DNA of 64,000 bases from Neoarius graeffei. Lineage: Eukaryota; Chordata; Actinopteri; Siluriformes; Ariidae. The stretch lies in assembly GCF_027579695.1 (NCBI RefSeq), contig NC_083569.1:76619149-76683148 (forward strand). Reading direction: 5' to 3'. Positions 1-64,000 of the stretch are shown here, in pieces (the first letter of the stretch is position 1; the number at the start of each line of letters is the position of its first letter). The notes under the pieces were generated by a model. The model saw nothing but the letters and a program-made list of their open reading frames with translations, ran no database searches and was not told the origin of the DNA. The translations under genes and the position numbers were made by a program.

Positions 1-569
1 GTAGCATGAGGGACCCTGTTTATCCCATAGGTCAGGCTCCAAACCACAAAAGATTTCATTTCCATCAACAGCCCACAACCATGTCAATTTCAGATCCCAT
101 CAACTTTGATACTCCATTCCAAGAATTTTCTTGCTTTTTGGACAGAGGCACAATATAAACAATAGACTCCACAGTTCAGAACACATGGTTCTATTCCATG
201 TATGTAGTAGGTCAGAAGAAGGGCAGTGGTTTCCATCATTTGAGAGGGCTGAATTGGTTACAAGAAGCCATCCATTTCCTTCAAACTACCGTATCAGATG
301 TTATTCATTCTGTGCACCCCCAAGATTGGTTCATGTCTGTGCACCCACATGATACATATTTTCATGTCATGTAAAGGTGCTCTTTGTCTCCCAAGGACAG
401 GCATTGCAATTCAATACCATCTGACTTCTCTGTGGCCCTGCAGGTGTTCTCATAATGCATGCAGACAATCATGTTATCTTTGATTGCCAGAGACATAGGG
501 ATACTGCCATAATTGGTTAATTGGCTCCTGTGTGTCCCCACCATAGAGCAGGCCATCTGGGACACATCT
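1..569. other. no gene or named repeat recognised
   Basis: Short open frames occur on both strands but none has domain-like sequence, splice context or conserved motifs. No terminal repeats or microsatellites were seen. Probably old intergenic or decayed repeat DNA. Confidence 0.5.
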
Positions 570-1763
570 ATTCTTGGGTTTCAGTCACATGACTGTTCTT
601 AGTGATTTCACTTCCAGTAAAACTGCTGGTGGTCAAGTAAACCAAAACAGCTGCCATAGTGCAAACAACTAGCGATAACTTATCAGAGTAGGCTCATAAT
701 CTAGAAGCCACTGCTTGCTTTAGGTATATTTAGAAGATTGCTATGTGCAATGGAATCGACCCCTACAGTCTGGGAAAGAAGGATTTGTCATAGGATCTCG
801 AAAACTACCCTTCAGTCGAGTTCCCCGACATCTCGAACTATCTGGTGTTGCAGACATCCTTCTACACCGCAAAACAGATGAAAGCGTGGAAGAGTTTGCA
901 GGCTTACAACTTTTTTTGTATGTGGCTGGGCAAAGGACCTCGGTATCAAGTCGCTGCCGAATGAATCCTGTATTGTTTTTGCCCTTGTAAGTATGTTTTT
1001 GTTTTTTTCAAGCTTTTCGTTCACGTCTTTACAACGAAGCACTGCAAGTTAAAGTGTAAACAAACAACAGTTCGCTTGATTCTCACTTGTGCTCGCTCTT
1101 ATTTCTCAGGTAAATAATTCACAAAGATCATCAGAAACTCCTTTAAAGACCTGGATCTTAGTTAAACAAGATGGATAAGTGATCACGGAGCACTGTAACT
1201 GTATGGCTGGGTAAGAATTTTGTCGCAACCTTCATGCATATGGACTTTATTATTCATAGTTGTTTTGATCACGTGCACTTGCTGAAAGACTCGTTGAAAA
1301 GTAAACAAAGAAACAGCTGGGGACTTTAGCACTTCGTGACTAAAAAAAAGGACCATAAAATAACAACACATAGCAAACAAAGTACTTGGAAAACACTAAG
1401 GACAGCTGAGAGGGAGATACAAACCTTTCACCAAGTGATCACTGCAAACTCGAGCATGCTTCGACTCGGCTCCCTTCAATTTCAGTGAGAGGTTCAAAAG
1501 CCACCTTTCTCGACGTCCTTTTGTGAAACCCTGTGTTCATTCACCCTTTTTTATTAGTTCACGGGGAACCCTGAAGAAACTTTTATCAGTTTCACGGTTT
1601 GATCGATTCGAACAACTTAAAACAATGCAAGTGTAAGGCATTTTTCATGTGAGCAATGCACCTTCTCCGTACAAACGCTTTGTCAACGGAGCTTTGGTAG
1701 ACCACCAGCTAAAGTTTTGAATAACTAATGAGGCAGATGTGACGTCACGTGAAACCCAAGAAT
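570..1763. mobile_element. non-autonomous element with diverged terminal inverted repeats
   Basis: The left end reads ATTCTTGGGTTTCAGTCACA and the right end, read in reverse complement, ATTCTTGGGTTTCACGTGAC. The similarity continues inward for about 70 bp (both sides contain GCTGGTGGTC). No transposase is recognisable inside. The element stops at the TA where the next element (1765-7575) is inserted, so that one may lie at its edge. No target-site duplication was found and the superfamily is unresolved. Confidence 0.5.
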
Positions 1764-2410
1764 ACAGTGCCCTCTATGATTATTGGCACCCCTTGTAAAG
1801 ATTAGTATAAAGGGTTTGGAAAAAATCCACCATTTGTTGAAGTAGCTTCATCTCGCATTGAAAAAAATGAGAAAAATCCAACCTTTAGTTGAAATAAATT
1901 TATTCAGAGAAAAGCAAATCCGTTATCAAGGAATAATTATTTTCAACAAAAACACATGCCACTATTAGCAATGACCAAATGAGGCTCTGAAGCGCGTATC
2001 GACTATAAAGGGGCCTTGATAGATGAAGCCCCACTTCAAGGACATGGCCGTAACTACCATTGAGGACACCGAGGTCATGTCCTCGGTATTTTTTTCAGAA
2101 ATTTAAAATTGGCCTACGCTGAATTCGGCAGTGATCAATGTAAAATGCAGCGTCCACATCCACGTCATCTGTATTTCCCCCCAATAAAATTCACATTTGT
2201 CTAATGTCATCTGAAATCTCTCAGCCTCTATCTCTATCGTTGCCGTGTCTAACACAGCGTCACGCGACGTAGCCTATACTAGTGTCAGCCGGGGAAGTTG
2301 GGTTTTGGATAAAACAGGCAGGGTATAGTCTACGCTCTATCACATATGCCTACCTAACCTAACATAGGCTAATAGTCACATCGCATTATAGAGCTTTACC
2401 TGAGTGCAAA

Positions 2411-2581
2411 ATGAAAACGTTGCAACAAACTAAATTAAGGTTTGGACAGCCAACAGAAGAGCAGGGAAAGAGAAGGAGGGAAGGTGAGAAAATATTGTCA
2501 GTGCAGTGGCAGACCATTCAGCGGTGTCATGCCAACTTTCCAAGGGGAAATGTTTCATTGTCATTGCCTAATACATTTTAG
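2411..2581 (+). pseudogene. N-terminal stub of a hAT (TTF/ZMYM-type) transposase
   Basis: A 57-codon frame begins MKTLQQTKLRFGQPTEEQGK and stops at 2579-2581. The basic, Gln-rich start resembles the N-terminus of TTF-type zinc-finger hAT proteins, followed by sequence unlike the family. It lies in the hAT element 2043-3847, which lacks the catalytic domain. Assignment is by resemblance and position only. Confidence 0.4.
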
Positions 2582-2670
2582 TTAGCATTTCGAGAAACAT
2601 TCAAAACTACGTTGTCACAGGCAGCCCTGTGCAGGGCTAACTAAGCGGGCTTGTTTGAGTAACTCTCTTT

Positions 2671-3099
2671 CTCTCATAACTCTCTCTTTCTCTCTCACTC
2701 ACACAGACACACACACACAAATAATACACTCTCACACACTCTCTCTAATACATAGTCTTCACACAGAACTAATAGCCCTACATTCTAATGTAATTTAAGA
2801 TAATGAAATGTAAATAATGCCAATACTTCAGGTAGCTGAGCAATACACTCTGTTCAGTTCAGTTTTGACTTTTATGTCAGACAAAACTCCACAGTTATGA
2901 TGGCACAGTTTTAGAATTGTTGAAGTAAATGTGTTATGAGCCAAACTTACATTACAGCCAATGGTGAGAACACTGTGTTTCAGAGAATGCATGCAAATGG
3001 ATCTCAATTCAAGACAGCCAGATAGACTGATGCCTTTACATTACTGCTCAGAATGTCTCTACACATACAGACACCCACAAATAACACACAAACTCTCAC

Positions 3100-3137
<38 letters not shown>

Positions 3138-3143
3138 TCACAC
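2671..3143. repeat. CT/CA microsatellites inside the hAT element
   Basis: Two dinucleotide tracts, 2671-2745 and 3096-3137, each run from (CT)n into (CA)n. They mark two copies of an internal duplication of the hAT element. Confidence 0.8.
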
Positions 3144-3407
3144 TATTATTATAAGGTGTAATACTAAAGCTTACAATTCAGCAGTTCACACCCTTTCTGT
3201 CATGTGTATGCTGCAATGTAAATAATGCCAATACTTTAGGTAACTGGTACTTTAGGTATGTATACTCAGTTCAAGAGTTCACTACCTTTCTACTTTTATG
3301 TCAGATAAAACACCACAGTTATGGTGCCACAGTTGTAGAATTGTTAAAATAAATGTGTCCACCACCAAATCTATCCTTGGTTTGTTATTTATTTATTTAA
3401 GTTGTGC

Positions 3408-3776
3408 CAGCGGTGGTGTAGTGGTTAGCGCTGTCGCCTCACAGCAAGAAGGTCCGGGTTCGAGCCCCGTGGCCGGCGAGGGCCTTTCTGTGCGGAGTTT
3501 GCATGTTCTCCCCGTGTCCGCGTGGGTTTCCTCCGGGTGCTCCGGTTTCCCCCACAGTCCAAAGACATGCAGGTTAGGTTAACTGGTGACTCTAAATTGA
3601 CCGTAGGTGTGAATGTGAGTGTGAATGGTTGTCTGTGTCTATGTGTCGGCCCTATGATGACCTGGCGACTTGTCCAGGGTGTACCCTGCCTTTCACCCGT
3701 AGTCAGCTGGGATAGGCTCCAGCTTGCCTGCGACCCTGTAGAAGGATAAAGCGGCTAGAGATAATGAGATGAGATG
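3408..3776 (+). mobile_element. tRNA-derived SINE, copy 1
   Basis: Head carries an RNA polymerase III A box (TGGTGTAGTGGTTAGCGC) and B box (GGTTCGAGCCC). Then come the conserved body and a 3' tail AGATAATGAGATGAGATG. The direct repeat AAGTTGTGC flanks it at 3399-3407 and 3777-3785, showing insertion by target-primed reverse transcription. It sits in the hAT element 2043-3847 and so is younger than it. This copy is the reference for the family; later entries give only differences. Confidence 0.93.
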
Positions 3777-3961
3777 AAGTTGTGCTGGGGGGGGTGCTGT
3801 CAGCCATGCTTGACCTCGGTATTTGAAAAATCCTGGTTACGGGCCTGTTCAAGGAGTGTATCATTTAGCAGAAAATCATGTGACCAATGACAAACGAGGC
3901 CTAAGGTTCATTACTCAGAGTCTCACTCAACAGAGTTTACCCATGTTTTAATCTTTAACAA

Positions 3962-4005
3962 TAATGCAAAGTGGCAGAACATCCGTGTTCTGCCACTTTG
4001 CATTA
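3962..4005. repeat. perfect 20-bp hairpin
   Basis: TAATGCAAAGTGGCAGAACA at 3962-3981 is exactly mirrored at 3986-4005 with a TCCG loop. It lies within element B, next to the left Tc1 insertion. A transcript would fold into a stable 20-bp stem. Confidence 0.9.
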
Positions 4006-4093
4006 CTATTTTTATGTGTTTTGCACAATATTCCATTTTAAAATGACTGTTATGTAATAAGTTTTTGTCTGCCTTTTTGTTATTTGGCATCTA

Positions 4094-5706
4094 CAGTGGT
4101 GCTTGAAAGTTTGTGAGCCCTTTAGAATTTTCTATATTTCTGCATAAATATGACCTAAAACATCATCAGATTTTCACACAAGTCCTAAAAGTAGATAAAG
4201 AGAACCCAGTTAAACAAATGAGACAAAAATATTATACTTGGTCATTTATTCATTGAGGAAAATGATCCAATATTACATATCTGTGAGTGGCAAAAGTATG
4301 TGAACCTTTGCTTTCAGTATCTGGTGAGACCCCCTTGTGCAGCAATAACTGCAACTAAACGTTTCCGGTAACTGTTGATCAGTCCTGCACACCGGCTTGG
4401 AGGAATTTTAGCCCATTTCTCCATACAGAACAGCTTCAGCTCTGGGACATTGGTGGGTTTCCTCACATGAACTGCTCGCTTCAGGTCCTTCCACAACATT
4501 TCGATTGGATCAAGGTCAGGACTTTGACTTGGCCATTCCAAAACATTCACTTTATTCTTCTTTAACCATTCTTTGGTAGAACAACTTGTGTGCTTAGGGT
4601 CGTTGTCTTGCTGCATGACCCACCTTCTCTTGAGATTCAGTTCATGGACAGATGTCCTGACATTTTCCTTTAGAATTCACTGGTATAATTCAGAATTCAT
4701 TGTTCCATCAATGATGGCAAGCCGTCCTGGCCCAGATGCAGCAAAACAAGCCCAAACCATGATACTACCACCACCATCATGTTTCGCAGATGGGATAAGG
4801 TTCTTATGTTGGAATACAGTGTTTTCCTTTCTCCAAACATAACGCTTCTCATTTAAACCAGAAAGTTCTATTTTGGTCTCATCTGTCCACAAAACATTTT
4901 TCCAATAGCCTTCTGGCTTGTCCACGTGATCTTAAGCAAACTGCAGACAAGCAGCAATGTTCTTTTTGTAGCGCAGTGGCTTTCTCCTTGCAACCTTGCC
5001 ATGCACACCATTGTTGCTCAGTGTTCTCCTGATGGTGGACTCATGAACATTAACATTAGCCAATGTGACAGAGGCCTTCAGTTGCTTAGAAGTTACCCTG
5101 GGGTCCTTTGTGACCTTGCCGACTATTACACGCCTTGCTCTTGGAGTGATCTTTGTTGGTCGACCACTCCTGGGGAGGGTAACAATGGTCTTGAATTTCC
5201 TCCATTTGTACACAATCTGTCTGACTGTGGATTGATGGAGTCCAAACTCTTTACAGATGGTTTTGTAACCTTTTCCAGCCTGATGAGCATCAACAATGCT
5301 TTTTCTGAGGTCCTCAGAAATCTCCTTTGTTCGTGCCATGATACACTTCCACAAACATGTGTTGTGAAGATCAAACTTTGATAGATCCCTGTTCTTTAAA
5401 TAAAACAGGGTGCCCACTCACACCTGATTGTCATCCCATTAATTGAAAACACCTGACTCTAATTTCACCTTCAAATTAACTGCTAATCCTCGAGGTTCAC
5501 ATACTTTTGCCACTCACAGATATGTAATATTGGATCATTTTCCTCAATAAATAAATGACCAAGTATAATATTTTTGTCTCATTTGTTTAACTGGGTTCTC
5601 TTTATCTACTTTTAGGACTTGTGTGAAAACCTGATGATGTTTTAGGTCATATTTATGCAGAAATATAGAAAATTCTAAAGGGTTCACAAACTTTCAAGTG
5701 CCACTG
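4094..5706 (-). mobile_element. Tc1-like transposon, copy 1 of a family
   Basis: A full-length 1613-bp element. It starts CAGTGGTGCTTGAAAGTTTG, ends with the inverted partner, and is flanked by TA (4092-4093, 5707-5708). Inverted repeats are about 200 bp and near-identical. A second copy of the same family is at 47620-49558. Transposase is on the minus strand. Confidence 0.95.
4314..5339 (-). pseudogene. Tc1-like transposase with two in-frame stops
   Basis: Reading from ATG at 5339 (MARTKEISEDLRKSIVDAHQ) one continuous frame of 342 codons ends after GGLTRY, the usual Tc1 length. An N-terminal paired-like helix-turn-helix DNA-binding region (residues 1-120) is followed by the DDE domain: WTDETKIEL (first Asp), QQDNDPKHT (second Asp), SPDLDPIEMLW (Glu). 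All three acidic residues are present. Two stops break the frame, TAA at 4932-4934 and TGA at 4677-4679; neither is a frameshift. At the first site the sister copy reads AAG, not TAA. This copy cannot make full-length transposase, but it looks young. Confidence 0.93.
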
Positions 5707-5718
5707 TACTCTTCTTAT

Positions 5719-5721
<3 letters not shown>

Positions 5722-5770
<49 letters not shown>
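5722..5770. repeat. (CA)n microsatellite
   Basis: About 24 uninterrupted CA units just outside the right end of the Tc1 copy at 4094-5706. Confidence 0.97.
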
Positions 5771-5773
<3 letters not shown>

Positions 5774-6251
5774 CTCTTTGAATGAATTTATGCTCAGTAT
5801 AATTGTGTCTGCACAATAAAAAGGTGTACATAAACATAAAGAGGGGTGACATTTGTGTTTGTGTTTCGTGTTTTGTGATGGGACTGTGAGTGCTGCTGCA
5901 GCCATAACCACGCAGTAACATTTAGGAGGACCTTTACTGATTAGGAACAGATTTGTTTTCACTGTGTTTGGATTGAGGCGGTTCCTTTTCTCCTGCACTC
6001 AGGATGAAATGCTGACATGAACCACACAAATTGAGGCCTCGTTTATCACCGGTCATGTGGTTTTCTGCTAAACAATACATGCCTTGAAGTGGGGCTTCAT
6101 CTGACATGCCCCCTTACAGTCAATACGTGCTTCAGAGCCTCAGCTTCAGATTGTCCATCACTACTAGCCATTACTATTGGCACCCCTGCATTTAATACTT
6201 TGTACAACCTCTTTTGCCAGTAAAACAACACTGAGTCTCTCCTATAACATT

Positions 6252-7130
6252 TTATAAGGTTGAAGATACAGAGCAGGGCATCTGAGACCGTTCCTCTTTA
6301 CACAATCTCTCCACATCATCCAGGGTCCTCGGCCCTCTCTTGTGCTCTCGCCTCTTCAGCTCATCCCACAGGTTTTTAGTGGGGTTCAGGTCAGGGGACT
6401 GAGATGGCCAGGGCAGAAGCTTGATTCTGTGCTCAGTTAACCATTTGTGTGTTGATTTGTGCACATGCTTCAGATCATTGTCGTGCTGGAAGATGCAATG
6501 ATGACCCAGTTTTAGTTTCCTGGCAGAGGAGCCAGATTTTGATTTAAAATGTCCTGGTATTTCATGGAGTCAATGATGCCATGTACCCTAACAAGGTTTC
6601 CAGGGGCTTTGGAGGAAAAACAGCCCCCAAACATCACAGAACTTCCATCATATTTTACAGTTGGGATCTGATTCTTTTCATCATAGCCATCCTTCTATTT
6701 ACACCAAACCCAGCAAGAGTGTTTATTGCCAAAAAGCTCCGTTTTTGTTTCAACAGACCACAAAACACGGTTCCAGTCAAAGCTGCAGTAGTGTTTTGCA
6801 AGCTTCAGATGCTTACTTTTGTGGTTAACTGAGAGAAAAGGCTTTTTTTCTGACAAACCTTCCAAATAATCTGTTGGCATGGAGGTTTGTCCTTGATGGT
6901 GGTTTTGGAGACTTGGAAACCCCAAGATTGTATTTTTTCTTGTAATTCACCAATGGTGATCTTTGGGGATTTTTTTTTGTCTCTCTTACCTTCCTCCTCA
7001 CTGTACATGGGGGCAAAATAAACTTGGGTCCTCTTCCAAGCGAATTTGTAACAGTTCAAGTTGGTGTCCACTTTTTTATTTTTGCTCTCACAGTAGAAAT
7101 GGATATATTCTTGCAAGTAGCTGGGTTTTT
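6252..7130 (-). pseudogene. Tc1-like transposase remnant of element A
   Basis: Read on the minus strand, pieces in different frames give a Tc1 transposase. The block FDWNRVLWSVETKTELFG corresponds to the WSDET motif holding the first catalytic Asp, here Val. The block [20 protein letters not shown] corresponds to the [11 protein letters not shown] motif holding the last acidic residue, here Lys in place of Glu. There are several stops and frame changes, so the product would be dead. The family normally makes a cut-and-paste DDE transposase of about 340 residues. Confidence 0.75.
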
Positions 7131-7577
7131 TTTAATCATCATTCCCTGGCTTATGAAGGTCAACACACTTCTCCCTCATTTGGTTTGTGTGTTCTCTTAT
7201 CTTTCCCATGTTGATGGATGATTTAAAGGGAATCTGGCCTCTGTTTCACCTCATAATTATAGCCCAGTTAGTCAAGAAGTCATAGATTACAGCTTGAAAG
7301 CTCCACTCCAATCAACTCAAAAATACTGTATAATGTAAATGGGAAACATGTTTCAGTTACATTGTGTTCACTATAATCTCCAGGGGTCTGTGTTTTTGTT
7401 GAAATGATTATTTCTTGATGATGGATTTGGTTTTCTCTGAGTAAATCTATTTCAATTAAAGGTTGGATTTTTCTCATTTTTTTCAGTGTGCGATGAAACT
7501 ACACCAAAAGGGGGATTTTTCCTAACCCTTTTAGCTAATCTTTACAACTGGTGCCAATAATTGTGGAGGGTACTGTA

Positions 7578-9480
7578 CCTCTTGCACATATTATGGTGCT
7601 CAGTCTTACAGTGAACTCTGAAAAAAGCTCCCTAGTACCAAAGCAGGCCAGACGATTCATCAGTGTGAAACTATAGTCATTGGTTCGTAAGCATATCACA
7701 GTAGTCCCTGGATTTAAAGAAGTTCAGAAGTGCAATATCAGCCTGGGATTGAACACTGATACCGAAACTTGACGATCTGGATTTGAAGTTAGAAATAATG
7801 GGCACAAGGCAGAATACACCCATCAATGACCGGGCACGACACACTCACTCACTCACTCACTCACTCACTCACTCACTTATGAATATATATCAGCATGTAC
7901 TTGGGAAGAATAAAATCAATATGTCAACTGCACAGAGACAGTAATTGGAGCTCAGGAGCAAATCCCAGACCCATGAACTTATAGTAGCTTAATGCTGCTC
8001 CAAAATAACATTGTACTCAGTTCCCTTTGTTATTGCACGACCATATTGTAGCAATATCCCATTCAGGGTGCTCATTTGAAGGAGTAATTTGACTCCACCA
8101 TAATGGGGCAAGATTTTGTCATTAGGTTTCCACATGCCTAAATGTCTAAAGTTGTCTCTGCTGATGGATTGTTATGGAAAACACCAGTCAACTTATTTCA
8201 AGAAACTGTATCCAGGAATTAAAAAAAAAATCACAAATAGTTATTTCATTGTATTTGCTTGATTGTACTTTTTCACTTAAATATAAAATATTTCATTACC
8301 TAGCTCTAATCTGCAAGAGACATGAGAGAAATAAGAGATGTGTTCAAAATGTTTTTGGCACCCACAATCTTGTGAGCAGAGTAAATCTGTCCTCGGACCT
8401 GGGCTTCTGCGATGGGGAAACAGACTTCTTTGTCTTCCACTGGCACTTTTGTTTCGTGTCCCAATTTCAAGTAGTGAATTACTGAGCTTAAATCCATCAT
8501 GAGTCACAAAAAGGGGGGAAAAAGGCAGGAAGAAGATTTCTCGCTCATTTGCATTCTGCTTGACAAGTTTTTGCATGACTACATAATCCAAGTCTATTTT
8601 GATCTCATGTTCCACAGAGACTACAGACTGCTTGAAAACAGTCTGCCTGCAGTGAGTATGTCTTCAAATTATCGGCAACCGGATGCCTGTGGAGATTTAT
8701 GTCTAGATCTGGACATTTCAAAACTGGTTTGATTGGGTTTCCGCCAAACAACTGCAGAATCAAGAATTATCTGTGAGACAGAACAGGTATAGTACAACCA
8801 CCTCATTTTCTGTGTGTTGTCTCATGTCTTACTAAGTAATATGTTGTCTTCAAAATTTTATACAAGGATTAATGCACACTGTTTTGTGCTTTTATGTTAA
8901 ATCTTATATAATTACTGTTATGTTCAGTATTTGTGGCTGAATGCTGATGTTACAGTTAATGTAATTTGCATTTCAGTTCCAAATAAACCAAAAAAACAGA
9001 GGAGGAGTGTTATTCTTTGCAAATTCACAGCCAGTAATATTTGCATTTTTGTTCATCTTCGAGTCCATACAGAGATATCAACATTTGCAGCTTGTTTTTG
9101 GCTAAAACTGTAGGTTGTTTTTATTTGGTAGATTATAATAGCTTTTCTGTCCTCTGTTACATACGTGCAATTGTGCATATGCCTTCTGTGCCTGTATTAT
9201 GATGTTAATCTGAAGAGTTTTTCTTATTTCATGTCAGCTTGGATTCAATTTATTCATATTGTCCTTAGATCTGAACGGTGCTGTTGTGTGTTTTTAATGT
9301 CTCCGAGGTACTGTATTTTCATCTAATCACACCTGATAAATATGGCAAAATGGAATGGAGATGGAAAAGTTTGTGAAAATGTGCTTTTATTAAAAATAAA
9401 TAAATAAAAATAAAAAAATTACAGAATTTCTGTTGAGGACGTCAAGATGAAACTTGATATAGGCTTACAGACATTGAATA
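7578..9480. other. intergenic DNA upstream of the UGT locus
   Basis: No gene is recognised. It contains a (CTCA)n tract at 7842-7877 and AT-rich sequence. The stretch at about 8535-8655 is duplicated near 16160-16270 (listed separately). Unseen 5' noncoding exons of the UGT gene could lie here. Confidence 0.5.
8535..8655 (+). repeat. segment duplicated near 16160-16270
   Basis: Shares the block CATGTTCCACAGAGACT plus flanking similarity (TTGCATT.., CATGAC.ACA) with 16160-16270. Each copy lies upstream of a UGT sequence (the intact gene here, the 18249 fragment there). I infer that both belong to one old tandem duplication of a UGT locus including upstream DNA. Confidence 0.55.
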
Positions 9481-9481
9481 T

Positions 9482-9690
9482 GCAGGTCATTGAATATGCA
9501 GGTCATGCTCAAGGAGTTGCATAGCCATGGTCGCAGACTGACAGCGGTACGATCTTTCAGAAGCTGGGACATTCAGGATAATTCTCCTCTCTATACATTC
9601 ATTAATGTTAACCACACTAACACAGAAGATGGTAGCACAGAGTTAACTGAGACCTTGTTAAAGCAGTCACTAGCTTTATGTCAAAAGAGG
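9482..9690 (+). pseudogene. UGT fragment (broken 5' part of a duplicate)
   Basis: Highly similar to 10231-10424 in the intact gene. It encodes the equivalent of residues from about VNMQV to ALRQK, with the shared block DNSPLYTFINVN. The start, the catalytic His region before it and the remaining 80 percent of the gene are absent. It lies directly upstream of the intact gene in the same direction, so it is a partial tandem copy. It could be mistaken for an alternative first exon. Confidence 0.85.
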
Positions 9691-10120
9691 CTCAACCTGT
9701 TTCTCTGGATCAACATACCAGTATGGTTTCTCAGATCAGAGTGTACTGTACCATGAATATGACACCAGTGGTGCACTAGATAGTATCTGATGATGTTGTT
9801 TACGTAGAGCTTGGACACGCCAACTAATTTGATAGAGTGGACTTGTACAAATGTCTTTATGAACTCTCATAAATAACTGGATTGTTCTTGCAGATGCATT
9901 TACCATTAATGCTTGTGTTTTCTGACAGGAAAAAAAATGAGATTAAATTACTTATTTAAGAGGTATATCTAGATCTAAATGAACACAATGAAATCATGAC
10001 ATCATAACAGGCTTTTAAGTGCAGCTATGTAATAGATGTAGTTTCATAGGTATGAGCTCAGTCTTTACTTGGTCTAACATTTGTTCTTTGTTCCCTCTGC
10101 TTTTCTCAGCTTTCTGGAAC

Positions 10121-11704
10121 ATGGGAGTGAATGCAAATCAGCTACTCTTCTTGTCTAGCCTACTTTTTGGGACTGGCTGTTGCAATGGTGGCAAAATCTT
10201 AGTATTTCCTGAAGATGGCAGCCACTGGGTGAATATGCAGGTCATACTCAAGGAGTTGCACAGCCATGGTCACAGTCTGACAGTGGTACGATCTTCCACA
10301 AGCTGGTATATTCAGGATAATTCTCCTCTCTATACATTCATTAATGTTAACCTCACTAACACAGAAGATGGTATCCCAGAGTTAACTGAGAGCTTTTTAA
10401 TGCAGTCACTAGCTTTACGTCAAAAGACACCAATCCTGCGCTTTTTTGAACAGCAGAAATATCTGATGACCTTGCTGAAGATATTCCATGGTGGAGCCCT
10501 TCATATTATATCTACCATGTTGGATGACACAGCACTGATAAGAAAACTACAGGATGCAAAATTTGATCTAATGCTCACTGACCCTGCTTTCCCTGCTGGG
10601 GTTCTCCTGGCTCACTATCTCCATTTACCCACAGTGTATAATGTACGCTGGCTCAATGCAGGAGATGCACATATGATCGTTGCTCCATCGACACCATCTT
10701 ATGTTCCTATGTTCAACTCATTGTTCAGTGACAGAATGGATTTCCTGCAGAGGACCGAGAACTTCCTTCGATATATAGTCATCCTCCTCCAGGAGCAATT
10801 GGTTATCCTGCCCATTTATGATGAATTGCTCAAGAGGCACTTTCCACCAGGATCAGATCTTCTTACCATGCAGCGTTCAGCAGATATTTGGTTGATGCGG
10901 GTTGACTTTATTTTTGAGTTCCCACGCCCTAGCATGCCTAATGTAGTCTACATAGGTGGCTTCCAATGTCGCCCAGCTGAACCCATTCTTACAGAGCTAG
11001 AGGAGTTTATGCAGAGTTCTGGGGAGCATGGTGTGGTGGTCATGTCTCTGGGAGTCATGGTCACTGCCCTTCCAAAACAAATGACAGAAGCCATTGCAGC
11101 TGCCTTTGCTAAGCTTCCTCAAAAAGTCATATGGAGGTATGTGGGTGAGCGACCTTCATCTCTGGGTAACAACACTTTGCTTCTTGAATGGCTTCCTCAA
11201 AATAACCTCCTGGGGCACCCAAAGACGTGTGCATTTGTGTCTCATGGTGGCACCAATGGTATCTATGAGGCGATCTACCATGGGATTCCTGTGTTGCTTC
11301 TGCCACTTCTCTTTGATCAGTTTGACAATGCAATTCGACTGGAAACCCGAGGTGCAGCCCGTGTGCTTGAGGTCAGTACAATGACTTCTGAAGAATTCCT
11401 TGAAGCCATCAAGGATGTCATTCAGAATCCATCTTACAGGAGCAACATGCAGAAATTGTCAGAGCTTCACCGTGATCAGCCCCTTCCTCCTCTAGACAGT
11501 GCCACTTTCTGGATTGAGTATGTCATCAGGCACAAAGGAGCTCAACACCTGTACTCAGAGGGAAACAAACTTCCATGGTACTCATACCACAGTCTAGATG
11601 TGGTAGGTTTTCTGTTCATCATCATTTTAGCTGTACTCTGGGCCTCGGTATCGCTTGTTAAATTACTTTATTGTATGTCAGACAGGAAGCAAAAGGTTGA
11701 GTGA
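10121..11704 (+). CDS. ugt5 (family-level): UDP-glucuronosyltransferase, single coding exon (UGT5-like)
   Basis: Encodes 527 residues, the normal UGT length. UGTs are ER-membrane enzymes that transfer glucuronic acid from UDP-glucuronate to lipophilic substrates. Visible features: a signal peptide after MGVNANQLLFLSSLLFG; FPEDGSHW with the likely catalytic His; FDLMLTDPAF with the partner Asp; the UDP-sugar signature from WLPQNNLLGHPKTCAFVSHG through GIPVLLLPLLFDQFDNA; a C-terminal membrane helix (VVGFLFIIILAVLWASVSLV); and a tail ending KQKVE, a KxKxx-type ER retrieval signal. The start at 10121 is chosen because it opens the signal peptide and follows an acceptor-like TTTTCTCAG ending at about 10110. 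The frame is open upstream but that sequence looks like intron. A single coding exon fits fish UGT5, whereas UGT1/UGT2 genes are split. No damage was seen. Confidence 0.93.
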   Translation: MGVNANQLLFLSSLLFGTGCCNGGKILVFPEDGSHWVNMQVILKELHSHGHSLTVVRSSTSWYIQDNSPLYTFINVNLTNTEDGIPELTESFLMQSLALRQKTPILRFFEQQKYLMTLLKIFHGGALHIISTMLDDTALIRKLQDAKFDLMLTDPAFPAGVLLAHYLHLPTVYNVRWLNAGDAHMIVAPSTPSYVPMFNSLFSDRMDFLQRTENFLRYIVILLQEQLVILPIYDELLKRHFPPGSDLLTMQRSADIWLMRVDFIFEFPRPSMPNVVYIGGFQCRPAEPILTELEEFMQSSGEHGVVVMSLGVMVTALPKQMTEAIAAAFAKLPQKVIWRYVGERPSSLGNNTLLLEWLPQNNLLGHPKTCAFVSHGGTNGIYEAIYHGIPVLLLPLLFDQFDNAIRLETRGAARVLEVSTMTSEEFLEAIKDVIQNPSYRSNMQKLSELHRDQPLPPLDSATFWIEYVIRHKGAQHLYSEGNKLPWYSYHSLDVVGFLFIIILAVLWASVSLVKLLYCMSDRKQKVE

Positions 11705-11828
11705 ACTGAACTGCTGAAACATATATCGACATGAATTATACGTGTTTTTAGGTGGTGGTTGTTGTTATTTTGTTTTGTTTTGTTAAGCACTTTAGGATGT
11801 GATTTAACTGTGAAAATATAATTGTCAA

Positions 11829-11834
11829 AATAAA
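11829..11834 (+). promoter_or_regulatory. candidate poly(A) signal of the UGT gene
   Basis: AATAAA about 125 bp after the UGT stop codon. No cleavage site evidence; chosen by motif and spacing. Confidence 0.6.
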
Positions 11835-12353
11835 TTGTTTAACATCTAAGTTCAATACACATTATGTTTGCCATATAATCTTCATTAAAGCTTTAGCAAG
11901 TTTTATTTTATACAATAAATCAATTTCCTAATTAGTCAAAAGTAAATTCACTTCTCGTGTTGTTTGTACTGATTATGATGGACATGACTTGGAATAAAAA
12001 TACTTTTTAAGGTCATCATATCTAATCAGTATGCATCATTTATGTACAAGGCAAGAAACAAACAGTATAACTTTTTTGAATTGAAATCAAAATGCAGAAT
12101 CAAGTACAGATATTGATCATAAGACAAAATGTGAAATTGTTCCTAAAGTAAGATCATATAAAGAATATTCCTTTCATCACACATGAATATATTGTCAGTC
12201 TTCATATCGATGAAAACAAAACTAACTTTCTTTTGGAGTGGCTTTGGTTGTATGTACATGTGGTTATTTTTCTTCTGGCAGTTGCTGTGGTCATAACAAA
12301 CTTAATGATGGTGGTATATGTTTATATGAACATCATCTTAAAGAAAGTATCAT

Positions 12354-12719
12354 CTCATCTCATTATCTCTAGCCGCTTTATCCTTCTACAGGGTCGCAGG
12401 CAAGCTGGAGCCTATCCCAGCTGACTACGGGCGAAAGGCGGGGTACACCCTGGACAAGTCGCCAGGTCATCACAGGGCTGACACATAGACACAGACAACC
12501 ATTCACACTCACACCTACGGTCAATTTAGAGTCACCAGTTAACCTAACCTGCATGTCTTTGGACTGTGGGGGGAAACCGGAGCACCCGGAGGAAACCCAC
12601 GCAGACACGGGGAGAACATGCAAACTCCGCACAGAAAGGCCCTCGCCGGCCCCGGGGCTCGAACCCAGGACCTTCTTGCTGTGAGGCGACAGCGCTAACC
12701 ACTACACCACCGTGCTGCC
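12354..12719 (-). mobile_element. tRNA-derived SINE, copy 2
   Basis: Full-length, reversed. Flanked by the 12-bp direct repeat AGAAAGTATCAT (12342-12353, 12720-12731). It lies 650 bp downstream of the UGT stop. Confidence 0.93.
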
Positions 12720-12884
12720 AGAAAGTATCATATGAAATTGAATAGAAATTTGTCTTTGTTTTCATAAGCAGATGGTTAACTGTCATTGAATAAGATAGCC
12801 ATACATTTAGACAGAAAGTATATAAAGATTATATGTAAAAGTATTTATTTAAAGTAAATATTTAAGTATTTAAATAAAGTGAGA

Positions 12885-12890
12885 GTGTGT

Positions 12891-12921
<31 letters not shown>
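12885..12921. repeat. (GT)n followed by poly-G
   Basis: Ten GT units run directly into about 17 consecutive G. Such tracts are unstable, and length may be an assembly guess. Confidence 0.9.
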
Positions 12922-13819
12922 CTGGTTTACAAATTAAGCAGAGGTCAATATGAAGAATTAGATACAGCACATTTTTCCAGGTCTGCCTGCTTAATCATTA
13001 TATTAATGCATATTGAAGAAAAAAAATTTTTAATATATTTTTAGAAACCAAGAATGTTCACAATTTACTGAAAATGGGGATAGACACGTCACATACATCT
13101 CCAGTAGTCTCCTTCCACTCTCTGGAATTAAGGTCCCTGATCAGATGCACTTCTCAGCATACATTAAATACATGCTTTCATCTCCATCCCCTAGGAATAT
13201 TTCATGAAAGAACTACTGAGCCCCAAACCTGATACCTTCACATCTTCTGATATAAGACGTTCCCATGAGAGAGAAAAAAAAATCCTAATACAGATATTTA
13301 GGCAGTGCCTAAAATATCTGAATAGAATAATAATATTCTAGCATATGAACCATCGAATTGTGTAATGTAGTGTATTTTACGTCAGTAAATGGCCTCGGTG
13401 CATGCATCACTTCCTCATTTGGTGTAAGGATGGTACGATATTTCCGGTTGGTATGCGGAAGTGCCGGTGTTATGGCTGAGTATGTACTGCACACCACTTG
13501 CATTGTCAGAGAGATGACATGAGCTGCCTCAGCCTTTTCTAGCTTACCTGGTTGAAATTACTGTCCCTTGCCAGTCATCACTCAGATCATCTCTGATAAC
13601 CAAAATAAGCTTTACATAATTGCCAGCAATACTCAGCATTGAATTGCAAATATGTAGTCCATTGATCTTAATTGTCATCTCTATAATACAACTCTGGGAC
13701 ATTTAAGAACTATGGTTAGTACCTGGACCACACACAGATAATATTGTTATTTTTACTGCTTTTAATGTTATAGGCCTACTGCTCTATGGTTCTAACTCAT
13801 ACACAGTGGATATTTTTGT
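12922..13819. other. no gene recognised
   Basis: AT-rich sequence between the SINE and the THAP remnant. No repeats, coding motifs or splice context that I could support. Confidence 0.45.
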
Positions 13820-14404
13820 TTACCTGATATAGAATCGTATGTCCTCATCAGAGGCAGAAAACCGCTCCAAACCGAACTTGCTGCTGACGGTTAACTCCTC
13901 AATTTGTTTCCGGAGCCTTGATATCTCCTCGTGTAGCTCTTCCTTTTCACTGAGGGAGAGATCAAGTGCAGCAGGCTCAGTACTGGTGCAGTAGTCATGT
14001 TCATGACACGGCAATGGGTCATCATCAATCAGGGTCAGTCTGCATCTCTGTTGGGTCAGTGTTGGGTGGACGCTCTGTTCTTTCCCATACGCCAGGTCGT
14101 GGGGTTGGAATATTATAGTTATTCCAATGAAAAAGCACAGGAACAGCTCCAGGTCGCAGTTGTCGTCGTCCAGCAGGAGTGGGAGGCTCGATCAGATCAT
14201 CAGTGACAAAGTGTCGCGAACACACTCGGGAAGTACTTGTGGTGATAAAATGATCTCTCCTGATCTTAACAGCCCACTGTTTCTGCAATTCTGAGTCCTT
14301 TGGAAAGGTGTGGAAGCTCAGGTGCAGAACGGCACACAGCACTGGCGGTTAGACCTGCTGTCCGCACGTTGTTGAAAGGATAATTTTGTTCGTTTACATG
14401 TCAT
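13820..14404 (-). pseudogene. THAP-domain / P-element-like transposase N-terminal remnant
   Basis: On the minus strand an ATG at 14404 starts a frame with QCCVPFC, the first Cys pair of a THAP C2CH zinc finger. After a frame change and loss of about ten residues it continues LSFHTFPKD, then SRVCSRHF and LRPGAVPVLF, the later THAP landmarks. Downstream (13820-14014) come a coiled-coil stretch (EKEELHEEISRLRKQIEEL) and FGLERFSASDEDIRFYI, a motif seen after the THAP domain in P-element-type transposases. No catalytic domain follows. This is best read as a broken P-like transposon; a decayed THAP host gene is the alternative. Confidence 0.75.
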
Positions 14405-14818
14405 GTTTAGTACATGTAGAGATGGGTCTGAAATACGGGATAAAACTGGAAAAAAATGGGAGTGTTGGCAGCTATGGACAGCACAGTGTGCGCTTTCAAT
14501 GGCTACTGGATGTTTACAACCATCCTGACATTTTAGCGGAAATTACGTCACATTCCGGTGTGCACATAGGGTATTGCTGCGTTGTCTTGTGACAGTGAGA
14601 CCAATAATGAGATACACATCACAGTTACAAATACATATTTATTCCTTTCTTTGACACCGCATGCATGCACCAGAAACAACACCACGACATTTATTATGGT
14701 GTGACTCTGCTGGGTGCCTGGTGGACAGCAGTCAACCAGCACTTTCACTTTACAGCATTACTATATAGTTATAATCGAATATTAAACTTGATATGCCAGA
14801 CAGTTGTCTGGTTACATC

Positions 14819-15180
14819 TGTCACGTCCACGTGCATTGGAGCTTGGAGCATGCAGCCACAGATTGTAAAGTGCGTGCACACCATTAGGACTAATTTCTAT
14901 GCACCTGTTCCTGATTAGAGCGCAATCACAGCACATACATATAAAGACTCTCAGTAACACAGAGACTTTGCGAAAGCCTTGTATTTTGTATCGCTTTTCT
15001 GGTTTTGAGCCTGTTTGTGTTTTTGGACTGTGAGTATTGTATTACCTCTGACATCCTGTCTGTGCCTCATTCAACTACTGCCTGTTATTCGACTCTAACT
15101 TTGTCTCAGTTTTGGATCTGTTTGCTGGCGTGCTTTCAATAAAACTCTTCCTGCACTTACATCCATCTATTGCTCTGACA
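14819..15180 (+). mobile_element. LTR-like fossil, solo
   Basis: About 360 bp beginning TGTCACG and ending GACA, with a TATAAAG box in the first half and AATAAA near the 3' end, the layout of an LTR. A related copy lies inverted at 45465-45870. No internal retroelement genes adjoin it. Likely an old solo LTR of a Ty3/gypsy-type element; the family is inferred. Confidence 0.5.
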
Positions 15181-15770
15181 TGACAGAAACAGTCAATTGT
15201 CCAAAAAGCTAATGGACAAATAAAACTGTTTTAACTAGTTTTATATGAAACTGTCATGAATATTTTTGTAAAATGTGTTCGTAAATTATCCCATGTTATT
15301 TAAAAAAAAACATTAAAAATAACCGCTGGATAAAAAAACATCTATCTTATGTAAATAAAGATACATTGTTTATTGTTTATACAATGCATAAAGATACATT
15401 GATACATTTCATTGTCTGGTGGTTAAGTGTTTATTAGATACGTTGCCTTAAGCTTATGGTCAGGTTCCCTGTGGTGGTACACATTCGTATGTACATTTGT
15501 AGAGATGTAGTACAGTCAAAGCCATCAAAAATCAGGTAGATGCATTTCTGTTAAGTATGGGGTTCTGCTCCGCTATTAACCAATAGTAGCATGTCATATA
15601 CACCAACCCCCAGCTATGATCACATGAAAATGTTAAACTTATATCACTCAGAAATAGATTACTTTCTAAAAAATGAATGAAAACATTATGTAATAAAGAA
15701 AAAGTATAAAATCAAAATCTGGTTAGATTAAAATAATTTTTTGAATGAATTCACTGCCCACCTTTGATCT
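15181..15770. other. no gene recognised
   Basis: AT-rich spacer between the LTR-like fossil and a SINE; nothing further supported. Confidence 0.4.
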
Positions 15771-15957
15771 GGGGAACACCATGGCCTAATGGTTAGTGAA
15801 GCAGCTTTGGGACCAAAAGGTCGCCAGTTCAATTCCCTGGACCAATGAGAATGGCTGAAGTGCCCTTGAGCAAGGCACCTAACCCCCAACTGCTGCTCTG
15901 GGTATGTTGTACATTGCTCTGGATAAGAGCATCTGCTGAATGCCTGTAATTTGTGTA
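15771..15957 (+). mobile_element. second tRNA-derived SINE family, copy 1
   Basis: Starts GGGGAACACCATGGCCTAATGG (split: GGGGAACACC, then ATGGCCTAATGG), with an A-box-like TGGCCTAATGGTTAG and a B-box-like AGTTCAATTCC. Then come TGCCCTTGAGCAAGGCACC and a tail ending CTGAATGCCTGTAAT. The body differs from the 3408 family. Other copies are reversed at 30240-30381 and 59612-59738. No target duplication is visible. Confidence 0.75.
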
Positions 15958-16159
15958 AATAATTGGTAATTTCCAGGAAACTACAGATGGCTTGTTTTTG
16001 GCATTCCAAAATTGTGAGCACATTAAAACTAAAAGTGGTCCTGGCCTAATCCTGGGAAGTTGGGAGAAAAGCTTTTTTATATTCAATTTCACGCTGTAGT
16101 TTTGAACGTGGAATTGCTAAGTCAAATTTGGTTCAGATGGTTTCAGCAGGATCTACTGC

Positions 16160-16270
16160 TTTGCATTTTATTCATTACAGATTTCATTCATGACCATACA
16201 ATGCAGGCCAGTTTGAATTTCATGTTCCACAGAGACTCACCACAGACCAGTGACACAGAAACAGTGTACA
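16160..16270 (+). repeat. segment duplicated from near 8535-8655
   Basis: Partner of 8535-8655 (shared CATGTTCCACAGAGACT). It lies upstream of the UGT fragment at 18249, with a mariner-type element inserted between them after the duplication. Confidence 0.55.
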
Positions 16271-16384
16271 GTAACAATGAGTATTGAAATATTCAGATTC
16301 TTTCAACATTGCTTTTAAAATAACTGTGTCTGTGAGAGGTTTTGGATAAATTTAGAAATGTTTAAAATGTACAGACATCAATTA

Positions 16385-17989
16385 CAATCCCGATTCCCAA
16401 AAAGTTGGGACAAAGTACAAATTGTAAATAAAAACGGAATGCAATGATGTGGAAGTTTCAAAATTCCATATTTTATTCAGAATAGAACATAGATGGCATA
16501 TAAAATGTTTAAACTGAGAAAATGTATAATTTAAAGAGAAAAAATAGGTGATTTTAAATTTCATGACAACAACACATCTCAAAAAAGTTGGGACAAGGCC
16601 ATGTTTCCCACTGTGAGACATCCCCTTTTCTCTTTACAACAGTCTGTAAACGTCTGGGGACTGAGGAGACAAGTTGCTCAAGTTTAGGGATAGGAATGTT
16701 AACCCATTCTTGTCTAATGTAGGATTCTAGTTGCTCAACTGTCTTAGGTCTTTTTTGTCGTATCTTCCATTTTATGATGCGCCAAATGTTTTCTATGGGT
16801 GAAAGATCTGGACTGCAGGCTGGCCAGTTCAGTACCCGGACCCTTCTTCTACGCACCCATGATGCTGTAATTGATGCAGTATGTGGTTTGGCATTGTCAT
16901 GTTGGAAAATGCAAGGTCTTCCCTGAAAGAGACATCGTCTGGATGGGAGCATATGTTGCTCTAGAACCTGGATATACCTTTCAGCATTGATGGTGTCTTT
17001 CCAGATGTGTAAGCTGCTCATGCCACACGCACTAATGCAACCCCATACCATCAGAGATGCAGGCTTCTGAACTGAGCGCTGATAACAACTTGGGTTGTCC
17101 TTCTCCTCTTTAGTCCAAATGACACGGCATCCCTGATTTCCATAAAGAACTTCAAATTTTGATTCACCTGACCACAGAACAGTTTTCCACTTTGCCACAG
17201 TCCATTTTAAATGAGCCTTGGCCCAGAGAAGACGTCTGCGCTTCTGGATCATGTTTAGATACGGCTTCTTCTTTGAACTATAGCGTTTTAGCTGGCAACG
17301 GCGGATGGCACGGTGAATTGTGTTCACAGATAATGTTCTCTGGAAATATTCCTGAGCCCATTTTGTGATGTCCAATACAGAAGCATGCCTGTATGTGATG
17401 CAGTGCCATCTAAGGGCCCGAAGATCACGGGCACTCAGTATGGTTTTCCGGCCTTGACCCTGACGCACAGAGATTCTTCCAGGTTCTCTGAATCTTTTGA
17501 TGATATTATGCACTGTAGATGATGATATGTTCAAACTCTTTGCAATTTTACACTGTCGAACTCCTTTCTGATATTGCTCCACTATTTGTCGGCACAGAAT
17601 TAGGGGGATTGGTGATCCTCTTCCCATCTTTACTTCTGAGAGCCGCTGCCACTCCAAGATGCTCTTTTTATACCCAGTCATGTTAATGACCTATTGCCAA
17701 TTGACCTAATGAGTTGCAATTTGGTCCTCCAGCTGTTCCTTTTTTGTACCTTTAACTTTTCCAGCCTCTTTTTGTCTCTGTCCCAACTTTTTTGAGATGT
17801 GTTGCTGTCATGAAATTTCAAATGAGCCAATATTTGGCATGAAATTTCAAAATGTCTCACTTTCGACATTTGATATGTTGTCTATGTTCTATTGTGAATA
17901 CAATATCAGTTTTTGAGATTTGTAAATTATTGCATTTTGTTTTTATTTACAATTTGTTCTATGTCCCAACTTTTTTGGAATCGGGGTTG
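16385..17989 (-). mobile_element. Tc1/mariner-family transposon with long open transposase frame
   Basis: A full-length 1605-bp element with ends CAATCCCGATTCC and GGAATCGGGGTTG, flanked by TA (16383-16384, 17990-17991). Inverted repeats are about 200 bp. Close relatives lie at 49622-51184 and 51446-53047. The single long frame on the minus strand fills the interior. Confidence 0.93.
16554..17627 (-). CDS. Tc1/mariner transposase, open frame but catalytically altered
   Basis: From [14 protein letters not shown] (ATG at 17627) the frame is open for 357 codons. An in-frame ATG 18 codons upstream (17681) also exists, but relatives start at MGRGS. Residues 1-60 are the helix-turn-helix ([20 protein letters not shown]). 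The DDE region shows [18 protein letters not shown] and [11 protein letters not shown]. The first catalytic Asp (WSDES in the sister at 51446) is Gly here, which should abolish strand transfer. The normal stop after KGDVSQW is also lost: the sister has TAA, here GAA, adding about 17 residues. It is therefore an open but probably inactive transposase that could still bind its ends. Confidence 0.9.
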
Positions 17990-18073
17990 TAAAAGGGTCA
18001 AGACTTCATGGTGCCACAAGAAAGGAAATCCTCCCCATTTTGTACTTCTGCACTGTTTTAACTCAGGCATAGA

Positions 18074-18080
18074 AATTGAC

Positions 18081-18145
<65 letters not shown>

Positions 18146-18146
18146 T
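18074..18146. repeat. (GATT)n microsatellite
   Basis: About 18 uninterrupted GATT units. Confidence 0.97.
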
Positions 18147-18248
18147 TAGCTGCTAAATTCTGACTGATTCAGAAAGAATCTCAAAGATATTTTAAATCAT
18201 TAGTGAAAACAGAAGATGAGATTTCTCAGTGCAGTTGACTTGGCACAT

Positions 18249-18456
18249 GGCCATTGCTTCATCAACACCATACTATATTCCCATGTACAACTCATTGTTC
18301 AGTGACAATATGAATTTCCTGCCCAGGATTGAGAATTTCCTTCGATATATGGTCAGCCTCCACCAGAAGCAATTCATTATCCTCCCCATTTATGATGAAT
18401 TGCTCTAGAAACACTTTCCACCAGCATTTGATCATCTCACCATGTAGCGTTCAGTT
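18249..18456 (+). pseudogene. UGT fragment (middle part of a decayed duplicate)
   Basis: Similar along its length to 10674-10885 of the intact UGT. It encodes the equivalent of PSTPSYVPMFNSLFSD through LTMQRS, with the shared block ILPIYDELL. It contains stops (TAG after DELL and before the SVQ-like end) and lacks both flanks. Same orientation as the intact gene. Confidence 0.85.
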
Positions 18457-18469
18457 ACCCTTCATATCT

Positions 18470-19135
18470 ACACTCTTAGAAGGAATGTGTAGAAAAATTG
18501 CACAAATTATGTGCAGCACTCTAGTTTACACATTTTGTGTCAATATGAAATAAACTTGTGTTGGAAGAATTCAGCTTTTTTTTACGCATAGTTAGGTGTA
18601 GTTTTAAAACTAACACACCCTGTGAATTTGTTCACAAACTGAGGGTCAGTTTTTTCATGCATGAGCTGCTTGATTTAGCTGAACAGCAGCCAGCCCATAG
18701 TCTGATAATGATTTCATTTTCATTTTATTGTATACTGTTGTACATAAAATATCATATTTTATGTTATAATGACTTCATTATGTGAAGCAGTAAAAAAATT
18801 CACAGCTCACTGGTCATTGAAAGCCTTTAAATATCCTCTGCGTTTCTCAGAGACGATGTAAACAACACTGATAACGCTAAGCATTTAGAAATTAGTCACT
18901 ATTTACTTATTACTCGCAGTATAATACACCAGCTCTTTGCAGATAAGATTGAAGACCCCGTTTACAATCCCATGGAAATTGGTGGAATGATAGTAACTCA
19001 GGCGAGGGATTTCAGTGTTACATTAACACTCACTCTCTCTATCTTCAGCTTGAATAACATTAGCTTGCTACTTGTTTTTAACAACTATATTCGATGTGCT
19101 CTTGAAGCCGGTAAAGGCTGGTTTATGTTGTAGTT
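18470..19135. other. intergenic DNA beginning with a MITE-like end
   Basis: CACTCTTAGAAGGAATGTGT at 18471 resembles the inverted end ACTTCCATTCTAAGAGTG finishing at 26746, both followed inward by TGTGTCAA/TTTTGTG-rich sequence. The remainder up to the hAT element shows no gene. Confidence 0.4.
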
Positions 19136-19143
19136 ACAGTAGT

Positions 19144-20212
19144 CACGGGCGCCGCCAGGGGGGGAAAGGTTAGAACAATTTTAGGGGCCCAGCACTGCCA
19201 TGGGGCCCTTTAAGGGGCTGATAATATGCTTTTAATGATTTTAATAAGACTTTTGAAATAACAACAATGCAATATTCCATCTGGTAAAATGAGCTAATTG
19301 AACAAGGTTGTCTATTTCTTGAGTTCTTCAACATATTGTCATTTAACCCTCCCCCTTTTGCGAAATGGTACGGTCCAGTTCTGGTAGAAGCGCGATGCGT
19401 TAAATCTGTGTGCTGATCAGTGCAACGCTACTTGCTGCTGTGTCGCGGTGCAGCAGCCAGCCAGCCAGCAGTGGAGTGCGTACAGTCTATGATCGCTAAA
19501 TATGAAGAGTGGCTGTCAAAAACATAAAGAAAGGCAGCTGAAAGCTGAGAGGGACCGGAGAGGCAGGCAACTGGTCACTCAGTTTTTCCCAAAGAAAGGT
19601 AGCTAATCGCTCACATGTGTGTTCAAAATATTAGCGAATGGTAAATGAACAGTATGAACGTGGTTGGATTAGCCTATCAAGAGAACACTTTTACAGTTTG
19701 TACAGTGACATTTTTTCCATTTTAATAATGGAGGGGCATGGAGGGGCAACCAATAGTCTAACTCTGCTTACGCTCAAATTTCTGTCTAGACACACTTTGC
19801 TTTGAAAATATTCCCTTTTTGCAGAACAGTACACACAGCTTTCTACCTAACACATAACAATCCATGGGATTTCCATAGGTATTTTGATGCTGGGTAGAAA
19901 ACTTTTTCTATGATTTATTAGCAGTCACATCACACATTTCACTACCAGTTGTCCTAGCACAAGAAGGCATGTGGCAAAATCTTGAATTTTCATTTGTGAT
20001 TGTAAATGCACCAGAATTAGTCACTGACCAGTTTTCATCTTGTCCCTGGTAGGTTAATACCTAAAATGTAATAACAAAGTCACAAACTCAAGGTCCATGG
20101 GCTATCAGAAGTCAAATAATGACAATAGTGCAATTGTGACGAGGGTGGGCAAAGTTGGGGGGCCCAAAATTCTAATCTTTCATGGGGCCCAAAATTTCTG
20201 GCGGCACCCCTG
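19144..20212 (+). mobile_element. non-autonomous hAT element with perfect target duplication
   Basis: 1069 bp with ends CACGGGCGCCGCCAG and (reversed) CAGGGGTGCCGCCAG. Both sides contain GGGGCCC runs inward. A perfect 8-bp duplication ACAGTAGT flanks it (19136-19143, 20213-20220). It retains a short 5' coding stub and no catalytic domain, so it would rely on a transposase made elsewhere. Confidence 0.88.
19502..19606 (+). pseudogene. hAT transposase N-terminal stub
   Basis: A 34-codon frame starting MKSGCQKHKERQLKAERDRR and ending QFFPKKGS. The very basic start and the TQFFPKK ending resemble the N-termini of ZMYM1/TTF-type hAT proteins. The AAAG before GTAGCT could be an exon end in the parent element, so the stop at 19604-19606 may be intronic in origin. 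Confidence 0.5.
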
Positions 20213-20413
20213 ACAGTAGTAGTTAATTGGTTTTGTTTGGCAAGTGTGTGTTTTGTGCATAGTGTCATGGGGTAATGCTAACTTCTAGTGACTGCGGACG
20301 GAGTGTGCGATAAGCGTTATGAGAGTTGTATAACGTCAAAACCGCCATTTTGATGGGAAGAGGATTCACCCCAGTGACAGCTAGAACAAAATACTTGAAG
20401 TAAGTTTACTTGA

Positions 20414-20752
20414 GGGCGGCACGGTGGTGTAGTGGTTAGCGCTGTCGCCTCACAGCAAGAAGGTCCTGGGTTCGAGCCCCGGGGCCGGCGAGGGCCTTTC
20501 TGTGTGGAGTTTGCATGTTGTCCGCGTGGGTTTCCTCCGGGTGCTCCGGTTTCCCCCACAGTCCAAAGACATGCAGGTTAGGTTAACTGGTGACTCTAAA
20601 TTGACCGTAGGTGTGAATGGTTGTCTATGTGTCAGCCCTGTGATGACCTGGCGACTTGTCCAGGGTGTACCCCGCCTTTTGCCCGTAGTCAGCTGGGATA
20701 GGCTCCAGCTTGCCTGCGACCCTGTAGAAGGATAAAGCGGCTTGAGATAACG
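20414..20752 (+). mobile_element. tRNA-derived SINE, copy 3
   Basis: Flanked by the 12-bp repeat AAGTTTACTTGA (20402-20413, 20753-20764). Slightly short, with a deletion in the CCCCGTGTCC segment and a short tail. Confidence 0.93.
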
Positions 20753-20764
20753 AAGTTTACTTGA

Positions 20765-21129
20765 AATCATTTCTTATGTACATGCAAAAATGACATCGTC
20801 TTCTGCTGTTATTTTTAATAATGGTTTAGTTTGGGTTCTAACAGAACTGTTAGACTGTGTATTTTACTCAATTTTAGCTTTAGATGTTTAGACAATTTGC
20901 TAACTTTAATGTCAAAATGGCACAGGCAGCTAATTTACATGGCAGAGAGGTGTTTTTTTTTTTTTTAAATATTGTTGCTCAGCTTGCAAGATGGAAATTT
21001 CACTTGTGAGATATTTTATGTAGTTGTGTGCCATTTTTATTGCCATTTAGTTTGTACTTGGTATTATTAAAGAGCCTGGCTAGAACTATAAGTTCTACTA
21101 ATTATTCACCATCATGAGGCAGGAATATT
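20765..21129. other. no gene recognised
   Basis: AT-rich spacer with a poly-T run at 20953-20966. Nothing else supported. Confidence 0.4.
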
Positions 21130-22260
21130 TTTTTATGCCCCCAGACTGACTTTAGTTGGTGGGGGCATTATGATTTCAGACTATGTCTGTTCATCTGTCC
21201 GTCCGTCTGTCTGTCCGGAACAGTTACACAACTTTTTTACATTTAAAATTGACCTACATGCACCAAATTTAATTTTGTGGTCTGTCTGGGGATGACCTAG
21301 CGCGAGTTCGAAAGGCGCTGAGATTGACCTATATTTGACCTACTTTTAACTGGGTCAAAATATGAACTCACATAACTTTGTGGGTGTTAATATCAATGCT
21401 CAGCCGCCAAATGTAGGATGTAGACTTGCCTTAGCAAGACCTTACTCGAGTTCGAACAGCGGTGAGATTGGCCTATATTTAACCTACTTTTAACTAGGTC
21501 AAAGGGCAGGAAATATGAATTTGCATAACTTTTTGGGTGTTAATATCGATGCTCAGCCACCAAATGTGGTACGTAGGTTTGCCTTAGCAAGACCTTACTC
21601 GAGTTTGAATGGTGGCGAGATTGACCTATATTTGACCTACTTTTAATCAGGTCAAAGGTCGGGAAATATGAACTCACATAACTTTTTGGGTGTTAATATT
21701 GATGCTTAGCCACCAAATGTGATCTGTAGGCTTGCTTTAACAAGCCCTTACTCGACTTTGAACAGCGGCAAGATTGACCTATATTTGACTTACTTTTAAC
21801 TGGGTAAAAGGTCAGAAAATATGAACTCATAACCTTTTGGGTGTTAATATCGATGCTCAGCCACCAAATGTGGTATGCAGGTTTGCCTTAGCAAGACCTT
21901 ACTCGAGTTTGAATGGCGGCAAGATTGACCTGCATTTGACTTACTTTTAACTGGGTCAAAGGTCAGAAAATATGAACTCACATAACTTTTTGGGTGTTGA
22001 TATCGATGCTCACCCACCAAATGCAGGTTTGCCAAGGGAACTCGCATAACTTTTGGGATGTTATTATCCATCCTCACCTACCAAAGGTAATTCAAGTTTC
22101 ATGCAACTTTAAACTGGGTTGTAGGTTTGAAAATATGAACTTGCATAACTTTTTAGTGCATCATTCTGGATGTGACCTACAAATATTCAGGAAATTTTTC
22201 AAAAGCAACAATTAGATTCTCTATCAAACTGCTCAGCCGGGGGCATCTGTGCTCCTTTGG
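21130..22260. repeat. 151-bp tandem satellite with GGGGGC-bounded flanks
   Basis: Begins at a GCCCCC...GGGGGC dyad (21137-21168) and a CTGTCCGT-rich stretch. Between about 21373 and 22160 it contains roughly six tandem units of about 151 bp, each opening CATAACTTTTTGGGTGTTAA and containing GCCACCAAATG and ACCTATATTTGACCTAC. The last units shorten and diverge. It closes with CAGCCGGGGGCATC. No coding capacity. Confidence 0.8.
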
Positions 22261-22264
22261 ACAC

Positions 22265-23215
22265 ATATCTAGTTAGTGTGCTTGCTCAAGCACACAGCAG
22301 CCGAAGACTGCTGCTGTGTGCTTGCCATTGTTCTTCTTAAGTTTACTTATTCTGCCTTATTCTGACACATTTTTTGGATCCACTACTCCTCCTAGGGCGT
22401 TCGAGATAGAGACACCGTTCCAACTCTGAGATGTCTGGCCCGAAGTGGTGTAGTGTGCTTGTATACAGCTTTTGGATCAATGTGCCCGTTCTCTAGTTCT
22501 TGTTGTTTTTCTTTTGTTTTTTTCCCATTGAGAATGAATAGGGCTCATGAATTGAATCGTCCTACTCGGACACGCTCCATCGCAGATGCACCAAACCTCA
22601 TGTGATACTTCAGGCCAACTCCCCCGACACATACATGCAATCGGTTCTGACCCGCACTCATATTTTTCCTTTCTTTTTGCTCATCCCTTTTTCCTCCATA
22701 GGCTTGCATTGATTTTTGGCCCCATTGAAATTGAATGGTGTTTCAGGAGAAAAACTTTCATTCTCCATCAATTTTTTTAACCAAGTGACCAAACTTCAAG
22801 AAACTTCACTTGATGCCTCAGGCCAACTCCCTGCACAGATCCATCCCCTCATCTGAGATCTGCACTCGTCTTTTCCTTAGTTTTCACACATCTCTTTTTA
22901 CCTCTGTAGGCTTCCATTGATTTTTGGCCCCATTCAAATGAATGGAGTTTTGCTCAGTAACACTTCACCACACATCCACCAAACTTCATACGGCACCTCA
23001 GGCCAAATCACCCATCACACACAATATCGGTTCTGACCCACACTCGTCTTTGTCTTGCCTTTCATCCATTTTTTCTCCATTTTGCCGCTAATCAGTGGAA
23101 GGTTGACTGAGTCATTCCTCCCTTCCCCCATAGGTGATGATGCATTTGGCAAGGATCTGCTCATTTGAGACTTTGACAGCAAATCAACTTCAACTCAATG
23201 GCCACTTTATTAGGA
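22265..23215. repeat. decayed dispersed repeat with hairpin at its start
   Basis: A perfect 15-bp hairpin CAAGCACACAGCAGC (22287-22301) / mirror (22310-22324), loop CGAAGACT. Then come three loosely repeated blocks containing CCATTGA(A/T)T and 'CTCAGGCCAA' phrases at about 22600, 22815 and 22995, spaced 180-215 bp. They are probably diverged tandem units. No gene seen. Confidence 0.6.
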
Positions 23216-23235
23216 ATACTTACACACACACACAC

Positions 23236-24300
23236 ACGATAGCAATTAGCATATAAGCATTCACGTGTTACCATGCTAGCTGTTAGCATGTTACCCATTA
23301 TGATATCATGCCTGGGCGGCACGGTGGTGTAGTGGTTAGCGCTGTCGCCTCACAGCAAGAAGGTCCGGGTTCGAGCCCCGGGGCCGGCGAGGGTCTTTCT
23401 GTGTGGAGTCTGCATGTTCTCCCCGTGTCCGCGTGGGTTTCCTCTGGGTGCTCCGGTTTCCCCCACAGTCCAAAGACATGCAGGTTAGGTTAACTGGTGA
23501 CTCTAAATTGACCATAGGTGTGAATGTGAGTGTGAATGGTTGTCTGTGTCTATGTGTCAGCCCTGTGATGACCTGGCGACTTGTCCAGGGTGTACCCCGC
23601 CTTTCGCCCGTAGTCAGCTGGGATAGGTTCCAGCTTGCCTGCGACCCTGTAGAAGGATAAAGCGGCTAGAGATAATGAGATGAGATGAGATATCATGCCT
23701 GCTGTTAGCTTGCAAGTTGTTAGCATGTTCACCATTAGCATGTTATCATGAGAGCTGTTAACATGTTAGGATTAGCATGGTACTGTAGCATGCAGAGTTC
23801 GCATGTTTGCTGTTAGCGAGTTTGCCTGAGCATGTTAGCATGCTAACTGTTAGCATGTTAGCTGTTAGCATGTCACCCTTAGCATGTTAGCATGCTAAAA
23901 GTTAACATACTAGCTATTAGCATGTTAGCCTGTTAGCTGTTAGCATGACAGCTGTCAGCATATTAGCCTTAAAGTGTTAGAATTTTAACAAATAGCATGT
24001 TGATCATTAGCATGTTAGCATGCTAGCTGTTAGCATGTTATCTATTAGTATGTTATCTATTAGCATGTTAGCATTAACATGTTAACATGCTAGCTGTTAG
24101 CATGTTATCTATTAGCATGTTATCTATTAGCATGTTAGCATTAACATGTTAACATGCTAGCTGTTAGCATGTTAGTATGCTGTTAGCATGTTAGTTTGCT
24201 AACTGTTAGCATGCTAGTTGTTAGCATGTTGGCATTAGCATGTTGGTATTAGCATGTTGGCATGCTAGCTTTTAGCATGCTAGCATGATAGCTGTTCTGC
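23236..24300. repeat. TTAGCATG-rich degenerate minisatellite
   Basis: Over about 1 kb the phrases GTTAGCATG, GCTAGCTGTTAGCATG and their variants recur dozens of times, with a local higher-order unit of about 65 bp near 24040-24170. A SINE (23315-23688) is inserted in it. The array contains many NheI-like GCTAGC palindromes. No coding capacity. Confidence 0.9.
23315..23688 (+). mobile_element. tRNA-derived SINE, copy 4
   Basis: Full-length, with the 13-bp repeat GATATCATGCCTG on both sides (23302-23314, 23689-23701), inserted into the TTAGCATG array. Confidence 0.95.
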
Positions 24301-25630
24301 TACAGCTCAGCAAGTACACTTTGCATTTTCTCTGCGGAAATGCAGTCTAGTTTCTTTTTGCTACCTATCTAACTTTGCTGTATAGCTAACTAAGATGTAC
24401 TTCATATAGCTGTGGCTAGCTTAAGCCAATTACTTCCCATGATGGCAATCCTTTTAATACAAATAAATGGAAAAAATACAGTTCAGATACAAAATACAGT
24501 TCAAATACAGCTGGTGTATGAATGTGTAGCTGCAGCCTCATGTTACTTAACATTAAAAGTAGACGGTCTTTCGATTTCATAAAATTGGTGAAATTTAGTT
24601 CTCTCTGAAATTTGGTCATTGTGATATATGTTTATTTCTGTCATATCTTTAAAAAAAAAAACAGACCATTCCATGGCTGGGAAGGTATTTAATTTGAGAG
24701 GACTCCTGAGCAAATAATGTGCATGAAATCGCTTGCTTTGCGCAGTCAAGCAGACAGAGGAAGTCCATGTGCACATGCGCATGTTTACCTTCTTCTTCTT
24801 TTCCTTTTCTATTGCATTTTCCATCATGTGGCATGCAGTGTTGCATTACTGCCATCTACAGGTTTACCTCCGACTGTGCACTGACAGTTCCATCATTCCG
24901 TCGCTAAACGAACAGCTGATCACACCGAGGTGCTCGCTGACTGCCGATATTTATTAGTTTGGTCCTGCGTTTCCTTTCCTTCACAACATAATGTCTTTTC
25001 TTCTCACTTTCCGTTACTGTAGTCTGTCTTTCACATTTCATTCGCATCCTCTGTTTTCCTTCCCTGTTTCAAATTTGTATCCCACAAAGCCTTGCGCGAA
25101 CGGGGAAAGCCCACCACGTCATACATGACGTAGTATCTTGTATTGCGTCATGGTGAAGCAAGAAATAATAGTGGAGTATTTAGGGTCGCGTGGCCCAAAA
25201 TTCATTAATTGTTCGATTCAAAAAACTAATAAAATTGGAAGTCTGTGATTTGAATTCAGTAGTTTTCAGTCCACAAAACAAAAATAATTGGGTGTCGGGG
25301 AAAATTATTTTTATGACCTACACTTGAAAAATGTGAAAGGCAGTCTAACTTTAAATGTATAGGTTTTATGTTTGGGGGAGGAAAGGAAATGAGCTGCAAT
25401 ATCAGCAAATGCTTTGTGTAAAATATTGTTTAAAAAAAGGAAAAAAATTGGCTGCTGCATTACCTGTCTAAATGTTAACATTTTAATAATTTATTATTCA
25501 GCAAGTAGACCAATCTGAAGATGATCCTCAGCCAGTGATACCTGGGTCCTTGGATAATTGGATCTACATCAATCCAAAATGCAAAGTTTTGAAATAACTG
25601 AAATATAGAAGGTGTGGTTATGTGTCATGT
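24301..25630. other. no gene recognised
   Basis: Intergenic sequence with short CT-rich and poly-A runs. No domain, repeat end or splice pattern could be supported. Confidence 0.4.
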
Positions 25631-25854
25631 CCATCTCTCATCTCTCTCATTATCTCTAGCTGCTTTATCCTGTTCTACAGGGTTGCAGGCAAGCTGGAGC
25701 CTATCCCAGCTGACTACGGGCGAAAGGCGGGGTACACCCTGGATAAGTCGCCAGGTCATCACAGGGCTGACACATAGACACAGACAACCATTCACACTCA
25801 GATTCACACCTACGGTCAATTTAGAGTCATCAGTTAACCTAACCTGCATGTCTT
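25631..25854 (-). mobile_element. tRNA-derived SINE, copy 5, 5'-truncated
   Basis: Only the body and tail are present; the tRNA-like head is absent. The repeat TGTGTCATGT (25621-25630, 25855-25864) brackets the truncated copy exactly, so the truncation happened during insertion. Confidence 0.9.
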
Positions 25855-26062
25855 TGTGTCATGTTGCCTAATGAAATTGGAAAAAGAAATGTTTTGTCCT
25901 GTCAGACATTTCCTTTATTACTGCTGAAATTCTGTGGACTTCTGTTCTGTGAGTTTGTATGGTTATATTCTGCAGTTTGATTTGTGTGAATCTTATTGTG
26001 GGTTATTCTGTGGATTTTATTGTGAATACTTCATAATAATAAATGTGTTGAAATTATAAAGT

Positions 26063-26439
26063 CTCATCTCATCTCATTATCTCTAGCCGCTTTATCCTTC
26101 TACAGGGTCGCAGGCAAGCTGGAGCCTATCCCAGCTGACTACGGGCGAAAGGCGGGGCACACCCTGGACAAGTCGCCAGGTCATCACAGGGCTGACACAT
26201 AGACACAGACAACCATTCACACTCACATTCACACCTACGGTCAATTTAGAGTCACCAGTTAACCTAACCTGCATGTCTTTGGACTGTGGGGGAAACCGGA
26301 GCACCCGGAGGAAACCCACGCGGACACGGGGAGAACATGCAAACTCCACACAGAAAGGCCCTCGCCGGCCCCGGGGCTCGAACCCAGGACCTTCTTGCTG
26401 TGAGGCGACAGCGCTAACCACTACACCACCGTGCCGCCC
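26063..26439 (-). mobile_element. tRNA-derived SINE, copy 6
   Basis: Full-length, flanked by the 13-bp repeat GAAATTATAAAGT (26050-26062, 26440-26452). Confidence 0.95.
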
Positions 26440-26452
26440 GAAATTATAAAGT

Positions 26453-26912
26453 GTATTATTGTTATTAACTAATTTTGTGCTAAATAACACTTTTCTGTGT
26501 AAGGTTTAAGGCATGTTTTTTTTTTTTTTAACACGATGTGTGTAACCAAGAGCAGCACATAATATGTTAATATTACATGTTTACACATCTGAGTGTTAAC
26601 CTTCCTGACACACACTGTGTTAAAAATTTTTTACACAGTGAATGTGTCAAAATTAGCACAAAAGGCGTCGTCCCAAAACTCACCCACTGACGTGTAGGAA
26701 GTTAACAGAGTTTGTGTCAGTTTTAACACTTCCATTCTAAGAGTGTGGTAACATAATATTTAGACGTGTTGGCTATTCATGACAACTTTTTAAAATGGCA
26801 TGAAGTTTAATTTCAGTTCTTTCTGTCAATTTTTCTTGGACTTTTTCAAGATCAGAACAGGAGATCGCTGATTTGGTTTATTGTGTATTTTGTGTGATTT
26901 TTGGTGATCCTA
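26453..26912. other. spacer with a MITE-like right end
   Basis: Contains TTACACAGTGAATGTGTCAA and ends a repeat-like block at CATTCTAAGAGTG (26734-26746), the inverse of the motif at 18471. No gene. Confidence 0.4.
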
Positions 26913-27526
26913 CAGTGCCTTGCAAAAGTATTCATCCCCCTTGGTGTTTGTCCTGTTTTGTTGCATTACAAGCTGGTATTAAAATGGATTTTGGGGGGGT
27001 TGGCACCATTTGATTTACACAGCATGCCTACCACTTTAAAGGTGCACATTGTTTTTTTTTATTGTGACACAAACAATAATTCAGATGAAAAAAAACAGAA
27101 ATCTGGAATGTGCATAAGTATCCCCCCCCCCACACACACACACACACAAGTCAATACTTTATAGAGCCACCTTTTGCAACAATTACAGCTGCAAGTCTCT
27201 TGGGGTATGTCTCCATTAGCTTAGCACATCTAGCCACTGGGATTTTTGCCCATTCCTCAAGGCAAAACCGCTCCAACTCCTTCAAGTAAGATGGGTTGCG
27301 TTGGTGTACAGTACGGGGGGGAATACTTATGCACACTCCAGATTTCTGCTTTTTCATCTCAATTATTGTTTGTGTCACAATAAAAAACAATGTGCACCTT
27401 TAAAGTGGTACACATGTTGTGTAAATCAAATGGTGCTAACCCCCAAAAAATCCATTTTAATTCCAGCTTGTAATGCAACAAAACAGGACAAACACCAAGG
27501 GGGATAAATACTTTTGCAAGGCACTG
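26913..27526 (-). mobile_element. deleted Tc1-like element
   Basis: 614 bp with ends CAGTGCCTTGCAAAAGTATT and its inverse, flanked by TA (26911-26912, 27527-27528). Inverted repeats are about 200 bp. Only the last part of the transposase gene remains inside, so it is an internal-deletion derivative mobilised in trans or a dead relic. Confidence 0.9.
27151..27305 (-). pseudogene. Tc1 transposase C-terminal remnant
   Basis: The minus strand reads LKELERFCLEEWAKIPVARC followed by AKLMETYPKRLAAVIVAKGG, the typical Tc1 transposase ending. The catalytic DDE residues are gone with the internal deletion. Confidence 0.85.
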
Positions 27527-27599
27527 TATACAATACTGCTGGCTAAAGGCGGCTATAAGGTGGTCTCATTCCAGCCGCTTCCCCCTGCGAGCAGACGAA

Positions 27600-28359
27600 A
27601 TTCCAAGTGGTTAGTGGTGCAAGCGGAATGCAAAAGTGGTCTAAGGAAGGACAACCAGTGAACTGGCAACAGGGTCATGGGTGTTGAAGGCTCACTGATT
27701 CACATGAAGCATGAAGGCTAGACCATATGGTCCAATCCCACAGAAGAGCTACTGTAACACAAACTGCTGAAAAAGTTAATGCTGGCTAAAACAGAAAGGT
27801 GTCAGCATTACCTTTTTCAGCAGTTTGTGCGACAGTAGCTCTTCTGTGGGATTGGACCATATGGGCTAGCGTTCATGCCCCTTGCAAATCAGTGAGCCTT
27901 CGATGCCCATGACCCTATTGCTGGTTCACCAGTTGTTCTTCCATGAACCACTTTTGATAGGTACTCACCAGAAACTGTGACACAAACTGTGTCATTTTGG
28001 AGATGCTCAAACCCAGTCATCCAGCCACCACAATTTGGCCCTTGTCAAAGTCGGTCAGATCCTTACACTTGCCCATTTTTCCTGCTTCCAACACATCAAC
28101 TTCAGGAACTGACTGTTCTCTTGCTGCTTAATATATTCCACCTCTTGCCAAGTGCCACTGTAACAACATCCATCCATCCATTATCCATAACCGCTCATCC
28201 TGTGCAGGGTCGCGGGCAAGCTGGAGCCTATCCCAGCTGACTATGGGCGAGAGGTGGGGTACACCCTAGACAAGTCACCAGATCATCGCAGACGGTAACA
28301 ACATAATCAATGGAATTCACTTCACCTGTCAGTGTTTTTAATTTTATGGCTGATCGGTG
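27600..28359 (-). mobile_element. half Tc1-like element folded back on itself
   Basis: The right end TGGCTGATCGGTG followed by TA (28360-28361) and the inward sequence match the 5' end of a widespread fish Tc1 family; the minus strand includes [13 protein letters not shown]-like codons near 28073. An inverted repeat joins 27640-27786 to 27804-27950 around an 18-bp centre: both arms carry codons of the N-terminal region, with the block CACAGAAGAGCTACTGT mirrored. The catalytic half is missing. Confidence 0.75.
28170..28294 (-). mobile_element. tRNA-derived SINE, copy 7, strongly 5'-truncated
   Basis: A 125-bp tail piece with a CCATCCATCC end (ATGG-type tail) bracketed by GTAACAACAT (28160-28169, 28295-28304). 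It is inserted in the right arm of the Tc1 element 27600-28359. Confidence 0.88.
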
Positions 28360-28361
28360 TA

Positions 28362-29204
28362 AGTACATATGACATCAGATACTTTACTTTTATTTGAGTC
28401 ACCAACTGCTAACATGTAGATCATGTACCTGATTTAAACATTTTTTCTAGAATTTCTAATCAACAATATACTAATCACCAAGCCTGACATACTACACTGC
28501 AAGTTTTATCCAAAACTTCATGAACTTTCATATAAGAATGCCAGTGCAAAAGGGGACTGGGTGTCCTGGGGAAATGAAAGTAGAATGAGGGTGTTTCGCT
28601 TGTCTCTCAGCAGCCCTTCCGTCAGCATGAACAGTTTGGCCCAACTCCTATCCCTCACCGGTGTTTTTGTTCTGGAGGAGAAATGCCTCAGGATGTGGCT
28701 GCTCAAAGGCAGTAGAAGTGGCTTCCTGCTGGGGGAAATGATCAAAAAAAAAATCCGACAAGCCCCTCATGGAGGGATGAATTATGCAGTCTGACTCTCA
28801 CAGGTCCTAGTACACTGAGCATGATCTCCCATCACAGGCAGATGTAAGGTAAGGAAAAGTCTTTGCTTTTCATAAAAAATGAATGTGTGTTGATTATTGA
28901 ATGTAACGAGGGTTTTTTTTTTTGCATGTAACACCCTGTCATTGTTTTCCATGGATCAACACCAGCACTGCAACGACAGATGGAGCAGTTAGGGTTTGGC
29001 AGTGGGAACAACTAAATGTTCAAACTTTCAAATGTCTTTCACATGGGAAAGTCAAGGAAATCATGTTTATGAGTGAGTAATTTCTGTAATATGGCACTGA
29101 TGCATAAGAACTAAAATGATATCATCCCCAGTTTTGATATTGGGCACTACCAGACACAGATCGCTCACATTCAAGGCCACCACTTGTCCTGATTCTCTCC
29201 ACAG
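28362..29204. other. region that should hold the GPCR start exon
   Basis: No clear coding exon. Donor-like sequences exist (for example AAG|GTAAGG at about 28846), but none joins in frame from an ATG to the acceptor at 29203-29204. The start of the receptor is therefore unresolved and may lie here or further upstream. Confidence 0.45.
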
Positions 29205-30909
29205 ACCTGACAAATGGAAGCTGCCATATTCCACTGGAGACAGATCGGGTTGGACTAACATACATCTACAGCCTAGCTTTTTCTCTGGGTCTGCCAGCGA
29301 ATCTGCTTTCACTGTGGGGACTTTACCAGCTGGGCCGCTCAAGCAGAGGTAGCCCTCAGCTGGTTTATATCCTCAACCTCTTGCTATCAGATTTTCTCCA
29401 GTTGATCACCTTGCCTCTGTGGATCCTCTACCTACAGAGAGCTCATCGCTGGCCCTACGGTTCCATCACCTGTCAGTTGGTGGGCTACGTCTTCTATGTA
29501 AACGTCTATGCAAGCATCATCTTTCTGTGTCTCATAGCACTGGACCGCTGTCTGGCCATTGTATACCCATTAAGTAGCCGTCGTGTGAGGAAGATGCGGC
29601 TGTCTGCATTCTCTGGTATAGTCGTCTGGACTCTTGTATTCCTGTTCTGTCTAACTGGTCTCTACCCATCTGTATTTGAGCCCCAGAAGGGCTTGTGTCT
29701 GGAGCAGTATCCTGTCACTCCAAAATATGCTTACTTTAAAATAGCCACAGTGGTACTGGGTTTCCTGATGCCATGTTCTATACTTGGGTAAGTGTGTGTG
29801 TGCGTGTGTTGAAGGTGTTGATTAATTCTCTATAACAGCTGTCAGTAGTACCCGCTGTAATTCAAATCACAGGTTAATATTAATGTACTTGCTCTAATAT
29901 GTTATCATTTCTGTAGTAACAACTCCTTCACTTGTAGTGGACTTGTAGTTAAGCCTCACCTAATCTATGCCTCATGTTAAATGGATTTTCAAAAGTTTAA
30001 AAGTGTTGTTATGTAAAAAATGAACATGTATTGGCTCATCATTGATATGTTAACTCGGGATTTATCATTTATGGAAGGAGTCTCCTGGGTCAGTTCTATG
30101 TAACAGTCAGTAGGTTTTTTTATCTCAGAAAAGTCTCCAGGATTGATGACATTTGCACCTTCTCGTTATTTTATTTATTTATTTTTAATGGCCGGGTACA
30201 TACCTGAAATGATATTCACATCATCAATTTTTCTTTGGCTAACCAGACACAAGGTACGCCAGCACACTTGCTGAAGCAGTTGGTGGTTAGGGGCCTTGCT
30301 CAAGGGCACTTCACTGAATCAAACCAGCAACCATTTGGTCCCAAAGCTGTTTCTTTAACCATTAGGCCATGGCTTCCCCATGCATTCTAGTATCACTTTA
30401 ATATTGAAGTTTTTGTATTATTAACATCAAGGGAGCAAACAAAGAAGCTGGTGAAGCTTCTTTTATTAGAAGTGACAACAAGAACAAATTTGTCTCCTAA
30501 ATAACTAAAACATTTAAAAAAGTATGGTGTGTTGGCAGGTATATATATATAAAATCTCATCATCTCTAGCCGCTTTATCCTGTTCTACAGGGTCGCAGGC
30601 AAGCTGGAGCCTATCCCAGCTGACTACGGGCGAAAGGCGGGGTACACCCTGGATAAGTCACCAGGTCATCACAGGGCTGACACGTAGACACAGACAACCA
30701 TTCACACCTACGGTCAATTTAGAGTCACCAGTTAACCTAACCTGCATGTCTTTGGACTGTGGGGGAAACCAGAGCACCCGGAGGAAACCCACGCAGACAC
30801 GGGGAGAACATGCAAACTCCGCACAGAAAGGCCCTCGCCGGCCACGGGGCTCGAACCCGGACCTTCTTGCTGTGAGGCGACAGCGCTAACCACTATGCCA
30901 CCGTGCCAC

Positions 30910-30947
<38 letters not shown>

Positions 30948-31555
30948 TTTTTTTAAATCCTGTGGTATAGGACATACTATTATTGGAAAATACTCAGTGT
31001 GCTAGTAATAGTAACTCTGCTTCACAAGAGGCCATGTCACGTCACTCTGTTGTTGATTGCTTTCCTGTAACAGCATGCCATATCACATTTTGTTCATTAC
31101 AAGCATGTCTGCATCTTTAAAAGAACATAGATTTGCTTCAGTTATTTTGTATATACAGTACCTTGTCAATTGAAACATTCTCCACCTCTCCCTCTCTTTC
31201 CGACAGCTGCACTTCTGCCAGAATCGGGGTAACCCTCCGTAACTCTCCCTCCATCTCTGATCATGAGCGCAACAAAATTGTGGGCACCTTAACAGTCATC
31301 ACCATCATCTTCATCGTGGTCTTCGGGCCCTATCACATGGTGGGAGGTTATAGATTCATATCGCTGCTTCTAACTGAAGATCAATGTACCTTGGAACGCT
31401 CTATCTACTTGTACTACAGGATCTGCTACGGACTCACCAGTCTTAATACACTGTTAAATCCCCTCTTCTATATTTTCCTTTGTCAGAACGCTCGTCTTGA
31501 GCTCCAGAGATCTCTGCCCTGCCTCCCGTGCCCACATAGGTCTGAGGGGCCATGA
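29205..31555 (+). CDS. class-A GPCR, GPR132/GPR4-like, two coding exons visible
   Basis: Exons 29205-29787 and 31207-31555 join in frame (CTT GG|C TGC, giving ILGCTSAR) with GT-AG borders, for 309 codons; the N-terminal start is in an unseen exon. Landmarks in order: glycosylation site NGS; TM1 with GLPANLLSLW; TM2 LNLLLSDFLQL; TM3 ending LIALDRCLAIVYPL (DRC in place of DRY); TM5 GFLMPCSILG; TM6 IFIVVFGPYHMV; TM7 LNPLFYIF. The LPLWILYLQRAHRWPYG loop and FGPYH fit the proton/lipid-sensing GPR4-GPR65-GPR68-GPR132 group, with GPR132 (G2A) the nearest by eye. It is expected at the plasma membrane. Both exons are undamaged. Orthology within the group is not settled. Confidence 0.85.
30240..30381 (-). 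mobile_element. second SINE family, copy 2 (in GPCR intron)
   Basis: Reversed copy of the 15771 family: GCCTTGCTCAAGGGCACTTC, then GCCATGGCTTCCCC at the end. The 3' part is diverged. Confidence 0.75.
30554..30911 (-). mobile_element. tRNA-derived SINE, copy 8 (in GPCR intron)
   Basis: Full-length, reversed, inserted into a (TA)n tract that now flanks it on both sides (30540-30550 and 30912-30944), which hides the exact target duplication. Confidence 0.92.
30912..30944. repeat. (TA)n microsatellite
   Basis: About 16 TA units at the SINE edge within the GPCR intron. Confidence 0.95.
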
Positions 31556-31978
31556 ATTTTGACCCAGAAGATGTGTGGAGTCTGGAGGCAGACTGGTTTC
31601 TTTGTGTAAAAAAAACCAAAAACTTCAGGTTTTTTTTTTTTCCATGAAAAAAAAGATGCTTAAAAGGCTTATTGGGTATTTTTCATTGGTAACCTTTCAG
31701 TGCTCTGATTGTATCTGTTGCGTCATTGGATCTGCTGGTATGAGAGTCATGCAAATGATATGTATCATGCAGTTATATAGGTTTCTGTGCCAAGAATTCA
31801 GAAGTCAGAAGAAGAAGTCAGAATTCCGCAAAAAAATTTTCCTTGTTTCAGTTTCAGACAGTTCCGAAGAGCGATAGAAGGAAAATGTGCATGTATTTTG
31901 TTTACCATAGTGATTTTTTTCAGATTTCTATACATTTCTGCTTTTTAAACTGGACTACCTTTACTAAAGTGATATAAA

Positions 31979-31984
31979 ATTAAA
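31979..31984 (+). promoter_or_regulatory. candidate poly(A) signal of the GPCR gene
   Basis: ATTAAA about 425 bp after the stop. A second choice is AATAAA at 32232-32237. Motif evidence only. Confidence 0.4.
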
Positions 31985-32406
31985 GCATTTTTTCATGATC
32001 TTTCTTAAAATCTGGTTACACTTGTGCTGTATTTGTATTGAACATTTGGTGCTGATTAACATTTCATTCATATTACTCATCATCAATTTGGGTCCAGCTT
32101 ATTCTCATGTGCTAATCCACGAACATTATTCTGAGTTTGTGTATCACAAGACAAATTCAGATTTATCTTCCACTTACATAAGGATCAATCCCTTGAGCTG
32201 ATTCCCAATATCAGTATTTCATTTACATAAGAATAAAAAAACACATGTAGCTATTAATTTTATCATTGCCCTCTGTCTAGTAATTATCTGTCATTCAAAT
32301 GATGTTTATTACATGTTAAGGAGAATTGTTCAATACAATTCTGTCCTCATGCTTGAGCTTTTGACCTTTTCATGATTACTTTTCTAATCAGTTTGTTTCC
32401 ACACAG

Positions 32407-33239
32407 ATCTGTGGTTGGTAGAAGAGAGCAACTGGACTTGCTTGAAAAGTCTTGAAGACGTTTCGCCTCTCGTCCGAAAGGCATCATCAGTTCTGTCTGT
32501 CTAATAGGGAGTATCAAGTATTTATCCTCTCATGGATCATAATAGAATCCAAATCAGAATGCTGATGGCTGCATTGAAGGTGGCTGATAGATGTCATAGA
32601 CACCCACCTCTGTTCAGTGATGGTCGTTCCAGGCTGACAAAATTGAACGATCCTCTCTGGCTAAGATGTCTGCCAGTTTTCTGGAAGTCCTCTCATACTC
32701 CCGCACTAGTCGAAGGGAACTCATCCCAAAGTGTGTAGAAACATATCTGTGAAGATACTCAGTCGTCCAGGTACATAGTAATCTGTGGTTGGTAGAAGAG
32801 AGCAACTGGACTTGCTTGAAAAGTCTTGAAGCAAGTCCAGTTGCTCTCTTCTACCAACCACAGATTACTATGTACCTGGACGACTGAGTATCTTCACAGA
32901 TATGTTTCTACACACTTTGGGATGAGTTCCCTTTGACTAGTGCGGGAGTATGAGAGGACTTCCAGAAAACTGGCAGACATCTTAGCCAGAGAGGATCGTT
33001 CAATTTTGTCAGCCTGGAACGACCATCACTGAACAGAGGTGGGTGTCTATGACATCTATCAGCCACCTTCAATGCAGCCATCAGCATTCTGATTTGGATT
33101 CTATTATGATCCATGAGAGGATAAATACTTGATACTCCCTATTAGACAGACAGAACTGATGATGCCTTTCGGACGAGAGGCGAAACGTCTTCAAGACTTT
33201 TCAAGCAAGTCCAGTTGCTCTCTTCTACCAACCACAGAT
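32407..33239. repeat. 833-bp near-perfect palindrome of retroelement 3'-end sequence
   Basis: The two 411-bp arms mirror each other around 32823 with an 11-bp centre and no insertions or deletions (every paired position checked sums to 65646). I saw only one or two mismatches, for example CGAAGGGA near 32712 against its partner near 32932. Each arm carries a 50-bp direct repeat (32407-32457 and 32781-32830 in the left arm). The phrases CAAGCAAGTCCAGTTGCTCT and GAAACGTCTTCAAGAC look like the 3' ends of Penelope-like retroelements, from memory. No reverse transcriptase is present. Confidence 0.9.
33153..33192 (+). ncRNA. hammerhead-ribozyme-like core
   Basis: CTGATGA (33156-33162) is followed by a 7-bp helix II with GGAC loop (33164-33181), then GAAA (33182-33185) and CGTC (33186-33189). 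All conserved hammerhead core bases (CUGAUGA, GAA, A-U closing pair, cleavage after C) are in place. Helix III would be the self-complementary ACGT (33185-33188), which can pair only between two molecules, and helix I is just GAA/TTC (33153-33155 with 33190-33192). Penelope-like elements are known to carry minimal hammerheads. The mirror arm has the same core on the minus strand at 32454-32493. Activity is unproven. Confidence 0.4.
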
Positions 33240-33412
33240 TACTATGTACCTGGACGACTGAGTATCTTCACAGATATGTTTCCACACAGATCAAGCTTCT
33301 TCACTTTTTTTTTTATTTGCATGCCGAGAGTCTTAAGTCATTGGGTTCACAAAAAAAAACCTTAAATGCTCTGCATAATTATATTCCGTCTGCTAATATG
33401 CTTCACAAAACA

Positions 33413-33512
33413 GGTTATGAGGTTATGAGATTTCCAGGCATGTTGAAACAGGAAAAAATATAAACAGGCTATGGGTTTTCCAGGCATGTTGGAGCAGGAA
33501 AAAATATTAACC
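33413..33512. repeat. two-copy 53-bp tandem repeat
   Basis: TTTCCAGGCATGTTG(A/G)A.CAGG followed by AAAAAATAT occurs at about 33430 and 33477. Confidence 0.7.
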
Positions 33513-33945
33513 TGTCAGACACGTGAGTCTACAAAGCTTGGACTGAAAACGTCAGAGAATATCCAAATGTGCGATCTGACAAAGACAAGGCGTGCCTTTT
33601 CCAAATCCAGAGTCTGTTTGCTTCAAGGAATGAAAATGCACTCTCGTTCCATTGCTGTGTGTCATCGTATCAAGATTATTCAAGGGGAGGAAGAATGGAT
33701 AAAGGAATAATGGATTGCATGTTTTTTTTAAATGACAATAAAAGTACAAAATAATCTCTCTGGCAAGTTTTTTACACCTGTTTGTCTAAAGGCATAGACA
33801 GTATAGCATATTTGCATTGTTTTATTGGTTTGCATGACTTTTTAGAACAGCTGGATCCAGCTCTCACTAATAGGGTGCGCAAGGAAGATTTTTTCTTTTT
33901 TTTTTTTCTTTTTTTTTTGGGGGGGGGGGGGGGACATATGATATA

Positions 33946-34447
33946 CAGGATGTTTCAAAAAATTTGATCTCCTTTCACAATCTAATAACTTTGCCAATTC
34001 TCATTCAACTGACCTCAGATTTTAACAGCATGTGTGGAAACAGGTCACAATTTTATGTTGAATGTTTTTTGTTTTTATCTTTTTAGGAATAGAAATGCCA
34101 TTCACTGGAAAAGAAAAGGTGTTTTGTGTGTTAGAGTACGCTCAAACACAGTCAAACAAGACTGTGCAGTGTATGTTTATGAGAGAATTCTCTAAAAATA
34201 CACCAACTACAATGCGGATTTGGACACGGCACAAAAAGTTCAAAGAGGAAGGCTGTCTGTGTGTCTGTGTACATTTGTGAAATCGTTCATGGAATCCACA
34301 TACCTTTGAATTTCTCATTCAAGTTTTGAGGAAAAAATCTTATATTGCTCAACATTAAGCCTGTTCAGTTTCATTCACCTAGACTATAGAGTTTCTGGGA
34401 TTTTACAACTCAAATAATCTCAATTTTTTTTTTTTTGAAACACCCTG
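33946..34447 (+). mobile_element. short mariner-type element with N-terminal transposase stub
   Basis: 502 bp with ends CAGGATGTTTCAAAA and TTTTGAAACACCCTG, flanked by TA (33944-33945, 34448-34449). An ATG at 34095 opens MPFTGKEKVFCVLEYAQTQS and continues to FKEEGCLC, resembling the helix-turn-helix start of a mariner-like transposase family. The DDE domain is deleted. Confidence 0.85.
34095..34280 (+). pseudogene. mariner-like transposase N-terminal stub
   Basis: 61 codons from MPFTGKEKV to a stop at 34278-34280. The motif REFSKNTPTTMRIWTRHKKF fits the second helix-turn-helix segment. No catalytic residues. Confidence 0.7.
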
Positions 34448-34479
34448 TATATGACTTTTTTTCTCTCTCTCTTCCCCTT

Positions 34480-34498
34480 GGGTGGGTGGGTGGGTGGG
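34480..34498 (+). other. G-quadruplex-forming tract
   Basis: Five GGG runs separated by single T bases (GGGTGGGTGGGTGGGTGGG), the arrangement that forms very stable parallel quadruplexes. Confidence 0.85.
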
Positions 34499-34625
34499 CC
34501 AGCCTTATGATTGGGTGGGCCAGCCCCCCACCCCATAGAGTCGGGACCACGTTTTAGAATTGTTTTCTGTTCTACGAGAAACAAAATTAGAAGGGAATTG
34601 GGACAGCTTGAACATCTGCAGCCTA

Positions 34626-34953
34626 TAGAAAGTCAAACGGGATGAAAAAAAATCGAATTTATCAATGCAAGTACATTTGGAATAGAAATGTATCCTTCTT
34701 TTTTGTTTGCTTTGTCCTTGGGTTTTGGGTTGTTGTTTTTTTGTGGGGGTTTTTGCATAAAAACACAAATCTGTCCTTCAGATGATTTTTTTCCTTTTAC
34801 ATGTACAACCATTCTGCACCAAAACACACACATTTGTTTCACTATCCCTGTGAGGACCTTCCATTAACATTATTATTATTGCAGTTAATTAATGCTGTGC
34901 CGACACCTCATCCTAACCTTAACCTCAGTCATGAAAAGGAAACTTTTTGGCTC

Positions 34954-35016
<63 letters not shown>

Positions 35017-35532
35017 CATCTATCTATCACGGGCGATTGCTCTAAGACAACGAGGGAGGCTCAGCCTCCTCTAAAAATGACGAACATAGAAAGTCAAACG
35101 GGATGAAAAAAAATCTAATTTATCAATGCAAGTACATTTGGAATAGAAATGTATCCTTCTTTTTTGTTTGCTTTGTCCTTGGGTTTTGGGTTGTTGTTTT
35201 TTTGTGGGGGTTTTTGCATAAAAACACAAATCTGTCCTTCAGATGATTTTTTTCCTTTTAGATGTACAACCATTCTGCACTAAAACACACACATTTGTTT
35301 CACTATCCCTGTGAGGACCTTCCATTGACATAATTATTATTGCAGTTAATTAATGCTGTGCTGACACCTCATCCTAACCTTAACCTCAGTCATGAAAAGG
35401 AAACTTTTCGGCTCATCCATCCATCCATCCATCTATCTATCTATCTATCCATCCATCCATCCATCCATCCATCATGGGCGATTGCTCTAAGACAACGAGG
35501 GAGGCTCAGCCTCCTCTAAAAATGACGAACAT
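34626..35532. repeat. 461-bp tandem duplication including a transposon end
   Basis: 34626-35086 and 35087-35532 are near-identical (same AGAAAGTCAAACGGG start, same CTAT/CCAT microsatellite position). Each copy finishes with the first 58-60 bp of a hAT element (CACGGGCGATTGCTCTAAG at 35028, CATGGGCGATTGC at 35473). Only the second continues into the full element. Confidence 0.92.
34957..35027. repeat. (CTAT)n microsatellite
   Basis: About 17 units abutting the partial hAT end; the homologous tract in unit 2 (35408-35472) is mixed CCAT/CTAT. Confidence 0.95.
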
Positions 35533-37002
35533 TGAATCATAGAAATATATGTGCTCAACCCAACCACAGTGCGAAATCATTCCGTTATAACTTTCCCCAG
35601 TTCGCCTAATGTGTGCGTGAGTTTTTCCCCCTCGTGACAGCGCGATGCAGCCCAGCCTCAGTGGACTTTAATGGCATTTGGGAGCTATGCGCTTTCAATC
35701 TCAAAAGGCAAGACGGTTATTGGACAAATACTGAGAAAACACCCACCCACGGAGTCTCACGGACTCCCAGCCTCAGTGGACTTCAATGGCATTTGGGAGC
35801 TATGCGCTTTTCAATCTCAAAATGCAAGACGATTATTGGACAAATACTGCGAAAATGCCCGCCTACAGACTCCGAGCCTCACATGGGAGGGACATGGCAG
35901 TTTCCGTGAGGAGACTGGTGATTGGTGAAAGCGGCCGGATATTTTCTTTGATTGACAGCTCGTTTCAACTTTCGACAGGCAGCGGTGAATTTCAGTTCAG
36001 TCCCATCCAGATTCGCAAGTGCTGTGGTGTATTGTAAGAGATCAGCTTACATTTCGATTTCATTCATTACATACGGTTTCTACCAGCTTTTTTAGTTTGG
36101 ATATATTTTCATTGTAAATAAAGTGTAAATATAGTGTTGTCAAGTTTGCTATCTTAGTTCCAGAAATTTCGTTTATTTGAGTGACTGAACTTGAACTTGA
36201 GGGGGCTAGTCAGCTAGCAAGAAAGCTGCGCACGGATGCCAAGCATTGCTGATTTAATTTTGGCAAAGCCATTTGCCAGTCTTCCTTTCGAGGAAAAAAT
36301 TAAAATTAAAGAGCAGGGTAGACCAATGCCTCAAACTGACTTGGTGAAAAAGGTAGGGAATAATACTCGTTCCTTTCAGCTCTCCTGGTACGAGAAAGTG
36401 AATTGGCTAACAGCAAGTGACCCACATCAACAACAGTAAATAGGCTACTTTAGTAATATGTCATGGATGGACCAAAAATATAGAATCTATTTAAAATGTT
36501 TATGCTGAGTATATTATATTGGAATATATATTTTTCTGGATATGAATTAAACACAGCTACAATTTGGAAAACATTTTTAAACAAAAACACAGCCGAGAAC
36601 ATTTCACACTACAGACCTGGATTAAAAGTGAAGGGTTATCAAAATTGTCAATAAAACATTTCTCAGTCAAAATAAGTAAAATATAGGGAAAGTGTCATTG
36701 AATGCTGAGGTTCCTGACAAAGAGCTGCTTTCAATAATGATCACTTTTTAAACAACATGCCACAATTTTAAAATATAAAATGTTAAAATATACCCCCCCC
36801 CCCCCAAACACCACCATCATGTATATTGGACAGTAGGCTAATGGGCCAAAAGAACCTGTTATTTCACAGTTTGTGATGCTGCCAACAATCAGCCAGATCA
36901 GAGGCAAGAGTATGGGCAAAACTGATGTGTTTTTTCTTTTAAAATCTGGAAATATCGTAACCGACCAGCCTCCCCTGTTTGAAAGACTACCAGCCGCCAC
37001 TG
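35473..37002 (+). mobile_element. non-autonomous hAT element, copy 1 of an inverted pair
   Basis: Ends CATGGGCGATTGCTCTAAG and (reversed) CAGTGGCGGCTGGTAGTC. Inserted in a CTAT microsatellite, so an 8-bp CTATCTAT duplication is plausible (flank of the partial copy at 35028 and 37003-37010). A subterminal tandem pair of about 110 bp (around 35650-35760 and 35770-35880) shares GGCATTTGGGAGCTATGCGC. It carries a short TTF-like coding stub. A second copy lies inverted at 39678-41197. Confidence 0.88.
36236..36439 (+). pseudogene. hAT (TTF/ZMYM1-like) transposase N-terminal fragment
   Basis: 67 codons starting MPSIADLILAKPFASLPFEE; the motif RSFQLSWYEKVNWLTAS matches the start of the TTF-type zinc-finger module in hAT proteins. 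The stop follows DPHQQQ. The downstream zinc ligands and catalytic domain are missing. An almost identical frame is at 40099-40302 on the minus strand. Confidence 0.7.

Positions 37003-37066
<64 letters not shown>
37003..37066. repeat. (CTAT)n microsatellite
   Basis: About 16 units directly after the right end of the hAT element. Confidence 0.95.
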
Positions 37067-37067
<1 letters not shown>

Positions 37068-37095
37068 GTTTAAAAAACACAACAGCAATTTCCTT

Positions 37096-37173
37096 ATGGG
37101 GACCATCCAAATGTCCCCACAAGGTTGAAATTGTCAGATTTTACGATCCTTGTGGGGACATTTGGTCCCCAGT
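37096..37173. repeat. imperfect hairpin
   Basis: AATGTCCCCACAAGG (about 37110-37125) faces CCTTGTGGGGACATT (about 37149-37163), and both extend to GGGGACC. Typical of a small MITE-like fish repeat. Confidence 0.75.
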
Positions 37174-37199
37174 AGTATATAAAAACATGTGCATGTGCA

Positions 37200-37991
37200 C
37201 ACACACACACACACAGGAACTCTTAACCCAACATGACAAAGCAGCTTCTTCTCCTAGTGTTACAACTTAAGAGTAAAAGAGTTAACGTTCTTTACGTCTT
37301 CACCTGTTGCATACGTCACTTCATGGAACACCCCTTGATTTCACATAAACATGAAAGGACAACTCAGCCCACACACCACATCCAGGCTATAAATTCTCCA
37401 GATGGATGATAAAAGGAGCTCTGTTGCCCTCTGCTGGTTTTAACCAAGATCAAAACACAACTCTTGCAATAAAGAGAGAGGACTCTCAATAAACACTTTG
37501 TAGGCTTTGGTGTGTTGATTACAGCTGACATTTGTCTGTTCATCTTGTCCGCACCTGTTTTGACTTTGAGGAACATCAGTGACTGTAAAGCTCATTTTAA
37601 ATAAGATTAACATCAGAAACCAGTCTCTAATTCAATAAAGCATGGATCAAATAACCTCAAACAGACCTCCCATGTCTGCTGCCTTCAGCTGTTCCCTTGG
37701 TCCATTTTTAGCAAATTTATAATACTACCTTAGAAAATCCCACTCGCCATTAATTAAATTGTATTGTCCATAGTTGCATACAATACATGTTAAAAGTGAT
37801 TTAGTTTTTAATAGATAGGGTGATTTTACAATGACGTGAACATAGAACTAAAAAAAAAAAGCCTTTGTTATTAACAACGATTATCACAACACAATGTGGA
37901 GTGGCCTAAGAAAACCCTTCACATGATGAAGCATTTTGTTTCTTCTCATTTACACTAAGTTTATTATGTACTGCAATCTTTTAGCACTCAT
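37200..37991. other. no gene recognised
   Basis: Starts with a (CA)n tract at 37199-37215; the rest is AT-rich with no supported feature. Confidence 0.4.
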
Positions 37992-38003
37992 GATTTTCGA
38001 TTA

Positions 38004-38383
38004 GGGCAGCACGGTGGTGTAGTGGTTAGCACTGTCGCCTCACAGCAAGAAGGTCCGGGTTCGAGCCTCGTGGCTGGCGAGGGCCTTTCTGTGTAGAGTT
38101 TGCATGTTCTCCCCGTGTCCCCGTGTCCGCGTGGGTTTCCTCCGGGTGCTCCAGTTTCCCCCACAGAACAAAGACATGCAGGTTAGGTTAACTGGTGACT
38201 CTAAATTGAGCGTAGGTGTGAATGTGAGTGTGAATGGTTGTCTGTGTCTATGTGTCAGCCCTGTGATGACCTGGCGACTTGTCCAGGGTGTACCCTGCCT
38301 TTCACCCGTAGTCAGCTGGGATAGGCTCCAGCTTGCCTGCGACCCTGTAGAACAGGATAAAGTGGCTAGAGATAATGGGATGA
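38004..38383 (+). mobile_element. tRNA-derived SINE, copy 9
   Basis: Full-length, with 12-bp repeat GATTTTCGATTA (37992-38003, 38384-38395). Carries a small CCCCGTGTCC duplication. Confidence 0.94.
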
Positions 38384-38395
38384 GATTTTCGATTA

Positions 38396-39669
38396 ACTTG
38401 AGTGACCAGCTTATTGTGTATACCTAAGCAGATAATAAATGCACAAAGGAATGTAAATGAAAACAACATTTCATGATGTGAAGAGTTCTCTAAAATGACA
38501 CAGAAATATAACAAAAACAAATATTAGTGCAGTGGTATTACCGTATCTGCTGACTCAGCCAGTAACCGCAGTTTTAGGTAAGAAATAAATTTCTGAAAAT
38601 ATTAAGTGGAAATGTAAAAATCCTGTTCATGAGAGAGATTCCTGTTTTTGATGTCATAATGTGTGGAAATTATGAATTAAACTTTATCACAGTATTAAAC
38701 TTTATCAATTAAACTTTATCAGAGGATGGACATGAAAAATAAGCTTTGCATATGGCTTGCTACTATCCACACTTTCAGATATCCGCATTAGAGTTTGGAA
38801 ATTATTCTATTCACATTCACTGGATATGAGCAATCGTGCGCTCTGATTGGCTACTCTGCTACTAGGATATCAGCTCATATACCATGAGTAGAGAAAAGCA
38901 AAATGGCGGAGCGTGTTGCTGAACCAACTGAGGGTGAAATAAAAACTCTACTCGACCCACCAGCCCAAAAAAGATTACAAAATATGGAATAAAAGTATTT
39001 GATGGGAAGAACTTTTTTTTTCAAGAATTATTATTACAGCATTTTTCACAAATTGCTACTGTCATTTCATTGGTTTGTTTATATTTTAAGTGGACAATAT
39101 TTTGTCGGAGGTTTTGTATAAAGTTTTTATTTCTCGAGTTTGCAAAAAATAAAAGTAAAAATGCTCCGTTTCTCAAAATCCAGTGAATGTGGTTAGGATA
39201 AAACAGTTACTCCACTCAATCTTGTCATATATGGCTTATAGCCAGCTCGGCCATCAGCTCATGTACGACTCAATTTCATGGAATAACTGTTAATTATTTT
39301 TTTCGCGGTCTGGTTTCCATCAAATCCTGTGCTCTGATTGGCTGGCGAGCAGGTCCGTATCCTACGGTACCCCAGTTACGGACCTCTGGCAACTTGCTCA
39401 TTCACAACAACAACAAACATAGTAGCAATTTTTGTCATCATTTATCTTTTTTATAAGATTTATTTATAAGATTTTTATCAAAAATCTTATACATTTTTGC
39501 CAGCATTTCTCAGCATAATAGCATTAATTTTACAGCATGGATAGTGATAGTGACAGTCTTCACAGTGAAAGCGAGTTTTACTACCCTGAGGAAGAAGAAA
39601 TAAAAGAAAACATTTCAGGAGAAAGCTAAAAACCTCTAGCTTGCTAACGCCGAGCAAAAACATGGCTGA
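38396..39669. other. decayed repeat DNA hosting hAT copy 2
   Basis: Two similar phrases, TGCGCTCTGATTGGCTA (about 38837) and TGTGCTCTGATTGGCTG (about 39330), suggest inverted or duplicated element parts. A short frame MDSDSDSLHSESEFYYPEEE at 39538 ends after 30 codons. A dyad GGTCCGTA/TACGGACC spans 39351-39382. Possibly one older TIR element; family not identified. Confidence 0.4.
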
Positions 39670-40098
39670 ATCCTAAACAGTGGCAGCTGGTAGTCTTTCA
39701 AACAGGGGAGGCTGGTCGGTTACGATATTTCCAGATTTTAAAAGAAAAAAAACACATCAGTTTTGCCCATACTCTTGCCTCTGATCTGGCTGATTGTTGG
39801 CAGGGTCACAAACTGTGAAATAACAGGTTCTTTTGGCCCATTAGCCTACTGTCCAATATACATGATGGTGGTGTTGGGGGGGAGGGGTATATTTTAACAT
39901 TTTATATTTTAAAATTGTGGCATGTTGTTTAAAAATTGACCTCGGCTGTGTTTTTGTTTAAAAATGTTTTCCAAATTGTAGCTGTGTTTAATTCATATCC
40001 AGAAAAACATATATTCCAATATAATATACTCAGCATAAACATTTTAAATAGATTCTATATTTTTGGTCCATGCATGACATATTACTAAAGTAGCCTAT

Positions 40099-40302
40099 TT
40101 ACTGTTGTTGATGTGGGTCACTTGCTGTTAGCCAATTCACTTTCTCGTACCAGGAGAGCTGAAAGGAATGAGTATTATTCCCTACCTTTTTCACCAAGTC
40201 AATTTGAGGCGTTGGTCTACCCTCCTCTTTAATTTTAATTTTTTCCTCGAAAGGAAGACTGGCAAATGGCTTCGCCAAAATTAAATCAGCAATGCTTGGC
40301 AT
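40099..40302 (-). pseudogene. hAT (TTF/ZMYM1-like) N-terminal fragment, second copy
   Basis: 67 codons nearly identical to 36236-36439 (differences such as KEEGRPTPQID for KEQGRPMPQTD). That both stubs stay open at the same length suggests recent spread, or that the frame is the first exon of the parent gene. Confidence 0.7.
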
Positions 40303-40539
40303 CCGTGCGCAGCTTTCTTGCTAGCTGACTAGCCCCCTCAAGTTCAAGTTCAGTCATTCAAATAAACGAAATTTCTGGAACTAAGATAGCAAACTTGCAA
40401 CACTATATTTACACTTTATTTACAATGAAAATATATACAAACTAAAAAAGCTGGTAGAAACCGTATGTAATGAATGAAATGTAAGCCGATCTCTTACAAT
40501 ACACCACAGCACTTGCGAATCCGCATGGGACTGAACTGA

Positions 40540-40630
40540 TATTGCCAGATACTGCTGACGTTATCCAGCCCAAAATATGTTCAAAACCCGCCAAAATGCA
40601 CTTAAAACCGCCCAATCTGGCAACACTGTA
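40540..40630. mobile_element. ~90-bp MITE inserted in hAT copy 2
   Basis: Absent from copy 1 at the equivalent site. Its ends are inverted: TTGCCAGATACTG against CAATCTGGCAACACTG. No coding capacity. Confidence 0.75.
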
Positions 40631-41205
40631 CCGCTGCCTGTCTATAGTTGAAACGAGCTGTCAATCAAAGAAAATATCTGGCCGCTTTCACCAATCACCA
40701 GTCTCCTCGCGGAAACTGCCATGTCCCTCCCATGTGAGGCTCAGAGTCCGTGGGCAGACATTTTCGCAGTATTTGTCCAATAACCGTCTTGCATTTTGAG
40801 ATTGAAAAGTGCATAGCTCCCAAATGCCGTTGACGTCCACTGAGGCTGGGAGTCCGTGAGACTCCGTGGGCGGGCATTTTCGCAGTATTTGTCCAATAAT
40901 CGTCTTGCATTTTGAGATTGACAAGCACATAGCTCCCAATACACTGAGGCTGGGCTGCATCGCGCCGTCATGAGGGGGAAAAACTCACGCACACATTAGG
41001 CGAACTGGGGAAAGTAATAAGGGAATGATTTCGCACTGTAGTTGGGTTGAGCACATATATTTCTATGATTCTGGATCTGAAATAGCAATGTTATAAGGTC
41101 GGCTATAACATAAGCCTAGCGCAATTCATCCTACATGATGTTTGTCATTTTTAGAGGAGGCTGAGCCTCCCTCGTTGTCTTAGAGCAATTGCCCGTGATC
41201 CTGAA

Positions 41206-41615
41206 TGACTCCTATTTGTATAAATAGGGGACTACATAGGTGGCAAAATGTAGTTTTTTTCCTGCCATGGAAGTGCACTTGTATACCAAGGAGGAAGCCA
41301 TTTGCATTACAGCCGTGAATGAGGATTCAAAATGGCAGCTTGGCTAAGTTTTCCCTTTTGGGCGCTCTCATTTTCTGTTAGAATTTGGTAAAGAAAAAAA
41401 TAAATATATTATTTACCAGCTTAAGGTCGGACCATATGGTGAAATACCGTGACCTTGGCCTTGAATACTGACCTCGGCCCAGAGGGCCTCGCTCAGTACT
41501 TTCAAGACCTTGGTCACGGTATTTCACAATATGGACCTCCCAGCTGGTAAATAACATATATGTATCCCACATGGATATGGTGGTCCCTCTATTAATCTGA
41601 ACACAAAGTTTTAAC
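41206..41615. other. spacer with long hairpin
   Basis: No gene. 41409-41554 is a 146-bp imperfect palindrome, TTATTTACCAGC to GCTGGTAAATAA with GTGAAATACCGTGACC facing GGTCACGGTATTTCAC, probably a foldback MITE. Confidence 0.7.
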
Positions 41616-41628
41616 ATGATGCAAACAT

Positions 41629-41793
41629 CTCATCTCATTATCTTGAGCCGCTTTATCCTGTTCTACCTGGGTCGCAGGCAAGCTGGAGCCTATCCCAGCT
41701 GACTATGGGCGAAAGGCGGGATACACCCTGGACAAGTCACCAGGTCATCACAGGGCTGACACATAGACACAGACAACCATTCACACTCACATT
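41629..41793 (-). mobile_element. tRNA-derived SINE, copy 10, 5'-truncated
   Basis: Body-tail piece bracketed by ATGATGCAAACAT (41616-41628, 41794-41806), so truncated at insertion. Confidence 0.9.
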
Positions 41794-42103
41794 ATGATGC
41801 AAACATGCTTTTGGGAAACTTTCCACTGACATATTGTGGCAATCCATGTGGTCAGTCATGGTGACCAGTATGGCACTAATGACAGGGCAAAGTGTAAAAC
41901 TCAGCATCCTGAATAAAAGTAGCCTGTCTCTTATTTGGTTAAGTCATTGTGATTGGACTTGCAATCAGTGAGGAAACATTGTGATTGGATAAAATTTCTC
42001 AGATGAGTGCCCAAACATCTTCAGAAACTTGGTTAAATTCTAAGATATATTATTAAGGGATGTTCATCATGACCGAGATGGCTAAAATTCTCAATATACA
42101 TGT

Positions 42104-42479
42104 CCATCCATCCATCCATCCATCCATTATCTGTAGCCGCTTATCCTGTTCTACAGGGTCGCAGGCAAGCTGGAGCCTATCCCAGCTGACTATGGGCGAG
42201 AGGCGGGGTACACCCTGGACAAGTCGCCAGGTTATCGCAGGGCTGACACAGAGACAAACAACCATTCACACTCACACCTACAGTCAATTTAGAGCCACCA
42301 ATTAGCCTAGCCTGCATGTCTTTGGACTGGGGGAAACCGGAACACCCGGAGGAAACCCACGCAGACACGGGGAGAACATGCAAACTCCACACAGAAAGGC
42401 CCTCGTCGGCCGCTGGGCTCGAACCCAGGACCTTCTTGTTGTGAGGCGATAATGCTAACCACTGCACCACCATGCCACC
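42104..42479 (-). mobile_element. tRNA-derived SINE, copy 11 (ATGG-tail type)
   Basis: Full-length, with a CCATCCATCC-type end rather than ATCTCATCTC. 14-bp repeat CTCAATATACATGT (42090-42103, 42480-42493). Confidence 0.93.
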
Positions 42480-42664
42480 CTCAATATACATGTGTACATA
42501 TTTATTCAGGACATAGAATCAGCATATATTATCATACTAATGCTGGGAGGGAGGTCAACTATATTTGCCACCATAATCATATTTAAGAGCAAGTTTGTCA
42601 GTAAATTACACTGCAAGCCCACTATAATGAACTGTTACTACAAACTTTAGCATAAAATGAACTA

Positions 42665-44072
42665 CAGTGCTGAGCGTAAATGAGTACACCCCCTTTGAAA
42701 AGTAACATTTTAAACAATATCTCAATGAACACAAACAATTTCCAAAATGTTGACAAGACAAAGTTTAATATAACATCTGTTTAACTTATAACATGAAAGT
42801 AAGGTTAATAATATAAACTTAGATTACACATTTTTTTTCAGTTTTACTCAAATTAGGGTGGTGCAAAAATGAGTACAACAAAAACTGCTACATCTAGTAC
42901 TTTGTATGGCCTCCATGATTTTTAATGACAGCACCAAGTCTTCTAGGCATGGAATGAACAAGTTGGCGACATTTTGCAACATCAATCTTTTTCCATTCTT
43001 CAACAATGACCTCTTTTAGTGACTGGATACTGCAATACATCTGTGAATTCATGATGCCATCAGTGAAATGCAGCTCCCCGACACCAGCAGCACTCATGTA
43101 GCCCCACATAAGGACACTGCTACCACTATGTTTCACTGTAGGCACCATACATTTTTCTTTGTATTCTTCACCTTTGCGACGCCATACAGTTTTGAAGCCA
43201 TCAGTTCCAAAAACATTTATCTTGGTCTCATCACTCCAGAGTATAGAGTCCCAGTAGGCTTTATCTTTATCAGCATGAGCCCTGGCAAACTCTAGGCGGG
43301 CTATTTTGTGCCTGGGCTTTAGGAGAGGCTTCTTTCATGGACAGCATCCATGCATGCCATTCCTCTGCAGTGTACGCTGTGTTGTGTCACAGGAAATAGT
43401 CACCCCAGTTTGGCTTTCTACTTCTTTAGATAACTGCAGTGAACTTGCATGCTGATTTTCTTCAACCCTTCTCATCAGAAGACGCTCCTGTCGAGGTGTT
43501 AACTTCCGTGGATGACCTGGACGTCTCTGTGAGATGGTTGCAGTTCCATCTTTCTTAAATTTTTGGACTAATTTTGCGACAGTATTCTGACTGATAAGTA
43601 CAGCTTTGCTGATCTTCTTGTAGCCTTCACCTTTGTGGTGGAAAGAAATTATTTTCTTTGGGGAATTCTGAAGAGACAAGTTGAGCATCACTCTCCATCC
43701 AGCATCCAGTCACTAAAAGAGGTCGTTGTTGAAGAATGGAAAAAGATCGATGTTGCAAAATGTCGCCGACTTGTTCATTCCGTGCCTAGAAGACTTGGTG
43801 CTGTCATTAAAAATCATGGAGGCCATACAAAGTACTAGATGTAGTAGTTTTTGTTGTGGGGTGGACTCATTTTTGCACCATCCTAATTTGAGTAAAACTG
43901 AAAAAAATGTGTAATCTAAGTTATATTATTAACCTTACTTTCCCGTTATAAGTTAAACAGATGTTATATTAAACTTTGGTTTGTCAACATTTTGGAAATT
44001 GTTTGTGTTCATTGAGATATTGTTTAAAATGTTACTTTTCAAAGGGGGTGCACTCATTTACGCTGAGCACTG
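42665..44072 (-). mobile_element. Tc1-like element with duplicated, inverted arm
   Basis: 1408 bp, ends CAGTGCTGAGCGTAAATGAG and inverse, flanked by TA (42663-42664, 44073-44074). Instead of about 200 bp, the mirror runs 364-376 bp (42665-43028 versus 43697-44072), so both arms carry the transposase C-terminal codons (IKNHGGHTKY). Confidence 0.92.
42894..43691 (-). pseudogene. internally deleted Tc1 transposase
   Basis: From 43691 the minus strand reads an N-terminal domain (FHHKGEGYKKISKAVLISQN, RRPGHPRKLTPRQ). After a frame break it continues WDSILWSDETKINVFG with the first Asp intact and MVPTVKHSGSSVLMWGYMSA. MNSQMYC then jumps directly to SLKEVIVEEWKKIDVAKCRQ, so the block with the second Asp and Glu is deleted. 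Confidence 0.85.
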
Positions 44073-44320
44073 TAAGTTCGTGTCCCCCACCTTTAATGAC
44101 AATGAGTCGGAGTCTTCAAAAAAAAAAATCACTGAGCCATATGTTCCTCTTCCCACCACAGACAAACAAGAAGTAATCAAGTCTGCAGTCCAGTTAACGC
44201 TACATGTTAACGCCTGTAGTACGCCCCTGATGTAGGTGGAATACTGAAGCACGGCAAGCAGGAGCTGATGTTCACACACACTTTATTTTCACTAATTTAG
44301 TTGCTTTTCAGCTTCACTCA

Positions 44321-44362
44321 CTCACTCACTCACTCACTCACTCACTCACACACACACACACA
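44321..44362. repeat. (TCAC)n/(AC)n microsatellite
   Basis: About seven TCAC units then eleven AC. Confidence 0.93.
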
Positions 44363-44469
44363 TTCTGGTCGGGAGAGCTCCCTTCTCTTTGCTCTCCCCC
44401 TCCTTTTCTATCCTCCACCGTCACTGCAACAAACACACACACAACATTAATCGACAACAGGTGCATTGA

Positions 44470-45262
44470 CTTTGCCACTCATCTTCCCCGGCCCCGCCCT
44501 CCATTCACAAACTGATGCTTGGCCACGTCCCCACTGCTACATACCTCCACCGCCCGACTCAGGCCAGGGAGCCTTCTGGCCTGCAGCAGACTCCCCCCCC
44601 CCCCCCCGACGGGACAGAAAGTCCACCACCACCATCTGCACCCCCGGCCGATGGACCACCTCAAATTTAAACGGCTGGAGTGTGAGATACCAATTGGTGA
44701 TCCTCGCATGCAGTGGAGCCACTGGAGGGGCACGTGGTCCAAACAGAGGGTGAAAGGGCGCCCCAGCAGGTAGTATCGGAGGGTGAGGGCCACCCACTTG
44801 ATGGCCAGGCATTCCTTTTTGATGGTGCTGTACTTATTTTCACTCATCGAGAGCCTGCAACTGATGTACAGCATGGGATGTCCCTCGCCCTCCACCTTCT
44901 GGGACAAAATGGCCCCCAGCCCTCTGTTTGATGTATCCGTCTGCAAAATAAAGGGGAGAGAGAAGTCGGGGAGTATAAAAGTGCCCCCCCCACATAGTGC
45001 AGCTTTTACCTTTGTGAAAGCCTGTTGGCACTGCTCCATCCACTGGACCAGATCTGGTGCTCCCTTTTTAGTGAGATCAGTCAGTGGGCTGGTGACGTCC
45101 GAATAATTACGTATGAACTTACGATAGTAGCCAGCCAGCCCCAGGAACTGTTTCACCCCCTTTTTGGTCTTGGGCCTCAGGCAGGTGTATTGACTTTGAC
45201 ACTCACCTTTCCCAGCCCCGCCCTCCATTCACAAACCGATGCTTGGCCACGCCCCCACTGCC
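44470..45262 (-). mobile_element. Ty3/gypsy-type LTR retroelement fossil, RT-RNase H segment
   Basis: The minus strand encodes the end of a reverse transcriptase and the start of RNase H in the gypsy order (KQFLGLAGYYRKFIRNYSD, then LQTDTSNRGLGAILSQ). It is a fragment: gag, protease, integrase and LTRs are not adjacent. About 75-bp direct repeats bracket it (44461-44540, 45183-45262). Broken and fairly old. Confidence 0.85.
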
Positions 45263-45464
45263 ACAGTGCCATGAAACAAAGGCTTAACTAACCTCGCTTG
45301 GGTGTCAATCACTAACAATTATCAAGAATGGTGATCACTGACTTCAAAAAATACCTTAAAAGGACTTTATGAGATAAAAGCAGTTTTACTCGAGTCTTTA
45401 CCTCATAAGCATTGTTGTCATGACTACTTGTAAACATAAGATCTCCGTCTGTCAGAAAATGCAG

Positions 45465-45870
45465 GTGATGGACAGATGTACTCACTGGAAGAGTTTTATT
45501 TAAAAACACACTGGCAAACAGATCCAAATCAGTGATCAAAAATCAGAGTTGAGAAACAGGTAATGGTCAAGCGAGGAACAGACAGGCTATCATAGGCAGA
45601 GACAAAAGGCAAAATACAAAACAGAGTCGGAAATAAGAATATCAACACAGAGCTACAAAAGGCTTAGTAACCTGAGACACAAGGTACAAAGAGTATACTT
45701 TGCAAAGTCTGTGTGTAGTGAGAGTCCTTATAAGTGCGTGCTGTGATTGTGCTCTCATTTGGAGCAAGTGCATGGTAATTAATCCAATCCTAATGGTGCT
45801 GTGCACGTGTTTGTGAGTTGGAGTTTGAGGCGTGCCGGTGTGCATGGCCGGACATGACCCCGTCAAAGAC
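45465..45870 (-). mobile_element. LTR-like fossil, inverted relative of 14819-15180
   Basis: Reversed, it shares with 14819-15180 the phrases GATTTGGATCTGTTTGCC-like, AATAAAACTCTTCC, and a TATAAG box region. Family by resemblance; no internal genes adjoin. Confidence 0.45.
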
Positions 45871-45984
45871 ATACTTCATAACCTAGACCATCTAAGCATG
45901 GTGAGAAAGCAACAAATTTGTCTAAAGAATATGGTATCCTGAAAAATTGAATTTCAACTTTTAAAGCAAAAGAAAACTGGCGGA

Positions 45985-46548
45985 GAACCTCACCTGGTCC
46001 CTGGTATTCATCTGGCAGAGAACTTCACCTGGTCCCTCAACACCAGCTCCATCATCAAGAAAGCCCAGCAGCATCTCTATTTCCTACAGAGGCTGAGGAA
46101 AACCCATCTTCCATCACCCATCCTCACAATATTCTACAGAGGGACTATTGAGAGCATTCTGAGCAGTGGCATCACAGTCTGGTTTGGGAACTGCACCGTC
46201 TCGGATTGCAAGACCATACAACGGATAGTGAGGACAGCTGAGAAGATCATCGGCGTTTCTCTTCCCTCTATCATGGACATTTACACCACACGCTGCATCC
46301 GGAAAGCCACCAGCGTCGTGGTGGACCCCACACGCCCCTCACACAATTTCTTCCCCCTCCTGCCATCTGTAAAAAGGTACCAAAGCATTCAGGCCCTCAC
46401 AGCCAGACTCGCAATTTCTTCCCTCATGCCATCAGACTCCTCAACTCTGAGGGAATGGACTGATTCTTATGGACTGTGAACATTCCACTCACACTGCAGT
46501 ATTTGCACAGTGAACAATATTGCACTATTGCTTACAGTGGTTACAATT

Positions 46549-46596
<48 letters not shown>

Positions 46597-47085
46597 ACAA
46601 GGTTTACATTTATTAATTCCATTTTCATACTCTATGTCAATTCCTCATGCCACCAGACTCTTCAACTCAGACTGATACACACAGACTGTTGAACACACAC
46701 TCACACTGCAATCTTTGCACAGTGGACAATAATGCACAATTGCTTTACAATGTTTACAATGTCTCTCACACACAAAGTTTCCATTTATTTATTTCCTTTC
46801 ATATACTACCTTAATATGCACACTCAGTTGCACCCTACGTTGCTTGTGTCTACACTTTGTTTGTGTCGTTTATTGTCCGTTTATTGTCTATTGTGTGTCA
46901 TTACTGTCTGCAGTGTTGCACTGGTTGCACTCTTGCACTTTATGTTGTACTGTAGATTTGTAGTCCTGTGATGTTCAATGTAGTCTCATGGTCCTGGAGA
47001 AAGGTAGTTTCATTTTAACTGTGTACTGTCCCAACTGTATATGGTTTAAATGACAAATAAAAAGACCTTGACCTTGACTTATTTC
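45985..47085 (+). mobile_element. LINE 3' end (reverse transcriptase C-terminus and tail)
   Basis: The frame 46017-46480 reads [56 protein letters not shown] and ends LREWTDSYGL. This is the C-terminal part of a non-LTR retrotransposon ORF2 (L2/Rex1-like by eye). After the stop come a CT/CA microsatellite and a 3' untranslated region ending AAAAAGACCTTGACCTTGAC. 5'-truncated. A small internal duplication (TTCACCTGGTCCCT twice) lies at the left edge. Confidence 0.8.
46548..46600. repeat. (CT)n(CA)n microsatellite
   Basis: About 11 CT units followed by 15 CA units in the LINE 3' region. Confidence 0.95.
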
Positions 47086-47879
47086 CTTTAATGAAGAATG
47101 ACTTAGTTCCTTTATTTTGTAAATATGTAAGTGAATTAAGAGTAAATATAAATTAAACACAATTGGTCTTGTTTTACAGAAGAGTGAGTGTTTGGTAGGG
47201 CTGCAACGATTCACCATGGTGCACGAAAAATCGAATTCATACCTGCCGTACCAATCATCGATTCATGAAGCTGTATTTTCAGTTCAATTCTGTAACATTT
47301 TTTATTTAAATTTTTACTGATTTGTAGACTCACTTTTACTGTGTAACCATTACACTTACATCGTGAAATCAATGCGAGAAAGCGATGGGCCAGAATAGAG
47401 CACAGCTTTGCTTCTAAATAAAACTTGCAATTTGATTGGTTTGGGTCCTTGCTCTTGTCCAAACAGAGTAGCCGACACTTTACATGACAACGCTGTTGCT
47501 GGGCACCAAAATGGCTGAAGCCAAGCTTAAAGATCCTTCATCTCATCTTAAATCAAAGTTTGTCTACATTTTGGGTTTCGAGAAGACACGAAGGACATTG
47601 CAACGTGCCACACATGTTACAGTGTGCTTGAAAGTTTGCAAACCCTTTAGAATTTTCTATATTTCTACATAAATATGACGTACAACATCATCAGATTTTC
47701 ACACAAGTACTGAAAGTAGATAAAGAGAACCCAGTTAAACAAATGAGACAAAAATATTATACTTGGTCATTTATTTATTGAGGAAAATGATCCAACATTA
47801 CATATCTGTGAGTGGCAAAAGTATGTGAACCTTTGCTTTCAGTATCTGATGTGACCCCCTTGTGCAGCAATAACTGCAA

Positions 47880-48812
47880 CTAACGTTTCCGGTAACTGTT
47901 GATCAGTCCTGCACACCAGCTTGGAGGAATTTTAGCCCATTCCTCCGTACAGAACAGCTTCAACTCTGGGATGTTGGTGGGTTTCCTCACATGAACTGCT
48001 CACTTCAGGTCCTTCCACAACATTTCGATTGGATTAAGGTCAGGACTTTGACTTGGCCATTCCAAAACATTAACTTTATTCTTCTTTAACCATTCTTTGG
48101 TCGAACGACTTGTGTGCTTAGGGTCGTTGTCTTGCTGCATGACCCACCTTCTCAAGATTCAGTTCATGGACAGATGTCCTGACATTTTCCCTTAGAATTC
48201 ACTGGTATAATTCAGAATTCATTGTTCCATCAATGATGGCAAGCTGTCCTGGCCCAGATGCAGCAAACCATGATACTACCACCACCATGTTTCACAGATG
48301 GGATAAGGTTCTTATGCTGGAATGCAGTGTTTTCCTTTCTCCAAACATAACACTTCTCATTTAAACCAAAAAGTTCTATTTTGGTCTCATCTGTCCTCAA
48401 AACATTTTTCCAATAGCCTTCTGGCTTGTCCACGTGATCCTTAGCAAACTGCAGACAAGCAGCAATGTTCTTTTTGGAGAGCAGTGGCTTTCTCCTTGCA
48501 ACCGTGCCATACCATTGTTGTTCAGTGTTCTCCTGATGGTGGACTCATGAATATTAACATTAGCCAATGTGACAGAGGCCTTCAGTTGCTTAGAAGTTAC
48601 TCTGGGGTCCTCTGTGACCTCGCCGACTATTACACGCCTTGCTCTTGGAGTGATCTTTGTTGGTCAACCACTCCTGGGGAGGGTAACAATGGTCTTGAAT
48701 TTCCTCCATTTGTACACAATCTGTCTGACTGTGGATTGGTGGAGTCCAAACTGATGAGCATCAACAATGCTTTTTCCGAGGTCCTCAGAAATCGCCTTTG
48801 TTCGTGCCATGA
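47880..48812 (-). pseudogene. Tc1 transposase remnant of copy 2
   Basis: Starts MARTKAISEDLGKSIVDAHQ (ATG at about 48810). It lacks the AGKGYKTICKE segment that copy 1 has, and continues with FGLHQSTVRQIVYKW. Further small deletions occur, for example around the GGGSIMV block. Codon AAG at the site where copy 1 has TAA shows the ancestral state. Confidence 0.85.
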
Positions 48813-48999
48813 TACACTTCCACAAACATGTGTTGTGAAGATCAGACTTTGATAGATCTCTGTTCTTTAAATAAAACAGGGTGCCCACTCACACCTGATT
48901 GTCATCCCATTGATTGAGAACACCTGACTCTAATTTCACCTTCAAATTAACTGCTAATCCTAGAGGTTTACATACTTTTGCCACTCACAGATATGTAAT

Positions 49000-49366
49000 C
49001 TCATCTCATTATCTCTAGCCGCTTTATCCTTCTACAGGGTCGCAGGCAAGCTGGAGCCTATCCCAGCTGACTACGGGCGAAAGGTGGGGTACACCCTGGA
49101 CAAGTCGCCAGGTCATCACAGGGCTGACACATAGACACAGACAACCATTCACACTCACACCTACTCTCAATTTAGAGTCACCAGTTAACCTAACCTGCAT
49201 GTCTTTGGACTGTGGGGGAAACCGGAGCACCCGGAGGAAACCCACGCGGACACGGGGAGAACATGCAAACTCCACACAGAAAGGCCCTCACCGGCCCTGG
49301 GGCTCGAACCCAGGACCTTCTTGCTGTGAGGCGACAGCGCTAACCACTACACCACCGTGCCGCCCG
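49000..49366 (-). mobile_element. tRNA-derived SINE, copy 12, inside a Tc1 end
   Basis: Full-length, flanked by the 14-bp repeat CACAGATATGTAAT (48986-48999, 49367-49380), which is Tc1 inverted-repeat sequence. Confidence 0.96.
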
Positions 49367-49621
49367 CACAGATATGTAATATTGGATCATTTTCCTCAAT
49401 AAATAAATGACCAAGTAGAATGTTTTTGTCTCATTTGTTTAACTGGGATCTCTTTATCTACTTTTAGGACTGGTGTGAAAATCTGATGATGTTTTAGGTC
49501 ATATTTATGCAGAAATATAGTAAATTCTAAAGGGTTCACAAACTTTCAAGCACTACTGTATGTTGATGTGAAGTTTAAGGGAGGGTCAACTACAAGCCTC
49601 GCAAATCACAACGTGGATGTA

Positions 49622-51184
49622 CAACCCCAATTCCAAAAAAGTTGGGACACTGTGTAAAACATAAGTAATAACAGAATGTGAAGATTTGAAAGACATGGAA
49701 AACCTACATTTCATTGAAAATAGTATAAAGACAATATATCAAATGTTGAAACTGAGAAATGTTGTTGTTTCTTGAAAAAATATATGCTCATTTTGAATTT
49801 GAAGTCAGCAACATATTTCAAAAAAGTTGGGACGGAGCAACAAAAGACTGACAAAATTGTATAATGCTTAAAAAAAAACCTAATTTGGTTAACTGGCAAC
49901 AGGTGAGTAACATGAATGGGTATAAAAAGTGCACCTCAGAGAGACTCAGTCTCTCAGAAGTAAAGATGGGGAGGGGTTCACTGCTCTGTGAAAGACTGCA
50001 TGGGCAAACAGTGCAGCAATTTAAGAATAACGTTCCTCAATGTAAAATTGCAAAGAATTTGGGGATCACATTATCTGTGGTACATAATATCATTAAAAGG
50101 TTGAGAGAATCTGGAGAAATCTCTGTATGCAAGAAACAAGGCTGAAAACTGACATTGGATGACTGTGATCTTCAGGCCCTCAGGTGACACTGTATTAAAA
50201 GCAGACATGTCTGTAGTGGAAATCACTGTATGGGCTCAGGAACACTTCAGAAAACCATTGTCTGTGAAAACAGTTCATTACTGCATCCACAAATGCAAGT
50301 TAAAACCATATATACACAATGTCCAGAAACACTGCCACCTTCTCTGGGCCCAGGCTCTTTTATGATGGACTGAGGCGAAGTGGAAAGTTGTCCCAAGGTC
50401 TGACGAATCAAAATTAGAAATTATTTTTAGAAATCCTAGACATCATGTCCTCCAGGCTAAAGAGGAGAGGGACCATCTGGCTTGTTATCAGTGCACAGTT
50501 CCAAAGGCAGCATTTGTGATAGTATGAAGGTGCATTAGTGCACATGACATGGGTAGCTTGTACATCTGGGAAGGTTTCATTAATGCTGAATGATATATAC
50601 ATGTTTCAAAGCAATATGCTGCCATTCAGACAAATTCTTTTTCAGGGAAGGCCTTCCTTCTTTCAGCAAGACAATGCCAAACTGTTTTCTGCACACATTA
50701 AAACTGCATGGCTCCATAGTAAAAGAGCCCAGGTGCAAAACTGGCCTGCCTGCCTGCAGTCCAGATCTGTCTCCCATTTAAAACATTTGGCACAATATGA
50801 AGTGCAAAATACAACAAAGGAGACCCCAAACTTGAGCAACTGAAACTGTATATCAGGCAAGAATGGGACATTTGTCTTTCAAAACTACAGCAGTTGGTCT
50901 CCTCAGTTCCCAAATGTTGACAGAGTGTTGTTAAAAGTAGAGGTGATGCAACACAGTGGTAAACATGCCCCATTCCAATTTTTTTTTAAATGTGTTGCTG
51001 GTATTAAATTCAAAATGAGCATATATTTTTCAAAAAACAATAACATTTCTCAGTTCCAACATCTGATATGTTGTCTTTGTACTATTTTCAGTGAAATAAA
51101 GGATTTCCATGATTTGTAAATTATCACATTCTGTATTTATTTACAGCTTACACAGCATCCCAATTTTTTTTGGAATTGGGGTTG
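49622..51184 (+). mobile_element. Tc1/mariner element, degraded relative of 16385
   Basis: Ends CAACCCCAATTCCAAAAAAG and inverse, TA flanks (49620-49621, 51185-51186). Transposase pieces on the plus strand start MGRGSLLCERLHGQTVQQFK (49966) and include NIIKRLRESGEISV. Many stops and frame changes, so older than its neighbour at 51446. Confidence 0.9.
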
Positions 51185-51445
51185 TAAATGAAGTCAGCCG
51201 AATTTAAAACTAAGTGTTACAAAAGTAGTAAAACCAGGTATGCGGGGACAGTTAAAACTGACTGATGTTGTCAACAGACCAAAACTGAATGAAACTAGAA
51301 ATAAAGCTATTTCAAAGGTGGCTATCTCACCTATGATATGCGGCCATATTCTACTGTACAGAATGATGGGTTTAAAAACCTGATAAATGTCCTTGAGCCA
51401 AGATATCACATTCCTAGTCAGACATATTTCAGCAAAACTGTAATA

Positions 51446-53047
51446 CAACCCCAATTCCAAAAAAGTTGGGACAAAGTACAAATTGTAAATAAAAATGGAA
51501 TGCAATAATTTACAAATCTCAAAAACTGATATTGTATTCACAATAGAACATAGACAACATATCAAATGTCGAAAGTGAGACATTTTGAAATTTCATGCCA
51601 AATATTGGCTCATTTGAAATTTCATGACAGCAACACATCTCAAAAAAGTTGGGACAGGGGCAATAAGAGGCTGGAAAAGTTAAAGGTACAAAAAAGGAAC
51701 AGCTGGAGGACCAAATTGCAACTCATTAGGTCAATTGGCAATAGGTCATTAATATGACTGGGTATAAAAAAGAGCATCTTGGAGTGGCAGCGGCTCTCAG
51801 AAGTAAAGATGGGAAGAGGATCACCAATCCCCCTAATTCTGCGCTGACAAATATCAGAAAGGAGCAATATCAGAAAGGAGTTTGACAGTGTAAAATTGCA
51901 AAGAGTTTGAACATATCATCATCTACAGTGCATAATATCATCAAAAGATTCAGAGAATCTGGAAGAATCTCTGCGCGTAAGGGTCAAGGCCAGAAAACCA
52001 TACTGGGTGCCCGTAATCTTTGGGCCCTTAGACGGCACTGCATCACATACAGGCATGCTTCTGTATTGGAAATCACAAAATAGGCTCAGGAATGTTTCCA
52101 GAGAACATTATCTGTGAACACAATTCACCGTGCCATCCGCCGTTGCCAGCTAAAACTCGATAGTTCAAAGAAGAAGCCGTATCTAAACATGATCCAGAAG
52201 CACAGACGTCTTCTCTGGGCCAAGGCTCATTTAAAATGGACTGTGGCAAAGTGGAAAACTGTTCTGTGGTCAGACGAATCAAAATTTGAAGTTCTTTATG
52301 GAAATCAGGGACGCCGTGTCATTCGGACTAAAGAGGAGAAGGACAACTCAAGTTGTTATCAGTGCTCAGTTCAGAAGCCTGCATCTCTGATGGTATGGGG
52401 TTGCATTAGTGCGTGTGGCATGGGCAGCTTACACATCTGGAAAGACACCATCAATGCTGAAAGGTATATCCAGGTTCTAGAGCAACATATGCTCCCATCC
52501 AGATGACGTCTCTTTCAGGGAAGACCTTGCATTTTCCAACATGACAATGCCAAACCACATATTGCATCAATTACAGCATCATGGCTGCGTAGAAGAAGGG
52601 TCCGGGTACTGAACTGGCCAGCCTGCAGTCCAGATCTTTCACCCATAGAAAACATTTGGTGCATCATAAAACGGAAGATACGACAAAAAAGACCTAAGAC
52701 AGTTGAGCAACTAGAATCCTACATTAGACAAGAATGGGTTAACATTCCTATCGCTAAACTTGAGCAACTTGTCCCCAGACGTTTACAGACTGTTGTAAAG
52801 AGAAAAGGGGATGTCTCACAGTGGTAAACATGGCCTTGTCCCAACTTTTTTGAGATGTGTTGTTGTCATGAAATTTAAAATCACCTAATTTTTCTCTTTA
52901 AATGATACATTTTCTCAGTTTAAACATTTGATATGTCATCTATGTTCTATTCTGAATAAAATATGGAATTTTGAAACTTCCACATCATTGCATTCCATTT
53001 TTATTTACAATTTGTACTTTGTCCCAACTTTTTTGGAATCGGGGTTG
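51446..53047 (+). mobile_element. Tc1/mariner element, close sister of 16385-17989
   Basis: 1602 bp, ends CAACCCCAATTCCAAAAAAG and GGAATCGGGGTTG, TA flanks (51444-51445, 53048-53049). High identity with 16385-17989 in inverted orientation. Confidence 0.95.
51809..52827 (+). pseudogene. Tc1/mariner transposase, few breaks, catalytic Asp intact
   Basis: From ATG 51809 ([12 protein letters not shown]) to TAA 52825-52827 after KGDVSQW. Contains WSDESKFEV (first Asp intact), FQHDNAKPH and [11 protein letters not shown]. It is broken by a short duplication near 51850, a TAG in KW-AQE at 52081, a TGA in SRR at 52504 and a 9-bp-scale loss before VPRRLQ. It supplies the ancestral state for the altered sites in the 16554-17627 frame. 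Confidence 0.9.
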
Positions 53048-54239
53048 TACTAGATATCATGCAGACAGTGAAAGAAAGGGTGAAAAAGCAGGTAGAAATT
53101 GCTGACAGTATTTCCATGGCAATGGATTTGTGTACACCTTGAGCTGCTGAAAACTATGTGGCAGTGACAGCCCATTTTGTCAACAATGACTGGCAGGTAG
53201 AGAACTACACTCTATAAACAAGGAAGTTCAGCAAAGCACATACAGCCGAGAATTTGGTTAACTATTTTAAAGACACTGTAGATGACTGGAAACTTGTAAG
53301 AAATGGGATGGCCCTGCCATAGCAACCTACAATACCAGCAACATTGTCTGTGCAGTGAAGGAGACTGGTTTCGAGCCACACGTTGCCTGTTTCGCCCACA
53401 CCTTAAACCTGGCCACACAACATGGCCTGAAGGTCAATCAAATGGACAGACTCTTGGGAAGAGTGAGATGTGTGATTACTTTTCTTCATAAGAGTATGTC
53501 AGCTACTAGTAGCCTTTCACTGATGCAGAAAAAAATAGATCTTCCAAATCACAAATTGGTCATTGATGTTTCTACCAGATGGAATTCAACATTTGACATG
53601 CTAGAGAGGTACGTTGAGCAACAGGCTGTAGTGTTTGCTGCTATAATCAAAGTGAAAAAGAATGTCAAGGATTTGGTGACATTCTTAGACGACGATGTGC
53701 ATAACATTGAAGAAGTTCTGCAAATACTGAAGCTCCTGAAGACAGTGACCACCATGATGTGTAGCCAAAAACATCCAACTGTTTCTCTCATACATCCCTT
53801 GAAAGAGATGTTCCTCAAACATCTTGAGCCCCTGCCAAGCAACTGATCACAGAAGTGAAAAAGGCCATCAGCTCTGACCTAAAGCCAAGGCAAGTGATTA
53901 TATATAAATAATAAAAAATGTAAATAGTTTAAGTAATTAGTAACTAAAAATATACATCTTTAAAATGAACGCAAAGCCATGTAAATTGTAAAATTCAAAC
54001 TGCAAATGTAAGTAAAATAACAGAACTAATAAACATGACAAATGAGCAACAACAATTGTAAAAAATTTAATAAAGGATGAAAATTTCACACACTCACAAT
54101 TATAATATAACATTAAAATTTATCAATAAAATGGCAATTTCTTCATTTCCTGTATCACAGCAAACTATCTTTAACTATAAATTTATATAATAAAGGTGAA
54201 AATTACATGAATTGAAAAGCAAAAATAGACAGTTTCAGA

Positions 54240-54282
54240 TTGTTTGTTTGTTTGTTTGTTTGTTTGTTTGTTTGTTTGTTTA
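54240..54282. repeat. (GTTT)n microsatellite
   Basis: Ten or eleven GTTT units in the putative intron of the hAT transposase. Confidence 0.95.
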
Positions 54283-54501
54283 CTTTCAGGTACACAAAGA
54301 AAAATATCCTGAACTTCCTTCTTCAATCTTCAGCACTAGACCCAAGGTTTAAGAGCCTTGCTTACCTGGATGGACCTTCCAGACATGAAGTATACCATTC
54401 CCTAACCCAGCAAACAGTGGAATACTATTCACAGTTTAAGAATCAGGTGATTACAAATTATCAATGTATAATATAAAATTACAGAAGGCAGTTATCATGA
54501 T

Positions 54502-54869
54502 TGGGATGGCACGGTGGTGTAGTGATTAGCACTGTCGCCTCACAGCAAGAAGTTCCTGGGTTCGAGCCCAGAGGCCGGCGAGGGCCTTTCTGTGCGGAGT
54601 TTGCATGTTCTCCCCGTGTCAGCATGGGTTTCCTCCGGGTGTTCCGGTTTCCCCCACAGTCCAAAGACATGCAGGTTAGGCTAATTGGTGGCTCTAAATT
54701 GACCGTAGGTGTGAATGTGAATGGTTGTTTGTGTCTATGTGTCAGCCCTGTGATGATCTGGCAACTTGTCCAGGGTGTACCCTGCCTCTCGCCCATAGTC
54801 AGCTGGGATAGGCTCCAGCCTGTCCACAACCCTGCACAGGATAAACGGTTACAGAAAATGGATGAATAG
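54502..54869 (+). mobile_element. tRNA-derived SINE, copy 13 (ATGG-tail type)
   Basis: Tail GAAAATGGATGAATAG in place of GATGAGATGAG; repeat GTTATCATGAT on both sides (54491-54501, 54870-54880). Confidence 0.94.
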
Positions 54870-54907
54870 GTTATCATGATCTAGAAATTTTAGGAAGTAG
54901 TATATTG

Positions 54908-55278
54908 TTTTAAACCTTTATTTGTCACATGCACACTTCAAGCACAGTGAAATTCATCCCCTGCATTTAACCCATCTGAAGCAGTGAACACACACGCACA
55001 CACACCCAGAGCAGTGGGCAGCCACACTAGAGTGCCCGGGGAGCAGTCAGGGGTTAAGTAGCTTGCTCAAGGGCACTTCAGCCCAAGGCCGCCCCACGTT
55101 AACCTAACTGCATGTCTTTGGACTGTGGCGGAAACCGGAGCACCCGGAGGAAACCCGCGCAGACACGGGGAGAACATGCAAACTCCACACAGAAAGGCCC
55201 TCGCCGGCCGCTGGGTTCGAACCGAGAACCTTCTTGCTGTGAGGTGACTGTGCTAACCACTACACCACCGTGCCGCCC
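54908..55278 (-). mobile_element. composite SINE: same tRNA head, different tail
   Basis: 55093-55278 (reversed) is the tRNA head and first body half of the common family. The rest (54908-55092) is unrelated to its usual tail and reads TTTATTTGTCACATGCACAC and CAGAGCAGTGGGCAGCC. The join is at the GTTAACCTAAC block. This looks like a distinct chimeric SINE family. Confidence 0.75.
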
Positions 55279-56859
55279 AGTACTGCAATACCAGGTTGAT
55301 GCGTGGAGCAGAAGGAGCAAGCCCCCATATTCCAGCTCCCTGTTCTAAAAATCTGTTTAATATAACGTTCTCGTTTAGAGAACATATCAGATATTAAACT
55401 GATAAGAACAGATACTACACAGATAATTGTTATTGATACAAACAATTTAAAGATTTATATATTAATTTTCTAGTATCAAACAACTGTGTCTGTACTTTCA
55501 CTCTGTGAATTACAAATTATTCCATTATGTTCCTCTGTGAAGACCGAGCCTGATCATGCTGAAGATGGACTGCCAACGCTACCACTGCCTAGTTTGCCCA
55601 TTGATGCTCTTGTTGCCATGGATGATCAGGAATCACCTGCTAAGATAAAGAAAGAAGAAACAGCAGACTGTTCAAGGTCACAAAAGAAAAACAGTGCCCT
55701 GGCTGACCTTTTTGGTGATGTGTTTGTCACTAAGTGTGAGCCAGGTAAGAGCATAAGCCTACAAAGAATATGAAGTTCTGGATCTGGAGTCTGATCCTTT
55801 GATGTGGTGGAGAGCAAGGGAAGGCAAATACCCTATCCTCTCAAAGTATGCAAAGCACTGCCTTGGGGTTTCTGCACCTAGTGTTGCAAGTGAGTGAGTT
55901 TTCTCAACGGCTGGAGATGTTGTCAGTGCCCAAAGGGCATGTCTTAGGCATGTTGACATGTTAGTTTTCATATCCAAAAATATGATTTATTCCTAATGAT
56001 TTGCTTGAACTGTTTTAAGTTGGAGTTTCGAGCCAAAGTTATGAAACAGTTTTACATGTTGTCGAGTTACTACTGTTACTTGTACTAGTTTACTGACACT
56101 GACAGTTCCGTTTGAACTTTTATGAATATGCAAAAATATTCCTAATGATTTACTTTACCTGTTATCAGTTATAGTTTTGAGCCAAAGTTGCAAAACAGTT
56201 TTACATGTTGCTGAATTACTAGTGTACTGATTGAACTGTTATAAATATGCATAAATATTAAATTACTCTCTTTGAAGAGGAAAGTGTTTGTGCGTGAGCA
56301 TGACTGATACTCACTGCTCTGCGCTCAGGAATTTATCAATTCAAGGTGCCAAAATATCCTTATTTTAACTTATTTTATACGGTATATTTTGTTTTGTTTT
56401 AAGCATTTTACACTTACATATCCTGTTCCCTTGTCAGCATTTGGAAAGTTTTTTCTTGTTTCCAGACAAATTTCAATGGGATTTTGTTCATTAAAGTTTA
56501 AAATCTGAGGTTTGTTTGTCCTTTATATTTATTTGCAGAATTGAATCGAAATGAATTGAATCAAAGGGTCTGAATTGTGAATCGAATCAAATCAGTGTCT
56601 TAGTGAATCGTTGCAGCCCCAGTGTCTGGTGTGACAAGTGGGTCCATTTCAGTATTACGAACTTTTTGGTATCACAAATTATTTGGACGTCCCCAAAGGA
56701 GTTCGGTATAGTCGGGTTGCAGTGTACTTGCAAAGTTGCAGATATCTTGCTGATACACGATGACAGGGTCTCACAGCACAGGTTGATCACAGCATAAATG
56801 TATTTTATGAATATAATTCAACAGTACAAATATTGGAAAATATGTATTTTATTGGAGAC

Positions 56860-57192
56860 ATGGTTTTGGTATTATGTTACCTGTCTCACAGCTCCAAGGT
56901 CCCCGGTTTGATCCTGAGCTGGGGCTACTGTCACTATGGAGTAGTGTTCTCATGTGCATGTGGGCTTCCTGTGGGTTCTCCAGTTTCTTCCTGCGGTCCA
57001 AAAACATGCCAGTAGATTGCTATGATAAATTGTCCTTAAGAGTGAGTGACAGAATATGTGTGTGTGTCTCCTGTAATGAATTGGCATCCCATTCAGGGTG
57101 CATTCCCACCCAGTGTTTCTGGGACACACTCTGGATCCACAGTGACCCTGACCGGGATAAAGTAGTTACTGATGATTAATGAATGAATGAAT
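56860..57192 (+). mobile_element. third SINE-like family, ATGA tail
   Basis: Head with TCTCACAGCTCCAAGGTCCC and a degenerate B box GGTTTGATCCTGAG. The body has GTTCTCCAGTTTCTTCC, and it ends GGATAAAGTAGTTACTGATG followed by (ATGA)n. Related in layout to the main SINE but clearly different. 5' end uncertain. Confidence 0.7.
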
Positions 57193-57262
57193 CATATTTA
57201 TTTACAAAAGCTATTTTGGTTTACTGTTTCTGACATTTTCAGTCACAGAAGACAAACTAGTT

Positions 57263-57629
57263 CATCTCATCTCATTATCTCTAGTCACTTTAACCTGTTC
57301 TACAGGGTCGCAGGCAAGCTGGAGCCTATCCCAGCTGACTACGGGCGAAAGGCGGGGTACACCCTGGACAAGTCGCCAGGTCATCACAGGGCTAACTAGA
57401 CACAGACAACTATGCACACTCACACTTACGGTCAATTTAGAGTCATCAGTTAACCTAACCTGCATGTCTTTGGACTGTGGGGGAAACCGGAGCACCCGGA
57501 GAAAACCCACGCAGACACGGGGAGAACATGCAAACTCCGCACAGAAAGGCCCTCGCCGGCCATGGGGCTCGAACCCGGACCTTCTTGCTGTGAGGCGACA
57601 GCGCTAATCACTACACCACCGTGCCGCCC
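57263..57629 (-). mobile_element. tRNA-derived SINE, copy 14
   Basis: Repeat GACAAACTAGTT on both sides (57251-57262, 57630-57641). Confidence 0.94.
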
Positions 57630-57825
57630 GACAAACTAGTTAAAATGCTAAAATGTAAAGATGAAAAAATATATGATTTTGTATCATATTGACAGCACTA
57701 TTTCTAGGTGTATTAAAACTGCAGTTAGATATTATTTATACTTGGTAATGTACTGAGATTTCATAACAAACATATTTAGCTCAAGTGATCAGTCAGCTGA
57801 TATTTTAGTTTATATATTTCGCACC

Positions 57826-58195
57826 GGGTGGTGTAGTGGTTAGCGCTGTCGCCTCACAGCAAGAAGGTCCAGGTTCGAGCCCCGCAGCCAGCGAGGGCCT
57901 TTCTGTGTGGAGTTTGTATGTTCTCCCCGTGTCCGCGTGGGTTTCCTCCGGGTGCTCCGGTTTCCTCCACAGTCCAAAGACATGCAGGTTAGGCTAATTG
58001 GTGGCTCTAAATTGACCATAGGTGTGAATATGAGTGTGAATGGTTGTCTGTGTCTATGTGTCAGCCCTGTGATGACCTGGCGACTTGTCCAGGGTGTACC
58101 CCGTCTTTCGGCCATAGTCAGCTGGGATAGGCTCCAGCTTGCCTGCGATCCTGTAGAACAGGACAAAGCGGCTAGAGATAATGAGATGAGATGAG
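57826..58195 (+). mobile_element. tRNA-derived SINE, copy 15, at a LINE edge
   Basis: Repeat ATATTTCGCACC on both sides (57814-57825, 58196-58207). The flank continues directly into LINE coding sequence, so the SINE landed at or near the LINE's 5' truncation point. Confidence 0.94.
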
Positions 58196-58207
58196 ATATT
58201 TCGCACC

Positions 58208-59266
58208 AGATCGGACGGGAAGCTCTTTAACCTCTCCAGACTAAGAGCCAAGTCCAAAGTCCAGCTGAAATGCCTTCGAGCCTTCCTCTTTGCTGACGAT
58301 GCTGCTGTCACCACCCACTCAGCCGACGACCTTCAGTAACTCATGACCCGGGTCAGCCAGGCCAGCCAAGACTTCGGCTTTACAATCAGCCTGAAGAAGA
58401 CAGGTCATGGCACAAGATGCAGAATTATCACCGCACATCTGCATCTCAAACCATGAACTGTACATTGTCCATGACTTCGTGTACCTAGGATCTACCATCT
58501 CTGACTCCCTCTCTCTCGACACTGAACTCAATAAGCGGATCGGCAAAGCCTCCACCACCATGGCCAGACTGACGAAGAGAGTGTGGACGAACAGTAAGCT
58601 GACAGAGCACACCAAGGTTCATGTCTACAGCACTTCTGTTGTGAGCACCCTCCTGTATGGCAGTGAGTCTTGGACCATACGAGCCCGACAGGAACACAAG
58701 CTCAACGTCTGCCACATACGCTGTCTTCGACGCATCCTAGACATCAAGTGGCAGGACAAAGTTCCCAACACCACCGTCCTGGAGAGAGCTGGAATTCCTA
58801 GTCTGCACAGCCTGCTGAAACAGAGACACATGCGCTGGCTCGGACATGTTGCGCATATGGGCGATGGCCGGATACCAAAAGACCTCCTGTACGGTGAACT
58901 GGCAAAGGGAAAACGGCCCATAGGCAGACCCCAGCTGTGATACAACGACATTTGCAAAAGAGACTTGAAGGCCTTGAACATCGACACAAACATCTGGGAA
59001 ACCTTGGCTTCAAAGCGAACAACCTGGAGACAAGCAGTACACAAAGGACTCTCCAGCTTTGAAGAGACACTTGCCCAGCAGTCCGAAGCCAGGAGACAGA
59101 GACAGAAAGCCTCCAACCAGATTGACAGACCATCCTCAGTCTTCATCTGCCAACTGTACCAGAAGGGCTGCCATTCCCGCATCGGACTCATTAGTCACAG
59201 TCGACACTGTTCCCAATCCTGATTGACACAGAGTGCAGACCCATCGTCTCCCGAGACTGAAGGATA
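58208..59266 (+). mobile_element. LINE fragment: end of reverse transcriptase plus C-terminal Cys/His region
   Basis: Reads RSDGKLFNLSRLRAKSKV, FLFADDAAVTTHSADDLQ (the catalytic FADD box), then an ORF 58407-58940 with VYLGSTISDSLSLDTELNKR, LLYGSESWTIRARQEHKLNV and RHMRWLGHVAHMGDGRIPKD. After a TGA in QLRY it continues to CHSRIGLISHSRHC, a Cys/His motif near the protein end. Frame breaks occur before 58407. The 3' end is CCCGAGACTGAAGGATAG. Clade not assigned. Confidence 0.85.
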
Positions 59267-59270
59267 GCCA

Positions 59271-59611
59271 TCCATTATCTGTAGCCACTTATCCTGTTCG
59301 ACAGGGTCGCAGGCAAGCTGGAGCCTATCCCAGATGACTATGGGCGAGAGGCGGGGTACAGCCTGGACAAGTCGCCAGATCATCGCAAGGCCAACACATA
59401 GACACAAACAACCATTCGCACTCACACCTATGGTCAATTTAGAGCCACCAATTAACCTAACCTGCATGTCTTTGGACTGTGGGGGAAACCGGAGCACCCG
59501 GAGGAAATCCACGCAGATACGGAGAGAACATGCAAACTCCACACTGGGCTCGAACTCAGGACCTTCTTACTGTGAGGTGACAGTGCGAACCATTACACCA
59601 CCGTGCCGCCC
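59271..59611 (-). mobile_element. tRNA-derived SINE, copy 16
   Basis: ATGG-tail type, reversed, following the LINE end directly; a deletion removes the part of the head after CAAACTCCACA. No clean target repeat. Confidence 0.85.
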
Positions 59612-59738
59612 ATATGAGTTGGGGGTTAGGTGTCTTGCTCAAGGGCACTTCAGGCATTCCTGTTGATCAACGGAATCAAATCAGCAACCTTTTGGTTCCA
59701 AAGCTGCTTCTTGAACCATTAGCCCATGGCTTCCCCTT
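59612..59738 (-). mobile_element. second SINE family, copy 3
   Basis: Reversed copy of the 15771 type (GTCTTGCTCAAGGGCACTTC to CCCATGGCTTCCCC), 5' to the next SINE. Confidence 0.75.
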
Positions 59739-59765
59739 TTATTTCAAATATATATATATATATAT

Positions 59766-60130
59766 GGCGGCACGGTGGTGTAGTGGTTAGCACTGTCGCC
59801 TCACAGCAAGAAGGTCCGGGTTCGAGCCCCGTGGCCAGCGAGGACCTTTCTGTGCAGAGTTTGCATGTTCTCCCCGTGTCCGCGTGGGTTTCCTCCAGGT
59901 GCTCCGGTTTCCCCCACAGTCCAAAGACATGCAGGTTAGGTTAACTGGTGACTCTAAATTGAGCGTAGGTGTGAATGTGAGTGTGAATGGTTGTCTGTGT
60001 CTATGTGTCAGCCCTGTGATGACCTGGCGACTCGTCCAGGGTGTACCCCGCCTTTCACCCGTAGTCAGCTGGGATAGGCTCCAGCTTGCCTGCGACCCTG
60101 TAGAACAGGATAAAACGGCTAGAGATAATG

Positions 60131-60132
<2 letters not shown>
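59766..60132 (+). mobile_element. tRNA-derived SINE, copy 17
   Basis: Inserted between a (TA)n tract (59750-59765) and a (GATA)n tract that grows out of its tail (AGATAATGAGATAGATAG). Confidence 0.92.

Positions 60133-60200
<68 letters not shown>
60133..60200. repeat. (GATA)n microsatellite
   Basis: About 17 GATA units between two SINEs. Confidence 0.97.
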
Positions 60201-60201
<1 letters not shown>

Positions 60202-60524
60202 GCGGCACGGTGGTATAGTGGTTAGCACTGTCACCTCACAGCAAGAAGGTCCTGGGTTCGAGCTCAGCGGCCGACGGGGCCTTTCTGTGTGGAGTTTGCA
60301 TGTTCTCCCTGTGTCCGCGTGGGTTTCCTCCAGGTGCTCCGGTTTCCCCTACAGTCCAAAGACATGCAGGTTAGGCTAATTGGTGGCTCTAAATTGACCG
60401 TAGGTGTGAATGGTTGTCTGTGTTGGCCCTGTGATGACCTGGTGACTTGTCCAGAGTGTACCCCGCCTTTTGCCCATAGTCAGCTGGGATAGGCTCCAGC
60501 TTGCCTGCGACCCTGTAGGACAGG

Positions 60525-60527
<3 letters not shown>
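60201..60527 (+). mobile_element. tRNA-derived SINE, copy 18
   Basis: Head and body present; the tail stops at GTAGGACAGG and runs into poly-A. Confidence 0.9.
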
Positions 60528-60622
<95 letters not shown>

Positions 60623-60635
60623 TAGGACAGTAGGT

Positions 60636-60714
<79 letters not shown>

Positions 60715-60720
60715 CGATCG
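60527..60720. repeat. compound microsatellite: poly-A, (TA)n, (GA)n, (GATA)n
   Basis: Poly-A 60525-60540, (TA)n 60541-60592, (GA)n 60593-60619, (GATA)n 60637-60716. It lies about 950 bp before the fxr2 ATG. Length is likely variable. Confidence 0.95.
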
Positions 60721-60959
60721 TACTTTGAGAACCACAGCAGTGGGGTAAGTTCTTGTGTAAATACGACACGGACAAACGTGTACACAAATGGTTTTGTGAA
60801 TCGGTATGGATCGTGAAAATAGTCGGCTAAATTTAGCACAGAGAAACTACAACCAATCACCAGTCCAGGCATTGGATTTGTGTGGACCAGCCTCTCATGT
60901 CTCCGCCAATGAGCAGTGCTGTACTTATTGAATGACAGGGCTTCTGTCCAATCGCCTGA

Positions 60960-61730
60960 GGCGAGTCGGGTTGTGGGCAGAGCTTGCGGTGGTAGGGGTG
61001 GGCATTTGGGGGTCATTCACAGTCGCGAATTTTCACTCGGACGGCGCGCGTGCACGGGGAGGACGGGCAACGGGGCTGAGAGGAGTTGCCGGGCGACAGG
61101 AGGATTTTTAAGCTAAACTCTACGACGCTTTAAGATTTACGCCATAACTCGCACTGTCGCCTAACATCAGCAGGAAGACTCACTTGCTCTGGTTCTTAAC
61201 TAGTAGCCCGGCAACCGAAGGAGGAGGTGTTCGTGAGGGCTAATTAGCGACCATTAGCTGTTTGCTAACATCGCCGGAGAGATTAGCCGACAGCCTGCAT
61301 CCTGACCCGAGCAGCTAGCTGCGTTAGCCGGACCGGTGCGGCTCCTCTGTGACTGTCCAGACCACACAAGTAAGAGCAAACTGATCCACCGACGGCTAGT
61401 TATCTCGTGCTAGCGTTACCGTTATTGAGTTAGCTCGAGTGTAGGGTTTATTATACGGGGTGTCTAGGGGGAGCTAACAGGCTAACCGCAGACATCTCTC
61501 TTTGCTAACTTACCCTACCCAGCCCCTCTCCCTCCACACCGAAACGCTGGAAATCCGCAAGCGGCCGGAGACGGGCGAAGGGCCGGTGAAGCTGGGGCTG
61601 TTAGCTGAACCACACAGTGGAGGAGGACCCGCGGAGAGGCACAGCGGCGGGGACGCAGCGGCCGCCATGGACGGGCTGCCGGTGGAGGTGCGCGGCTCTA
61701 ACGGGGCCTTCTACAAGGTAACTCCATTCA
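60960..61730 (+). promoter_or_regulatory. CpG-island-like promoter and 5' UTR of the FXR gene
   Basis: GC- and CpG-rich in contrast to the AT-rich surroundings (for example GACGGCGCGCGTGCACGGGG near 61040). It contains short CGG pieces but no expanded CGG run like that of human FMR1. No TATA box was identified; transcription start not determined. Confidence 0.65.
61667..61717 (+). CDS. fxr2: FMR1/FXR-family protein, first coding exon (best fit fxr2)
   Basis: ATG 61667 in an ideal start context (GCCGCCATGG) encodes exactly 17 residues, MDGLPVEVRGSNGAFYK, then the donor GTAACT at 61718. Family exon 1 also encodes 17 residues and ends at FYK. VEVRGSNGAFYK is the start of the first Tudor/Agenet domain, near-invariant across FMR1, FXR1 and FXR2; GLPVEVRGSNGAFYK fits FXR2 best. 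FXR proteins are cytoplasmic RNA-binding translation regulators on ribosomes and granules. The rest of the gene lies beyond the window. The frame stays open upstream of the ATG to 61502. fxr1 or fmr1 cannot be fully excluded from 17 residues. Confidence 0.8.
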
Positions 61731-64000
61731 CTGATGCCGAGGTGAAACCTGGGACGAATCGCAACACCGTCGTTTAAACAGCTTGCCAGAAGATCTAGAA
61801 CGAGCTCGGGGTTTATTTCTACCATCTCTCATGCCCATGACACGAGGCTTGCCATCACTTTTTATAACGGAGGCCTTGATCAACACTCAGCTCGGGCTCC
61901 CTGCTAGACCAGATCTCCTCCACACTGACTGGGAAAATGTGGAAATTCAGGAGTAGTAATAATAATGGACCTTGTGTTTAGACCTTCTGACCCAAAGCAT
62001 CCTTCCAAATAAACATCTCACACATTTTTTGTTTTGGCATGCTATTTAGTGGCTGAGTGTAGAAAGTCTAGAGTCATGTATGTAGTAGGACAGACTTAGA
62101 CGTCTGTCAAGACATCCTAAGATCTTTCTTTCTGTTCCGAGCCATCAGCTTCATGCTTTTAGAGGTTTGCGCAGCTTTATTTAACAGGGATATTAACAGC
62201 ATTTTTCTACAGGCTGTCATGGGCACCTTTTGGAACGGCTCGCTCCAAACCGAGCAATATCATTGCAGTCCTACTGATCATATCATCTAATTACTTTTTA
62301 ATGAGTGGACTGAGTTATTACCTATTGGTGCACGAATTCCTCAACACCACAAACCCTCCTGCCGGTTAAATGTTTTCACGCAGATCCAGTCTGATTAGTC
62401 GTGTCAACCAGACTAGGGTGCTTTTTTGTTTTGTTTTTTTTCTTCCTTCCTCCCCTTGCTGTTGTTGTTTTCTTAATTAAGCAGCTACTTGCCTCGGTTG
62501 TATAAACCCCAGTGATCTACCCATATGTTTCATAAGTCATCATCTCATTCATTGTTTTTGTTTCCAGTTCAGGGATTGTGAAAGCATAGTGTGTGTGTGT
62601 GTAATATTGCGGATCGTTGCTTTCCTCGCAGGTTTATTATTCGCAGTAGTAGTATTGGTGTTGCACACGTTCTATAATGAGGGGTGACATTAGTTGTCTG
62701 AAAGTTTGGTTCTGAGGGATAAGAGCAGGTGGAAAAGGAACAGGTGATCTCAGCCCTGACACTCAACACTCTCTCCCACCCCACGGCTGCTCGGCGCAGT
62801 CGCTGCCCATTGGTTTAGCAGAATCCAGATCTGCCCTGTCAGCATAACTTTACCTTAAATCAGAAGTTCGTTTAACACTACAACGGTCGCTGTGCGCAGT
62901 CACGTTTTCACTCATATATTTTTTTTTTTTTCTGCCACTCCATTTTATTCCTAAAATAATACTACTACTTGCTCGATCCTTTTAGTAATATTTGAATCAC
63001 TTTCTTATTCTGGGCTCTGGTTTTTTTTTTTTTTTTTTGCTTTCCAGTTTCAAATTGCTTGCCAAAAATTTCCAAAAGTACTTATAGTTGTATTGTTTGC
63101 TGACATCTGTGAAGTCTTAAAGCAAAGAAATTAAATTTGCCCATCGTTCCCTCTATTCGAAAGTTTTTATTCAGGCTTTGCAGTACGAGGAGGACATTAC
63201 TGGGTCAGTCAGATGTGTTGAGTTTGCCACAGCGTAGCTGAAGATTGAAATCAAGTGCACACTTGCTTGGGTCTCCTTCACTTTTGATATCAGAGTTACA
63301 TAATGGCTACCTCTGTGGTTTCAAGATCTGCACGGAGATCTGATTACAGTTGAGTTCCTGATGCTGCTAAGACATTTGCCAAGGGTTTACTTACTGTGTT
63401 GAAAATGATAGCCTCCTGACTAGTTTGTGCTCCATCATATTAAAGTAGATGGCCAGTGCCTCAATGACCCTTCTAATGCAGACCGCAATGATGCTCTGAG
63501 AACAGTCAGGCCAAAAGGGGATTGGCTACGTTCTGACGTGGAAGAATGGCGAACGCAAGTGACACGTTGGACGTCGGAACTTCTCAGGGATGTGTCCTGA
63601 CGTCCAATGGCTTCGTAACATACCGAGTTACACAACGTTTTCGTTTTGTCTTAGAAATTTCAGTGATGTATCTCCAAACTGATTTTGAATGCCAAGTAAG
63701 TTGGTGCCATATGGGGACATCCAACTGACTAGTCACAGTCGGTTCAGATCGAAGTACAGGAAGCTTTTGAGACTTGATGTCTGCACATAACTGCACTACA
63801 TCATATCAGAACATGAAACCAGGGAACGGTTTCCAGGGAAGGTGTCTCTCCAAGCAGGTGGGATACCAGAGGTCTTGATTTACATTCTTTATCTCTCCCA
63901 TTCCTTGCAGCCCCATATTAGGCAGCGCCATCATTCAGCGTACACTGTGGGTTAGAGGTGTGTCTTGATAAAACAGAGTTGTGGCATGATGAATGACGAA
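61718..64000 (+). other. FXR gene intron 1 (to window end)
   Basis: Begins with the donor GTAACT. No further exon, SINE or transposon end was recognised; poly-T runs occur at 62917-62930 and 63021-63038. A small dyad TTGGACGTC (63568) / GACGTCCAA (about 63600) is the only structure noted. Much less repeat-laden than the rest of the window. Confidence 0.7.

What the first reader, a model, noticed from the sequence alone, without database searches (positions are those of the whole stretch)
33153..33192. Complete hammerhead ribozyme core with a dimer-only helix III
GAA-CTGATGA-helix II-GAAACGTC-TTC contains every conserved hammerhead core base and a 7-bp helix II. Helix III would be the self-complementary ACGT, as in minimal hammerheads thought to act as dimers. 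Penelope-like elements carry minimal hammerheads; I place this repeat in that group only by resemblance. The palindrome puts one core on each strand. Helix I is only 3 bp, the weak point.
Basis: partly seen in the sequence, partly recalled or inferred. Interest (0 to 1): 0.7.

Follow-up and report, generated by a model that had tools for sequence, protein, structure and literature searches.

The report
Hammerhead ribozyme in palindromic Penelope remnant
A small RNA-cutting motif sits inside a short, young, head-to-head double copy of a Penelope-type jumping gene in what is probably a fish genome; the motif and its host element are of a known kind, but this copy seems to record how such elements insert.

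Summary
33153-33192 carries every hammerhead core base, a 7-bp helix II, a self-complementary ACGT in place of helix III and a 3-bp helix I; an antisense copy lies at 32454-32493. A strict descriptor gives 2 hits in the window and 2 in all in 600 shuffles. The surroundings match Penelope-like elements: head-to-head arms (one mismatch in 409 aligned nt), outer ends 37-46 nt apart (the PLE 'tail'), right end 115-121 nt into the ORF frame (Anolis 111-118), a flanking 16-bp repeat. I read it as an internally deleted, non-autonomous PLE insertion; minimal dimer-type hammerheads of PLEs are in print. Not shown: cleavage, covariation (no relatives found), Rfam or Pfam support (none). Most interesting: the central joint falls in a 4-nt interval that holds the predicted ribozyme cut (about 1% by chance if uniform), as if one cDNA ran off a ribozyme-cut RNA. 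At this locus the palindrome is predicted to bury the ribozyme in a hairpin.

The parts
33153..33192 (+). minimal type I hammerhead motif: helix I GAA/TTC, core CTGATGA + extra U, 7-bp helix II, GAA, ACGT, C17; predicted cut 33189|33190
32454..32493 (-). same hammerhead motif on the other strand (left arm)
33162..33164 (+). ATG formed by A9-U-G10.1, candidate PLE start codon (a second ATG lies at 33159); no stop in the stretch translated, to 33299
   Evidence: start codon after G8 as stated for Anolis Poseidon in PMC11167929; the A9-U-G10.1 reading is mine
32831..33276 (+). right arm: first tail copy (to 32914), body, hammerhead, second tail copy
32410..32830 (-). left arm: antisense copy, shorter at its outer end; inner end in the 4-nt interval around the ribozyme cut. 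Outer boundary ambiguous by 3 nt (32407-32410)
33240..33276 (+). 37-nt 'tail' present only at the outer end of the right arm (37-46 nt counting boundary ambiguities)
   Evidence: PLE tail 30-40 bp in PMC11167929, 31-bp tail and 37-bp-shorter inverted pLTR in PMC3846280
32394..32409 (.). left copy of TGTTTCCACACAGATC, probable target-site duplication
33277..33292 (.). right copy of TGTTTCCACACAGATC; 10-16 nt assignable to the target, since the element's internal copy reads TGTTTCTACACA here
33014..33043 (+). LERPSLNRGG, which from memory resembles the C-terminal end of PLE GIY-YIG endonucleases; the frame is broken by stops
   Evidence: translation; no Pfam match

Best explanation
It is a young insertion of an internally deleted, non-autonomous Penelope-like element, made as two cDNAs joined head to head. 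In the source RNA, minimal type I hammerheads in tandem units (374 nt apart) would pair through ACGU and cut before UUCAAGAC (inferred; dimer action is proposed for the class). PLE protein from an autonomous copy cuts both target strands with a stagger, and each 3' end primes cDNA inside the tail region: one at the inner start (33239 equivalent), one at the outer start (33276). The left cDNA ran to the ribozyme-cut 5' end of the RNA; the right one stopped about 15 nt short; the two 3' ends were joined over 3 nt of microhomology. Shown by sequence: the arms, the offset of the outer ends, the joint, the flanking repeat, the motif. Inferred: ribozyme activity, the internal deletion, two-sided priming, mobilisation in trans.
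For: Arms: 1 mismatch in 409 aligned nt, a TCG/TTG difference (a second mismatch in the 414-nt pairing lies in the joint itself). Outer ends differ by 37-46 nt and the right end lies 115-121 nt into the frame of ATG 33162; in Anolis Poseidon the commonest RT start lies 111-118 bp into the ORF, the 30-40-bp tail spans the two start sites, and the protein cleaves and extends both target strands (PMC11167929, parts 1-2 of 4 read plus passages). Rotifer Penelope: inverted pLTR 37 bp shorter, head-to-head palindromic joints, TSDs of 8-10 bp in three described inserts (others lack one) (PMC3846280, passages and Discussion). Joint: the left arm's 5' end is one of 33189-33192, which includes the predicted product end 33190: 4 of 374 positions. 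Motif above chance. Minimal PLE hammerheads, proposed to cleave as dimers, are reviewed in PMC7761336 (passages).
Against: No Pfam match for the four peptides given and no Rfam hammerhead match. No relative found by the patterns and searches tried in viral, genome, plasmid and phage collections, so family, consensus and covariation are untested. In vitro the Anolis ribozyme was dispensable for insertion, unprocessed RNA was the main substrate, it cut only with protein present, and no RNA-seq reads began or ended at the cut site (PMC11167929). Folding energies do not favour the hammerhead. The element's internal copy matches 11 of 12 nt of the flanking repeat, so the repeat is not fully independent of element sequence; 617 (overlapping) non-simple 16-mers repeat within 1 kb elsewhere in the window, so only its placement is telling.
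Confidence: 0.72

Rival explanations
1. Same PLE element, but the palindrome arose by snap-back: one cDNA reached the cut 5' end of the RNA, its 3' AA folded onto the TT that lies beyond an 11-nt loop and primed its own second strand.
For: The joint CTTGCTTGAAAAGTCTTGAAGCAAG allows a 2-bp stem with an 11-nt loop (read); self-priming was proposed for rotifer Penelope joints, though on an antisense template (PMC3846280). Near-identity of the arms follows at once.
Against: The second strand (right arm) could be no longer than its template, yet it extends at least 37 nt beyond the left arm's outer end; this needs a later trimming of the left end that just equals a PLE tail.
Confidence: 0.2
2. The palindrome is an assembly or library artefact (fold-back chimera) of a single PLE insertion.
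For: Near-perfect arms with a tiny spacer are a usual sign of fold-back artefacts (knowledge, not tested); reads could not be inspected.
Against: Different outer ends, a flanking 16-bp repeat and a mismatch between the arms fit a real insertion; head-to-head inserts are described in another animal.
Confidence: 0.05
3. A retrozyme: a non-autonomous, HHR-bounded repeat spread through small circular RNA, here with a 374-nt unit.
For: Unit length 374 nt lies within the ~170-400 nt given for metazoan retrozyme circRNAs (PMC7229834, passages).
Against: Metazoan retrozymes carry canonical type I HHRs with loop contacts and a (often weak) helix III; here helix III is absent, and ATG, tail and head-to-head arms are PLE traits. 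A cDNA from a circle would not be expected to end at the cut site (inference).
Confidence: 0.12
4. Chance hammerhead-like sequence in an unrelated palindrome.
For: No Rfam match.
Against: 2 strict hits in 600 shuffles; 0 of 73 matches outside the window combine helix II >=4 bp with helix I >=3 bp (the 73 include near-identical relatives of each other); PLE architecture predicts the motif just here.
Confidence: 0.03

Closest known systems
Minimal hammerheads of Penelope-like elements (Cervera & de la Pena 2014; Lunse et al. 2017: not held, known here from titles in a reference list and from reviews PMC6155905 and PMC7761336, passages)
   Same: Type I layout, helix III nucleotides missing, thought to act as dimers, sited in the pLTR
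   Different: No difference could be tested: no published PLE hammerhead sequence was at hand. The extra U at 9/10.1 is a trait I could not compare
Poseidon PLE of Anolis carolinensis, PAc (PMC11167929, parts 1-2 of 4 and passages)
   Same: Start codon after G8 at the start of stem II; cut 26 bp after the start (here 28 nt from ATG 33162); RT start 111-118 bp into the ORF (here 115-121); tail 30-40 bp (here 37-46)
   Different: ORF almost wholly missing here; PAc starts cDNA at a site not homologous to the cut DNA, whereas here the right flank could pair with the RNA over 12 bp (11 standard, 1 G-U; inferred from one insertion)
Penelope families of Adineta vaga (PMC3846280, passages and Discussion)
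   Same: Head-to-head inverted pLTR, inverted copy 37 bp shorter, palindromic joints, TSD in several inserts
   Different: TSD 8-10 bp there, 10-16 bp here; no ORF between the repeats here
Metazoan retrozymes (PMC7229834, passages)
   Same: Type I HHR, non-autonomous, unit of a few hundred nt
   Different: No helix III, one sense HHR only at this locus, arms head to head

Membership tests
Hammerhead ribozyme (type I, PLE minimal form) | Core CUGANGA / GAA / H17 with helix II | tested here: met
   one extra U between A9 and helix II
Hammerhead ribozyme (type I, PLE minimal form) | Helix III reduced to a palindrome usable only between two copies | tested here: met
   ACGT at 33185-33188
Hammerhead ribozyme (type I, PLE minimal form) | Self-cleavage before 33190, better as a dimer | not testable with these tools
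   needs transcripts; folding energies do not favour it
Hammerhead ribozyme (Rfam families) | Match to an Rfam hammerhead model | tested here: not met
   no known PLE hammerhead was run as positive control
Hammerhead ribozyme (type I, PLE minimal form) | Helix II covariation among copies | not tested
   no relatives found; the genome search did not complete
Penelope-like element | RT and GIY-YIG endonuclease ORF | tested here: not met
   only short remnants, one of them broken by stops; no Pfam match for four peptides; hence 'non-autonomous remnant', not a full PLE
Penelope-like element | pLTR in direct or inverted copies with optional 30-40-nt tail | tested here: met
   inverted arms, 37-46-nt tail; no sequence comparison with a named PLE was possible
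Penelope-like element | Target-site duplication (present in some PLE copies) | tested here: met
   16-bp repeat at both ends, 10-16 nt assignable to the target; no empty site seen
Penelope-like element | HHR overlapping the ORF start | tested here: met
   ATG 33162 = A9-U-G10.1, no stop to 33299; that this is a PLE ORF is inferred
Metazoan retrozyme | Canonical type I HHR in tandem, circRNA | tested here: inconclusive
   no helix III and no second sense HHR in the window; circRNA not testable

The most novel reading that the evidence does not exclude
The insertion is an in vivo record that ribozyme-cut RNA is a real template in PLE retrotransposition: one cDNA ran off the hammerhead-made 5' end, met a second cDNA primed on the other target strand from the other of the two RT start sites, and the two were joined head to head. 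This would give the minimal PLE hammerhead, whose in vivo role a 2020 review calls a mystery, a testable function (setting the 5' end of the copied RNA), and would explain head-to-head pLTRs by two-sided priming.
Probability: 0.35. Interest if true: 0.55.

Novelty: new member of a known kind. Interest (0 to 1): 0.33.

Why it matters
The motif adds one more example to the thousands of minimal type I hammerheads that a review reports in animal genomes (PMC7761336, passages). What would matter is the joint: if head-to-head joints of many PLE copies fall on the ribozyme cut and their outer ends on the two RT starts, genomes themselves would answer how these elements insert and what their ribozyme is for, a question that the papers seen here leave open (PMC7761336 passages; PMC11167929).

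Tried and rejected
Rfam at gathering and lax thresholds: no hammerhead. The strongest of 16 sub-threshold matches are miRNA families (MIR1883 83.2 bits against a cut-off of 128, mir-133, mir-14) that match the palindrome read as a hairpin, on both strands; rejected as microRNAs.

Relatives by DNA pattern: viral contigs, four patterns (1, 74, 0 and 72 stretches; L001 is in both the first and the last), genome contigs one pattern (1 stretch, L076, from a record titled as a bacterial MAG). Of the 75 loci, one (L001) has CTGANGA upstream of the searched motif; it is not a hammerhead by helix I. Of 73 matches outside the window in 147 loci none joins helix II >=4 bp with helix I >=3 bp, and none has helix II over 4 bp. 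I read two of these loci myself; the rest were screened by script only and are taken as chance. BLASTN of 32831-33292 at E 1e-5 against plasmids and phages: no match. Pfam on four peptides at E<=10: none. The literal 15-mer in papers: none. Co-folding two copies: extended duplex, not informative for a hammerhead (a hand-written dimer structure in that script was built but not scored).

Papers not held: the two primary papers on PLE hammerheads and three others. So I cannot say whether the coincidence of the head-to-head joint with the ribozyme cut is already in print; searches made.

Full report
What is there. The window reads GAACTGATGATGCCTTTCGGACGAGAGGCGAAACGTCTTC at 33153-33192. Numbered as a hammerhead: helix I GAA/TTC; C3-A9 = CTGATGA (33156-33162); an extra U (33163); helix II 33164-33170 with 33175-33181, seven pairs of which one is U-G; G12-A14 at 33182-33184; ACGT at 33185-33188 where helix III should be; C17 at 33189. 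The cut would fall between 33189 and 33190. The same bases lie on the other strand at 32454-32493. The pattern is above chance: 2 window hits against 2 hits in 600 shuffles for a strict descriptor, 0.095 per shuffle (largest 2) over 200 shuffles for a loose one, and a mean of 0.01 over 100 shuffles for the literal pattern. The two window hits count as one event.

Against the motif. Rfam 15 gives no hammerhead at any threshold tried. No known PLE hammerhead was run as a control, so the miss may be due to the missing helix III and the extra U. The energy model prefers another fold (-13.8 against -8.6 kcal/mol for the hammerhead pairs without helix III); it keeps helix II but pairs the extra U with G12 and uses core bases. 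It does not model the tertiary core or ACGU dimers.

The element around it. Two arms face each other head to head: 32407-32815 pairs with 32831-33239 with one mismatch in 409 bases, TCG in the sense of the left arm and TTG in the right, which fits decay of a methylated CpG; the left arm runs on to about 32830. So the insertion looks young. The right arm runs on at its outer end for another 37 bases to 33276. The 84 nt that begin 15 nt after the ribozyme cut (33205-33288) also stand at the start of the right arm (32831-32914, one mismatch), 374 nt upstream. So the copied RNA held one unit and the start of the next: tail, body, ribozyme, tail. The internal copy joins a different sequence after 32914, where a full element would carry the rest of its ORF; I read this as an internal deletion. 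A broken frame there holds LERPSLNRGG (33014-33043), which from memory resembles the end of PLE endonucleases; Pfam finds nothing in the four peptides tried.

Why a Penelope-like element. No sequence of a named PLE was at hand to align; the case rests on architecture. Four features agree with papers seen here. [quoted passage not shown] here A9, the extra U and G10.1 spell ATG, the cut comes after its 28th base (31st if the ATG at 33159 is used), and the frame has no stop in the stretch translated. This would explain the extra U. Second, in Anolis reverse transcription starts most often 111-118 bp into the ORF, and the two start sites bound the 30-40-bp tail; here the right arm ends 115-121 nt in (118-124 from the other ATG), and the left arm at least 37 nt earlier. 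Third, a rotifer Penelope copy has a head-to-head inverted pLTR that is 37 bp shorter; palindromic joints are common there, and TSDs of 8-10 bp flank some inserts and are missing from others (PMC3846280). Fourth, TGTTTCCACACAGATC flanks the insert on both sides (32394-32409, 33277-33292), with no other exact copy on the + strand and no other BLAST match of that stretch at E<=1. That repeat needs care: the element's internal copy has TGTTTCTACACA at the same place, so 11 of its first 12 bases could be element-derived; the C shared by both flanks and the GATC argue for target DNA. The shorter TGTTTCCACACA also occurs at 34031 on the other strand, and repeated 16-mers as such are common in this window (617 overlapping non-simple ones within 1 kb).

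How it was made. The joint at 32828-32832 can be placed in four ways; they put the left arm's 5' end at 33189, 33190, 33191 or 33192 of the unit. The predicted ribozyme product begins at 33190. Four of 374 positions is about 1%, if all positions were equally likely. The right arm starts about 15 nt further in. The simplest account is two cDNAs, primed on the two strands of a staggered break, the left one running to the end of a ribozyme-cut RNA, joined by 3 nt of microhomology. Anolis protein cleaves and extends both target strands in vitro. Snap-back of one cDNA is the main rival, but it leaves the 37 extra bases of the right arm unexplained. Against a role for the ribozyme stands the in vitro finding that it is dispensable for insertion, that unprocessed RNA is the main substrate, and that no RNA-seq reads began or ended at the cut. 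One insertion cannot settle this.

What it does now. A transcript through this locus is predicted to fold back on itself (MFE -848.5 kcal/mol over 899 nt, 96% paired), with the ribozyme paired to its own antisense copy. So the locus is more likely a source of double-stranded RNA than of self-cleaving RNA (inference). Tandem source copies elsewhere, not seen here, are where the ribozyme could work as a dimer.

Where. The window holds pieces of a rhodopsin-type receptor gene (7tm_1, E 1.7e-26 and 1.1e-8) and a U2 RNA gene. From memory, a repeat with CCTCACAGCAAGAAGGTCC is common in bony fish; the species is unknown. The collections that answered hold prokaryotes, viruses, phages and plasmids; no relative was found there, and the whole-genome tool did not complete.

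Verdict. Minimal type I hammerheads in PLEs, proposed to cleave as dimers, are already in print (reviews PMC6155905 and PMC7761336, passages; the primary papers by Cervera & de la Pena and Lunse et al. are known here from reference lists and reviews only). New member of a known kind; the joint at the cut site is the part worth following.

Noticed in passing
55255-55446 (-): U2 spliceosomal RNA, 110 bits, full-length model match.
   Followed up: no
29381-29791 and 31133-31555 (+): Two ORFs matching consecutive parts of 7tm_1 (profile 28-168 and 165-260 of 260), probably one G-protein-coupled receptor gene; the PLE insertion lies about 0.8 kb downstream of the second.
   Followed up: partly
33941-33962 and 34431-34452: 22-nt inverted repeats, 95% complementary, 468 nt apart: looks like a short terminal-inverted-repeat element next to the PLE insertion.
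   Followed up: no
35613-36037 (+): Overlapping ORFs that repeat a phrase (starts MAFGSYAL at 35671 and 35786), a tandem repeat of about 115 bp.
   Followed up: no
34801-35106 (+): ORF with a run of LSIY repeats, i.e. a tetranucleotide-type simple repeat.
   Followed up: no
3437, 20448, 23348, 38038, 57852, 59799, 60234 (+ strand counted only): Interspersed repeat with CCTCACAGCAAGAAGG in seven places, from memory common in bony fish.
   Followed up: no
33277-33288: The right flank could pair with the element RNA at the RT start over 12 bp (11 standard, one G-U; compare 32903-32914), whereas published Anolis work reports no homology at this step; one case only.
   Followed up: partly
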